A stretch of DNA of 64,000 nucleotides from Glandiceps talaboti (lineage: Eukaryota; Hemichordata; Enteropneusta; Spengelidae), in contig NC_135562.1 in NCBI RefSeq assembly GCF_964340395.1, forward strand, positions 22,741,173 through 22,805,172, written 5' to 3'. Under the pieces are notes generated by a model. It had not been told where the DNA came from. It was given only the letters and a program-made list of their open reading frames with translations, and searched no databases. The translations under genes and the position numbers were made by a program. The number at the start of each line of letters is the position of its first letter. Positions within the stretch are counted from its first letter, which is position 1. Below are positions 1-64,000 of the stretch, piece by piece.

Positions 1-1506
1 CTATTATCTGGATAATGTTCATATAGAATTCTTTGTATTATCTGGATAATATTCATATAGAATTCTTTCTATTATCTGGATAATGTTCATATAGAATTCT
101 TTCTATTATCTGGATAATGTTCTTATAGAATTATTTCTATTATCTGGATAATGTTCTTATAGAATTCTTTCTATTATCTGGATAATGTTCATATAGAATT
201 CTTTGTATTATCTGGATAATGTACATATAGAATTCTTTGTATTATCTGGATAATGTTCATATAGAATTCTTTCTATTATCTGAATAATGTTCATATAGAA
301 TTCTTTCTATTATCTGGATAATGTTCATATAGAATTCTTTGTATTATCTGGATAATGTTCATATAGAATTCTTTTTATTATCTGGATAATGTTCATATAG
401 AATTCTTTCTATTATCTGGATAATGTTCATATAGAATTCTTTCTATTATCTGGATAATGTTCATATAGAATTCTTTCTATTATCTTGATAATGTACATAT
501 AGAATTCTTTCTATTATCTTGATAATGTACATATAGAATTATTTCTATTATCTGGATAATGTTCATATAGAATTCTTTCTATTATCTTGATAATGTACAT
601 ATAGAATTCTTTCTATTATCTGGATAATGTACATATAGAATTCTTTCTATTATCTGGATAATGTTCATATAGAATTCTTTCTATTATCTGGATAATGTTC
701 ATATAGAATTCTTTCTATTATCTGGATAATGTTCATATAGAATTATTTCTATTATCTGGATAATGTTCATATAGAATTCTTTTTATTATCTGGATAATGT
801 TCATATAGAATTCTTTCTATTATCTGGATAATGTTCATATAGAATTCTTTCTATTATCTGGATAATGTTAATATAGAATTATTTCTATTATCTGGATAAT
901 GTTCATATAGAATTCTTTCTATTATCTGGATAATGTTCATATAGAATTCTTTCTATTATCTGGATAATGTTCATATAGAATTCTTTGTATTATCTGGATA
1001 ATGTACATATAGAATTCTTTCTATTATCTGGATAATGTTCATATAGAATTCTTTGTATTATCTGGATAATGTACATATAGAATTCTTTCTATTATCTGGA
1101 TAATGTTCATATAGAATTCTTTGTATTATCTGGATAATGTACATATAGAATTCTTTCTACTATCTGGATAATGTTCATATAGAATTCTTTGTATTATCTG
1201 GATAATGTTAATATAGAATTATTTCTATTATCTGGATAATGTTCATATAGAATTCTTTCTATTATCTGGATAATGTACATATAGAATTCTTTCTATTATC
1301 TGGATAATGTTCATATAGAATTCTTTGTATTATCTGGATAATGTTAATATAGAATTATTTCTATTATCTGGATAATGTTCATATAGAATTCTTTCTATTA
1401 TCTGGATAATGTACATATAGAATTCTTTCTATTATCTGGATAATGTTCATATAGAATTCTTTGTATTATCTGGATAATGTTAATATAGAATTATTTCTAT
1501 TATCTG
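1..1506. repeat. 34-bp minisatellite, about 44 copies
   Basis: Tandem array with a strict 34-bp period. The unit contains TATTATCTGGATAATGTTCA followed by TATAGAATTCTTTC, so most units carry an EcoRI site (GAATTC). Variation is confined to a few positions: TTC/TAC/TTA before ATATAG, CTGG/CTTG, and C/G/T at the unit end. Several neighbouring units share the same variant combination, which points to block-wise turnover. The array is cut by the left edge of the window, so its true length is unknown. No coding potential is seen. Confidence 0.97.
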
Positions 1507-3584
1507 TGTTTATCTAGCAATGCATTGCTTGTCAAGACGAATGGACATGATGAATATCAATCATACATGTACACTTTTGAATTTTACGTGATGGTGTCTA
1601 GTTTTTCCTTGCATAGACACAACAATGTTTACCCAAATATGATACAATATACAATGTTGTCAGTTTCATAGCATTTGATGTAATAATATAAGCTTATATG
1701 CTAATTACTACACTTTGTCTTGAAACATACAATGTACTACACTCAGTCATATTCGTGGGTGAATTATATACACAGTATATACTAAGGTTGTCTATTCTAG
1801 CATAGACGTTGGTGGAGGGTCTATGAGTCTAGAAACATGTAGAACGAAGAAGACTGATCGAATAAACAACATGTAGACAAAACAAAGAGCCTCTATCACG
1901 GTGCCTCTGTCACGATGCCTCTATCACCGTGCCTCTATCACGGGCCGCGATCACAGTCACTGTGATTGCCTCTGTCACAGTGCTAACTCATCTCAGTGCC
2001 TCTATCACACTGTGACAGTGCCTACGTGGTGGATAAAACAATCAATGTAATAGCAATGTATCTCGATAATATAGGCTAGGCTTCGATCTGTACTTCGTTA
2101 TAGTAATTAGTCAGGATTCCAATGAGGTCGCTAACTAAAATCGTAACGATACCGTAGGAACTAGACAAAATAGTAACTTATTCTTTACCGTATTTACATG
2201 TAATCATATGGTGATAGAAAATAGAATAGCCACTCCACTTTGTTGCAAAGGTTTCTATGTCAAATGCCTGACATAGCTATGTATATTGACAACTTTAACC
2301 TTTAACCCTTAACCTTTCTCATTACGCCAATTCAATTATTTACAGCATCAGACATTCATGTTACCTTCGATCTGTGACAGAAACATAAATCACGTTGTCT
2401 CCGGAAATTACACATGGTTATTCATTTTATAAATTGTTAAATTTTATACAACTTTACTCGAGTGCAATTAGTGTACTCCAGATCGATAATTAACTCATAC
2501 AAACACAACAACTATCACATATTGAGACGTTTTGTTTGATTGAGTGCTCTGTGTTTCACCGCTTCACATCGCACTATGTCAGCATAATGCATTTATTAAT
2601 AAGTATGTAAAGTATGCCTCATTGTAGACATTTCTACTGTAGTCTGTAGATGACTACTATCTCAGTAAAATTAGTTTTATTTCTGCACACAGCATTGGAG
2701 CTACTTTAATTCGAATTACACAAACCAAGAAATGTCATGCTGTTAACTTTATCTAATTCAACAAATGACACGCCGTAAAGTATGCAATTGACTAATTGCA
2801 TAAGAAAACGTCACGGCTTGGTCTGACCATAGACCCTCGGTCTGACCTTTCAAATAGCTATGAATATAAATGAAAAGAGATCGTATCATCAATGGCACTG
2901 TATTCCGGGGTCGGTCGTAATGTATATGTATTCCAACTCTACCCGCACTGTCCGGAGTGTCAAAATGTATCGACTGTAAAATGACAACTGCAGAGTGCAA
3001 CCAAAATAGTCTACACACAAATGGATTCTACATTTCCTTTGGGCGTTATATAGTGTGAACATGAATTCACAGGAACACGTGATTACATGATGGCTATTTA
3101 TGTTGAAAGGAAGTGTATCTCCTTACATAACGGAAAGTCTGTTCTCTTTAAAAGTCAATGCTAATAATTTTTGTCGTCCCAGTTGTCTAGCCTACAGAGC
3201 AAATATTAGACTGGTTGACAATTAATGCCATACATATCTTTATACTACCAACATCTGTATACATTATTACAATGGCCATCTTAACCTATATCATATGGGT
3301 ATTTTTTAAACATTCCTTCGTTTACCACTAGACGATCTTTCCAACTACAATTATGTGCCCCTGTATATTGACTTTCTGGTTTAAGTCAAAAGAGAGTTGT
3401 TACTGTCCAGTCTGTACAGTTATATATTAAGGCCGATGTGGGCAATCGAGCGTTATATATAGAAATGATTGTCTTAGTATGGAGTTCTTCGTACAGCGGA
3501 AGACATATGAGTGTATCGAGGTCATGTCATATCGACTGCACGTATATATGTATTTATGGGTTGAGTACATACATGTATACTTAC
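1507..3584. other. Intergenic or intronic stretch without recognised gene
   Basis: AT-rich unique sequence. At about 1880-2030 there is a degenerate short-period repeat built on the words GCCTCTATCACGG and GCCTCTGTCAC. No convincing exon was found on either strand. If the minus-strand exon at 3585-3747 is real, this stretch is probably part of its first intron. Confidence 0.5.
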
Positions 3585-3747
3585 TTATAGGGCACGGTCC
3601 ATTACAGGCTTCACACTCGCCATTTTCGTTTAAAAATGTCCCATCAGAACACGAATTAGCACTACTAAGATGGTCTCCAAGTAAATATCCAACAGCCGAA
3701 ATAAAAAGCCATACATTTGCCATCGTCCACGGAGCCATACCGTACAT
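3585..3747 (-). CDS. Possible first coding exon of a secreted or receptor protein
   Basis: On the minus strand an ATG opens a reading frame whose first ~30 residues look like a signal peptide (hydrophobic stretch VWLFISAVGYLLG). A cysteine-rich segment follows, with C-x10-C-x2-C-x3-C spacing ending in NGPCP. The frame runs into a consensus GTAAGT donor just after that motif. Short Cys clusters ending in GPCP occur in furin-like or growth-factor-receptor cysteine-rich modules, for example the segment before the second L domain of insulin-receptor family proteins, but the match is too short to name a family. No downstream exon was identified. A chance ORF with a donor-like end cannot be excluded. 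Confidence 0.4.
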
Positions 3748-3789
3748 GGCTATAGTTGTTTATTTCACGCCTCAGCTTTCTGTTATTTA

Positions 3790-6627
3790 ATCACTGGATG
3801 GAAAGTATCTTCAAACCTAGGGAGTCTTACGAATGGAAAGGAGACGTACGTCATCGTTCATATACAGGGGCTTGGGAATTGGCCATATTCGTTAACAAAT
3901 AGTTATTTTTTTAGCACAACTGAACTAGGTTCAGTAGTGCTATATGCGCGATTAGGGTGGCCCATAGGAGACAGAGGAAAACTAAATTTGTGAAATAAAT
4001 AATTGATTTTTGAGAGCAAAATATTTGATACAAGAATAAAACTTTACTTTCATATGACAAGACATTATTTTTTTTGGTCAAAATAAAAATATCAAAGCAA
4101 AAAACTACTATTTCTGTGACAAAAACTTTCTTTTTACAGAGCAGAAAATTAATTTGCAAAACGAAAATTTTCATTCTTGTGGCCCAAACTTTATTTTCGA
4201 GTGATAACATTTAAGTTGCAGTATAAAAGGTTTAATTTTTGGTGCAACGTTTGAAACATTAGAGCCAATTTTTCTAAAGTTTTGTAACAAGACTTAAAAC
4301 ATCACATTGCAAACTATTAATCCTCAGAGCAGTACACCAAGTTTTCGTGAAAAAACTCTAAATTTGTGTAAAAAGTATTAAATCACAAGCCGAAATATGA
4401 ATTTAAGTCGATTAAAATCTTATCTCTGATTGCAGAAACATTCTTTTCTTATCGACGAGATTTACTTAACACAGGATGCAACATTAATGTCTGGGGACGA
4501 AACATTAATATGCGAGGACTATGGCGCATTATTGGGGCCATTATTATGTACAACTTATTTGATTCGTCTCAACAACTTATTTGGCAACTCGACATCTTAT
4601 TAATTGATTCGTCTCAATAACTTATTTGGCACCTCGACATCTTATTTGACTCGTCTCAACAATTTATTTGGCTCCTCGATAACTTATTTGCCTCAACAAC
4701 TTCTTTGGCTCTTCGATAACTTATTTGACTCGCCTCGACAACTTATTTGAGTCGTCATCTGCATATTCGCCATGTGTACATCTCATTCAAGTACTCTATC
4801 GCACGTTCTGCTGGTAGACCTAATTTGAACACCCCAAGTCACTGGAGATGTTTACCATGCCAAATAAGATATCGAGCATCATCGAGTCAAATGTGACAAG
4901 CATTATTCTTAGAATACTTTTGTATGTTAATGGTGAAATCAAATTTAGAACACTAAGATTGAAGGTAGTGATGTTGATTTGTAAGATAAAATGTTGAATC
5001 GTAGAACCGTGAAATCAAAATGTTGAACTGAGAAATAGAATGTTGAACTATGAAATACAATGTTGAACTGAGAAATAGAATGTCGAATAGTGGAACCCTG
5101 AAATCAAATGTGTAACTGTGAAATTGGGTTTAGAAGAATGAGTAGTCGAATAAAACAGGAAGCAGAGTAATCGAATGTCGAACTGTACAATAGAATACAG
5201 AATTAAACATGGAAAATAGAATACAGAATTAAAAAATGGAAAGTTGAGTTGTAAAATTTCATTCAGAAATGAAAGTTCAGTTGTTTCATTGCATTCAGTT
5301 TTGGAATGACGAATTGTAAAATGGAATATAGAACAGAAAAATAGATATTTGAGTTGTAAAATTGAAATAAGAATAGCTATTGCAAGACATGTGGGAATTG
5401 AATACTAGAACCCAGTATTAAATAGCACTATTGCAAGAAATGTGGGAAGTGAATACTAGCACCCTGTAATAGCACTATTGCAAGACATGTGGGAATTGAA
5501 TACTAGCACCCAGTATTAGCATGGAACTATAACAAAACCCAAGATGGTTACAAAGGCCAAAGAAAATGATTATCAAAATCTTGCGAAATTAAAATGCTAA
5601 TTACTTTTCTAAGTATGAATGAATGAATGAGTGAGTGACTGTTGTTCTTATAACCCCCTCCCCAACCTACACATTTCAAATACTACCCTTATTTTCATCA
5701 TCATCGCCATCAACTACCTCACGCCTCGGTCCTTTTTTGCCATCACTACGCATGACCACATATTACATATACACAAACAGTTCATCTTTTTTCTCTTTCT
5801 TCTCATTTTGGGTTGTCCTCAGGTTAGGTTAATAGGTCAGTGGGTCGGTAGTTTGGATTATTTTCACTTGCCTGGCTATGGACTTTCTCTCGTACCTAAC
5901 ATCCACAGACACAAATTTCGCACTTCCACCACTGTCTCCATTTTCACCGCATCTCTGTTTGCATTCGTCATCTTTGCTGCATCTTCATCTACATTCGCCA
6001 TACTTCCTGCATCTCCACCTGCATTCGTCATCTTCACCCTGTGTCATATTCAAGTTATTTTTACACCAACACCAACACAAACTATAAGTTTTCATGTTTG
6101 AGAGTGACAATGGCACCATACCCTCATAACTCCTCACTATTGGCAGTCAAGCATTGTGAGTGTGTGTATTAAACTTGCCCCCCCCCCAAAAAAAAAAATA
6201 ATAATAATAATTAATAAAAGTAATAAATAAAAATAAAGGAAAAACTATGTCCTCTTGTATATAAAAGGGATTCAACACACATTCATACATCCCATAATGA
6301 TCACATCTTTTATAAGAAACATATAGAATACATGTGTGCAGTCTAGTGTTTGAATATGCTTTGCACTCCATGCACAATATAAACAGAAGTCTACATAATA
6401 ATCATCTCTATGCTGATTAATTGTAATGTTTTTGTATTGCATGATAATATTGGGGATAAATCAATTATCCCTAATCTTAACTGATTTTGAGATTCTCGTC
6501 CTAGAAATTATATAGTAAAACAAACTGAGATTCACTGTGCCAAGTGTTTTCGTGTGAAACAGAAATAAACATGCCATAGATGAATAGAAACAATATTTTA
6601 CCATAGCTTATTTTAATAAATGCATAA
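3790..6627. other. AT-rich noncoding stretch with degenerate short repeats
   Basis: No gene recognised. Near 3913 is a fragment of the dispersed repeat that begins TTAGCACAACTGAAC and continues GGTTCAGTAGTGCTATA. From 4540 to 4770 the words CAACTTATTTG and ACTCGTCTCAACAA recur. From 4985 to 5350 the words TGTTGAACTG and AATAGAAT recur. At 5395-5520 a unit around GCACTATTGCAAGACATGTG occurs about three times. Near 5930-6050 the words GCATCTCCACCTGCATTCG recur. Open frames here (for example 5631-6101) follow the pyrimidine-rich bias and match nothing I recognise. Confidence 0.6.
6172..6215. repeat. Poly-C/poly-A and AAT microsatellite
   Basis: Homopolymer C run followed by an A run and (AAT)n. 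Low-complexity sequence only. Confidence 0.85.
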
Positions 6628-6786
6628 AATATCTAATTAAGCAATAACCGCCCGCCGAAGGAGGGTATACACGAGATTTTGGTACAATTCGCGACATATA
6701 GCACGAGCCGGATTATATGGAGCAAATTGTACCATATTCGAGTGTATACCCGCCTTCGGCGGGCAGTTATTGCTTAATTAGATATT
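6628..6786. mobile_element. Foldback MITE, about 159 bp
   Basis: Near-perfect inverted repeat. The left arm starts AATATCTAATTAAGCAATAA and continues through CCGCCCGCCGAAGG and GGGTATACAC; the right arm is its complement and ends TTGCTTAATTAGATATT. Internal GGTACAATT and AATTGTACC also pair, so the whole element could fold into one hairpin. There is no ORF. The size and structure suit a nonautonomous DNA transposon; the superfamily is not assignable because no clear target-site duplication was identified. Confidence 0.85.
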
Positions 6787-7578
6787 AACCCTGACGCACT
6801 TGACTGATGGTTAAAAGTTAAATTGGTGTTGCTTGATTCAACGAGAGCAGGACGATTTTGTAGAAATCCTTAAAAAAGGAGTATAGTAACCATGCCTCCA
6901 CCTATGGACACATTCTCATATGTATAACTGTGTGTACATGTAAGTTAAGACAATGGGACACAAGTGAAAATAGAAAGTTAAAAGGAGATAATGAGGGGTT
7001 ATTTAGAACAACAACTACAACTGTGATTAACTAGAAATATTTATTTATAAGATGAACGCCTGTATTGAAAATGTTACATGCTGAATGCAGGTACTTACTT
7101 GTAACCTGTACATGTCATATCATATAGTACAATAAATCCAATCAAATTAATTTTGGGGTCTGCACCCTTATGATTCTATTCTGTTAAGGTACTACATGTA
7201 CATTGTACTTATGGATAAAATCAGCCTCTAATTCAAATGTACAATGTCTAATTATTTGATAGGTTAACAATTTGTACATGTATTATTGACTGTAAAGTCC
7301 ACTTACAGCTATTGTACACTTTCACAATGGATCAACATCACTAATTTTTGGTTACTACAATACTAATTGACAGAATAACACGTCTTTACATTAAAAATAG
7401 GATATGCTATATTAATTAACTTGTATGCTTCTTGAAACAGATAATTTAATAATTCCTTTGGAGATTCCATATATTTTTGTATTTCAATGTTCAGTTTATG
7501 AAGTGGAAGTATATTTCTTCTGACATAGTGATACTTGTTTCTCTTATAACTAACTTTGACATGAAGGCTATCTCCCAT
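6787..7578. other. Noncoding stretch downstream of NAA38
   Basis: Unique AT-rich sequence. A 71-codon minus-strand frame at 7363-7578 begins MGDSLHVKV and is rich in K, Y and N. I recognise no family, and it directly abuts the 74-bp minisatellite. It could equally be noncoding, for instance part of a 3' region of the minus-strand NAA38 gene. Confidence 0.4.
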
Positions 7579-8096
7579 AGTCTGTAAGATAGACCATCAT
7601 GCCACGCTATCAGCTAGCACTCATAGTCTGTACTATTCTATGGGACTGTACTAGTCTGTAAGACAGACCATCATGTCACGCTATCAGCCAGCACTCAACG
7701 TCTGTACTATTCTATAGGACTGTACTAGTCTGTAAGATAGACAATCATGCCACGCTATCAGCCAGCACTCAACGTCTGTACTATTCTATAGGACTGTACT
7801 AGTCTGTAAGATAGACCATCATGCCACGCTATCAGCCAGCACTCATTGTCTGTACTATTCTATGGGACTGTACTAGTCTGTAAGATAGACCATCATGCCA
7901 CGCTATCAGCCAGCACTCATTGTCTGTACTATTCTATAGGACTGTACTAGTCTGTAAGATAGACCATCATGCCACGCTATCAGCTAGCACTCAACATCTG
8001 TACTATTCTATGGGACTGTACTAGTCTGTAAGATAGACCATCATGTCACGCTATCAGCCAGCATTCATAGTCTATACTATTCTATGGGACTGTGCC
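7579..8096. repeat. 74-bp minisatellite, 7 copies
   Basis: Tandem array with starts at 7579, 7653, 7727 and so on. Each unit begins AGTCTGTAAGATAGACCATC, continues ATGCCACGCTATCAGC and ends with TATTCTATGGGACTGTACT. Copies differ at only a few bases (CATAG/CAACG/CATTG before TCTGTACT; AGCT/AGCC). It lies 3' of NAA38. Confidence 0.95.
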
Positions 8097-8631
8097 TGCT
8101 AGATCAAAGGATTTAAGCCACTCCTTGAACTTGTGATTACAAAAAATGTAAAAGTTCAAACAGAGGTCATTAGGTGGATTAAAAATTAAAAAGACAGGAT
8201 AGTTTCTCCTTCTGATCTTAAGAATGATTGTGTCTTATGGTGATACTTGTTAATTGTTTGTACTTGTATTGATAAAATACAAGACTTTGGCTCCAAACTT
8301 ACAGTTTACTGTTGCTGTAAGATTAGGTGGCTGGTCTCATAAATCAGCACTGAAAGGCTGACATCATGGTCAGTTTGATACCTTGTAGAGCATTTAACAA
8401 TATTGATTGGCTGCAACCCAGTCTGGTTGCTTGTGGGGAATATTGGGTACATTAGTACAGTCATGGTTAAGAAGCCTGATAGGACTAAACAACATGACCT
8501 ATCTTATAGTCAACATCTCCCATAAGTCACTTTGATCTGAATGCCATCTCCCATAACATGAATACATCTACTATGCATTCTGTACTTCCTGTACATTGAA
8601 AATCATGCTTGTTGTATCAGAGACAGATTGT
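8097..8631. other. Probable 3' flank or 3' UTR of NAA38
   Basis: Lies directly downstream of the NAA38 stop codon on the minus strand. No second ORF and no clear AATAAA on the minus strand was picked out, so the transcript end is not located. Nothing else is recognised. Confidence 0.45.
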
Positions 8632-8741
8632 TCACATCTCAGCCTGTCTTGGGCTATATAAATCCACCTCAATAGATACAATATGTGGTCCTGGCACCAT
8701 GGCAAGTCCGAGTACCCTTGGATCTTCTTTACATTCACTTT
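8632..8741 (-). CDS. NAA38: NAA38 coding exon 3 (C-terminus)
   Basis: Acceptor CTTTTCTTGTAG precedes the exon on the minus strand. The first two bases complete the codon split after exon 2. It encodes [18 protein letters not shown], then [18 protein letters not shown] and a TGA stop. The GLAMVPG..IVSIEV block is the Sm2-like half of the LSm fold and the family signature. Confidence 0.93.
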
Positions 8742-11700
8742 CTACAAGAAAAGTAGATTGCATTTGATTAAATAAAACTAAAAGTTGGTAGGTGATATCT
8801 TTCTCAAGGCTAACCACAAGGATCAGCCAGCATGTAATTGATTGATCGGTCATTTTATTGATTATTTGATTGATTGATTGATTGATTGACTGATTGACTG
8901 ATTGCATGATTAAGTTTTGTGGTGAATAGAACTTATTTTTTGTGTGATATATGTATTTATCAACTGACTGATTTTTATGGTGATGGAAATTTTTTTTTCC
9001 TTCTTTCCCTGGCTTGGTTTCTCTCTTTCAGCCGTATATAATTCTCTCTTCATTGACTAAATAAAGACATCTTGTCCATTCTTTTCTTCTTATCTAAATC
9101 AAAACACCCCTAATTACCAAGGTATCAGTTAAAGGAGGTTTATCTCTTAACTTCTGGGAGATTATCAAACCAAGCCATGTACAAACTACATGTAGTATCT
9201 CTTTCATAACTTTTACTATCGTACATGTACAAACCTGGTGGAATGACATACTCATACTATTGTACTAACCTGGTGGATTGACATACTCATACTATCGTAC
9301 AAACCTGGTGGAATGACATACTCATACTATTGTACTAACCTGGTGGAATGACATACTCATACTATTGTACTAACCTGGTGGATTGACATACTCATACTAT
9401 CGTACAAACCTGGTGGAATGACATATTCTTACTATCGTACTAACCTGGTGGATTGACATACCAGGGCTCGAAATTCGTTTTTTTTCTTGGTAGCCCAGTT
9501 GGGCTACCATCATTTAAATTTGGTAGCCCAAGAGCAGTGACTGGTAGCCCATATGCATACATTCCTAAATTAATGGTGTCTGTGTATATATGTAACTATA
9601 TGATGTATTGAATTTGATGATTGATTGAATAACTTGAGAGGTCACGTTAACGCTTTATGTGTGTGTATTTCACGCCATCTTTGACATTGGGGATGCAATT
9701 TTTTGCATGTATGTGTCCTCTGGGGACGTGTCATAAAGAGGGGACATATGAGGCTTACTGTTAGCAAACAATGTACGGTTATTATTGCAATGAATAGTAA
9801 GATATCTAGTCGGAGTTCTTACTTGTAACTATTAGCTAAATCTCTTGGTGCAGTGAGACCTGTAAAATCTGAATATGATTCAACGTATGGAAAACGTATA
9901 AACAGTTTCATAAGCCCCATGGCCATTTCCTGATGTGGAGACTACGTCTTGGGTAGTTTAGAAACTATGTGCTGTTATCATTATCTATCCACGTGATTGG
10001 TTACTTATTAACAGACGGGTTAGACAGGTTTTGTATCAATACATGACGGCCATTACGGCAAAGCCCCTTCCATTCATGGGCGAAGAGATAATCAAACAGA
10101 GTCTAAGACCACATCGGCAGACAGTCCATGCTGAAAACTTCACTCAGATAAATTCAAACCATCACGTCACCATTTCATTCTCACTAAAACTTCAACTACT
10201 AGATCAAATGCATTACTTGAATTTTACCATTCACCACTGCATGCTCTCTGTAGTTGCGTAAGCGTGGTTTACACACGGAATGTTTTAGGCATCGTTCAAG
10301 AATAAACGAATCTGTAGGACAGGTGTATACCAAGATAACAGTTCTCATCAGCAGCATAAGATTTTATCAAACACCATTACAACTGTGTCTCTGTCAAGTT
10401 GAAAGTTAAAGCTGTCATTCATGTGATGGAATTTAGTTACTGCAGTGCTGTACCGAGAGTGTACTGTACTCCGACTCTGAGAAGAGCCGAAATGGCCTGG
10501 GCCAGAGATCATATTTCCAGAGAGTGATTACCATGGAAAATTGAAAGTACAGAAAGATAACATTAAATTGCTATACAGAATATTGTTGCATATAAATGTT
10601 TTGTTGTGATATTTTAGAAGTACAAGCTGTGTATACGTTATACGGAAGAATGACGTGTCCAGTGTACAAGTATTTCGTGTACATTTGATATACATGTAGT
10701 GTGGATGCAAATTTGGAAAAGACGCACTGATTTTAACGCTAATTTTGGCGAGAACACGTCCCACAGGACTGCGACCTCGGAGGCCCCCGGCTAGGGAAGG
10801 CGTCGGAGTCAGGCTGTCACAGTTTCATTCAAAACATAGTAGCCCAACTGGGCTACCACTCACATAATTTGGTAGCCCAGAGACAAACATTGGTAGTCTG
10901 TGGACGTGGGACTACCGCGAATTTCGAGCCCTGCATACTCATACTATCGTACAAACCTGGTGGAATGACATACTCATACTATCGTACAAACCTGGTGGAT
11001 TGACATATTCTTACTATCGTACAAACCTGGTGAATTGACATATTCTTACTATCGTACTAACCTGGTGAATTGACATATTCATACTATCGTACAAACCTGG
11101 TGGATTGACATACTCATACTATCGTACAAACCTGGTGGAATGACATACTCATACTATCGTACAAACCTGGTGGATTGACATATTCTTACTATCATACAAA
11201 CCTGGTGGATTGACATACTCATACTATTGTACAAACCTGGTGGAATGACATACTCATACTATCGTACAAACCTGGTGGAATGACATATTCTTACTATCGT
11301 ACAAACCTGGTGAATTGACATATTCTTACTATCGTACTAACCTGGTGAATTGACATATTCATACTATCGTACAAACCTGGTGGATTGACATACTCATACT
11401 ATCGTACAAACCTGGTGGAATGACATACTCATACTATCATACAAACCTGGTGGATTGACATACTCATACTATCGTACTAACCTGGTGGATTGACATATTC
11501 ATACTATCGTACAAACCTGGTGGATTGACATACTCACACTATTGTACTAACCTGGTGAATTGACATACTCATACTATCGTACAAACCTGGTGGAATGACA
11601 TACTCATACTATCGTACAAACCTGGTGGATTTACATACTCATACTATTGTACTAACCTGGTGGATTGACATACTCATACTATCGTACAAACCTGGTGGAT

Positions 11701-14700
11701 TGACATACTCATACTATCGTACAAACCTGGTGGATTGACATACTCATACTATCGTACAAACCTGGTGGATTGACATATTCTTACTATTGTACTAACCTGG
11801 TGGAATGACATACTCATACTATTGTACAAACCTGGTGGATTGACATACTCATACTATCGTACAAACCTGGTGGATTGACATATTCTTACTATTGTACTAA
11901 CCTGGTGGAATGACATACTCATACTATTGTACTAACCTGGTGGAATGACATATTCTTACTATTGTACAAACCTGGTGGATTGACATACTCATACTATTGT
12001 ACTAACCTGGTGGATTGACATATTCTTACTATCGTACAAACCTGGTGGATTGACATACTCATACTATCATACAAACCTGGTGGATTGACATATTCTTACT
12101 ATCGTACTAACCTGCATGGTGGATTGACATATTCTTACTATTGTACTAACCTGGTGGATTGACATATTCTTACTATCGTACTAACCTGGTGAATTGACAT
12201 ATTCATACTATCGTACTAACCTGGTGGATTGACATATTCATACTATCGTACTAACCTGGTGGATTGACATATTCATACTATCGTACTAACCTGGTGGATT
12301 GACATACTCATACTATCGTACAAACCTGGTGGATTGACATATTCTTACTATTGTACTAACCTGGTGAATTGACATATTCTTACTATTGTACTAACCTGAT
12401 GGATTGACATACTCATACTATCGTACAAACCTGGTGGATTGACATATTCTTACTATTGTACTAACCTGATGGATTGACATACTCATACTATTGTACTAAC
12501 CTGGTGGATTGACATATTCTTACTATCGTACAAACCTGGTGGATTGACATACTCATACTATTGAACTAACCTGGTGGATTGACATATTCATACTATCGTA
12601 CAAACCTGGTGGATTGACATACTCATACTATTGTACAAACCTGGTGGACTGACATATTCTTACTATCGTACTAACCTGGTGAATTGACATACTCATACTA
12701 TTGTACAAACCTGGTGGACTGACATATTCTTACTATTGTACAAACCTGGTGGATTGACATACTCATACTATTGTACTAACCTGGTGGATTGACATACTCA
12801 TACTATTGTACTAACCTGGTGGATTGACATATTCATACTATCGTACAAACCTGGTGGATTGACATACTCATACTATTGTACAAACCTGGTGGACTGACAT
12901 TCTTACTATTGTACAAACCTGGTGGATTGACATATTCTTACTATTGTACTAACCTGGTGGATTGACATATTCTTACTATTGTACTAACCTGGTGGATTGA
13001 CATACTCATACTATTGTACAAACCTGGTGGATTGACAAACTCATACTATCATACTAACCTGGTGGACTGACATATTCTTACTATTGTACTAACCTGGTGG
13101 ATTGACATATTCATACTATTGTACTAACCTGGTGGATTGACATATTCATACTATTGTACTAACCTGGTGGATTGACATATTCTTACTATCGTACTAACCT
13201 GGTGGACTGACATACTCATACTATTGTACTAACCTGGTGGATTGACATACTCATACTATCGTACTAACCTGGTGGATTGACATATTCATACTATTGTACT
13301 AACCTGGTGGATTGACATATACTTACTATCGTACTAACCTGGTGGATTGACATACTCATACTATTGTACAAACCTGGTGAATTGACATATTCTTACTATC
13401 GTACTAACCTGGTGGATTGACATACTCATACTATTGTACCAACCTGGTGGAATGACATATTCTTACTATCGTACAAACCTGGTGGACTGACATACTCATA
13501 CTATTGTACAAACCTGGTGGAATGACATATTCTTACTATCGTACTAACCTGGTGGACTGACATACTCATACTATTGTACAAACCTGGTGGATTGACATAC
13601 TCACACTATTGTACTAACCTGGTGGATTGACACACTCATACTATCGTACAAACCTGGTGGAATGACATATTCTTACTATCGTACAAACCTGGTGAATTGA
13701 CATATTCTTACTATCGCACTAACCTGGTGGATTGACATATTCATACTATCGTACAAACCTGGTGGAATGACATATTCTTACTATCGTACAAACCTGGTGG
13801 AATGACATATTCTTACTATCGTACAAACCTGGTGGATTGACATATTCTTACTATCGTACAAACCTGGTGGATTGACATATTCTTACTATCGTACTAACCT
13901 GGTGGATTGACATATTGTTACTATCGTACTAACCTGGTGGATTGACATATTCTTACTATCGTACTAACCTGGTGGATTGACATATTCATACTATTGTACT
14001 AACCTGGTGGAATGACATACTCATACTATTGTACAAACCTGGTGGATTTACATACTCATACTATCGTACAAACCTGGTGGATTGACATATTCTTACTATC
14101 GTACTAACCTGGTGGATTGACATATACTTACTATCGTACAAACCTGGTGGATTGACATACTCATACTATTGTACAAACCTGGTGGATTGACATATTCTTA
14201 CTATCGTACAAACCTGGTGAATTGACATATACTTACTATCGTACTAACCTGGTGAATTGACATATTCTTACTATCGTACTAACCTGGTGGACTGACATAT
14301 TCTTACTATCGTACTAACCTGGTGGATTGACATATTCTTCACATGAACCAAGAATTACATTTCTATCTTTATCTGTACAAAGGAAAGTTCCTATAAGAGT
14401 TCGTCCATCTGTCATGCTAATTTTCATTCGTTTATTCAGCCAGCTTCTCAACATCTGTCTTCCTTCCGACTCTTCTCCTCCTTCATAAATTTGTTCCTAA
14501 ACAGAGGTCAGAGGTCAATTATTCCTTGTCAATTATTGCTGGTGTTAAGCTCATCTTTTTATCACAACACCTAGACTTATAACAATGCTTGAAATTAACT
14601 GTAATCCCATGCCCACTGTGCAGACTACCAATTCTCGTCATGGGACTACCATAATCTGCAGCTGATAGCCCACTCAGGCTACCACTGATTATGTGATGAA

Positions 14701-17700
14701 GATGGACGATTTATGGACATGAAAGTATTTTTATAACACACGTTTTTCCAATAGAGGAAATCTGTTTTCCGTTTAGAAATATGGGACTACAGGTCACAAT
14801 CCTTGGGCTACTAATTTCTGAAATTGGTAGCCCACTAGGACTACAAAAGGAAAAAGTTAATGTCAAGCCCTGTATAACAATGGTTTATTTCCAAACGTTG
14901 TGACCCTGGGTTCTCCACAGGAGTTGATGGGGTAATGGCTCATTAGCATAAATTAACATATATTTACATAACAAAACAATATTTGTGAGTAACTTCACAG
15001 ATCAAATTACATCATAATAATAAGCAAGTAGTACATATGGTCAAAGGAAAGTTGAAGGCCAATTTATTACTTCAAAATATTAGCACCAAGAAGAAACTCA
15101 TACATGTAACTTTACATATTAATTTTTTCAATCGGTGTTTTTGATTATTTTTCTTAGGAAAGCTGAAATTATTTCAATCTAAATGTCCACAAATAAAGTA
15201 GACTTTCGAAACACAAAAAGTTTGTGTATAGCTACATGCAGGCATCGTGTCTGTCCGAAATCTCGTGAAATGCAAGACTTACTATACTTTAATACTGAGG
15301 ACTCCAAAAACTCGCGATAGTTTGTGACATCATGGCCATCATATCAGAAAATCCATGCTTTCATCGTAGTCGTACGGTGTACCAATCAACAATGTCAAAC
15401 TACAAACTAAAAGTGTTTTCAGAGTAAATTGAACACGAAACTTATAATTGGCGAGGTACATTAGTCTGTTCAACTCTTTTTTCATGACATTGAAGAATAC
15501 ACATCGAAAGTCTATTCACACATAGCCTTCATGCACAGTCACATGTGAACTCATATTCCATTCCTGGACGGTGTTATTCTAGTCTTGGATGATCATAATA
15601 CAAAATAATAACTTTTTAAATTATTAAAGATATTTACAAGTGTTATGGTGACTGTTCTGATAAAGAAGAAAGTTAGGAAACTGAAGGAAGCTACAGGGCA
15701 TGCATTGGAGATACACAACAATTTCAACGATCCATTTTAATTCCAAAATCAACAAATACAACCAAAACATAACCACCAATGGAACTCTTAGGAAACACTT
15801 TACCCTGATTGAAAACTAACCTGCAACAACATTGATCCAAAATGGGTTTTTTGAATGCCTTTCCAAAGCAATTCCTCCACATTTTGAACAAACTGTCATT
15901 CTCGGTGATTATATCATAATTAGCATAATATATTCATTCATTGACATGTTGAACAATAGTGTAGTGACATTTTCTAGTTTAGTAACATGTTTAATGATTG
16001 ATGTAATGCCTTGGTGATCACATTGAAATTGTTGTGTATCTCCGATGCATGCCCTGTAGCCTCCTTCGGTTTCCTAACTTTCTTCTTGATCACAATAGCC
16101 ACCGTAACGGTAATTTTTGAATATCGTAAATACCTTTCATAACGTCATTATTTTTTGTTATGATCCTCCTCGACAAGAATAACACCATCCAGTGGAAGGA
16201 ACATTATTTCACACGTGACTGTGCCTTCATGCAGACATTGATTGATGTAGCCAGTTCACACTTCATCTTCATAAATAGTGGAGTATACGTAATTAATGGT
16301 CGTCTACATTGTTCTTTCCACCAAGAGATTTTTATTGTTTGTTGTTCATTTTTACAACTGTGACCAGTGTGAAGCTGTTATTGTGTAAGCAGCTCTGATA
16401 TAGTGCTCACTGAATAGGATCATGGGTAGCTGCAATAATTGTAGCGTCTTGTTGTGGTTTTGTGGGTTTTTTCGTCTGCTTTCGCGGCTACGAGATCTCG
16501 GCAAATGTATCACGTGATCAACGACCTTCGTTTTCAAAATTGTCTAGTCTCGCATGTTCGGCGGCCGTTTTTGACGGGGGAAAGGGCAGATCGGGGCGTC
16601 GATTGTGCTGCGGGGGATTCCTAGGAAGTGTTGCGGTTAGGAAATGTCAGATTTTCCGTAGGTAGGTCGATATTTTGGCAAAAATAAGGATTGATAAGTG
16701 CGATGCAGATCCGCATCGCATCAGCTGATTGGAATTCCTGCACTAGGAATTGTAGCGTTAGGTGCGGGTTAAACACTAAAACTTAAAAAGTCACCAAAAC
16801 AGACGTAAAAACCCACAAAACTGCAACAAGACGCTACAATTATTGCAGCTAGTTTATAGGATGACTAGTGTCGCTGGAATCAATGAAGGCGTCGCAGCCC
16901 ACGACACAAATTTGGCCTGTGGCGAACCCTGTTGCCTAATGGTCAAATCACAATTATTACATTACTTTAAAAACACACAAAGGATTGACAACTATTAGCT
17001 CGCACAGCGGCAGCAAAGCTGCTGCGTAGCGGCTCAATGACTAGTACGCATGCGCGTCGTATATACTATGCGAAAAAATTTGGTGGTTCTCCCAAGGATG
17101 CATTGCGGCGTGCAGTGACTACGCATGCGCCTTCCATATACTACGTGCTTCTACGTGCATTCTCAGCACGCGCACTACTGTATCATCGTATAGCATAGGT
17201 GACATAACATCACCATGCATTGCAATATTGTAACACTAGGCCTGTTGGCACGATTATCATAACATTGTAACGAGTATCGAGGCATCACTGTACCTCAAGG
17301 AGAAATCTTTACACTATTTGGAAGTTTGATGCATGGCGGTAGTACACGATACGGACCACTGATGACAGCGCAGTTTAATTTCCGGGTTGTGGAAGTGTGG
17401 TTTTGACATTTATGTTGTCGATAATTGATTTTTTTACATGTTCTAGAAAGAATAACTACTTTCCTGTGTTTGTTGGTATAGTAACATTCCTAAATCATCG
17501 AGTTGAATTGAGAAATCGTGATGTTTGGCAACATGTCAACAAAACATTTGTGTGCACGTTGGTGGAGGGTCTATGATAAGTTGGCTGATTGAAAATGAAC
17601 AATATTAATCTAATGGCTATGATGGTTTTTGAAACCAACAACTGCATAGAGTGTTGACTTTCTTTACTTCTCGTCCATGTCAGAGAATTAGATGTCATTC

Positions 17701-18273
17701 AATAAAATAAATTTTGATGGTCAATACCCCTGGAAAATGACCCCAAATCAAGTGTATCAACCCTGGCCCAGGCAGCCGGTCACAAATGAATCCTGCGCGA
17801 GCTTATGGGCTTTGCCTAGTTATGATATTAAACTAAATAGTATGTGGTAACATTTCAATTAAAAACAAATTACAATGAGGGGACACACTAGTAACAATCA
17901 CTATTTTGCAACTAAGTGACACGGTAAACAACTGGACTGAGTTCTTTCCGTTTAGTTCTTACTTTAAAGTTCCTAATACAAAGATGTATTACAATTTCGT
18001 TTTGGGTACCTGTGATTTCTAAGTGTTGGAACATGGTGATACCATGGTGATACAAAGTATGGTCAGGTTTTAACACTTGCGAAACAAACTGATATTCTGA
18101 CGTCAAATCTCTAAAGACTCTAAGTTCAGTCGTAACTGTGATTCCTTATAGGTACTAAAAGAAACTTTGTGATTGGGCATTTCATTTTCAAAAAAATGAC
18201 TAGAATATGAATATCAGAATATCAGAAATCCAAAAACGACAACATAACTTGAACTCACGCTCGTGTCTGCCAT
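8632..18273 (-). CDS. NAA38: NAA38 (LSMD1), NatC auxiliary subunit, 3 coding exons
   Basis: The encoded ~100-residue protein is an LSm-domain protein. NAA38 is a small auxiliary subunit of the cytosolic NatC N-terminal acetyltransferase (with catalytic NAA30 and scaffold NAA35), which acetylates Met-hydrophobic N-termini. Coding exons on the minus strand are 18273-18259 (15 nt), 14496-14319 (178 nt) and 8741-8632 (110 nt). Phases agree (0, then 1), giving 303 nt with the stop. Diagnostic segments are [20 protein letters not shown] and [20 protein letters not shown], both close to the vertebrate protein from family knowledge. The vertebrate N-terminal extension is much shorter here. The gene is head-to-head with CYB5D1. 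Intron 2 is about 5.6 kb and mostly a 35-bp minisatellite plus a transposon. Exons 2 and 3 are secure; the tiny first exon is inferred from ATG, phase and donor. Confidence 0.9.
8830..8910. repeat. GATT-rich microsatellite inside a dispersed repeat
   Basis: (GATT)n with interruptions, preceded by CAGCATGTAATTGATTGATC. The same head (GCGAGCATGTAATTGATTTA) precedes a similar GATT tract at about 63620-63720, so this is a fragment of the same dispersed repeat, here in NAA38 intron 2. Confidence 0.75.
9205..9461. repeat. 35-bp minisatellite, distal segment
   Basis: About seven copies of the 35-bp unit (plus strand CCTGGTGGATTGACATACTC, then ATACTATCGTACAAA). The array is split here by a 1.47-kb transposon; most of it lies at 10934-14336. 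Start at about 9205 is approximate because the first unit is degenerate. Confidence 0.95.
9462..10933 (+). mobile_element. hAT-like DNA transposon, nonautonomous, 1472 bp
   Basis: Termini are inverted: CAGGGCTCGAAATTCG at the left and CGAATTTCGAGCCCTG at the right. The sequence CATAC flanks both ends (9457-9461 and 10934-10938), a 5-bp target-site duplication inside the minisatellite unit. Subterminal regions repeat the word GGTAGCCCA. The interior holds a frame at 10031-10261 containing [18 protein letters not shown], reminiscent of a segment of hAT-type transposases, but too little remains to encode an enzyme. The same frame is preserved in the copy at 53404-54857. The CAGGG ends suit hAT elements; the class is inferred. 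Confidence 0.88.
10934..14336. repeat. 35-bp minisatellite derived from NAA38 splice donor, ~97 copies
   Basis: Tandem array, period 35 bp, running up to and into NAA38 exon 2. Read on the minus strand, each unit is AATATGTCAATCCACCAG followed by GTTAGTACGATAGTAAG. The first 18 bases equal the last 18 bases of exon 2, and the rest equals the start of intron 2. Every unit therefore carries a copy of the exon/donor junction. Donor variants are GTTAGT and GTTTGT (plus-strand ACTAAC and ACAAAC). The exon-proximal unit has GTTAGT at 14318-14313. One unit near 12110 has a 4-bp insertion. Confidence 0.96.
14319..14496 (-). CDS. NAA38: NAA38 coding exon 2 (LSm core)
   Basis: Acceptor CCTCTGTTTAG and donor CAG|GTTAGT flank a 178-nt exon in phase 0, leaving one base. 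It encodes [20 protein letters not shown], then [20 protein letters not shown] and [19 protein letters not shown]. The MTDGR..IG.FLCTD..RNVILG run is the Sm1 motif typical of the NAA38/LSMD1 family. The last six codons form part of the unit that has been amplified in the adjacent intron. Reading past the donor gives an immediate in-frame TAG. Confidence 0.94.
14586..14872. mobile_element. Short decayed hAT-like element, about 287 bp
   Basis: Ends TGCTTGAAATTAAC and GTTAATGTCAAGCCCTG are imperfect inverted repeats related to the CAGGGCTCGAAATT family, and GGTAGCCCA-like words recur inside. TATAACAA(T) occurs at both sides (14578-14586 and 14873-14881), consistent with an 8-bp duplication. Left terminal bases appear lost. 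Lies in NAA38 intron 1, 90 bp upstream of exon 2. Confidence 0.75.
14882..15480. other. NAA38 intron 1, unique sequence
   Basis: AT-rich intronic sequence without recognised feature. Confidence 0.5.
15480..16290. mobile_element. Long inverted-repeat (foldback) element in NAA38 intron 1
   Basis: Two diverged arms face each other. The left arm (about 15510-15735) includes CTTCATGCACAGTCACATGTG, GGACGGTGTTATTCT, AGAAAGTTAGGAAACTGAAG and GGGCATGCATTGGAGATACA. The right arm (about 16015-16270) carries the complements in reverse order. A spacer of about 280 bp separates them. There is no conserved ORF. The outer limits and any target duplication are unclear, so the coordinates are approximate. It looks like an old nonautonomous DNA element. 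Confidence 0.7.
16427..16851. mobile_element. TIR element, about 425 bp, with GCTGCAATAATTGTAGC ends
   Basis: Termini TAGCTGCAATAATTGTAGCG and CGCTACAATTATTGCAGCTA are perfect inverted repeats. The inverted match continues inward through TCTTGTTG.GGTTTTGTGGG. ATAGGAT occurs a few bases outside both ends and may mark a 7-bp target duplication if the element is slightly longer. No transposase ORF; nonautonomous. Lies in NAA38 intron 1. Confidence 0.82.
16852..18252. other. NAA38 intron 1, 5' part
   Basis: Unique sequence. At 17030-17160 is a direct repeat of TGACTA..ACGCATGCGC followed by ATATACTA, in a CpG-richer patch. No exon is supported. A short frame at 17912-18106 has no recognisable content. 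Confidence 0.45.
18259..18273 (-). CDS. NAA38: NAA38 coding exon 1 (inferred, MADTS)
   Basis: ATGGCAGACACGAGC followed directly by GTGAGT on the minus strand. The 15 nt are in phase 0, exactly what exon 2 requires, and the site lies 380 bp upstream of the CYB5D1 start on the opposite strand. The resulting N-terminus reads MADTS then EQIYEGG. It is chosen because it is the phase-compatible ATG with a good donor next to the shared promoter; a transcript would settle it. Confidence 0.65.
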
Positions 18274-18653
18274 TCTTGCACTTCCTGTATTTGTTGATCG
18301 ATTATTTCCTCAAATAATGGAACGCCTGCGATGTGGCGTTTAATTTTTATGTTTATTTAGAGTTACGTTCGATACCTTTGTCAAATGTAATAGGGCGTTT
18401 TATCAATCCATGGAGGTATATATATCTCCGCTTATACCGTCATGAGCAATCCTTGATGACGGAAATCATGTATGAAGCTGTATGATTGTATTAGCGCGCG
18501 CGCATGTTAATTTCGTACAAGGTCAAAGGTCGCACATACGGGGTAGTATATAATATTGTTGTGTTGGCAACAAGCACTGTGTTCGACATCTGCAAGCAAG
18601 TAGTCAGTTAGGTTGTACTTCGTCTGAGAAAAATAAGATTTCACGGGAGAAAA
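18274..18653. promoter_or_regulatory. Putative bidirectional promoter, NAA38 / CYB5D1
   Basis: The 380 bp between the divergent start codons hold a GC-alternating tract (GCGCGCGCGC, about 18494-18503). They also hold a direct repeat AGGTCA-A-AGGTCG at 18520-18532, matching a nuclear-receptor DR1 layout, and GTTGTG-TT-GGCAAC at 18558-18571, whose right half fits the RFX X-box half-site RGYAAC while the left half fits poorly. No TATA box is positioned for either gene. Promoter function is inferred from the divergent layout. Confidence 0.6.
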
Positions 18654-18771
18654 ATGAGACCGAAGTATTACACTCCATCTGAGGTTGCTGTACACAACAC
18701 TCTGAAGGACTGTTGGGTATCATTTCTCGGGAAAGTATATGATTTAACACCGCTTTGTGAGAAATATCAAG
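18654..18771 (+). CDS. CYB5D1: CYB5D1 coding exon 1
   Basis: Begins [20 protein letters not shown] and ends in GAGAAATATCAAG|GTGAGT, one base into a Gly codon. The ATG is the first in frame, and the YF/YYTP.EVA start aligns with the family after the variable N-terminus. Confidence 0.94.
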
Positions 18772-21700
18772 GTGAGTCGAGTTGACTACACGCACTCCGA
18801 ATGAGTCCTTTAGTACAGTACTACTACTACTAGTACTAGTTCACGTTGTGCATTATAGTTGTCACTTGTACTCGTACACAGTAATGTTTGTATGATCGTG
18901 CGTGATACTTTCATGGCAGGAACTAGGGAGTCATACAGTGATGGGAAAAAAATTTGCTGCCATACCTACTCCCCCCTCCCCCAACATAAATCAAATGGTT
19001 CTCCTTAGATCAATAGATGCAATAATTGTAGCTTTGTTTTTATTTGCAATACCTTCTTATTCTGTGTTATATTTTATTTTGTGTGACAACATTTTTCATT
19101 TTACTTTTTATTTTCTTACCTGGTTGCAAAAGTAAACAATAAACTAACTGTGAATACACTTTATTAATATTAAATATAACTTTTTTCTATAGTTTATTAA
19201 TATTAAATATAACTTTTTTATAGTTTATTAATGATATGTGTGTGTTTGAATAGCTCTGGAAGACGTGTCAAACTTTGTAGCATATATACATCCAGAGCTA
19301 GTGTTTGAACACCACAAATACATCATGTAAGTTATATTATAAGCAGAGACATTATCTGGATTTGCTCAAAAGAGGAAAAGGTATCAATCCTCGTCACTGT
19401 GTCAAAATGTGAAATAAGGGCTAAGCCATTAACAAAAGGAGGTGTAGCAAAATTTAGATTAACTTTATCTCAGCAACGTTTCTTGTTCTTATACTTGGAA
19501 GTCTTGATTGTTTAAAGTTTTGTTATCATTATTGTTATCATTATTGTTATTTGTTATTGTTATCATCATTATTGTTATTTGTTATTGTTATCATTATTGT
19601 TATTTGTTATTGTTATCACTATTGTTATCATTATTGTTATCATTAATGTTATTTGTTATTGTTATCATTATTGTTATTTGTTATTGTTCATTATTTTGAT
19701 TTGTTATTGATATTTACTTTTGGGGTAGTAGTGGATGGTAATTTTAAAATCTATACCATTATTAGTTGTATTAGTACTATATTTGTACATCAGTATCATT
19801 TTAATAATTAGTTTTTTTTATTTTCCTAAATATAATATACATGTAAAGGGGATGTATCATGATTATGCAAATCAAGTGCACCCATGATTTGATAGGTGAG
19901 ATTTGTCACATGACTGATATTAAGGTCAGTGAGTGGCTGATTGTTTTCACAGGATACATGTATGTGCAAACTGGGATATGACACATTGCAATGCTTGATA
20001 CTTATCAGAAATCAGCGATTTTGTACTTTAATGAAACCTATTTTTTTAACTTTCCTACCAGGTGATGTGTTACTCAAACCAATTGTTGCTTCAGCTGGCA
20101 AAGACATTTCACATTGGTTTGATGCTAAGATTAAAGATGTAAGTTTTGTGTCTTATTCCTAATCTGTAGTATGGATACAAAGACTACTGTAACTTGACAT
20201 CCCTGACTGTCACCGTGTTGTTTATTCATTAGAGACTTCAAAACACCACATAGCCATTTTAGTATTTCAACTGTTTGCTTTCCTTTTGGTGAGCAACATG
20301 ATTACTTACATGTACATGTATGTGTGTCTACATCACAACTGTGTATGGCAACTGCATGATTGTTTATTTTACAGTTGAAGTTATCTGCTTGTGTGTCAGA
20401 AATGCAATGGCCCATAAGTTAAGCTTACTCCAATATCCCTGTATATATTTCAGATCCGTACACACATTGACCCAACAACAGGATGTAAAATAGCATACAC
20501 ACCAAATGGTAGATTCATTCACATTCCACCATCATGTCCTAGGACGGATTGGGCTAATGATTTTGGTAGACCTTGGTGGAAAGATGATGGCTTCTGTGTT
20601 GGTATACTATCAAGGAAAACAAGGTTTATCAAAGTCATCAACACATTAACATCACAGGAACAAGTTATTGAGGTTGGTCTACATTTGTGTTTGTTTATTG
20701 TGGAGGAACACAAGAGAAGCTCATCTGAGTTGACATAGTGTGACAGAGACCATTAAATTGTATGCAAATGAGGTGCAGAAACAGACTAATTTTTGTGTGA
20801 CTTTATTGGTAACCAAAATGTTACATTCTAATGACACTTTTTGTATCACATATGGACTCCTGGTTACTACCGTATTACTAGTCATAAACTCCTGGTTACT
20901 ACCGTATTACTAGTCATAAACTCCTGGTTACTACCGTATTACTAGTCATAAACACAATCAATGCTTTAGGCATTAAGATAATCTATGTATTATTAATAGT
21001 AAGAATATCAACCAAACAATAGTATCAATATCACCCGAACAATAGCATCAATATCACCCAAACAATAGTATCAATATCACCCAAACAATAGTATCAATAT
21101 CAACCAAACAATAGTATCTATATCAACCAAACAATAATAACAATATCACCCAAACAATAGTATCAATATCAACCAAACAATAGTATCAATATCACCCAAA
21201 CAATAGTATCAATATCAACCAAACAATAGTATCAATATCAACCAAACAATAGCATCAATATTAACCAAACAATAGTATCAATATCAACCAAACAATAATA
21301 ACAATATCACCAAAACAATAGTATCAATATTAACCAAACAATAGCATCAATATCACCCAAACAATAGTATCAATATCAACCAAACAATAGCATCAATATC
21401 AACCAAACAATAGTATCAATATTAACCAAACAATAGTATCAATATCACCCAAACAATAGTCTCAATATCAACCAAACAGTAGCATCAATATCAACCAAAC
21501 AATAGTATCAATATCAACCAAACAATAGTAACAATATCAACCAAACAATAGTATCAATATCAACCAAACAATAGTAACAATATCAACCAAACAATAGTAT
21601 CAATATCAACCAAACAATAGTAACAATATCAACCAAACAATAGTATCAATATCAACCAAACAATAGTATCAATATCAACCAAACAATAGTAACAATATCA

Positions 21701-24355
21701 ACCAAACAATAGTATCAATATCAACCAAACAATAGTATCAATATCAACCAAACAATAGTAACAATATCAACCAAACAATAGTATCAATATCAACCAAACA
21801 ATAGTATCAATATCAACCAAACAATAGTATCAATATCAACCAAACAATAGTAACAATATCAACCAAACAATAGTATCAATATCAACCAAACAATAGTATC
21901 AATATCAACCAAACAATAGTAACAATATCAACCAAACAATAGTATCAATATTAACCAAACAATAGTATCAATACATGTATCAACCAAACAATAGTATCAA
22001 TATCAACCAAACAATAGTAACAATATCAACCAAACAATAGTATCAATATCAACCAAACAATAGTATCAATATCAACCAAACAATAGCATCAATATCAACC
22101 AAACAATAGTATCAATATTAACCAAACAATAGCATCAATATCAACCAAACAATAGCATCAATATCAACCAAACAATAGCATCAATATCAACCAAACAATA
22201 GTATCAATATCAACCAAACAATAATATCAATATCAACCAAACAATAGCATCAATATCAACCAAACAATAATAACAATATCAACCAAACAATAGTATCAAT
22301 ATCAACCAAACAATAGCATCAATATCAACCAAACAATAGCATCAATATCAACCAAACAATAGCATCAATATCAACCAAACAATAGTATCAATATCAACCA
22401 AACAATAATATCAATATCAACCAAACAATAGTATCAATATCAACCAAACAATAGTATGAATATCAACCAAACAATAGTAACAATATCAACCAAACAATAG
22501 TAACAATATCAACCAAACAATAGTATCAATATCAACCAAACAATAATATCAATATCAACCAAACAATAGTAACAATATCAACCAAACAATAGTAACAATA
22601 TCAACCAAACAATAGTATCAATATCAACCAAACAATAATATCAATATCAACCAAACAATAGTAACAATATCAACCAAACAATAGTATCAATATCAACCAA
22701 ACAATAGTATCAATATCAACCAAACAATAATAACAATATCAACCAAACAATAGTATCAATATCACCCAAACAATAGTATCAATATCAACCAAACAATAGT
22801 AACAATATCAACCAAACAATAGTAACAATATCAACCAAACAATAATATCAATATCAACCAAACAATAGTAACAATATCAACCAAACAATAGTATCAATAT
22901 CAACCAAACAATAATATCAATATCAACCAAACAATAGTAACAATATCAACCAAACAATAGTATCAATATCAACCAAACAATAATATCAATATCAACCAAA
23001 CAATAATATCAATATCAACCAAACAATAGTAACAATATCAACCAAACAATAGTATCAATATCAACCAAAGAATAGTATCAATATCAACCAAACAATAATA
23101 ACAATATCAACCAAACAATAGTATCAATATTAACCAAACAATAGTATCAATATCAACCAAACAATAATATCAATATCAACCAAACAATAGCATCAATATC
23201 AACCAAACAATAACATCAATATCAACCAAACAATAGCATCAATATCAACCAAACAATAACATCAATATCAACCAAACAATAGCATCAATATCAACCAAAC
23301 AATAGTATCAATATCAACCAAACAATAGCATCAATATCAACCAAACAATAGTATCAATATCAACCAAACAATAGTATCAATATTAACCAAACAATAGCAT
23401 CAATATCAACCAAACAATAGCATCAATATCAACCAAACAATAGCATCAATATCAACCAAACAATAGTATCAATATCAACCAAACAATAGTATCAATATCA
23501 ACCAAACAATAGTATCAATATCAACCAAACAATAGTATCAATATCAACCAAACAATAGTATCAATATCAACCAAACAATAGTATCAATATCAACCAAACA
23601 ATAGCATCAATATCAACCAAACAATAGTATCAATATCAACCAAACAATAGTATCAATATTAACCAAACAATAACATCAATATTAACCAAACAATAGTATC
23701 AATATCAACCAAACAATAGTATCAATATTAACCAAACAATAGTATCAATATTAACCAAACAATAGTATCAATATCAACCAAACAATAGTAACAATACACA
23801 ATATAGAGACTCTGCTAGTGTAAAGTTGACTTTTAGTGTTGATAGTTTGATATTAGTCCCAAATACATTTCTTCTTCTCATTTATAGCAACTATAAAATT
23901 TCTTTCATTTAATAGCAAACCCGAAACATTTTTGTTCAGACAAGGAAAGTTCAATGGACCTAAGGGGCCTTGTTACTTTGAGTCAAAGAGGTCATGACAT
24001 AGACTGACCTGGGTATATATCCCATACTTTTAATTCAGATTTGTTTCATTTTGGCTTGTGTGTGATAATATTCTTTACTTATCAATGTTGTAAATTTCTT
24101 GCTCACATTGATTTGTTTTACCAGGTGTGTTCAGAAGAAATCATGTCAGAGATATTAGATCGGTATTTGAAGTATAATGCACATGCTGCAAGCTACACCT
24201 GGAAGTATGATGGCACTAACCTTGAAATGGACAAAACATTGGAACAAAACAGTGTTTTAGATGAAGACGAAGAATTCTACAAACTCAGTATGAACGATGA
24301 TGAATTCTTGCCTGCCATTCATTTGTATTTCAATGATGATCTAACAGAAGCATAA
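18654..24355 (+). CDS. CYB5D1: CYB5D1, cytochrome b5 domain-containing protein, 4 coding exons
   Basis: Exons 18654-18771, 20062-20138, 20454-20672 and 24125-24355 join in frame to about 214 residues; the vertebrate protein is ~228. Hallmarks are [19 protein letters not shown], then GKVYDLT (cytochrome b5-like start), [16 protein letters not shown], the [12 protein letters not shown] block, [20 protein letters not shown] and the C-terminus FNDDLTE. These closely follow the animal CYB5D1 family. The canonical HPGG heme-ligand motif of microsomal b5 is not present; this is also true of the family. CYB5D1 has been tied to motile cilia and axonemal radial spokes. Intron 3 carries a 24-bp minisatellite of ~2.8 kb. 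A polyadenylation signal AATAAA follows at 24722. Exon order, phases and splice sites all agree. Confidence 0.95.
19142..19230. repeat. Short tandem duplication in intron 1
   Basis: The words TTTATTAATATTAAATATAAC and TTTTTTATAG recur two to three times. Low-complexity intronic repeat. Confidence 0.7.
19254..19326 (+). other. Possible cassette (poison) exon in CYB5D1 intron 1
   Basis: A 73-nt segment bounded by TAG and a consensus GTAAGT. Read in the phase left by exon 1 it is open for 24 codons (starts [12 protein letters not shown]). Its length is not a multiple of three, so joining to exon 2 creates ATG-TGA at the junction. It may be a regulated premature-stop exon, an exon of an unseen isoform, or a chance pair of splice sites. 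Confidence 0.3.
19518..19715. repeat. TTATCATTATTG / TTATTTG low-complexity tract
   Basis: Degenerate tandem repeat of TTATTGTTATCA and TTATTTGTTATTG words. A 63-codon frame across it is an artefact of composition. Confidence 0.9.
20062..20138 (+). CDS. CYB5D1: CYB5D1 coding exon 2
   Basis: Acceptor TTTCCTACCAG and donor GAT|GTAAGT. Encodes [15 protein letters not shown] then [11 protein letters not shown], the central b5-like segment. The His of SHWFD is the most likely heme contact by position, an inference from the family. Confidence 0.95.
20454..20672 (+). CDS. CYB5D1: CYB5D1 coding exon 3
   Basis: 73 codons in phase 0 between ATATATTTCAG and GAG|GTTGGT. Contains [29 protein letters not shown] and [14 protein letters not shown], all family-conserved. 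The donor GTTGGT is weaker than those of exons 1 and 2 and precedes the array-bearing intron. Confidence 0.95.
20856..20950. repeat. 32-bp direct repeat, 3 copies
   Basis: ACTCCTGGTTACTACCGTAT followed by TACTAGTCATAA occurs three times in tandem. CYB5D1 intron 3. Confidence 0.92.
21004..23796. repeat. 24-bp minisatellite, ~116 copies, CYB5D1 intron 3
   Basis: Tandem 24-bp unit built on CAATATCAACCAAACAATAG plus TATC, varying chiefly at one triplet (TATC/TAAC/CATC) and at CAACC/CACCC/TAACC. Around 21540-21960 the variants recur every three units, giving a 72-bp higher-order period. The tract is strand-asymmetric: nearly free of G apart from the TAG of each unit. No coding role is seen. Confidence 0.97.
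24125..24355 (+). CDS. CYB5D1: CYB5D1 coding exon 4 (C-terminus)
   Basis: Acceptor GATTTGTTTTACCAG, phase 0. Encodes [40 protein letters not shown], an acidic EDEEF stretch and the terminal [12 protein letters not shown] before TAA. Very close to the conserved family C-terminus. Confidence 0.95.
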
Positions 24356-25112
24356 CAATGTACCTTCTTCAGATTACTCACAGCGTCAACCCCCAGTTTT
24401 CCTTGCAATAGTTGTATCACCCTGTTGTTTTGTATGCTGGGTCAATCCATCCATAAGAGATTCAGGGGGGAACAGCTTATTGTATGAAATGTATGACTGA
24501 TGTGAAATGGACATACTAATAATCATTCAGCATAGATTATCTGTCTGTTTCTGTGTCTACACTTAACTCCTGTAAATATTCCTTGATGTGAAATTCATGA
24601 CAATAGTATATGTAGAAATTGAATATCTTTGATGATAGTTAATTTGAAATGACTTTCTATTTTGTTGTTAATATTTGCATATATATATCCAAGTTTTGTT
24701 ATATATGGTAAGACAGACATGAATAAAATGTTTCTATTCCTAATTATTCTACTCCTGCCATTTATTTAAAGATTCCATGAAGAATTTGACAACCAGAGGA
24801 AATAGTATGAGGAGCAAACATACCCCATAACATCACCACAATACTGCCCTCTATGGATGTTTTTTGTCAAAATACAGGAACATTTTTCAAATAAATACTG
24901 CTCCCTAGTAACAAATGACTGGCCCATAATGATGGGGTCAAATAAACATCACCTGCTAGTTGTGTCTTGGTCAGTAAAGCTGTATAAATGAGAAACTGGT
25001 AGGAGAGAGATTTTTATGTGAAGAATTTAATCTTATATGTAGGTTAGTGGCTATGCAAATGACAAGCTCTCAAGGTAGTTGAAGTGTACAGGATTGTACT
25101 ATTAGTGTGTAC
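24356..25112 (+). other. CYB5D1 3' UTR and flank
   Basis: 3' UTR to about 24745, with AATAAA at 24722-24727. The remaining sequence to 25112 is unique and shows no exon. Confidence 0.65.
24722..24727 (+). terminator. Polyadenylation signal of CYB5D1
   Basis: AATAAA 367 nt after the stop codon. It is the best candidate for the transcript end. Confidence 0.65.
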
Positions 25113-25122
25113 CAGGGGTTAT

Positions 25123-25372
25123 GGACTGTTGACAGTCGTCCATGCCTTTTTGCTACGTTTTATGTACAATTAAAGTCGTTGCCTCGCTCCGATCTGGAGC
25201 AACACTATAACCACGTACTGATCAACCAGTGCTGAGGCATGAGTGTCCTTCGTGCCTTCCGCAATCACAGTTCCTATCAGTACGCATTAGTATTCAGTGC
25301 TACGGAGCGAGGCGACAACTTTGATTTAGATGAAACGTAGCAAAAAAGGCACGAATGACTGTCGACAGTCTA
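25123..25372. mobile_element. Foldback MITE, 250 bp, with 10-bp direct repeats
   Basis: Arms GGACTGTTGACAGTC..., CCTTTTTGCTACGTTT and GTTGCCTCGCTCCG face complements CGGAGCGAGGCGACAAC, AAACGTAGCAAAAAAGGC and GACTGTCGACAGTC. CAGGGGTTAT lies immediately left (25113-25122) and right (25373-25382), a 10-bp target duplication. Long arms with a 9-10-bp duplication suggest a Mutator-like element, an inference. Confidence 0.87.
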
Positions 25373-25563
25373 CAGGGGTTATAACTTTACAACATTATAG
25401 CATATTTGTAGAAGGCATTGTTATCAATGTTAAATATTAGATATTGTTATATAATCTGTACAAACAAAATGATAAATAAATAAATAGAGAAGTGCAAACA
25501 CACTATTTTCAAATATTTACCAATCAAATAGCCATATTAGATGTAACAATCTGCTGTCAGCAT

Positions 25564-25936
25564 AGACTCTCTCACAGTCCTCGGAACTTCGCTTTACTAA
25601 AATCGACGCTAAATGAATTATTTTGTATGTACCGATACCATCTACATAACGTACTCCATCGTACTCGAACAACCTTGTACTGTGCGCCCTCATCGACCAC
25701 ATAGAGATATATGTTCGTTGACGTGTGACTGCGACGCTCCGTGTTATCGGGGCTTCGCGATAACACGGAGCGTCGCAGTCACACGTCAACGAATGGTTAT
25801 CTCTATCATGGTCGATGAGGGCGCACAGTACAAGGATATTCGAGTACGGTTAATTAGCTGGCATCGGTACATACAAAATAATTCGTTTAACTTTAATTTT
25901 AGTAAAGCGAAGCTCCGAGGGCTGTAAGAGAGTCTA
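25564..25936. mobile_element. Nearly perfect 373-bp hairpin element
   Basis: The two halves are complementary around a ~8-base loop (GGGCTTCG near 25750-25757). The inner ~34 bp each side of the loop are perfect; outward the arms diverge and include small indels (about 25610-25700 versus 25800-25890). Ends are TAGACTCTCTCACAG and CTGTAAGAGAGTCTA. Frames on both strands mirror each other because of the palindrome and are not genes. A foldback transposon is likely; no clear target duplication is seen. Confidence 0.88.
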
Positions 25937-26000
25937 CATCATACCATGGTATAAAAAAACTGTCAATTATGTTTATTTAATTGAAAATCAATCATGTATG
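25937..26000. other. Spacer between foldback element and LTR element
   Basis: Unique sequence ending in TATG (25997-26000), the left target-site duplication of the LTR element. Confidence 0.7.
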
Positions 26001-26435
26001 TGTGACCGGGGTCACTAAATAACTGCGGCAAAGAGACGTGTTTCACTCAATCTCTAACAAGACTTTATTCACACTCACGTGTAGACAATAGACGACTAGA
26101 AAAACCTACAATGAATATACAAAAAAAGAAAAGCATACGTAGGTTTACACAACTCAAAGCAGATACATAAGGCGAACAATAATTCATTAAATAGGACTAA
26201 TAAAAGTAACACAAGTATAATGAATTATAAATAGTACATAAACTCTTACCCCGCACGTAGGCTAGACCGAGAGGGACATTGAGTGACACTACCTACGGCA
26301 AGGCGCCCGTTCTGGAAGTGTCACGTCTGGGGTGTGGCTCGCCTTATAAAGCTCATTTGAATGTAAAATATCCAAACTTACACCTGTCGAACACAACAAG
26401 TGACCAATCGAGAGAACGAGAAATCTTGGCTCACA
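26001..26435 (-). repeat. 3' LTR (left copy)
   Basis: 435 bp, minus-strand start TGTGAGCCAAGATTTCTC, end CCCCGGTCACA. Differs from the right copy near 26139-26142 (GTAGG versus GAAAG in the right copy). Confidence 0.93.
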
Positions 26436-26552
26436 TTCTCTCCCACTTAAATTCTGCTGTCTCGGCAGATTACTCAACAAAATTTAAACTTACAACAATA
26501 ACAAAACAAAACTTATATACACTACGTTAGGGGTTAGATTTTTTTTCTCTAG

Positions 26553-27061
26553 TTATTTATTATTAGTTTTCAACCAACCCTTGAGGATTACTTCTCCTAA
26601 AGTTGATCCTAGATTAGTCAGTACATTTCCTAGTTCAATTACCGAAGGTTGAGGATTACTATGTTCTATATTGTCAACTACTTGGGACTGTTGGAGAACA
26701 GAACGGGGTAGATGGTACGGATTACTATGTTTACCAGCAGTACTACGTGAACTGCGTCTCAAAGGTATATTATGACTATCAGTCAGCTGAACTTCGTGTT
26801 GATCATCGATATGTGAATTTTTAGTGGGGTGTGTATGATTAGAGGTTTCAGTTACAGTATAATTAGGAGTGGTTTTATTATAGTCAATTAAGTCTGACTC
26901 GATAACAGTTTCTCTAGGTTTTGAATGAACATCAGGTAATGAAATATCGTCACGTGGTATACGTAAGACATACGTTTCGTCATCGTCACTGTCAGTCTCA
27001 CTTTTGTCAAGTTTGTTAGTCGGTACAGGGACGTCCAATTCATCCTGCCGACTACGCCAAA
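26553..27061 (-). pseudogene. Remnant tail of Gypsy-type Pol polyprotein
   Basis: An open minus-strand frame fills the remaining interior and even reads back into the right LTR (first Met at 27107). Its C-terminal part contains the basic motif RRSSRSTAGKHSNPYHLPRS, typical of the tail after integrase in many animal Gypsy elements. An acidic stretch (ETDSDDDETY) precedes it. No catalytic domain is present. The upstream boundary is probably a deletion that joined the leader near the primer-binding site to the pol 3' end. Confidence 0.75.
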
Positions 27062-27496
27062 TGTGACCGGGGTCACTAAATAACTGCGGCAAAGAGACGT
27101 GTTTCACTCAATCTCTAACAAGACTTTATTCACACTCACGTGTAGACAATAGACGACTAGAAAAACCTACAATGAATATACAAAAAAAGAAAAGCATACG
27201 AAAGTTTACACAACTCAAAGCAGATACATAAGGCGAACAATAATTCATTAAATAGGACTAATAAAAGTAACACAAGTATAATGAATTATAAATAGTACAT
27301 AAACTCTTACCCCGCACGTAGGCTAGACCGAGAGGGACATTGAGTGACACTACCTACGGCAAGGCGCCCGTTCTGGAAGTGTCACGTCTGGGGTGTGGCT
27401 CGCCTTATAAAGCTCATTTGAATGTAAAATATCCAAACTTACACCTGTCGAACACAACAAGTGACCAATCGAGAGAACGAGAAATCTTGGCTCACA
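27062..27496 (-). repeat. 5' LTR (right copy)
   Basis: 435 bp, near-identical to the left copy. Followed on the right by TATG (27497-27500). By position it would hold the element's promoter. Confidence 0.93.
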
Positions 27497-27500
27497 TATG

Positions 27501-28190
27501 AAATATGTAGTTTTCTAAATATAATGTGTGTGTGATAGAACAGCATCTTTTTATTCTCTGTATTACCCTGTGCGAAAACCAAACAGAAAATTGTGGCAAC
27601 AAAAGTAGGTGTTCAACATTGACGTAAAAAAAATCCGGATATCTCAAAGAAGGAAAGAAAAATAAAGTTGCCAGCATAGGCAAAGGAGAAAAAAACAATT
27701 CACTGACAAGCAGTTGGGGAAAAAATAATGACTCTCCAATCTTCCAAGCCACCCCCCCCCCCCCAGGATATCGAATGGTCTACCCCTAATCACGTGACAA
27801 CATTAGCACCTTCGACATTCGCGCCAAAGAAAATTTACGAAGAGATTGTAGCCGCAGAACTTATAAGGTAACCTTTCCTGCTTGTGATAAAATAACTTTT
27901 ATATATAATTTTTTTTGAAAATAGACGTGTGTGGGGTTTCTCATACTACTCTATACGTTCGCCAAGTCGCCAAATGCGAAAAAAATACCTTGCTTTTTCA
28001 TATTTTATAATGTACACGACATCAAACAACATGCCCTAAACTTTAGGAACAATAACACCATATCTAGTTCATTTGATAACCGTTGGCTCTTTTTCACCAC
28101 AACACTGACCAAAATTGACGCGAATATTATGTATGTCATGCCTGCAGTACGTGTTTGTATATTAGAGAGTTTCGGCTGCACGTTCAACGT
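27501..28190. other. Unique stretch without recognised gene
   Basis: Contains a poly-C run at 27753-27764. No exon is supported on either strand. Confidence 0.5.
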
Positions 28191-28299
28191 GTACGCGCAC
28201 GTGTGACGTAGATTTTGTGCTACTCCGTCGCAATTTTGACCTACTTCTCTGCGTTACTATTTTCGCGGGCGTTTCGAACGTGGCGACGGCTGTTTATAT
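28190..28299 (+). promoter_or_regulatory. CpG-rich possible promoter and noncoding first exon
   Basis: A local CpG-rich patch (TTTTCGCGGGCGTTTCGAAC, GTGGCGACGGC) ends at TTTATAT|GTAAGT, a consensus donor at 28300. It could be the 5' UTR exon for the candidate coding exons at 30346 and 36384. Evidence is compositional plus the donor only. Confidence 0.3.
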
Positions 28300-28356
28300 G
28301 TAAGTAAACAACGTGGAATTTCTTTTAAATGTTTTTTGTAAAATCATCACAAATAT

Positions 28357-28865
28357 AATCAGGTGGTGTTGCTGTCATTGCCAAGAAAAATCTCAAGTTT
28401 AATGTGAACAAAACATCTTCCTTCAAGACTTTTGAGGTACTAGATGGAAATATGAATCTGGCATCGACAATTCGTCTGATTGTCATTTATCGACCTCCGT
28501 ATTCGCATAAAAGCTGTAAGTGGACAGTAACTGATTTTCTTGATGAATTTGCAACCGTTATTGAAGGCATCATTCACGCAAGAGGCCATCTTGTCATTGC
28601 TGGGGATTTTAACATACATACCGATGACCCTAGCAATAATGATGCCACACATTTTAACGACTTTCTACACTTTGGAGCAACATGTTATTGTTAAGTTTCC
28701 GACGACACATGAAAGGACATACACTGGATCTCATTATAACCAGAACATCGGACGTGTGCGTTCACAACTTCACCAGTGGCTTTTACCATCAGACCATACA
28801 TCGTTACATTTTGACATTCCACTTAATTTGACGCTTATGTCTTATGTCGTCAATTTCGGTCGGTT
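28357..28865 (+). pseudogene. LINE endonuclease fragment (L2/CR1-like), frameshifted
   Basis: Encodes pieces of an apurinic-like endonuclease of a non-LTR retrotransposon: GGVAVIAKKN, LIVIYRPPYSHKS, ARGHLVIAGDFNIHTDDPSN, QHVIVKFPTTHERTYTGSH and LPSDHTSLHFDI. The GDFN, THE.T and SDH blocks are the family hallmarks. The frame shifts near 28670-28690, between the GDFNIH and QHV blocks. No reverse transcriptase follows directly, so it is a 5' fragment and dead. Confidence 0.9.
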
Positions 28866-30345
28866 TTTCGCTCAAAATTTACAAAATTGATGGGGTCTTG
28901 ATTTTTTAAAAATGGCGTCGTAAGAAAAGGACTACATCCAAATGTTTTTCGGTAGAAAGAGAGTGATTTGACCCAAGTTTGAAAATAAACTTGTTTGACA
29001 AGCGATGTGACAAGGCTAGCTGCAATAATCGTAGCTCAGGATGTATAGGCGTACACGGTGTTTCAACGCATCTTCTCGGCGGACGGAGAAACCTCTTATC
29101 CAGAGCTACAATAATTGTTGCGTTTGCTACACTGAAATCTGGCTTGGCCAAGTTGGGCTCTTGTACTGAAATTTTATTTGCCATCCTAACAAGATAGGAT
29201 TGATACATGTATGAATATAAAATAATCTATAAATCTTGCCTCGAAGTGTCAAGCAGGGTTTGTGAGAGAATGGATTTGTTGTACCGTCATTCGTGAGTTT
29301 GTAGCAAGTACTGAAGTACAAGTAGGTTTACAATGTATAATATCTCAATAGGGCCATGGTTACAACAAGCCAAGATTGGCTGATTCAAGCGAGTTCACTC
29401 AAGATAATCTTAATTCCATTCACAACTTGTAGTTATTGAAGTGTTGTTTAACATGCGTAGTCTTGATTTTACAAGGAACTAAACCTGTGATGAACGCTAA
29501 TTAAAGTACGACCTTTTAGCACAGTGTCTTCGGACGCATGAGTTAAGAACATCGGGACGACTGCATTCATCACCCGTACTAGCACATTACCCGTTTATCA
29601 GCCCTTAATGTAAATGTTCAACAAATCTTTCCCTGTTCTTCCTTTGTACTCTTTAACCCTGTCAAATATTGGTTATCCTAGTAGATTTAAATGAGACTAG
29701 TAACTTTTACTCTGGTCTTTTTACTCACTCTTTCACATTCACTCAGTGCATACCGTACGTTTGCTGTTCACGCTAGCTAGTTGTGTTGGGACTCCGTTGA
29801 TCATCGTCGCGTCGCTAACGCTAACCACAGCTTCTTTTACTGCAGTGTCAACAAATCACTGTGTGAAAGTCCATCATTTCTCTTGTACTACCCAATTATA
29901 GTTTTTAGGACTTCTTGTTGAGGAAGTTGTATGTGTGAGTTACCCTGTAGTTTTTCTGTGTTGCCGCAAACTTTGCGGCAGTTGTAATGATTCGCCATGA
30001 TTGATGAGGCTGTTGTTATCTGAAACGTACTCTTTAAGAGACGGACTTTGATTGGTCAGATTATCATGACATCATTGCATATGAATATGTATTACGTATG
30101 TGTGAGATACAAATTTGACAGCCGTAAAATGCCAAGAGTTTTATTTCAAAATGTAGTGGTAGAAATAATAACTCTGGTTTGTGAGAATGACACTACGGTG
30201 ACTTAATAATGGCTAATGTATTCATTGAAAGAAGCAAAGTTAAACACTTTCTGAGATTCACTGATTCAGTGGCTGAATGTTTGAATTTGCTGCAATAGTA
30301 GTACATGTGTATAAATTTTATCATTTATTATTTATGTCTACACAG
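28866..30345. other. Unique stretch; contains a small inverted motif
   Basis: An inverted pair GCTGCAATAATCGTAGC (29019-29035) and GCTACAATAATTGTTGC (29104-29120) resembles the ends of the TIR element at 16427. Otherwise no gene or repeat is recognised. Confidence 0.45.
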
Positions 30346-30406
30346 ATGTCGGTAATGAAGATTATTATGAAGTATTTAAGGAAATTAATAAAACGAAAAA
30401 AAAAAG
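30346..30406 (+). CDS. Candidate small coding exon (gene unidentified)
   Basis: Bounded by TTTATGTCTACACAG and AAAAAG|GTAAGT. Read from its first bases (ATG) it encodes a basic peptide MSVMKIIMKYLRKLIKRKKK plus one base. That phase is what the next candidate exon (36384) needs. A second open frame (VGNEDYYEVFKEINKTKKK) exists but does not join to it. Not recognised as a family; support is splice sites and phase only. Confidence 0.3.
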
Positions 30407-30494
30407 GTAAGTATTATGTTGCACAATATGTAACTCATTTTTAGACTTAGAACAACTGATCTTCTTAGGTTCATTAGTGATAGGCATGGCAAAG

Positions 30495-30519
30495 TGTCTG
30501 TCTGTCTGTCTGTCTGTAA
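30495..30519. repeat. (CTGT)n microsatellite
   Basis: Short tandem GTCT/CTGT tract. Confidence 0.8.
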
Positions 30520-31135
30520 ATGCAATCTGCTTTTCTGTTATTGTCACCTCTAGTTCTAGTGTTCTAAACAGTGTACAAAGCTGGGAAAGTTTTAGGCCAA
30601 TTGTACTGATTTTGACCTAGGGAAATGAAGCTTGTTAGCCCGTTTAAACATTAGAAATGAGGATATTTGTAGCAGACATTAGCATTACTTCCAACAATAT
30701 AATTATTTTACCTGTGACATTGAAAGTACAGGCAGAAGATAATTTCTAGACAACATTTTCTTCAGAACTAAAAAAGTACTGATCATCATAAAATAATGTC
30801 CGGGTTAATATCAAAGTACAAACTGATGTTCATTGGGAAACCATATTGAAATGACAATAAAGTTGATTTAGGTGTGACGGTAATCAGGCTATATTTAATA
30901 AAATATCAGTCATCATAGAATGAAAAGAATAAATGTGATTGGCTAAAATTTATTGGATATCTGATGGTTGTTATGTATATCTCAATGGATAAAAAACAAA
31001 CACTGATTTGTTTGCGATAGACTTCCATGGTAACATTTAAAATAGCACCAGTCATAGAATATATCAATGTATGTTAATTCCGAGTTTGTTAAGGGTCAAT
31101 TAATGTCAAACTTCCAATCAGAATGATGCGAGAAA
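30520..31135. other. Unique stretch, nothing recognised
   Basis: AT-rich intronic or intergenic sequence without supported features. Confidence 0.5.
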
Positions 31136-31556
31136 ATGAGACAGAAAACAAAACTGAGTACGTACCAACAGTTTAAAGGAGAGTATAAAACTGAAAAATA
31201 TGTGTTGTTAAATCTGTCACAGAGTGAACGTTCATTAATGGCACAATTTCGCTCCGGTGTATTGCCTCTCCGTATCGAAACTGGTAGGTTTCGTCATGAA
31301 CCGGTTGAAAAGGAGAGTGTGTGAGCTTTGTGATGATACAGATACTGTAGAAGATGAAAGTCATTTCCTCTTTCACTGTAAATTTTATTCAGATCTTCGA
31401 GCTTTGTATTTTGATTTCTTTGACGTGGCGACCTACAATATTCTTCCTATTGGTGATAAGTTTAAGCTATTACTTCAGGATAATTTGAAAGCTACGGCCA
31501 AATTTATTGAAGTGGCATTTCTTAAACGCAAAAACTGTTTATTCAGGTTAAGTTGA
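31136..31556 (+). pseudogene. LINE ORF2 C-terminal fragment, frameshifted
   Basis: First half encodes KLSTYQQFKGEYKTEKYVLL, then LMAQFRSGVLPLRIETGRFR. After a frameshift near 31295-31320 it continues CELCDDTDTVEDESHFLFHC and a helical tail ending CLFRLS. The C-x2-C...H-x4-C pattern after the RIETGRF block is characteristic of the region downstream of reverse transcriptase in several invertebrate LINEs. The same block layout (HIETGRY, CPVCKQG, EHFLLCC) is seen in the minus-strand LINE near 38100. A dead fragment. Confidence 0.88.
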
Positions 31557-33180
31557 CTTGTTATTCGAATTTCTGTGCTTAGCTGTTTGACTACCTTTTG
31601 TTTTGCAAATTACTGTTGAGGTGACTTATAAGTCCACTCTTTGGGCTGGGAGGTGTTATCATTTAGTGTTCTTTTTTTTGTCAATGTAAACTTTTCATGT
31701 AAACCTCATGTCACTATAATGAACAATTAACAATTAAACATAGAATAAAATTTAAACAAGAAATGTGATGTTTTAACTCGGACCACTATTTCTTATATTC
31801 TATATTGGGGTAAGGTTTCAATGAGGTGGAAGTTTTCTTTAGGCATCATTTGATTCCCGGAATGACCAAACTTTGATGTAAACTTACTAATTATCATCCA
31901 CTAAAAATGTCATCACCTACATTTTAATGTACGATCCATAAAAGAATGTCTAACTCATAGAATTGACTTGAAATAGATTGCTTTTCAAACTGGAGGATGC
32001 CAAACAACCCTATATGTATTTTATCATAGATGTATCAGGAAGTGTAACATGTTGTTACACATGATGCATTGCTGTGATTTTTGTGAATGCTATGATCATG
32101 CAGTAGCCAAAAGTTTGCTTTAGAAGGAAAAGTAGAAATGATGTTTTGGCATACATTTATATAGTCAACATGAATTCTATAGCTTTTAGTTGTATAGTTT
32201 CCTTGGATATTACCATGGCAACCATCATTATAGTATCCATAGCACTTCTCCAGTTTACAGATATCACTAGTTTTGCAGTATCAAAAATATTTGCATGGGT
32301 ACACACCCAAAATTTTTTTATTTCAAATATGAATAAACACTATTTGGAGAAAAATGTTTGCAAAAAATATAGATGCAGTACTGTATTGATTATGCTGTGT
32401 CGCTGTGGGTCCTATGCTAGAATTTAGAAAGGCTAAAGATCATGTGTATGCTCCCATCACAGGATGTGTTCAGGATCCTTAACAGGTATTCAAACTGTTT
32501 TATTGTAGACAATATCCCTCACCTATTTGAAAGTATAGCATGTTCTATATCATTGTCTATGAATGTATTGCTCTCGACCAGATTAATGCTTCCTTGCTGT
32601 TATTTTCAAGTGGAAATCGTACTATATTTTGGATGCCAGGGTTGTTAATAGAACTTTGCAAACCCTGTAAGAAAATAAACAGTAAAACGAACAATGTTGT
32701 GTCACACAAAAACAATATATCTATTTAAAAAAATGGAAAAGTATTGTAGATAAAAATAGAATTAAAATTATTGCAGCTAGAAAAAATTATAAAGTTGAAA
32801 TATCTTGCTTTCATTTATTTTCACTTCTTTATTATCAAAATTATTACCGTTTGATATTAACGTATTAATACATATTCATATCATGTGCTGAAATACTATG
32901 TTTTGTAATTTAGTACCTTTAAAATCGCCTGCAAACTCATTTCAAATAGGTATGCAAATGCTAGAATACATAAAAATACTCACTAGAGGGCGCTGTACTT
33001 CAAAAATTAGTGTGGGACACTGAATATTTTTGTCACATTGTGATTTTTTAAGTCTTTGATTACACCTGTAAAAATTTGGGAGAACCTGTAGTGTCATTTA
33101 AGAAATAATACTGAGCCTCCTTAAAGTAAAAAAAACCCAGTGAACCCCATATTTGGTGGGACCCCGTACTTGGTTGGTAT
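31557..33180. other. Unique stretch, nothing recognised
   Basis: AT-rich. Near 32763-32782 AAAATTATTGCAGCTAG resembles the end of the 16427 TIR element, perhaps a decayed copy. No exon is supported. Confidence 0.45.
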
Positions 33181-33185
33181 ATTGT

Positions 33186-33500
33186 TAGCACAACTGAACA
33201 GAGCTTCAGTAGTGCTATAGGTATTGCCCGGCGTCTCTGTCTGTCTGTGTGTGTGTGTGTGTGTAAACAACTTAAAGTCAAAAACTGCTGAACCAAATGT
33301 GCATTTGACGTTTGGAAATGTGATATGTTGTATTACAAAATGCTTTGACATCAGCCTGGAAATAAAGAATTCTTGTTTTATTGATGTAATGAAATCATTA
33401 AATCTTTTATGGGCTACTTCACACATCAGTGTGAATGGCGTAAAGATTAACATCTGTTTAAGGTTGCTTGGCAATCTAGGCCTGTTTTTAGCACAGCTGA
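33186..33500 (+). repeat. Fragment of TTAGCACAAC dispersed element
   Basis: Begins TTAGCACAACTGAAC, continues TTCAGTAGTGCTATAGG, a short (CTGT)n/(GT)n tract, and GTAAACAACTTAAAGTCAAA, as in the copies at 52944, 56664, 58758 and 60946. A second head TTTTTAGCACAGCTGAA starts at about 33486, suggesting two insertions in a row. Confidence 0.8.
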
Positions 33501-33849
33501 ATTAAATCTTAGACACTATGATTAAAACAAGTTCATATATTAAATGCAGTCTTTAGGCATTCAAAAAAACAGTTTGTACAAAGAATAAGAAGTCACACAT
33601 TTTATGGGGAAAGAAAAATAGTCATATCAAGACCTCCATGATCATACTGTGTTTGGCAGGGTAAATTTCCTGCGTGTACCGCTTGCCATGATATTTGATG
33701 GATGTATTACCGTGGGTGTCTAGTTGGGAAATTGTTCAGATTAAAATGATCTTACTACTGGTGTGTGGTTTGGGTCGAAAAATGTAATTTTTGGTCAAAA
33801 AACTTACTCAAAAACTATTGGGCAGATCGGTCTGAAATTTGGGGGGAAC

Positions 33850-34493
33850 ATTCTTAGGGTGCCTAAGCATTCAAAATATGTTTGCAAATGTGCCTAGCAA
33901 CAAGACCACGCCCATAGCAACAGCCAAACGGTGAGGTATTTCACAAAGATAACAGGAATTGATAGACAAATGAATAAGCATTCAAAAAAATGTATGCAAA
34001 TATGCCTAGCAACAAGACCATGCCCATAGCAACAGCCTAATGACCAGATATATTGCAAAGATAACAACAGGGATTAATAGATAATTGAATGAACATTCCA
34101 AAAATGTATGTAAATTTGCCTAACAACAAGGCCACACCCATAGCAACAGCCAATCAGTGATGTATTTCACAAAGATAACCATGGGATGGATAGACAATTG
34201 AATAAACATTCATAAAATGCATGTTATTTGCCTAGCAACAAGACCACACCCATAGCAACAACCAAATAATCATGTATATTGCAAAGATAACAATAGGAAT
34301 TGATAATGAATAACCATTTCAAAAAATGTATGCAAATTTGGCTAGCAACATGACCACGCCCATACCAACAGCCAATGATCACATATTTTGCAAAGATAAC
34401 ACAGACACATTCAAAAAATGTATGCAAATGTGCCTAGCAACAAGACCACATGCATAGCAACAGCCAAGTGATCACATATATTGCAAAGATAAC
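33850..34493. repeat. ~100-110-bp tandem repeat, about 6 diverged copies
   Basis: Each unit has CATTCAAAAAATGTATGCAAA, then TGCCTAGCAACAAGACCAC, GCCCATAGCAACAGCCAA and TTGCAAAGATAACA. Units are diverged and vary in length. They lie in the continuation of the TTAGCACAAC-type repeat and are cut by a hAT-like insertion. Confidence 0.88.
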
Positions 34494-34501
34494 ATTATCA
34501 G

Positions 34502-35444
34502 CAGGGCTCGAAATAACGGCCTTTTACTTGCCCCGGGCAAGTGATTTCAAGGCTTGGGCAAGTTGTTTTGAAAAGTACTTGTCCCAAGGGGCAAGGAGAA
34601 TTTCTTATGATTATTGATCAGGGATGTGTTTTTGCCTGTGTTCATGCTGTACTTATCAGACACTACACCTGTCTGATAGGATTTTGGATACATTGTATAA
34701 CCATGGTGCCAACAAGTCTGGAAAATTATAACATTGTAGCAGTATTGAGAAGATGTTTTTCTTGACTGACCACTTTTCAAAACAATCTGGACCAGCTGTC
34801 CTTGATGTACTTTATTTACTCTATCAAGAAAACATACCTGGAATGACCAGTGACTCATTGAATATTGTTCATCAATAGTAAATTACAGCATGATTTTACA
34901 GGTTTTGGGTGTTTGAATCAGCTGCAAATTTTACAACAGTCATTTTATTTGAGAATACTACTAGGAAAATATAAACAAATACTGGGAGAAAAATAGTTGG
35001 TATGGATGAGGAAGGAAAGAAAATATATTGACATGGTGGAAAAGGAAATACTTAGAAAGATTTTACATCAGTGTTGAAATAAATGTTAATTCTTATATTG
35101 ATAGCTTATGAAAGTGCTGAAAAATTATTTTAACAACTACATGTACTTTTTACAAGTGAACAAAAAATTGTATGCTATGCTATAGTATGAATATTAATTA
35201 GGCCATGAAAATTAATTTAGGACACCTATTGTGGAGAGAACTTTTCAGTACCCACAGAAACTTTCTGTGACATTTTTTGATAATAAACAAAAGAAAGACC
35301 AATCAATCACAACAGTGCATTTGTAAGCCACACAAAAATACCCCTCTATTTGGAATGAGCAAGCACTTTTTGATTTGGGCAAGTACTTTTTGTTTTCTAC
35401 TTGCCCAGTGGACAAGCAAAATTGTTTCATTATTTTGACCCCTG
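34502..35444. mobile_element. hAT-like nonautonomous transposon, 943 bp
   Basis: Ends CAGGGCTCGAAATAACGG and ATTATTTTGACCCCTG are imperfect inverted repeats. Both sides carry ATTATCAG (34494-34501 and 35445-35452), an 8-bp target duplication as expected for hAT elements. Subterminal GGGCAAGT/ACTTGCCC words occur at both ends. Internal frames (34541-34765; 34547-34858) show no transposase. Confidence 0.9.
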
Positions 35445-35452
35445 ATTATCAG

Positions 35453-35775
35453 GGATAAATAAACAAATGAATGTATGGATAATCATTCAGCAAATGAACG
35501 CTTATACCCAGCATGGATCAGCATAACGGAAAACATTTAAAAAAACTGTACAGTTGTGCTACAACGCCATTGGCACTATTTTTCAAATACAAATGACCTT
35601 GTGTGTGATTTTGGCAGAAAAATTTGGTTTTTGGTAAAAAACTAAAGTTGTGCTACAATGCCATTGGTGCTATTTTTGAGAAACTTCCTGAAAAAGTAGC
35701 CAGAAAAATATTGCCACCTGACTGAATTTCCTGTGGTCATAGATAATTTGAATGACAAACAAATGTGTGGTTACT
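35453..35775. other. Continuation of older repeat
   Basis: Contains CAGTTGTGCTACAACGCCATTGG twice in part (35561, 35648) and phrases such as GGTTTTTGGTAAAAAACT shared with the TTAGCACAAC elements. Probably decayed repeat; no gene. Confidence 0.45.
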
Positions 35776-36323
35776 TAAACAATAATGTACGCCCTCCCAG
35801 CCCATAATGGACGAAAGCAAACTTTGAACGACATAATGGGCGAGGCGACAGCCGAGCCCATTATGGAGTGCAAAGTTTGCTTGAGTCCATTATGGACTGA
35901 GAGGACATACATTATTGTTATTATTTTATAGTTTTGCCAATTCCAGTGAATTTGTAGACCGAGAAACGCAAAACAACGTATAATATACACAGCGCTGAAC
36001 ATCGTCTGCCATGTTCGGCCCGGAAGCTGAATACTAATCATAGCGACACACGTACGTACACGTACACACACATATACACTTCAATGAACTGCTGTGAAGA
36101 CAAACTTGTTTCATGAATGCGTTGTATTTTTAAACAGTGGAAATGACAATCATAAGTAACAACATACATTTTGAAAAAATACCGAGTCGTATGAAGAAAC
36201 AGAACAAATAAGCTTGTATTGTTATGCTCGTTCCGGGGCCGCGATGCCCAATAATGGAGTACATTATCAGTAATAATGTACAGCGATGACGTCACAAAAT
36301 TCACTGGAATTGGTAATGCTATA
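35776..36323. mobile_element. Compound foldback element
   Basis: The left part (35777-35920) is a palindrome: AACAATAATGTACGCCCTC, CCCATAATGGAC and AAGCAAACTTTG face their complements around GAGGCGACAGCCG. The right part has outer inverted ends TATAGTTTTGCCAATTCCAG (from 35927) and CTGGAATTGGTAATGCTATA (to 36323). An identical 88-bp left end begins at 63913. It may be one element nested beside another. Nonautonomous; superfamily unknown. Confidence 0.8.
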
Positions 36324-36383
36324 ATATACTATGATTTATAGTGTTATCATGTGTATAATGTTGAATATTCCATTTCTTTACAG

Positions 36384-36433
36384 TAGTGGAGCCAGAAATG
36401 ATTGAAATGAAAGTTCTTAAATTGAAAAAAAAG
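36384..36433 (+). CDS. Candidate small coding exon (gene unidentified)
   Basis: 50 nt between CATTTCTTTACAG and AAAAAG|GTAATT. Using one base from the exon at 30406 it reads VVEPEMIEMKVLKLKKK and ends in phase 0. The kinesin beta-1 exon at 50243 also starts in phase 0, so these could be upstream exons of that gene, but a link over 14 kb is speculative. Confidence 0.28.
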
Positions 36434-36485
36434 GTAATTAGAAATTAAGTTGATTCAGATGTCTTTATTTAAATAATTAACTATT

Positions 36486-37243
36486 ACAGTGGACAATGTG
36501 ACATAAATGGGGGAATCTTATCCCCATTTCTTTTTAATGTTTATGTTGATTCACTTAACAGGTCACTGTCTCAGGGTTGGTTGTGAAATGGGTGGAATTG
36601 CAATGAATAATTTGTCATATACGGACGATATGTGTCTGATCTGTCCATCTATCAAAGGCCTCAGAAAACTTATTAATCTCTGTGAACAATATGCTGATGA
36701 TCATTATATCATTTATAATGCTAGAAAATCTAAACATGTACACATTAAGGCATCCACAAAACTGTCTGTCATTCCCCCGATCAACCTTTGTGGGAATATT
36801 CTTGAATTCATATCAAGTTTTAATTACTTGGGACACGTTTTTACTGATGACCTGAAAGACAATCGGGATATTTTGAAACAACGTAGAGCACTTTGTGGTA
36901 TTGAGAAAGTTTTCTCCATGTACTATATCGATGAAACTGCGTCTCCTCACAGTGTTTTGTAATAACATTTCTGGAAACCATTTATGGTGTGACTTCAATG
37001 TAAATAGTGTGTAAATTGTCTGTCACAACTATACGTTCCGGAGGCCGATAGGACTTCCAAGTTCTGCCAGTGCATCTAGAATGTTTGTTTCCAATTCAGT
37101 TAATTCTCTCTCTGTTCTGAGAAGAAAGGTGACATTTAGGTTTATGTTACATCTTTTTGACAGTCAAAATGTTCTGATTAATCGTGTTGTTACATGTGAT
37201 GTATGGTTTGGTGGGCTTCAGGCCCACTGGTTGAAGATTTTAC
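36486..37243 (+). pseudogene. LINE reverse transcriptase fragment, frameshifted
   Basis: Starts in RT motif GGILSPFLFNVYVDSLN, shifts frame near 36575, then continues MGGIAMNNLSYTDDMCLICP with the catalytic box as YTDD instead of the usual YADD. Then come LRKLINLCEQYADDHYIIYN, ARKSKHVHIK and FNYLGHVFTDDL. After a stop at 36960 and further shifts, residues typical of the thumb and C-terminal region follow to about 37243. Terminal (AAT)n at 37375-37397 looks like the LINE 3' tail. Non-functional. Confidence 0.9.
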
Positions 37244-37374
37244 ATTGATTTTTTTTTCTTTTAAAATAATACCCTTTGTCATATTTTTTGTTTGTATTTG
37301 TCTGTTAGGTAACAATTAAACTGTCTTGTAGTATGTTTTTGTTCTTCTCTGGACTATGGGTCTGTAATAAAGTT

Positions 37375-37397
37375 TAAATAATAATAATAATAATAAA
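37375..37397 (+). repeat. (AAT)n tail of a LINE
   Basis: TAATAATAATAATAATAA after GTAATAAAGTTTAAA, mirroring the tail of the minus-strand LINE at 37674. Confidence 0.85.
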
Positions 37398-37636
37398 TGG
37401 AAAAAAGAATGAGTTTGTGGTTGTAATTTTTGTCCACCAGGGTAACCCCCCTTCCAGGTTGGCGTCCTATTGGACGGGAGTTCCAAACTTTTATGCTTTT
37501 TCAGTGTGCCCCTCATTGGCCTTTCCTTTGCGCCTTGCAAAGGTACTTTGAATGTAATGTACGATGTAAAGTGAGGTCCCGCTGATTTCAATCACTCAGT
37601 CTACTACAACTAAACTTCATGAACTTCCAAATCTTG

Positions 37637-37660
37637 TCGGGGGGGGGGGGGGGGGGGTGT
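37637..37660. repeat. Poly-G run
   Basis: Homopolymer G tract of about 20 bases. Its length is uncertain in most sequencing data. Confidence 0.9.
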
Positions 37661-37829
37661 ACTCCCATAGAATAATAATAATAATAATAAACTTTATTGT
37701 AACCTTATCTATATTACCAGATATCAGTACAATACAAAATACCTAAAAAAATGCAGATAGTGATGAGCCTTCGAGGCCAGATGTAATCAAAGGGCCTGAA
37801 AGGTAGTAAATGTATTTGTTGAGTGTATA

Positions 37830-38321
37830 TCATGAGGCAGCTGGTATATTTTTGTTCAAATGATATTCTCGAATTTCGAATCCATGATGATGTTGAATAA
37901 ATTTGCTTATTTCAACTAATGTATTTTTGTCTATTACTTTAAGAATCTTAATGAGATTCTCATTATCGGTACTTGTACTAGAATATATACTTAATTTGTT
38001 AAAGAGTTCTTTCCTTTCATTTTGATATCCTGTACAGCATAATAAGAAATGCTCCTTGTCTTCTATTTCACCTTGTTTACATACAGGGCATGTCCTGCTT
38101 GATAAGGTGGTGTTTGTGTATCTTCCAGTTTCTATATGTAAAATATGTGCACTAATTCTAAGTTTTGTCATTGCTGATCTGTATTGTGGGTTTTTAATGT
38201 CTTCTAAATAGTTTTCAAAGTTCAAATCCGTTTTAATTTGTCTATATGTACATAGTTTATTTTTATGTTGTTTGTCATTGTTGTCCTTCATTGTGTCCAT
38301 TATATTTTTGTGGAGAAGCAA
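37830..38321 (-). pseudogene. LINE C-terminal Cys-rich domain
   Basis: 163-codon open segment with KLCTYRQIKTDLNFENYLED, MTKLRISAHILHIETGRYTN, CPVCKQGEIEDKEHFLLCC and a helical tail. Block order equals that of the plus-strand fragment at 31136-31556, so both derive from related LINEs. Confidence 0.9.
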
Positions 38322-39153
38322 ATTTAACTTTACTTTAAATCTAGCAATTAGGTTTTCACTATTTGGAGTGGTTTGGTTCAGCTGTCCAGACCTTATCCAT
38401 ACTCAAAAGTTTTAGTGTTTGCTTCATTCCTGTGGCCCATGATTGTATTCCACTGGACTCCAGATTTTTACTCAGACAGTAAGCTTCCTTAGTTAGGGTA
38501 GTTTCTGCTTTCTGTGAGATCTTTAGCCAATATTTGAACATTAGTGTCAGGCAAGATACTAGTAGGGGGTTATAGTGACCTAGTTCCATAAGGCAATCTG
38601 TATTGGATGCTTTACAGTTTACATTTAGTAGGAATTTGCAGAACTTTATGACGTGTAGGTTTTCAATGGGAGTTGAAAATTTCATTAGGTTTTGAGACTG
38701 GTTATGTTTTCATGTGACCAAACCTCTCTAGAGTATAGCAGAATGGGCTTCACCAGTGCATAATTTGATGGGGATAGTTGTTTCTGAAAACAGGTCTTGT
38801 TTTAGTTCAAACAGTGCCTTCAGTGCTCTATATCTTAGGTCATCTTGTGTAGTTTCCCTGAAGTGCTCAGTTTTATTCCAAGGTAATTATAGGAGGGAAC
38901 ACAGTCTAGTACTTGATGATTGTTTCTGTAAAATATAAATTTCTATAAACGTTCCTGACATTGAAAATCATGATCTTTGATTTGGCAATATTTATCATAC
39001 ATGACATGTAGGTGCCATTCTTTCACAGAAGATTTCAACTGTGTTGAGGGCATTTTGTAGACCAGTATTTGATTCCAACAGTAACATTAAATCGTCAGCA
39101 TATAGTAAGCAAGATAGCCTGCTAGTTAAAAGAGTTGGTGGGTCATTGTTAGT

Positions 39154-39545
39154 CTCCGCCGGACGAAGTCTGGATGGGGACTTATGGATTAGGTTCTGTC
39201 TGTCCGTCCGTCCGCAGCCGTTTCTTGGAGATGTCTGGACCGATTTTTTTCAAACTTGGTACAGGGGAAACATACAATGGCATACATATGCACGTCAATT
39301 TGTTTTATGATGCGATCCAATATGGCCGCCTAGCAGCCATTTTGTTTGCGAATTTTCCCTGTCCAAAGCCATAACTCAGACATGCTTGAACAGATCTCAT
39401 TCAAAATTGGTATTAGCACAGTGTTCTATGACATACATGTGCATATCCATTTTCGTCATGACACAATCCGATATGGCTGCCTGGCAGCCATTTTGTTGGT
39501 GCAGTTTTCATGTCCAAAGCCATAACTCAGACATGCTTGAACAGA
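39154..39545. mobile_element. 392-bp insertion in the LINE, 6-bp target duplication
   Basis: GTTAGT lies on both sides (39148-39153 and 39546-39551). Contents: CTCCGCCGGACGAAGTCTGG at the left, a (GTCC)n tract, and two diverged copies of a ~150-bp module (GATATGGC.GCCT.GCAGCC, GTCCAAAGCCATAACTCAGA, CATGCTTGAACAGA). No ORF. Dispersed nonautonomous element of unknown class. Confidence 0.78.
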
Positions 39546-40187
39546 GTTAGTGATATCAAAAACAACCATATGAGGCCAAACAAAATGACAACATAAACTG
39601 CCAGTTCCTTAAAACCCAATCATAGCGAGGACTATGTCATTTTCAATGACTTGTTTGACATATCAATTTGTCTTTTTATATCATTTACATAGATATTAAA
39701 TAGATTACAAAAATGTAGTAGGGGGCTGAGGCCATCCCCTTGGCTTATACCTCTCTGTATCGGAAATTGGCAGGTCAGACCATTTTTTGTCTTAATTAAC
39801 ACATCCAGTTGTGTTTGAATAGATAGCTTTGATTACTTTATAGAAACGTCCTGTGATGCCATTGAGTACCAATTTGTGGAAAAGCCCTTCATGCCAAATT
39901 GAGTCAAAGGTCTATAAAGCAAGCAAAAATGTATTTATCTTTACTTCAGTATTTTGTAATAAACTGGTTTAGAACAAATATGTGATCACTAGTACTGAAT
40001 TTAGGTAGAAAGCCAACCTGTTTTTAATTATAATGTCATTTTTGTCGTTAAATTCAACAAGCCTCTGTTTCAGGACTGAAGTAAATAATTTAAAAATGTG
40101 ATCCCACGATAGTTACTGGGATGATTTGTTCTCCTTTATTTGTAGAGCAGTGTATTTATACCCATATTCTAGCAGCTAGGAAAATGG

Positions 40188-40580
40188 TCACTTTTGAGAA
40201 ATTAAATTGAAAAGTTTTTGACTGTGTGTAATGAGAACATTTCTGCTGGCTGTGATCATTTCATTGGTTATATTATCTATTCCAGGTGATTTTTTGTGCT
40301 TGAGTGTACTTCTTGTTTTTTGAATTTCAAGCTGAGAGATTGGCTTATTTAGTTCTATGGAATCAGCAATATTTTCTAGTCGGTTCTTTTTACTAACATA
40401 GGTGGTATCTGCTGTAAGTTTTATCTCGTTTGAATTGAGACTTTTAAAATGCTCAAACAGTTTTTCTTTCTCAACAGTTTCTCCATTACATGTCTTACCC
40501 TCTTGTGGCACTCTTAAGTTCTTAATAAGTTTCCAGTACTCATCGGGATGTGAACCACTCAGGTTTTCCAGTTTAGACAA
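40188..40580 (-). pseudogene. LINE reverse transcriptase N-terminal segment
   Basis: Contains HPDEYWKLIKNLR, EKLFEHFKSLN and LKHKKSPGIDNITNEMI. The KSPG.D.I..E motif marks the start of the RT domain in LINEs. Interrupted on both sides by stops and frameshifts. Confidence 0.9.
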
Positions 40581-41284
40581 TATTTCACTTTTAAATTCTT
40601 GTTTCTTTTTATTTCACAGCTTTCTAGTTTTTCCTTTGTTCATAACAACTATTTCTCAGTTGATGGCTGAATGGGTCTGTTCTCAGTTTAATGGAAAAAT
40701 TGTGTATCTCCTTTCATACAAGAAAGATTTTTTATGTACCATGTTTGCTTTCTGTTTTTCTTTTCGTTTTTTATTTTTTTAAAGATACATTTTTTTTAGA
40801 CTTTTACCAGCTACCTCATGATAGATGTGTGATAACATAATGCCAGCCTGATCAACTGACTTCTTAGAATTATCAAAATGTTCTCTCTCAAAGTTCTTAG
40901 TCAGACTTACCTCCTGGCTCTGTAATGCATTGTAGAAATAATATTTAGAGTTTGTATCCCATATGTATGAAAAGTTGGATTGACAATAGTTATTCAAGTC
41001 ATCTTCTGTAGAATTAGGTGTAGCTTTATCATCTTGTGGTATGTTAGTCTGCATTGTAAATAACATTTGGCAATGATCAGATAAAACCAGGTTCAGTGGC
41101 TGAACACAGAAAACAGTGGATCAATCCTACTGAACAGACTATGACTGACAATGGTACATGTATAATCTATTGTACTACTACCTTTTGTTTGGTGACATTG
41201 AAATTTATACCCATAGAGTCACCAGGGCAATGACCATTTAGAATTACAATTTCTGTCGAGTCGATACACAGATAAAGAAGTAAT

Positions 41285-41848
41285 TCACCATATTGGTTTT
41301 TTTTTTGTAATGTCCTGTGACTGTCTTGGTTTAAAATCTATGGAAGCTGCTGATGAGTAATAGTTCAGGTTTGGATGGATTACTTTATCATTGTCCATTT
41401 TAGTACGGGCATTGAAATCACCTATCAGGATGATCTGTCCTAACTTAGAATATTTTATAACATCTTTTTCTAGTAGCTGATACAAATTTGCGTCTTTCCA
41501 TTTGAAGATGCTGGAGCCTTGAGGACTCGTATACAAACTAAACAAAAATATTTTCGTCTAGATTTTTATCAAGACGGGTCCACATAAATTCCACAGCTGC
41601 TTTCCATTTGCCTTATTCCATGTTGATATAATTATGCTTCTGTAATAGAATGCCACTCCACCAGAGTGTGCACAAGCGTTTTTATGTTTTTTCTTTCTAT
41701 ATGAATGAAAGTAGCTGTAGTTAGGGATTTCGATCTCAGAGGCAATGCTCATTTTTGTTTCAACAAAACTGATAAAATCAAAATTGTTCACAGTATTTAA
41801 GAAGTTTTTATCATTAAGTTTGCGTTCAAGGCTACATATATATTCCAT
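41285..41848 (-). pseudogene. LINE AP-endonuclease segment, two frames
   Basis: First frame (41848-41558): FDFISFVETKM, then SGGVAFYYRS. Second frame (41545-41285): LILIGDFNART-like LGQIILIGDFNARTK. Frame break at 41546-41557. GDFN and SGGV are endonuclease landmarks. Confidence 0.88.
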
Positions 41849-41880
41849 GTGGAAAACTTCAGCATGGTTTTACCAGCTGG

Positions 41881-43300
41881 TTGTATGTTCCTCACAGTCT
41901 TCTCCCTGAACAAGGCAACAGGGTGCAGTGCCCTCGAGTAAATTCTTGGCGCCCCCTTGCAAGTTTTGACGAAAAAAATGAATTGAATATTTTTTTCAAC
42001 AAATGGGGCAAAACGATTTACTTCTCTTGCGGTTTCGCTATGATCTCATGGTCGCCATTTTGGAAAGTCAAATATCTCGGTAAAGCGGCTACTAATGTCA
42101 AACTTTGTGCGAGTCACATTCATGCATACTTTTTTCAAACTTGTCATTCATTCTATAGCTTTCAAGCAGTCAACATGTCTTCTCTTCTCCTCTGAGGAGA
42201 ACAGAAGTGAGACAGGTTACTCAGCTGCTATGCATAAAGGCAAAGTTATCTTCACCCTTATGTGTTGGACTTTTTGTTTGTTTTGGTAGTGATGATGCAA
42301 TGAAGCTTTTGAAAATGGATTTCATTTTGTAGTAAACACTACAACTGTCTTGAAACATCTTGAAATTTGCTGCAATTTTTTTATTTTGTTTTGTTACACT
42401 CTTTCAGCATTTGTGTTGAAAAGAGCTATTTGAGCATTGCCAACTATTTAGGACAAACTATTAAAAAACTAATTTTTTGACACAGGTAAATTTGGCTTAA
42501 TTCTGTCACTATTTAAACATTAAGATATCAAAACTCACTTTGACACTGCAGTTGTGTTGAAATATTCACATGATTAAAATGGGTTAAAATGGCTAAAAAA
42601 AAGTGCCACCAAAAGCCACCATTTCAAGATGCAAATTTCACCCCCAGAGTGTTGCGCGCTTTCAGTGCTTTGCTCTGCTCAGCAAGAATTACCCCCTCTT
42701 GTGACAAAAATCCTGGGGACAACACTGTCTCATACTAACAGTTTTCAGATGAGAATAAAGACAAAGGCACAAAAAACAAACAAACAAACAAAACACAAAA
42801 CCAACAAAGCAAATCAAAAAAGAATTACGTATTTAAAAAGAGTATATTCGTATGTACCACGGTTTTAACCCACCCAACTTTTTCAACTCATGTAGACTTT
42901 TGAGTCTTGATTTTTAAAGCATTATGTAGAGATATGACCCACCTCTTTGAATACACATACGACTTTTGACCCCATATGAACAAGGTTGTTTCCATAGGTT
43001 GTTTAGGTCATCTTTATCAGAGGTAGATGCCCCTCTCCCTGGCCCTGGGCAGCCAATGAACTAGCGGTGATTAAAGCATGTATATGTAACATGAAAGTGT
43101 ATCAAAAGTGTTCAAAACTCATGACATTTGACCCCTTTTGGTGGCTAAAATGTAGACTATTGACCCCAATTTTTTGAATTTTTGTAAAATTTGTGGTTGT
43201 AATATTTGTCCACCAGGGTACATGTGTACCCATTGCCCACCAGTATTGCATCATGTACTCACTCCGTCATAATATGGTCTTGTGATGTCACTAGGTGTGT
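41881..43300. other. Unique or old-repeat stretch without gene
   Basis: Frames here (41881-42195; 42629-42868) match nothing recognised. TTTGTGGTTGTAATATTTGT followed by CCACCAGGGTA at 43190 matches 37417-37443, so part is dispersed repeat. Confidence 0.45.
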
Positions 43301-43915
43301 AGCAAGGAAACCGACATGTCGGTTTTTCTGCAACTTGTCGCAAGTTGCTTCATGAGTTGCACCATGTAACCACATCATCGTGTCGCAAGTAATAACCTTT
43401 GACATATACAATGTACTGATGTGTTAAATGACGTTCAATGTTATGGCCGCCATGTTTTTGGTATAAACATTCTATTTGGCAAGTCTTTTTGATATCATTT
43501 TGATTTATCACCATGATTACCACTTATAAATAGTATACAATGTCTATGAATGCTTGATCTCTGCTGAATATCATTTTATTTCCAACTTGAATGCAAGTAG
43601 TGACATCGGAAAGATCAACATCACCCTAAACAAACTTTCAATTGAATATGGTTTTACTATCGATACCTCAACAAATTTTCAGTCATTTTTTTTGTAAATA
43701 TTAGCAATTTCATATCATTTCTACCAAATTCCTGCAACTAGAAGACTTGACCTCTATGACCTGTAACTTTTATATATCTATGCAAGTGCAGCAGTTAGCT
43801 CTTGCGACTTACCATGCAACTAGTTGCTTCGTGTATGCGTTCTGTTGCAGTTGCTAGCCTTGTCGCATGCGACGAATTGCTTCGTGAGTTGCATCGTGTA
43901 ACTGGGCCTTTATAC
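43300..43915. repeat. Region of repeated GCAACTTG/CGCAAGT words
   Basis: Related phrases CTTGTCGCAAGTTGCTTC and GTTGCACCATGTAACC near 43340 recur as GTCGCATGCGACGAATTGCTTC and GTTGCATCGTGTAAC near 43865 in the same order, and CTTGCGACTTACCATGCAAC lies between. Possibly the two ends of a decayed repeat; no ORF. Confidence 0.5.
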
Positions 43916-46010
43916 TATAGATGCGAAAACACAAACTGCTACAAACTAAACTGAATGAGAGGGTTATTCCCATACAGAGAGGTCTACAGTGTTTGCTGTC
44001 CAAATGAGTCATTTTCAGGAAAGAATCCCTAGACATGGGTCAATTTACGAATCATCAGTCTATAACTTTGGCAACAACCTCATGCTTTAGAAAAATTCCC
44101 ACGCGGCATCAGAAAAAGGTGACCAAGTGGAAGATTTTCCTCAAGAAGTCCCTAACAATGTGTCTTCATTTTGCCTTATACATCATACATGGGTCGATGT
44201 TTTCAGCATGGGCGGCACACCCCTGTCTAAAAATTTTCAAAATACCCTTAAATTTGGAAATTGCCCTTATTTCTAATTCCTTTATTGCAATGTATATTAT
44301 TAGAAAATGACTTGGCCACTTGATGTTATGCATTCACTTGTTTATAATTCTGTTCATAAATGTTAAGTTTGATAATGGCACTGACTCAAACTCCCCTCTC
44401 TTCATTGAGCAAACTGGTACTTTTAATGAAAATGTTTTTGAACAGGTTTGAATAATGAAATGTGATGAATGTCCTCGATTTCAAAATAGAAATTAAAAAA
44501 TGTCATCAAAAAGTGTTCTGTACTACAACTGTTTCAGAACTAGATACTAGTAATTCAATTCACTTACTACTGGCTATGTTGTCCACCATATGATATTTGC
44601 TGATAAAATTTTACTCAAAGTATATAGTCACTCAATGAGGATACTTAATTTAATCCTGACTTTCTCCCAAGTGATAGTTGTTTGTACACAAGTTAATACT
44701 GTTTGGGAAAGACAGTATTCTATATGACTTGGGGGAGATGTAAAATCTAATTTTCCTGATAGCTTTGCACACACTGTGTCTGTACTATAAAAGTCCTGGC
44801 TAGAGAAAGTAGCCCTTTAGTAGATCAGTTATCAAACAAGTCTGTGTTTCTAATTTAGTTTATCAATCATTCATATAATATATTCTCCAAGAATCCCGAG
44901 TGATATTGTGTTCACCCTGGAATATATTTCATTCTTGGTAGTTTATGGCGTAAAACAAAAATTTAGCAAGACAAAAGGAGGTTTCATGTATTAAACTTGG
45001 TGACAGTCATGGGTATCAGAGAAAAAGTGAAAGACAAACACAGAAAGTTTTTTTTTGATAAGAAGACATGTAGTTCATACCAAATTATACCCTTACCGAA
45101 ATGAGACAGCTGTTTTTGAGCTGCAGCAGCTCTCAAAAAGACTTCTGACAGTTAGCTGCCGGAAGGCTGATTTTTGTGCATACATAATTAGATTTGAGCT
45201 GCAGAGAACAGCTCTCAACAGCTCAGGTAAATACCTGACAGACATTCAACTGCTTTATAACAGACTTATGTAAGACTATCCTCAGACATCTGAAAGACCA
45301 CTAACAGACCTGACAGACTAACAACAGCCTTCTGACAGCATTGTGACAAACTGCTGAAAGACTATAAGCAGACTTCTGACAGGTATCATTGGCACACTGC
45401 AAAAGGGGAATTCCTTACTAAAAATCCACTAGTTTAAAAAGTGTTCTATACTAATTCAAAACAAGTCTGATCAGTTTTGAGTGTTTCATTCATGTTTTAA
45501 ACTTGTCAGAAGTCCTTAGTCAACTCATTTGAAACTAGTTTTAAACATGTTTTAAACCATATTAATTTTGACACTTAAAACATGCTTATACACGTTGGGG
45601 AAATATATTTGACATACAAATGTATATCAGGACTGACCATATTTGATTTGAATGCTTGTTCCCACTGAAACATATTTAAAAAATGTCAGTTTCACAAACT
45701 CACAAAGTTTGTTCACTTACATGTTTTAGGGGATACACATATATGTATGTATGTACATACTACACACACGGGCACATACTTTTGCAACCAGTAAATCATG
45801 CAGAAGAAGAATTAAATGAAAACAAGAAGCAACTTTATTGCTTTTTTCCAAAATAACTAAAAGGCTTGAGACATGTCTGTAGTGAAATGACAGTACCAAC
45901 ATACCTGAGTTTAACAATAGTACCTGTATTCATCCATTGATTAGAAGACAAAAAATACATGTCCCTTAATGATGGGGTTCTTCAAATCAAATCTAAAGAA
46001 TTACCTACAT
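43916..46010. other. Stretch without recognised gene
   Basis: Around 45090-45370 the words GACAG, CAGCTC and CTGACAG recur; a similar GACAGCTGTCAGT-rich stretch lies at 49600-49850, and TACCCTTACC.AA.TGA is inverted between about 45087 and 49877, so both may belong to one repeat family. At 45430-45560 a TTTAAA/AACATGTTTTAAA-rich tract occurs. No exon is supported. Confidence 0.4.
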
Positions 46011-46210
46011 CATACATGTGAAAGAGCTCTGGCAATTTGAGTTTGGCTTTCAACAGTTGCTGGAGTTTCAGAGTCTGACATTATTTCACTTTCAGTCATT
46101 ATATAAGCTAAAGCCATTGTGTTCATCATTAGCATCATCACTTCGGCAGTTTACATCATCACTTTGGCAGTTTACATCATCACTTTGGCAGAATCAGGAT
46201 CAGAATCAGA

Positions 46211-46241
46211 TCAATCAATATCCATTGGTTCCTGAAAGTCA
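46211..46241 (-). CDS. Candidate terminal coding exon of unidentified gene
   Basis: Strong acceptor GGTTCTTTCTTTGCAG on the minus strand. One frame reads DFQEPMDID and stops. It does not join in phase to the exon at 46491-46703, so another exon or splice form is needed. Beyond the stop are near-identical 21-bp repeats (AAAGTGATGATGTAAACTGCC). Confidence 0.3.
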
Positions 46242-46490
46242 CTGCAAAGAAAGAACCAAGAGCAATCAATTAACAAAAGAAATGTTTGTTATGAATGTGA
46301 AGGGAGAGGTACACAGTTCATTTTATCTTTTGTTTCTAATAAACAGTTACATGCTACAAACAAAGAATCTATTGTTTGTCCCTATAGAAATGCCAACTGT
46401 CTTGTGTCTTTTTACTATTTGCTCCTCTTGGGCAATTATATTGCTCTGTTTTGTTTTTATACACTAACAGATTAAAAAAGTTACTAGTAC

Positions 46491-46703
46491 CTTTGAAAGT
46501 AGGCCTGTTCCTTCATCCTTTTTAAAGTTGCCATACAACTTTGCTAGGCGTTTGGCTTGCTTCTCTTCAGCAATTTCTCTATCTTTGTCAGTCTTTGCTT
46601 TATTGCTTTGCTGTGCTGCATGTGTTCCATTTTTTGTCCTGCTGGAGTTTGCTTTCTTTGTCCACTTTCTGTTTTTTGTACTTTTATGTTGACACTGCTT
46701 TTT
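46491..46703 (-). CDS. Coding exon of an unidentified minus-strand gene
   Basis: One frame is open from after TTTAG (acceptor GATGACTTTAG at 46704) to the donor CAAAG|GTACTA. The peptide is charged and helical: KSTKNRKWTKKANSSRTK, then DKDREIAEEKQAKRLAKLYG and NFKKDEGTGLLSK. Composition suggests a basic nuclear or coiled-coil protein. No family is recognised. The upstream acceptor choice is uncertain; an alternative at 46728 leaves an in-frame stop. Likely belongs with the first exon near 47921-48011. Confidence 0.45.
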
Positions 46704-47915
46704 CTAAAGTCATCTTGAGTTTCTACTCTAAGATGCAACAAATAAAAACATGCATGTAAGTAACAATAATTTTGGCAAAACAAAAATTATCAACTGGTAA
46801 ATAGAATCTACAAAATGTATATTCTTGTAGTGTGTTAACAGTGGTACACCCTAGGTGAATACATTTTATCAGACTTCCCAAAAGTACATCAGAGCAGCCA
46901 TAATTAAGGAACAGCTTTATAAAAACTTTATAAAAAAATAATGAACTCGCAGTCTTCCCACATCGTCTCACTTAACACTTAACATTTCTACTTAGAATAA
47001 GACAAGGATAATTAATATTGCTTGTCTGATGACCACAATGCCTCAACAAGAGTTCCATATTCTTACTCTCTCCTTACAACTAAATAGGTGTTGTGTTCTA
47101 TAATTTGCACTATAACGTAATGAATACACAAATACATCAATATGAAGCATTTTAAACATGACAATCTTTGATTAAAATGAAAGTCCATACCCTTATTAAA
47201 TAAATACATGCATACATGTACGTATATATATACACACACATACATACATACATACATACATACATACATACATACATACATACATACGGACGTAACCTCA
47301 ATGACATACATCAAGTTGGTGAAAAGTGTTCTGCATGTACATGACAGAGCACTGTGTAAATGTGGCTGTGACCATGGGGTGTACTAGTACTACTACTAAA
47401 TGATTTGTGACACACTGGTTTCTACAAAACACTCCAACATTGTTCCATTCCATATCTTAATTGAATAAATTAATTTGCCACTGTTTTCTAACAAGACTCA
47501 GTGCGGTACATAGGAACTCTTTCGACGAGAAACTAATAATTTTTACACGATAAATCATGGGGGGGGGGGGGGTGTAATCTAATTCCAGTTTACACACGGC
47601 ACCATGGAGGCAAGCAGTGCATTCTTTCCTACTTTCAATCGACAAAGTGGACACTTCAACTTGAATATTACATGTATATCAGATGTACTTTAAAAACAAC
47701 TTTCGGAAGTTTCAAACAGTTGTAGAAGTCTATGTATGCAACCGTGGACCGAGGTCTAGGTCTACGTCTGAAAAGGCTCCGATCGTACGGCCACAAGTAC
47801 TATAAATAATATAAATAAGATATAACGTCTACACATAGACGACCAGGATTCTATCGTTTAGAAAAAATACCAGAGCCTATAATGTGCTCTGAAAGCGTCA
47901 GTTAAATTAACATAC
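46704..47915. other. Probable introns of the 46-48 kb minus-strand gene
   Basis: No further exon could be assigned. Holds an (ATAC/CATA)n microsatellite at 47233-47286 and a poly-G run at 47561-47573. Confidence 0.4.
47233..47286. repeat. (CATA)n microsatellite
   Basis: Uninterrupted CATA repeats; the minus-strand frame across it is an artefact. Confidence 0.95.
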
Positions 47916-48011
47916 CTTCATCACCAAAATGAGTAGGTCTTGATGTATACCTCTTCTCATGATCAGTTGTCGAAAACGATTTTCTTTGCCTTTGTGAACC
48001 ATGGCCGCCAT
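47916..48011 (-). CDS. Candidate first coding exon of unidentified minus-strand gene
   Basis: On the minus strand GAAGATGGCGGCCATGG supplies ATG at 48011 in a strong initiation context. The frame reads MAAMVHKGKENRFRQLIMRR, then GIHQDLLILVMK and a GTATGT donor near 47915. It lies in a CpG-bearing patch about 400 bp from the plus-strand ATG at 48413, so the spacer may be a divergent promoter. Not recognised as a family. Confidence 0.4.
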
Positions 48012-48412
48012 CTTCCGTTTCACATTTGAAGTACTGGGGAGATTACGCGCGTTGATTTGATTGGCTGATACGTCATAGCCTCGTTCACAATAATTTCAAA
48101 ACTTCAATGCGTTGTAAACTTTACAGCAGTCGTTGATTCAATTTTGAAAAAATATATTTTTGTTTATTATTTTGTTTCTTTCATATTATCCATGTTTGCG
48201 CTGTTATTAGCCATAAACAAAATGTTTGTTCCTAGCAGTTTTTCCACGAGCTTTGAAAGAGCCTGTGACGCCATATTGTGGATATAACCTTAGCCAGCGA
48301 TCGACGATCGAGGGGTTTGTTTATACCGTACGTTCACGTTACGTATCGACTCAAAACAGAGCAGTATACTTGTAATCTCCAAAAGTTGAAGCAAAATGGC
48401 AATCTATGAGAG

Positions 48413-48945
48413 ATGGAAGCGAAAAGTGGCCATTCCAGTTCTGAGGACAACTTTGCGATCATTGGCCCACAAACGATGGACTCCCATCACTTCCGGGTGA
48501 TGTCCCTCGACATCAACAACACACGAACACGTACACAGACAATACCGATACCGTTTCAAGCGAGTTTGGTAGACTAATGAGATGATCGACAGGAAGGAGA
48601 TGGCGAGCATCATATTTATTCATGTTATAACATAACGGAGGAAATGAAGACAACTGTGAGTTATTTGACAATGAAGAGGGGAGTCAAAATCCCTTGTTGA
48701 CATCCGACTGTCGAGATTTATCAGACGGCGTTGATGATGGGTATGACAACCCTGAATATGACTGACTATAGTGAAACTGAAAACTCAGATATTGGCGAGG
48801 CCGATCATATGCGGCCCAAAATGAACCACTCTTTTCAATGCCTATACGCTACACGACCGGCCCAAGTCAAGAAATATACTGCAGGGGACATTTCCTGTAG
48901 TACCCTTGAAAATGGGCCGTGTTTCTGCATATGTAACCAGTAATT
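48413..48945 (+). pseudogene. Possible decayed coding region, plus strand
   Basis: From ATG at 48413 the frame reads MEAKSGHSSSEDNFAIIGPQ and TMDSHHFRVMSLDINN up to a stop near 48575. A second frame (from about 48620) reads GNEDNCELFDNEEGSQNPLL, then DCRDLSDGVDDGYDNPEYD. A third (48755-48943) reads SETENSDIGEADHMRPKMNH and YATRPAQVKKYTAGDISC. Acidic, protein-like composition in three successive frames suggests one coding sequence broken by indels, or exons with unseen small introns. Family not recognised. Confidence 0.35.
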
Positions 48946-50242
48946 GCTAGTCCCAAGTTGAAGCATAGTAAACAAATTCCACACTAATATACGTGCATGG
49001 CTATCACAAACCCAGAATACTAAATCTGGCAAATGATTTTAAAATGGATGTTTGTTATGTAGGTGACATATTACAAATAATTTGAGAAAACAGTTACATT
49101 AAATCTCGGTAAGTTGTGAGGGTGAACGATGCAAATAATAAATGCATACAACAATACATGTACATTTTATATTAGAGGTATTCTGTAAGGATTGATTTTG
49201 TTGTTCATGCAGCTGGTTTACGTTTTAACAAGAACAGATTCCGGTGTTTATACTTAACAATGAAACTTAATAAATATATTTTAACATGTAAATGTACTGT
49301 AGTTATTGGTCATTTGATGGTGTTGCAGGCATTCTTATAAATATTACCTACATTCACCTGCATACATTTGATGTATGTTTTAGTGAATAAGTATTTAGGC
49401 AAGTTTAATTCCAAGCAATATTTATTATGACAGAAGCATATTAACAGAGAACCCTTGGATTGGTATGCCCTTCCACATTGCCACTGTCCAGGTAACTTTA
49501 AAATATTCTGGAAACTACCACAAAAGCTGCTAAAAGTCTGCTGCTAGTCGTTTTGCCCATGACAGAGCAAAGTGTAAACACTCCTGACAGACATTATTTA
49601 GAAATTAACTCCTGTGGCTGAAGACAGCTGCCAGTAAACTGCAAGTAGCTGTTGGTGAACTGCAGACAGCTGTCAGTGAGATGCAGACAGCTGTCAGTAA
49701 GCTTAAGAATTTTTTTCCTAACAGACATAAACCCTAGAAGTCTGTTGCAGACATTCAGCAGCTCAACACATTTTTGAATGTGTGCAATAGAGCTGTTGGT
49801 AGTGTGCCACAGAGCTGAAAAGCTCTGAAAAAGCTCTTTGCCAGCTTGGGTCTGAGCTTTCAGTTTGGTAAGGGTAGGCCAGTCAAAATAAGGTTTGACC
49901 CAGACATAATTGCAACAGAAATTATTTTTAGTGCATCTTACTTGAATTTTATGCTGAACAACATATCAAAATGTTGGAACATGGGGAAAATAAGATTTAT
50001 ATTAATTCCCAATCTTTTTTCTTTTTTCTTCATTCAGCCAGAAAATACTTGTGACCGAAGGGTTGTCACTACCCATTTAGCTACTCGAAGTGACAAAGCC
50101 CCTTAGGTCACTCTTATTTTCCTTGAATGAAGAAAGAAAAATAGTGGGGGAGGGGGGGGGGGGTTGACATCTAAGTACATATAATAATGACACTTTTCCT
50201 TGGTATTCATTTCTCTAATCAGAAACATATTTTGTTTTTCAG
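48946..50242. other. Stretch upstream of kinesin exon
   Basis: Contains the GACAGCTGTCAGT-rich repeat at 49600-49850, a small hairpin at about 50026-50140 (TTTTCTTCATTCA against TGAATGAAGAAAG, with GTGAC/GTCAC words inside) and a poly-G run at 50149-50163. No exon is supported. Confidence 0.45.
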
Positions 50243-50349
50243 TCAGAGGAAGTGGTGGTGGTCAGTCGTCAACCAATGAACCAGGAAGAAATTGCTGCAG
50301 GGCATGAAGGAGTGATTGAAATGGACATCAACATTAGAAAACCACTCCG
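50243..50349 (+). CDS. Kinesin-2-like motor exon (beta-1 strand)
   Basis: Between TTTGTTTTTCAG and CTCCG|GTAAAA. Encodes SEEVVVVSRQPMNQEEIAAG, then HEGVIEMDINIRKPLR. This matches the start of the kinesin-2 motor (S.VVVVRCRPMN in KIF3 proteins), but the adenine-contacting RCRP has become SRQP. Phase 0 in, phase 2 out, which suits each downstream P-loop exon. No initiation codon in this exon; upstream exons must lie to the left, possibly at 30346 and 36384. Only one copy, outside the tandem blocks. Confidence 0.72.
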
Positions 50350-51451
50350 GTAAAAAAATGATGTTTGCAAACCCACCAATGTAATGTTTGAATTAGACCA
50401 ATCATATATACTCAGACAATATAACAACCTTGTGATAATATGCCTCATCTTATGTCAACAGTGCAGATACATAACCGCAACTTCACCTGGGACTACTTTG
50501 CATCTAAAGCCTTCAAACATCCTGATAAAATGAGTTCTAATCCTGTGTCAAAAAACATGTATTGGAAAAACAGTTCACAGGGATTTATTTGACCCATACT
50601 TTAACTCTGGCAACATATTATTATTTGCCAGCAGTTGTGTATAACATTTACAAATTACTAGGAAGTTTGGTTTCTATGAAGGAACATGTACATCTTGTGT
50701 GCCTCATGTCTATAAGTTTGTATACATCGTGACTGTCTGGTAACTACCCCTTACTGTCTATGAATCTGTGATTTTCAGGGACAATGAGTGCTCCATACAA
50801 TAGATAATCACAGAATATGTGTAATGTTTTGGCATAAAATCACCATCACTGAGGGGTTTATGTATGAATTCAATTGTTTCTCTGCCAATGAAGAGCTGAA
50901 CATGTTTTATTTTCTGAACGACATCTGTTCAAAATTATACGAGCAATTAGTAAGTTAAACATACATGTACATGACAAATATGAGCTTCATTACACAATAG
51001 TTTATGAAATATCACTTTAAAAATGCCAACAAGTTCTGAAAATTCAAGTACAATAAATGAATGATTTACAGAAAATAGAATTATAGTAAAATTCACCAAC
51101 AGTAAGTTGCACCTCATCTCTTATGGGGTCAACAATTTCCATTGTGACTTCTTCCCCATTGTAAAGAAAAGTATTACCACCTATCAGCTATGATGACCTA
51201 CAGCATATGAGGTACCAAGTATATACCACATGTAAAGATGAGCATAATCAGTGTTTTTAAATCCGTAAAAGTTCTGGGGTTCACGATCAATTTATTAAAT
51301 TTTCGTGTGTGGCCATGGTCAACGTGAAACAACAGAAAACACGTACAAATGTAAAATGCTTTGAAAATCGTGTTTCAACTAATAAAGAAGGCAATTTTTT
51401 ACAAAACAAATATAGTTGATGATGGTACCGCACCACACCACTGAACTGAGG
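50350..51451. other. Intron between beta-1 exon and block A
   Basis: At 50462, after CTTATGTCAACAG, a frame reads VQIHNRNFTWDYFASKAF, which loosely resembles the F.FD.V region of kinesins, but no good donor follows. Otherwise featureless. In the canonical motor an exon for this region is expected here. Confidence 0.4.
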
Positions 51452-51595
51452 CCAGCCACTAATCAGAACTAGTTTTACCACCATTGATTATATGCACAAA
51501 CTTGCCCTTATCTACATGTACCATCATTTTATTTGATAGTTATACATGCGGATGTACATGCCTGAATCATTTCTCTATTTAAATGAATTTTTCAG

Positions 51596-51720
51596 TATTA
51601 TACAAAGAGGATTGTACGACGACAGATTCCGTGTTGTAGACGACTCTGTACTAGAGGACTTTAATGTTACAATATCTTCATACGGACAGATTGGTATGGG
51701 CAAGACATTTACTATGGAAG
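51596..51720 (+). CDS. Kinesin P-loop exon, block A
   Basis: 125 nt, phase 2 to phase 1, between AATTTTTCAG and GAAG|GTCAGT. Encodes [20 protein letters not shown] then [20 protein letters not shown]. It corresponds to the kinesin-2 segment ending YGQTGTGKT.TMEG. The Walker A GxxxxGKT is kept but both Thr of GQTGTGKT are replaced (I and M). Confidence 0.8.
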
Positions 51721-52172
51721 GTCAGTTATTTAACATATCAATTATTTGTTGAATTAGTTGGTGGGATCGTCTTTGCTTATGTCAGGACCTTTCAGGAGAA
51801 TATGTAAGTCTGTATAATATGTAATGTTCCAGTTCCTAGTACATAGCTTAGTTTTGTGAGTTCTTGCTACTGTTTTTATTTATCAATAACTAATTGTAAA
51901 GAGGCAACGCTATTAATCAGAATGATTGAATAAATTTCATAAAGATATTTGATGCATTTTTTCAACATACTCCTAAAAGTTAATTTTAAAAAAAAAACAG
52001 AAAAAAGTTGCATTTTGCAAATTTACCATAATCTTGAAATTGATGTGTTAAACTCCTCAAATTTAACTTGTATTTGTCAAGATAATGTCAAATATTGAGA
52101 ACGAATACAAAATGCTCAAAATTATCTGAGCAATGGTAATTGTAAACTTACATGTATGATATCATGATTCAG

Positions 52173-52381
52173 GTGTATGGAGTGATCCAGACCTCCGAGA
52201 TTTGATTCCAGATTCCTTTGACCACAAATGTACACAAATATCCCAGTCAGAAAATCCACAGTATTTAGTGAGAGCATCATACTTGGAGATCTATCAGGAC
52301 AAGATCAGTGATTTGCTTTCCAAAGTCCAGAAGGAAATGTTAGAATTGAAAAAACGACCAGATACTGGTGTTTATGTTATG
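52173..52381 (+). CDS. Kinesin motor exon 3-type, block A
   Basis: 209 nt after TATCATGATTCAG, to GTTATG|GTGAGT. Encodes [18 protein letters not shown], then [53 protein letters not shown] and LLSK...[12 protein letters not shown] are specific to kinesin-2 (KIF3) motors. Confidence 0.88.
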
Positions 52382-52756
52382 GTGAGTATTTAGAGTAAAA
52401 TAGTTTAACTTTTCAACTTGCAAACTGCACTAGCTGCAAGTGGGACATTATTGTTTGATATCAGGATTATGTTTGTTGATTGATTTTAGGGTACAGACCC
52501 AAACATCAGTTTGATGGGATTCATTGTAATATCATAAATGTATACATACATTTACCCATACTTTGTTCAATATTGTTGAAAGTATATGTTACGAGTACGA
52601 AAGTCAATATTTCCGGCAAAACATCTTTTTAAAAAAAAACAGTATATGTAGCTATAAAGTCATATTTATATGTATTATTATCTGTTTAAAAACACTTAAA
52701 TTGAAAAATCATAACTTTAATATTTGATGGATTTTTGTAATGTTATTTGTTCTCAG

Positions 52757-52836
52757 GATCTCATCTCATTTGTTACAAAAAGTGTGACAGAAATTGAGCA
52801 TGTGGTGAATGTAGGTAATCAGAACAGAACTGTTGG
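52757..52836 (+). CDS. Kinesin motor exon 4-type, block A
   Basis: 80 nt between TTGTTCTCAG and GG|GTAAGC, phase 0 to 2. Encodes [20 protein letters not shown] then NQNRTVG, equivalent to the kinesin-2 run FVTKSV.EIEHVMNVGNQNR. The canonical next segment (switch I, NEHSSRSH) is not found in the window. Confidence 0.88.
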
Positions 52837-53013
52837 GTAAGCAAGCTTCTTGTTATTCTCATTGAATTACAAGCATTATTAACTTGATCTTTGTTGTTTC
52901 ACATTGTGTTGTCTAGAAAAACAATAATGAAGTAGTTTTTGTTAGCACAACTAAACTGATAAGGTTCAGTAGTACATGAGGCATGGTTAAGTGTCTATGT
53001 GTCTGTCTATCTG

Positions 53014-53044
<31 letters not shown>

Positions 53045-53403
53045 GGATGTGTGTAAACAACTTAAAGTCAAATACTGCTGAACAGATAAGGTTCAGTAGT
53101 GCTAAAGGCATCACTAACTGTCTGTCTGTCTGTGTGTCTGTCTGTCTGTGTGTGTGATTTAGGTAAAAAAATGTGGTTTTTGGTAAAAAAATCTTAAGCT
53201 AAAAAATATAGCTGTATAGCATGCAGTCACAGGTTTTGAGACATTCCGCCAGCATGCACACATCAAGTTGTAGATGATGGGATACGTGAAAGTAGGTCAA
53301 AGGCCATCCTCAAATATAACTTTCCAAGTGTGTCACAAAGTAATTGAAATCTATATACTTGACTTGCTGTTGTTTTGAATGACAACAGTTTCACATCCTA
53401 TCC

Positions 53404-54857
53404 CAGGGCTCGAAATTCGCGGTAGCCCCGCGTCCACAGACTACCAATGTCTGTCTCTGGGCTACCAAATTATGTGAGTGGTAGCCCAATTGGGCTACTA
53501 AGTTTTGAATGAAACTGTGACACCCTGACTCCGACACCTTCCCGGGCCGGGGGCCTCCGAGGTCGCAGTCCTGTGGGACGTGTTCTCGCCAAAATTAGCG
53601 TCAAAATCAGTGCGTCTTTCCAAATTTGCATCCACACTACATGTATATCAAATGTACACGAAATACATGTACACTGTACACGTCATTCTTCCGTTCATCG
53701 TATACACAGCTTGTACTTCCAAAATGTCACAACAAAACATTTATATGCAACAATATTCTGTATAGCGATTTAATGTTATCTTTCTGTACTTTCAATTTCC
53801 CATGGTTATCACTCTCTGGAAATCTGCTCTCCGGCCCGGGCCCTTCCGGTTCTTCTCGGAGTCGGGGTACAGTACACTCTCGGTACAGCACTGCTGCAGT
53901 AACTAAATTCCATAACATGAATGACAGCTTTAACTTTCAACTTGACAGAGACACAGTTGTAATGGTGTTTGATAAAAGTTTATGCTGATGAGAACTGTTA
54001 ACTTGGTATACACCTACAGATTCGTTTATTCTTGAACGATGCCTAAAACATTCCGTGTGTAAACCACGCTCACGCAACCCCTGAGAGCATGCAGTGGTGA
54101 ATGGTAAATTCACGTAATGTATTCGATCTAGTAGTTACAGTAGCAAAGCTCAAAAGAAAGTTGAAGTTTTAGTGAGAATGAAATGGTGACATGATGATTT
54201 GAATTTATCTTAGTGAAGTTTTCAGCATGGACCGTCTGCTGATGTGGTCTTAGACTCTGTTTGATTATCTCTTTGCCCATGAATGGAAGGGGCTTTGCCG
54301 TAATGGCCGTCATGTATTAATACAAATCCTGTCTAACCCGTCTGTTAATAAGTAACCAATCACGTGAATAGATAATGATAACAGCTAGTTTCTAAACTAC
54401 CCAAGACGTAGTCTCCACATCAGGAAATTGCCATGGGGCTTATGAAACTGTTTATACGTTTTCCATACGTTGAATCATATTCAAATTTTACAGGTCTCAC
54501 TGCACCAAGAGATTTAGATAATAGTTACAACTACGAATTGCGACTACATGTTTTTTCTTCATTGCAATGATAACCGTACGTTGTAAATGACACGGCCCCA
54601 GAGACACATACATGCAAAAAATTGTGTCCCCAATGTCAAATATGGCATGAAATACACACAAATAACGTGTTAACGTGACTCTTAAGTTATTCAAACAATC
54701 ATCGAAATCAATACATCATATAGTTACATATATACACAGACACCATTAATTTAGGAATGCATGCATATGGGCTACCAGTCATTGCTCTCAGGCTACCAAA
54801 TTTAAAAGATGGTAGCCCACCCGGGCTACCAAGAAAAAAAACGAATTTCGAGCCCTG
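53404..54857 (-). mobile_element. hAT-like transposon, 1454 bp, inserted in block A
   Basis: Second copy of the 9462-10933 element, in the opposite orientation. Ends CAGGGCTCGAAATTCG and CGAATTTCGAGCCCTG; 5-bp duplication TATCC (53399-53403 and 54858-54862). Blocks B and C have the empty site (CACATCCTATCCTGGATGC at 57112 and 59204). Keeps the frame [18 protein letters not shown] at 54128-54313 (minus). Confidence 0.92.
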
Positions 54858-55321
54858 TATCCTGGATGCTTCTTCAGGCCAACTGATGATCTAATGACAG
54901 ATGATGATTGGTGACATCTGGAGTAGACTTGTGTTGGGTTCTCATCATCACATGACAATTCTACTCCGTTAGGTGTCTTATAAACCATTTGCCATTAGAT
55001 CATGTTGGCCTGAAGAAGTGTCTAGGATAGGACATGAAACCCTTGCCATTCATAAACAACCGTATAGCAATTCCTGTATCATGATAAATTGTAATTACTT
55101 TGTTATATATTAACTTCATACCTGGATGATTGGGAGCAGTCATAGACATATTACCAAGTTGGTTTCTCGTGATACTGCCAGCCACTAATCAGAACTAGTT
55201 TTACCACCATTGATTATATGCACAAACTTTCACTTAGCTACATGTACCATCATTTAATTTGATAGTTATACATGCGGATGTACATGCCTGAATCATTTCT
55301 CTATTTAAATGAATTTTTCAG

Positions 55322-55446
55322 TATTATACAAAGAGGATTGTACGACGACAGATTCCGTGTTGTAGACGACTCTGTACTAGAGGACTTTAATGTTACAATA
55401 TCTTCATACGGACAGATTGGTATGGGCAAGACGTTTACTATGGAAG
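55322..55446 (+). CDS. Kinesin P-loop exon, block B
   Basis: Protein identical to block A; one silent difference (ACG for ACA in the Lys-Thr pair). Same phases (2 in, 1 out). Confidence 0.8.
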
Positions 55447-55898
55447 GTCAGTTATTTAACATATCAATTATTTGTTGAATTAGTTGGTGGGATCGTCTTT
55501 GCTTATGTCAGGACCTTTCAGGAGAATATGTAAGTCTGTATAATATGTAATGTTCCAGTTCCTAGTACATAGCTTAGTTTTGTGAGTTCTTGCTACTGTT
55601 TTTATTTATCAATAACTAATTGTAAAGAGGCAACGCTATTAATCAGAATGATTGAATAAATTTCATAAAGATATTTGATGCATTTTTTCAACATACTCCT
55701 AAAAGTTAATTTTAAAAAAAAAACAGAAAAAAGTTGCATTTTGCAAATTTACCATAATCTTGAAATTGATGTGTTAAACTCCTCAAATTTAACTTGTATT
55801 TGTCAAGATAATGTCAAATATTGAGAACGAATACAAAATGCTCAAAATTATCTGAGCAATGGTAATTGTAAACTTACATGTATGATATCATGATTCAG

Positions 55899-56107
55899 GT
55901 GTATGGAGTGATCCAGACCTCCGAGATTTGATTCCAGATTCCTTTGACCACAAATGTACACAAATATCCCAGTCAGAAAATCCACAGTATTTAGTGAGAG
56001 CATCATACTTGGAGATCTATCAGGACAAGATCAGTGATTTGCTTTCCAAAGTCCAGAAGGAAATGTTAGAATTGAAAAAACGACCAGATACTGGTGTTTA
56101 TGTTATG
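55899..56107 (+). CDS. Kinesin motor exon 3-type, block B
   Basis: Same translation as block A exon (52173-52381), with the same acceptor and donor. Confidence 0.87.
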
Positions 56108-56480
56108 GTGAGTATTTAGAGTAAAATAGTTTAACTTTTCAACTTGCAAACTGCACTAGCTGCAAGTGGGACATTATTGTTTGATATCAGGATTATGTTT
56201 GTTGATTGATTTTAGGGTACAGACCCAAACATCAGTTTGATGGGATTCATTGTAATATCATAAATGTATACATACATTTACCCATACTTTGTTCAATATT
56301 GTTGAAAGTATATGTTACGAGTACGAAAGTCAATATTTCCGGCAAAACATCTTTAAAAAAAAACAGTATATGTAGCTATAAAGTCATATTTATATGTATT
56401 ATTATCTGTTTAAAAACACTTAAATTGAAAAATCATAACTTTAATATTTGATGGATTTTTGTAATGTTATTTGTTCTCAG

Positions 56481-56560
56481 GATCTCATCTCATTTGTTAC
56501 AAAAAGTGTGACAGAAATTGAGCATGTGGTGAATGTAGGTAATCAGAACAGAGCTGTTGG
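56481..56560 (+). CDS. Kinesin motor exon 4-type, block B
   Basis: As block A but NQNRAVG instead of NQNRTVG. Phase 2 out, so it could splice to the P-loop exon of block C in frame. Confidence 0.87.
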
Positions 56561-57573
56561 GTAAGCAAGCTTCTTGTTATTCTCATTGAATTACAAGCAT
56601 TATTAACTTGATCTTTGTTGTTTCACATTGTGTTGTCTAGAAAAACAATAATGAAGTAGTTTTTGTTAGCACAACTAAACTGATAAGGTTCAGTAGTACA
56701 TGAGGCATGGTTAAGTGTCTATGTGTCTGTCTATCTGTGTCTGTCTGTCTGTCTGTCTGTCTGTGTGTGTGGATGTGTGTAAACAACTTAAAGTCAAATA
56801 CTGCTGAACAGATAAGGTTCAGTAGTGCTAAAGGCATCACTAACTGTCTGTCTGTCTGTCTGTCTGTGTGATTTAGGTAAAAAAATGTGGTTTTTGGTAA
56901 AAAAAAATCTTAAGCTAAAAAATATAGCTGTATAGCAGCATGTCACAGGTTTCGAGACGTTCCGCCTGCATGCATGCACACATCATGTTGTAGATGATGG
57001 GATACGTGAAAGTAGGTCAAAGGCCATCCTCAAATATAACTTTCCAAGTGTGTCACAAAGTAATTGAAATCTATATACTTGACTTGCTGTTGTTTTGAAT
57101 GACAACAGTTTCACATCCTATCCTGGATGCTTCTTCAGGCCAACTGATGATCTAATGACAGATGATGGTTGGGTGACATCTGGAGTAGACTTGTGTTGGG
57201 TTCTCATCATCACATGACAATTCTACTCCGTCAGGTGTCATATAAACCATTTGCCATTAGATCATGTTGGCCTGAAGAAGTGTCTAGGATAGGACATGAA
57301 ACCCTTGCCATTCATAAACAACCGTATAGCAATTCCAGTATCATGATAGATTGTAATTACTTTGTTATTAACTTCATACCTGGATGATTGGGAGCAGTCA
57401 TAGACATATTACCAAGTTGGTTTCTCGTGATACTGCCAGCCACTAATCAGAACTAGTTTTACCACCATTGATTATATGCACAAACTTGCCTTTATCTACA
57501 TGTACCATCATTTAATTTGATAGTTATAAATATACATACCTGAATCATTTCTCTATTTTAATAAATTTTTCAG

Positions 57574-57692
57574 CTTTATACAAAGAGGATTGTACGACGA
57601 GACATTCCGTGTTGGCTCTGTACTAGAGGACTTTAAAGGTACAATATCTTCATATGGACAGATTGGTATGGGCAAGACGTTTACTATGGAAG
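57574..57692 (+). CDS. Kinesin P-loop exon, block C
   Basis: 119 nt, six fewer than A and B, still phase 2 to 1. Encodes [20 protein letters not shown] then [27 protein letters not shown] and F.GTI are nearer to canonical kinesin-2 than the A/B version. Confidence 0.8.
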
Positions 57693-57992
57693 GTCAGTTA
57701 TTAATCAATAACTTATTGTAAAGAGGCAATGCTATTAATCAGAATGATTGAATAAATTTCATAAAGATTTTTGATGCATTTTTTCAACAGACTCCTAAAA
57801 GTTAATTTAAAAAAAACCAGCAAAAAGTTGCATTTTGCAAATTTACCATAATCTTGAAATTGATGTGTTAAACTCCTCAAATTTAACTTGTATTTGTCAA
57901 GATAATGTCAAATATTGAGAACGAATACAAAATGCTCAAAATTATCTGAGCAATGGTAATTGTAAACTTACATGTATGATATCATGATTCAG

Positions 57993-58201
57993 GTGTATGG
58001 AGTGATCCAGACCTCCGAGATTTGATTCCAGATTCCTTTGACCACATATGTACACACATATCCCAGTCAGAAAATCCGCAGTATTTAGTGAGAGCATCAT
58101 ACTTGGAGATCTATCAGGACAAGATCAGTGATTTGCTTTCCAAAGTCCAGAAGGAAATGTTAGAATTGAAAAAACGACCAGATACTGGTGTTTATGTTAT
58201 G
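57993..58201 (+). CDS. Kinesin motor exon 3-type, block C
   Basis: As block A but [20 protein letters not shown]; the His-Ile and THIS residues match canonical KIF3 better than the A/B version. Confidence 0.87.
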
Positions 58202-58574
58202 GTGAGTATTTAGAGTAAAATAGTTTAACTTTTCAACTTGCAAACTGCACTAGCTGCAAGTGGGACATTATTGTTTGATATCAGGATTATGTTTGTTGAT
58301 TGATTTTAGGGTACAGACCCAAACATCAGTTTGATGGGATTCATTGTAATATCATAAATGTATACATACATTTACCCATACTTTGTTCAATATTGTTGAA
58401 AGTATATGTTACGAGTACGAAAGTCAATATTTCCGGCAAAACATCTTTAAAAAAAAACAGTATATGTAGCTATAAAGTCATATTTATATGTATTATTATC
58501 TGTTTAAAAACACTTAAATTGAAAAATCATAACTTTAATATTTGATGGATTTTTGTAATGTTATTTGTTCTCAG

Positions 58575-58654
58575 GATCTCATCTCATTTGTTACAAAAAG
58601 TGTGACAGAAATTGAGCATGTGGTGAATGTAGGTAATCAGAACAGAGCTGTTGG
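58575..58654 (+). CDS. Kinesin motor exon 4-type, block C
   Basis: Identical in protein to block B exon (NQNRAVG). Phase 0 to 2. Confidence 0.87.
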
Positions 58655-59663
58655 GTAAGCAAGCTTCTTGTTATTCTCATTGAATTACAAGCATTATTAA
58701 CTTGATCTTTGTTGTTTCACATTGTGTTGTCTAGAAAAACAATAATGAAGTAGTTTTTGTTAGCACAACTAAACTGATAAGGTTCAGTAGTACATGAGGC
58801 ATGGTTAAGTGTCTATGTGTCTGTCTATCTGTGTCTGTCTGTCTGTCTGTCTGTCTGTGTGGATGTGTGTAAACAACTTAAAGTCAAATACTGCTGAACA
58901 GATAAGGTTCAGTAGTGCTAAAGGCATCACTAACTGTCTGTCTGTCTGTCTGTCTGTGTGATTTAGGTAAAAAAATGTGGTTTTTGGTAAAAAAAAATCT
59001 TAAGCTAAAAAATATAGCTGTATAGCAGCATGTCACAGGTTTCGAGACGTTCCGCCTGCATGCATGCACACATCATGTTGTAGATGATGGGATACGTGAA
59101 AGTAGGTCAAAGGCCATCCTCAAATATAACTTTCCAAGTGTGTCACAAAGTAATTGAAATCTATATACTTGACTTGCTGTTGTTTTGAATGACAACAGTT
59201 TCACATCCTATCCTGGATGCTTCTTCAGGCCAACTGATGATCTAATGACAGATGATGGTTGGGTGACATCTGGAGTAGACTTGTGTTGGGTTCTCATCAT
59301 CACATGACAATTCTACTCCGTCAGGTGTCATATAAACCATTTGCCATTAGATCATGTTGGCCTGAAGAAGTGTCTAGGATAGGACATGAAACCCTTGCCA
59401 TTCATAAACAACCGTATAGCAATTCCAGTATCATGATAGATTGTAATTACTTTGTTATTAACTTCATACCTGGATGATTGGGAGCAGTCATAGACATATT
59501 ACCAAGTTGGTTTCTCGTGATACTGCCAGCCACTAATCAGAACTAGTTTTACCACCATTGGTTATATGCACAAACTTGCCTTTATCTACATGTACCATCA
59601 TTTAATTTGATAGTTATAAATATACATACCTGAATCATTTCTCTATTTTAATAAATTTTTCAG

Positions 59664-59782
59664 CTTTATACAAAGAGGATTGTACGACGAGACATTCCGT
59701 GTTGGCTCTGTACTAGAGGACTTTAAAGGTACAATATCTTCATATGGACAGATTGGTATGGGCAAGACGTTTACTATGGAAG
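59664..59782 (+). CDS. Kinesin P-loop exon, block D
   Basis: Same sequence as the block C exon. Phase 2 to 1. Confidence 0.8.
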
Positions 59783-60082
59783 GTCAGTTATTAATCAATA
59801 ACTTATTGTAAAGAGGCAATGCTATTAATCAGAATGATTGAATAAATTTCATAAAGATTTTTGATGCATTTTTTCAACAGACTCCTAAAAGTTAATTTAA
59901 AAAAAAACAGCAAAAAGTTGCATTTTGCAAATTTACCATAATCTTGAAATTGATGTGTTAAACTCCTCAAATTTAACTTGTATTTGTCAAGATAATGTCA
60001 AATATTGAGAACGAATACAAAATGCTCAAAATTATCTGAGCAATGGTAATTGTAAACTTACATGTATGATATCATGATTCAG

Positions 60083-60291
60083 GTGTATGGAGTGATCCAG
60101 ACCTCCGAGATTTGATTCCAGATTCCTTTGACCACATATGTACACACATATCCCAGTCAGAAAATCCGCAGTATTTAGTGAGAGCATCATACTTGGAGAT
60201 CTATCAGGACAAGATCAGTGATTTGCTTTCCAAAGTCCAGAAGGAAATGTTAGAATTGAAAAAACGACCAGATACTGGTGTTTATGTTATG
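60083..60291 (+). CDS. Kinesin motor exon 3-type, block D
   Basis: Same translation as block C ([13 protein letters not shown]). Confidence 0.87.
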
Positions 60292-60762
60292 GTGAGTATT
60301 TAGAGTAAAATAGTTTAACTTTTCAACTTGCAAACTGCACTAGCTGCAAGTGGGACATTATTGTTTGATATCAGGATTATGTTTGTTCATTGATTTTAGG
60401 GTACAGACCCAAACATCAGTTTGATGGGATTCACTGTAATATCATAAATGTATACATCTACATGTATAATTACCCATAGTTTGTTCAATATTGTTGAAAG
60501 TGTATGTTACGAGTATGAAAGTCATTACTTCCGGCAAAACATCTTTAAAAAAAACATTTCTTGTTTCAGCTAGTGTAGATTTAATATAAAGCAATTATCA
60601 TGGCGTTCAAAGCTGTAAAACCAAAGTATATGTAGCTATAAAGTCATATTTATATGCATTATTATCTGTTTAAAAACACTTAAATTGAAAAATCATAACT
60701 GTAATATTTGATGGATTTATGTAATGTTATTTGTTCTCACTGTTTTTTTCATTTATTTACAG

Positions 60763-60842
60763 GATCCCATCTCATTTGATACAAAAAGTGTGACAGAAAT
60801 TGAGCATGTGGTGAATGTAGGTAATCAGAACAGAACTGTTGG
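60763..60842 (+). CDS. Kinesin motor exon 4-type, block D
   Basis: Acceptor CATTTATTTACAG, which differs from A-C. Encodes [20 protein letters not shown] then NQNRTVG (L to P, V to D relative to other copies). No following motor exon is present before the window end. Confidence 0.86.
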
Positions 60843-60993
60843 GTAAGCAAGCTTCTTGTTATTCTCATTGAATTACAAGCAATGAACTTGGTCTTTGTTG
60901 TTTCACATTGTGTTGTCTAGAAAAACAATAATGAAGTAATTTTTGTTAGCACAACTAAACTGATAAGGTTCAGTAGTACATGAGGCATGGTTA

Positions 60994-61014
60994 GGAACCG
61001 GTCAGTTTCTCCAG

Positions 61015-61047
<33 letters not shown>

Positions 61048-62906
61048 CTGCGGTGGATTCTTAAATCGGGCAGATAAAAAGTCACTGACCCCACCTATCT
61101 GTAAAACCAAAAACAGGCTGACCCCCCTATCACTTAATTCTAAAACATAATGGCCCCCCCCCCCTCCCCCATATATAATATTTGCATGACAGGTATTTTT
61201 TTATCGTGACTCAGTGTGGATTGCTTGACTGTCTTGCATCTACTTTATAAGATCCCGGGTTAGCACTATCATATTTATAATTATTGACTACACAGGGTAA
61301 ATATATTCGAAAAGGAGTTTAATAGCATCTTGGCAGTGAAAGGTAGGAAAGCTTGAGAAGGGAATATGTACGTCTCTTATGGGGGTCCTAGGGGGTCTCC
61401 CCCTAGAAGCCCAGGAGGTTTTTAACTCTGAAAAGTCAATTTTGAGACTATTCAGACATTTTCAGAAAATAATTTGCAAGCTTTACAAGACAGCACCAAC
61501 ATGTAAAATGCAACTACATAAGGTTGAAATATTTTTGAAATATAGTTTTTGATAGGATCTTGACAGTAAGAGGTAGGGGAAGATCTCTTGACTAGGATGT
61601 GTACACCTCATGTGGGAGGGGGGTCCTAGGGGGTCTCCCCCTAGAAGCCCTGGAGGTTTTTAACTCTGAAAAGTCAATTTTGAGACTATTCAGACCCTTT
61701 CAGACAATAATTTCCAAGCCTTACAAGACAACACCAATTAACATGTTAAAAGCAACTATATACATAGGGTTGAAATACTTTTGAAATATACTTTGATAGC
61801 ATCTTGACAGTAAGAGGGGAAGAGCTTGAGACTGGGATATGTCCACCTCATGTGGGGGGTCTGAGGGGGGTCTCCCTCTAGAAACCCTGGAGGATTTTTA
61901 CTCTTAAAGCCAATATTTAGGCTATTCAGACCCTTTCAAGCAATAACTTAATCCATGCTTTACAAGACAGCAAGTATCAGAAACTATTCTTTATAACTTA
62001 CACTAAGGGTTGAAATATGTTCTTAAAAAGTTTAAATGGCATCATTATATACATGTAGGTCAGCACATCTAATGGTAGTAACATTGGTAGGGGAGATTTG
62101 GAGTTTAAGGCAATTTTAGACTATCTTGGCAAACGTTTCAGATCTTGAAAAGACAATATCATATCAAATTAGAATAGGGTGAAAATATTTAAGAAAAGTT
62201 TAATACCATTATGACAGTGAAAAGGTTGTTGGTGCATCTGATTGTTGGTTGAATGTATGAGTGACCTCTGGGGGTGAGGGAGTCCTTGGGGTTTTCCCCC
62301 TGGCAGATCTGGAGTTTTTTGCTTGAGATACTAAGGCAATGTTTAGGTTATTCATAACCTTTGAGGTAATATTTCCAAGCTTCGAAAAGCTAATGTAAAA
62401 CGTTTTTAAATAAGTTTCTCATATCACATAAAATGGACACGTAACATTAGTATATAGGGGCATTAATATTGCATGTATAATAAAGTCACCGGTATGTTAG
62501 AGAACTTTAAATGGTCATATACCTAGTGTATAATAGTAACTGGAATCTGATGAGATGTGGTGATTTGTAGTGTCAATAGCATGACGAGTAGAACAATTTA
62601 GATTAACTTCATTTATAAACTATCTATGAAAATTACCATTACGAAACCTTCAAGTTCACTTTTGCCCCAAACTGCAATATAAGCGAAGCATTGATTGTGA
62701 AACAGCCAAGTATTTACATGACATGTTCTGTAACTAGTGTGGTAGGTAGGTAATACCGGTACATGTATATGAATATGTATAGTTAGGTTTGAACTAATAA
62801 ATAATTTTCAAAACAGCATGACCCCCCCTACTGCCAATTTCAAAAACAGGGTGACCCCCCTACCAATCCACCCCCCCCCCCCAGGCCAAAGAAACTGACC
62901 GGTCCC
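60994..62906. mobile_element. Harbinger-like nonautonomous transposon, 1913 bp
   Basis: Inverted ends GGAACCGGTCAGTTTCT and AGAAACTGACCGGTCCC with the 3-bp duplication TTA (60991-60993 and 62907-62909). Blocks A-C show the empty site with a single TTA. A long G run sits just inside the left end and C runs just inside the right. The interior holds about four diverged ~240-bp repeats with GGTCTCCCCCTAGAAGCCC and AACTCTGAAAAGTCAATTTT. GG termini with a TTA duplication suit PIF/Harbinger. No transposase. Confidence 0.9.
61017..61047. repeat. Poly-G run inside Harbinger-like terminus
   Basis: About 31 consecutive G. Its length is likely unstable and may be imprecise in the assembly. Confidence 0.9.
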
Positions 62907-63798
62907 TTAAGTGTCTATGTGTCTGTCTATCTCTGTCTGTCTGTCTGTCTATCTGTCTGTCTGTCTATGGATGTGTGTAAACAATTTAAAGTCAAATACT
63001 GCTGAACTGATAAGATTCAGTAGAGCTAAAGGCATTGCTAAGTGTCTGTCTGTGTGGATGTGTGTAAACAACTTAAAGTCAAATACTGCTGAACACATAA
63101 GGTTCAGTAGTGCTATAGGCATCACTAAGTGACTGTCTGTCTGTCTGTCTGTCTGTCTGATTTAGGTAAAAAAATGTGGTTTTTGGTAAAAAAACTTAAG
63201 CTAAAAAATATAGCTGTATAGCATGCAGTCACAGGTTTTGAGATGTTCCGCCTGCATGCACACATCAAGTTGTAGATGATAGGATACGTGAAAGTAGGTC
63301 AAATTCCATCCTCAAATTTGGGGAAAAAAATTTTGGTCTCATAGTTACCTACATTCCACCAAATACCATGTGAGATATTTAGAGGTAGGTCAAAGATCAT
63401 CCCCCATTTTTTTGAGGGGAGGGGGGATGAAATTGGTTCTATAGTACACCATTTAAACCAAAAACTGCATCCCCAGCCCTATTGGGTTGCCTAGAATTAG
63501 ACATGTGCATAATAATTAAATTCTAAGGTCAAAGGTCATCCCCTATTTTGAGGGAAATATTTGGTCCCATAGTTACCCACATTCCACAAAATACCCAGTC
63601 TGCACATGTTGTACACCAGGGATCAGCGAGCATGTAATTGATTTATCGATTGATCAATCAATCGATTTATTGATTGATTTGTCATTAGGTTGAATGATTG
63701 ATTGATTGATTGAAAGAATGATTGATCCAGACAGTCAGACACTTTGCCAATTGCCTATAGCATTTCTGAACATTATCATATCAGTTCAGTTGTGCTAA

Positions 63799-63912
63799 AA
63801 AGAGCTGTCTGGCAGGCAGAGCTATATTAAAAGTTAGTCCTGCACCAAGAGCATAATCGTGTTTAGTACCTGTAAATCCCTGTAGCTCCACTGATAACAT
63901 AAAGTAATTGTT
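63799..63912. other. Short unique flank
   Basis: No feature recognised between the TIR element and the terminal foldback repeat. Confidence 0.5.
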
Positions 63913-64000
63913 TAAACAATAATGTACGCCCTCCCAGCCCATAATGGACGAAAGCAAACTTTGAACGACATAATGGGCGAGGCGACAGCCGAGCCCATTA
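63913..64000. mobile_element. Left end of a second foldback element copy (cut by window)
   Basis: 88 bp identical to 35776-35863, beginning TAAACAATAATGTACGCCCT and reaching the central GAGGCGACAGCCG. The element continues past the window edge. Confidence 0.88.

Follow-up and report, generated by a model that had tools for sequence, protein, structure and literature searches.

Intron 2 of NAA38 in the window (the whole stretch of 64,000 nucleotides of DNA that was analysed) opens with a 35-bp tandem array, which takes up much of the intron and whose every unit repeats the motif of the intron's own 5' splice site. This splice-donor minisatellite is real and confirmed. It is, very probably, a 'mirage' of the kind known from lancelets, grown from a duplicated segment across the exon 2 donor, in which the exon-attached donor is used and the decoys are tolerated. 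The spliceosome's choice among near-identical donors has mostly been studied with small engineered constructs; this single intron offers about 100 donors, and the true site is locally almost indistinguishable from the decoys. In what follows we establish the anatomy of the array, the identity of its unit with the junction, the consequences for the reading frame, and the presence of similar arrays where other exons of the genome end.

NAA38 is a three-exon LSM gene on the minus strand of the window. The 100-aa product of its joined exons matches human NAA38 (PDB 7mx2_C, E=6e-28), in an alignment that covers residues 11-92 and so spans the exon 2/exon 3 junction, and it also matches the Pfam LSM family (E=1.3e-11). 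Exon 2 closes in phase 1, and intron 2, whose first base is 14318, is 5,577 nt long. The features of the gene and of the array are as follows.

18259..18273, minus strand: NAA38 exon 1, coding part (MADTS)
14319..14496, minus strand: NAA38 exon 2; the exonic portion of the array unit corresponds to its final 21 nt (14319-14339)
14317..14318, minus strand: GT of the authentic 5' splice site of intron 2 (CAG|GTTAGT)
10934..14337, minus strand: main block of the 35-bp array, in which the authentic site is one of 97 CAG|GTT donors
9462..10933, no strand assigned: DNA transposon splitting the array, 1,472 bp, with 16-bp perfect TIRs and the 5-bp target duplication GTATG
9226..9461, minus strand: distal block of the 35-bp array, 7 donors (9234-9444)
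8632..8741, minus strand: NAA38 exon 3, coding part up to the stop codon, its end calculated from a coding length of 303 nt

A cytochrome b5-like gene on the plus strand (first exon matching Pfam Cyt-b5, E=6.1e-8) is divergent from NAA38. The two start codons stand head to head, at 18654 (plus) and 18273 (minus), with about 380 bp between them, and human CYB5D1 and NAA38 are head-to-head neighbours likewise.

Read along the minus strand, the array starts inside exon 2. Its unit consists of the last 21 nt of that exon followed by the first 14 nt of intron 2; the exon tail and the corresponding part of unit 1 are alike over these 21 nt with one mismatch, and the exact junction string from -18 to +17 is present three times, the authentic site among them. 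Tandem Repeats Finder describes the main block (10934-14337) by a period of 35, 97.2 copies and 91% matches. Across both blocks there are 104 CAG|GTT sites, that is, the real donor and 103 decoys, and the hexamer is GTTAGT at 50 of them (the authentic site counted in), GTTTGT at 53 and GTTGGT at one. The 103 intervals from donor to donor measure 35 nt in 100 cases and 33, 39 and 1,512 nt in the remaining three, the longest containing the transposon; thus, the motif is kept in every unit. The final unit (9234) has degenerated, and unique intron lies beyond it. By comparison, the remainder of the window has 2.1 donor-like 9-mers (at least 7 of 9 consensus positions) per kb and strand, a density from which 3.4 kb should hold about 7.

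The initial annotation had derived a unit of about 100 copies and 35 bp from the exon 2 donor junction, and that derivation stands, although the proposed split into 18 exonic and 17 intronic bases gives way to one of 21 and 14. It had placed the limit of the array at 10934, whereas the array resumes past the transposon, at 9226-9461, with 7 further donors; and the GTTAGT or GTTTGT donor that it assigned to every unit is found at 103 of the 104 sites, the odd one being GTTGGT. The constancy of CAG|GTT is weak ground for reading selection, since 21 of the 35 unit columns are invariant anyway (100 full-length units).

Several further repeats occur in the window. The array at 20995-23796, behind the cytochrome b5-like exons, has a 23-bp unit in about 122 copies, a strong strand skew and a consensus without a donor. 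A 34-bp array of 44 copies at 1-1506 is cut by the window start; its consensus likewise has no donor, and no exon was seen at its edge. Downstream of NAA38 exon 3, at 7578-8093, there is a 74-bp array of 7 copies whose minus-strand unit has the acceptor-like TCTATCTTACAG. A second copy of the transposon, broken into two pieces (91% and 92% identical), occupies 53404-54856, and a weak RVT_1 match on the minus strand at 38998-39249 (Pfam, 4.9e-4, below the cut-off) is probably a retroelement remnant.

The exon side of the unit codes for protein and its alignment with human NAA38 continues across the junction; for this reason we take the exon copy as ancestral. The units match the exon tail almost equally well from one end of the array to the other, and for blocks of ten units the figure lies between 18.9 and 20.1 of 21. 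The lag identities of the units fall inside the range obtained from shuffled unit orders, and so we claim no higher-order period. A dimer of the unit, 70 nt long, was compared with the 590-Mb genome (590,416,875 bases, 47 contigs); it gave at least 47 matches, and 47 of 47 lie inside the NAA38 array. On the matches listed, a dispersed mobile unit, like an introner, is rejected. In the history that we favour, a short segment across the exon 2 donor (21 exonic and 14 intronic nt) would have been duplicated in tandem, and the copies would then have multiplied into the intron through slippage or unequal exchange. Coding constraint would have held the exon copy, with slight variation arising among the intronic copies, and the DNA transposon would have inserted into the array at a later time.

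What would such a row of donors do to the transcript? The frame into exon 3 requires the first donor. When the decoys are joined to exon 3, all 103 lead to the same TAG, after residue 65, because the first junction reads GTTAGT. The immediate TAG that the annotation had predicted for a GTTAGT junction is thus borne out in a stronger form, as the stop is shared by 103 of 103 decoys. This stop lies more than 50 nt upstream of the exon 2/3 junction for 102 of the 103 decoys, and 30 nt upstream for the nearest one. The truncation would be expected to cost the product the latter half of its LSM fold, the part encoded by exon 3.

The predicted pairing with the 5' end of U1 is similar for the two common hexamers (-9.6 kcal/mol for GTTAGT and -8.9 for GTTTGT, with -14.0 for the consensus), and so strength is no mark of the true site. 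Nor are the decoys masked by RNA structure, a candidate that we rule out because a 361-nt stretch taking in roughly the first nine units is predicted to fold less well than each of 100 shuffled versions. The true site would appear to be marked by its place beside the exon and hardly by its local sequence, and from this we infer that the exon-proximal, or first, donor wins. The donor of the real exon would most likely be chosen by exon definition, the decoys being tolerated on that account, and slips to decoys would yield a single truncated product of 65 residues, most of which would be expected to be degraded. Among the references of PMC8724738 there are studies of how surplus U1 is taken off alternative sites.

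It could instead be supposed that the decoys are truly used, so that some transcripts end after residue 65 and are degraded, and the length of the array sets the level of NAA38 protein. The near-identity of the decoys to the real site, the stop common to all of them and a weak RNA structure that leaves them unhidden are what such a scheme would need; lancelet mirages, however, are reported to leave regular splicing intact, and we consider regulated decoy use unlikely. A second proposal is that an over-extended exon is trimmed by a further splice that joins the real donor to the AG closing the last unit, in a kind of ratchet or self-repair. Each unit starts with GT and ends with AG, and so splicing from unit to unit would leave the sequence unchanged; moreover, CAG|GTT stands at every unit border, and any AG-GT pair of units rebuilds the same donor. 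Against this, the polypyrimidine tract is absent before the AG (TATGTCAATCCACCAG), and a single unit of 35 nt falls short of the smallest animal introns known, such that the splice would have to span at least two units. Such trimming strikes us as extremely unlikely, and we retain the mirage, with its first donor used, as the preferred reading.

We also asked how tandem donors are distributed over the genome. The word AGGTRAGT occurring three times with gaps of 20-50 gave 2,481+2,196 matches, versus 2,875+2,111 for its reversed control. In our own reading, the reversed word looks like a tetranucleotide repeat, and we therefore added a permuted control word, which gave 248+345 matches when tripled, its own reversal giving 547+627. 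For CAGGTAAG, tripled with gaps of 51-81, there were 902+938 matches versus 283+143 for the reversed word; single sites number 20,772 versus 14,089, and thus the tandem excess is 2.9-fold per site. Among the first 100 sites listed for each word, arrays of three or more numbered four for CAGGTAAG (24 sites) and zero for its reversal (Fisher p=0.037 for the sites listed, with 4/79 entered and 80 independent places counted). The acceptor word TTTTCAG, tripled, showed no excess, with 685+606 matches versus 1,002+863 reversed, in counts not normalised to single-word counts. Since matches overlap, all array numbers are rough. The first 100 listed matches to tripled AGGTRAGT form 7 arrays, all within the first 5.05 Mb of a 35.9-Mb contig (C1), a start region that may not be typical, and the first 100 listed permuted-word matches form 11 arrays on contigs C1 to C8. 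By extrapolation, there would be hundreds of donor arrays in the genome. The excess of donors without an excess of acceptors is measured against imperfect controls.

These counts bear on a plainer account, according to which an ordinary intronic minisatellite has overlapped a donor by chance, and other words form arrays at least as often as donors do. The window does hold several large arrays (for example at 1-1506, 7578-8093, 20995-23796 and 33864-34401), and tripled AGGTRAGT did not beat its reversed form. Nevertheless, the exon tail is itself part of the unit, the permuted word is far rarer in tandem, and CAGGTAAG is in excess per site as given above. We judge a chance overlap very unlikely, and proceed with an array descended from the donor junction.

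To see where other donor arrays lie, we inspected by eye the first donor of 18 arrays, comprising all distinct arrays among the listed AGGTRAGT and CAGGTAAG matches together with two more from the single-site listing, a check confined to arrays of donor words. For 11 of the 18 (L043, L045, L056, L061, L062, L064, L069, L070, L077, L078 and L080), an open frame after an apparent acceptor reaches the first donor, so that the array has an apparent coding exon end. The other seven (L027, L028, L034, L044, L046, L063 and L079) have no convincing exon. Database matches support the exon in five of the 11:

L078: Aquarius, 2.9e-12
L064: FHIT, 9e-11
L062: PHYH, 1.1e-9
L070: galaxin repeat, 1.1e-8
L043: PKD-type channel, 1.7e-4, just below the family cut-off, with PDB hits only at 0.037

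The exon at L077 matches DEAD at 0.048 only, that at L056 matches weak models only, below their cut-offs, and a database family search with the exons at L045, L061 and L069 gave no match. Between 5 and 78 nt of the unit come from the exon, depending on the array. Read by eye, some unit borders coincide with short shared sequences, such as AAGC in PHYH and CCTGYCAAT in L061, and these fit slippage or microhomology. Aquarius, encoded by the host gene at L078, is an intron-binding spliceosomal protein.

A broader proposal is possible, though we hold it tentatively and with some doubt: a DNA- or transcription-linked process would give birth to minisatellites preferentially at 5', not 3', splice junctions, and hundreds or more introns would open with rows of decoys, tolerated as the exon-attached donor wins. 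If this is true, the choice of the exon-proximal donor amounts to a genome-wide natural experiment. Other genes of the genome carry arrays of other periods, and the RNA of one animal could relate donor choice to copy number, distance and sequence. Should gene models bear out the donor-only excess, it would likewise inform the origin of minisatellites and of new introns.

The host would appear not to be a chordate. COX1 recurs each 15,435 bp on one contig (C40), which is a concatenated mitochondrial genome of 53% GC. When CYTB is aligned by eye with its best PDB chain, ATA falls on Met in 0 of 12 cases (7 Ile, 3 Val, 1 Thr, 1 Tyr) and the aligned ATG codons on Met in 4 of 4; the four ATA codons of COX1 align with one Met, two Ile and one Val. 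In a survey that took in the mitochondrial genes without ATP6 and ATP8, AAA is missing from COX1, COX2, COX3, ND1, ND2, ND3, ND4L and ND4, as bounded, and from the trimmed CYTB; there are two in ND5, two in ND6 and one upstream of CYTB, some of them perhaps outside true genes. ARAGORN assigns CTT as the anticodon of tRNA-Lys; its other Lys call (TTT), within ND5, is probably spurious. According to Table 3 of PMC3121625, Balanoglossus has AUA=Ile, AAA unused and tRNA-Lys CUU, chordates have AUA=Met, and echinoderms AAA=Asn. Mitochondrial AUA=Ile speaks against a chordate and fits an acorn worm; on this ground a lancelet origin is rejected, and the host is best read as an enteropneust hemichordate. 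A search for GFP as a lancelet marker had no hit, nor did its controls, and it carries no weight either way. CYTB on this contig (L012, L013) appears between ATP6 and COX3, versus the ND5-COB order given for hemichordates.

The uniqueness that had been implied for the NAA38 array does not survive comparison, as mirages are known in lancelets, related cases in human, and other arrays in the same genome. Recursive, or ratchet, splice sites juxtapose AG|GT and have a polypyrimidine tract. The NAA38 unit borders share the juxtaposed AG|GT but have no such tract before the AG (AGAATATGTCAATCCACCAG and the like), and about 100 of them stand in a row. Introners, like further mobile elements that create introns, are repeated sequences with splice sites found within introns; unlike these, which occupy many loci, the NAA38 unit dimer is confined to one (47/47 matches listed). 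The excerpted accounts of earthworm metallothionein intron minisatellites mention no repeated exon boundaries, and among the titles and abstracts listed we found no such exon-boundary donor arrays reported for hemichordates.

Primate-specific human paralogs contain internal tandem repeats at exon-intron boundaries, linked to novel introns (PMC2812944). These resemble the NAA38 array in their minisatellite-size units (about 30 bp), their position at exon-intron boundaries and their cryptic splice sites; unlike it, they average about 4 repeats, are tied to novel introns and, in the extract of that paper, are not given as long donor arrays. The closest parallel is offered by the lancelet mirages, minisatellites across exon-intron boundaries in Adh3, the globins BflGb6 and BflGb9, troponin C and PGBD5, in which, according to the reports, many of the repeats carry AG/GT and splicing seems to be normal (PMC3087553, PMC3902484). 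We recognise a mirage by a boundary-spanning unit, AG/GT signals, undisturbed splicing, length instability, and concerted evolution that leaves out the boundary units. As in the lancelet mirages, the NAA38 unit spans the boundary of its host exon and intron (21 exonic and 14 intronic nt), and its repeats bear AG/GT splice signals, with CAG|GTT at 104 of 104 sites. It differs from them in having 104 donors, versus 3-6 units in the globin case, in keeping the donor in every unit, and in a host that is apparently no chordate. The class of exon-boundary repeats is thus already known, and what is added here is the size of the array, an apparently non-chordate host, and evidence of similar arrays at other exon ends.
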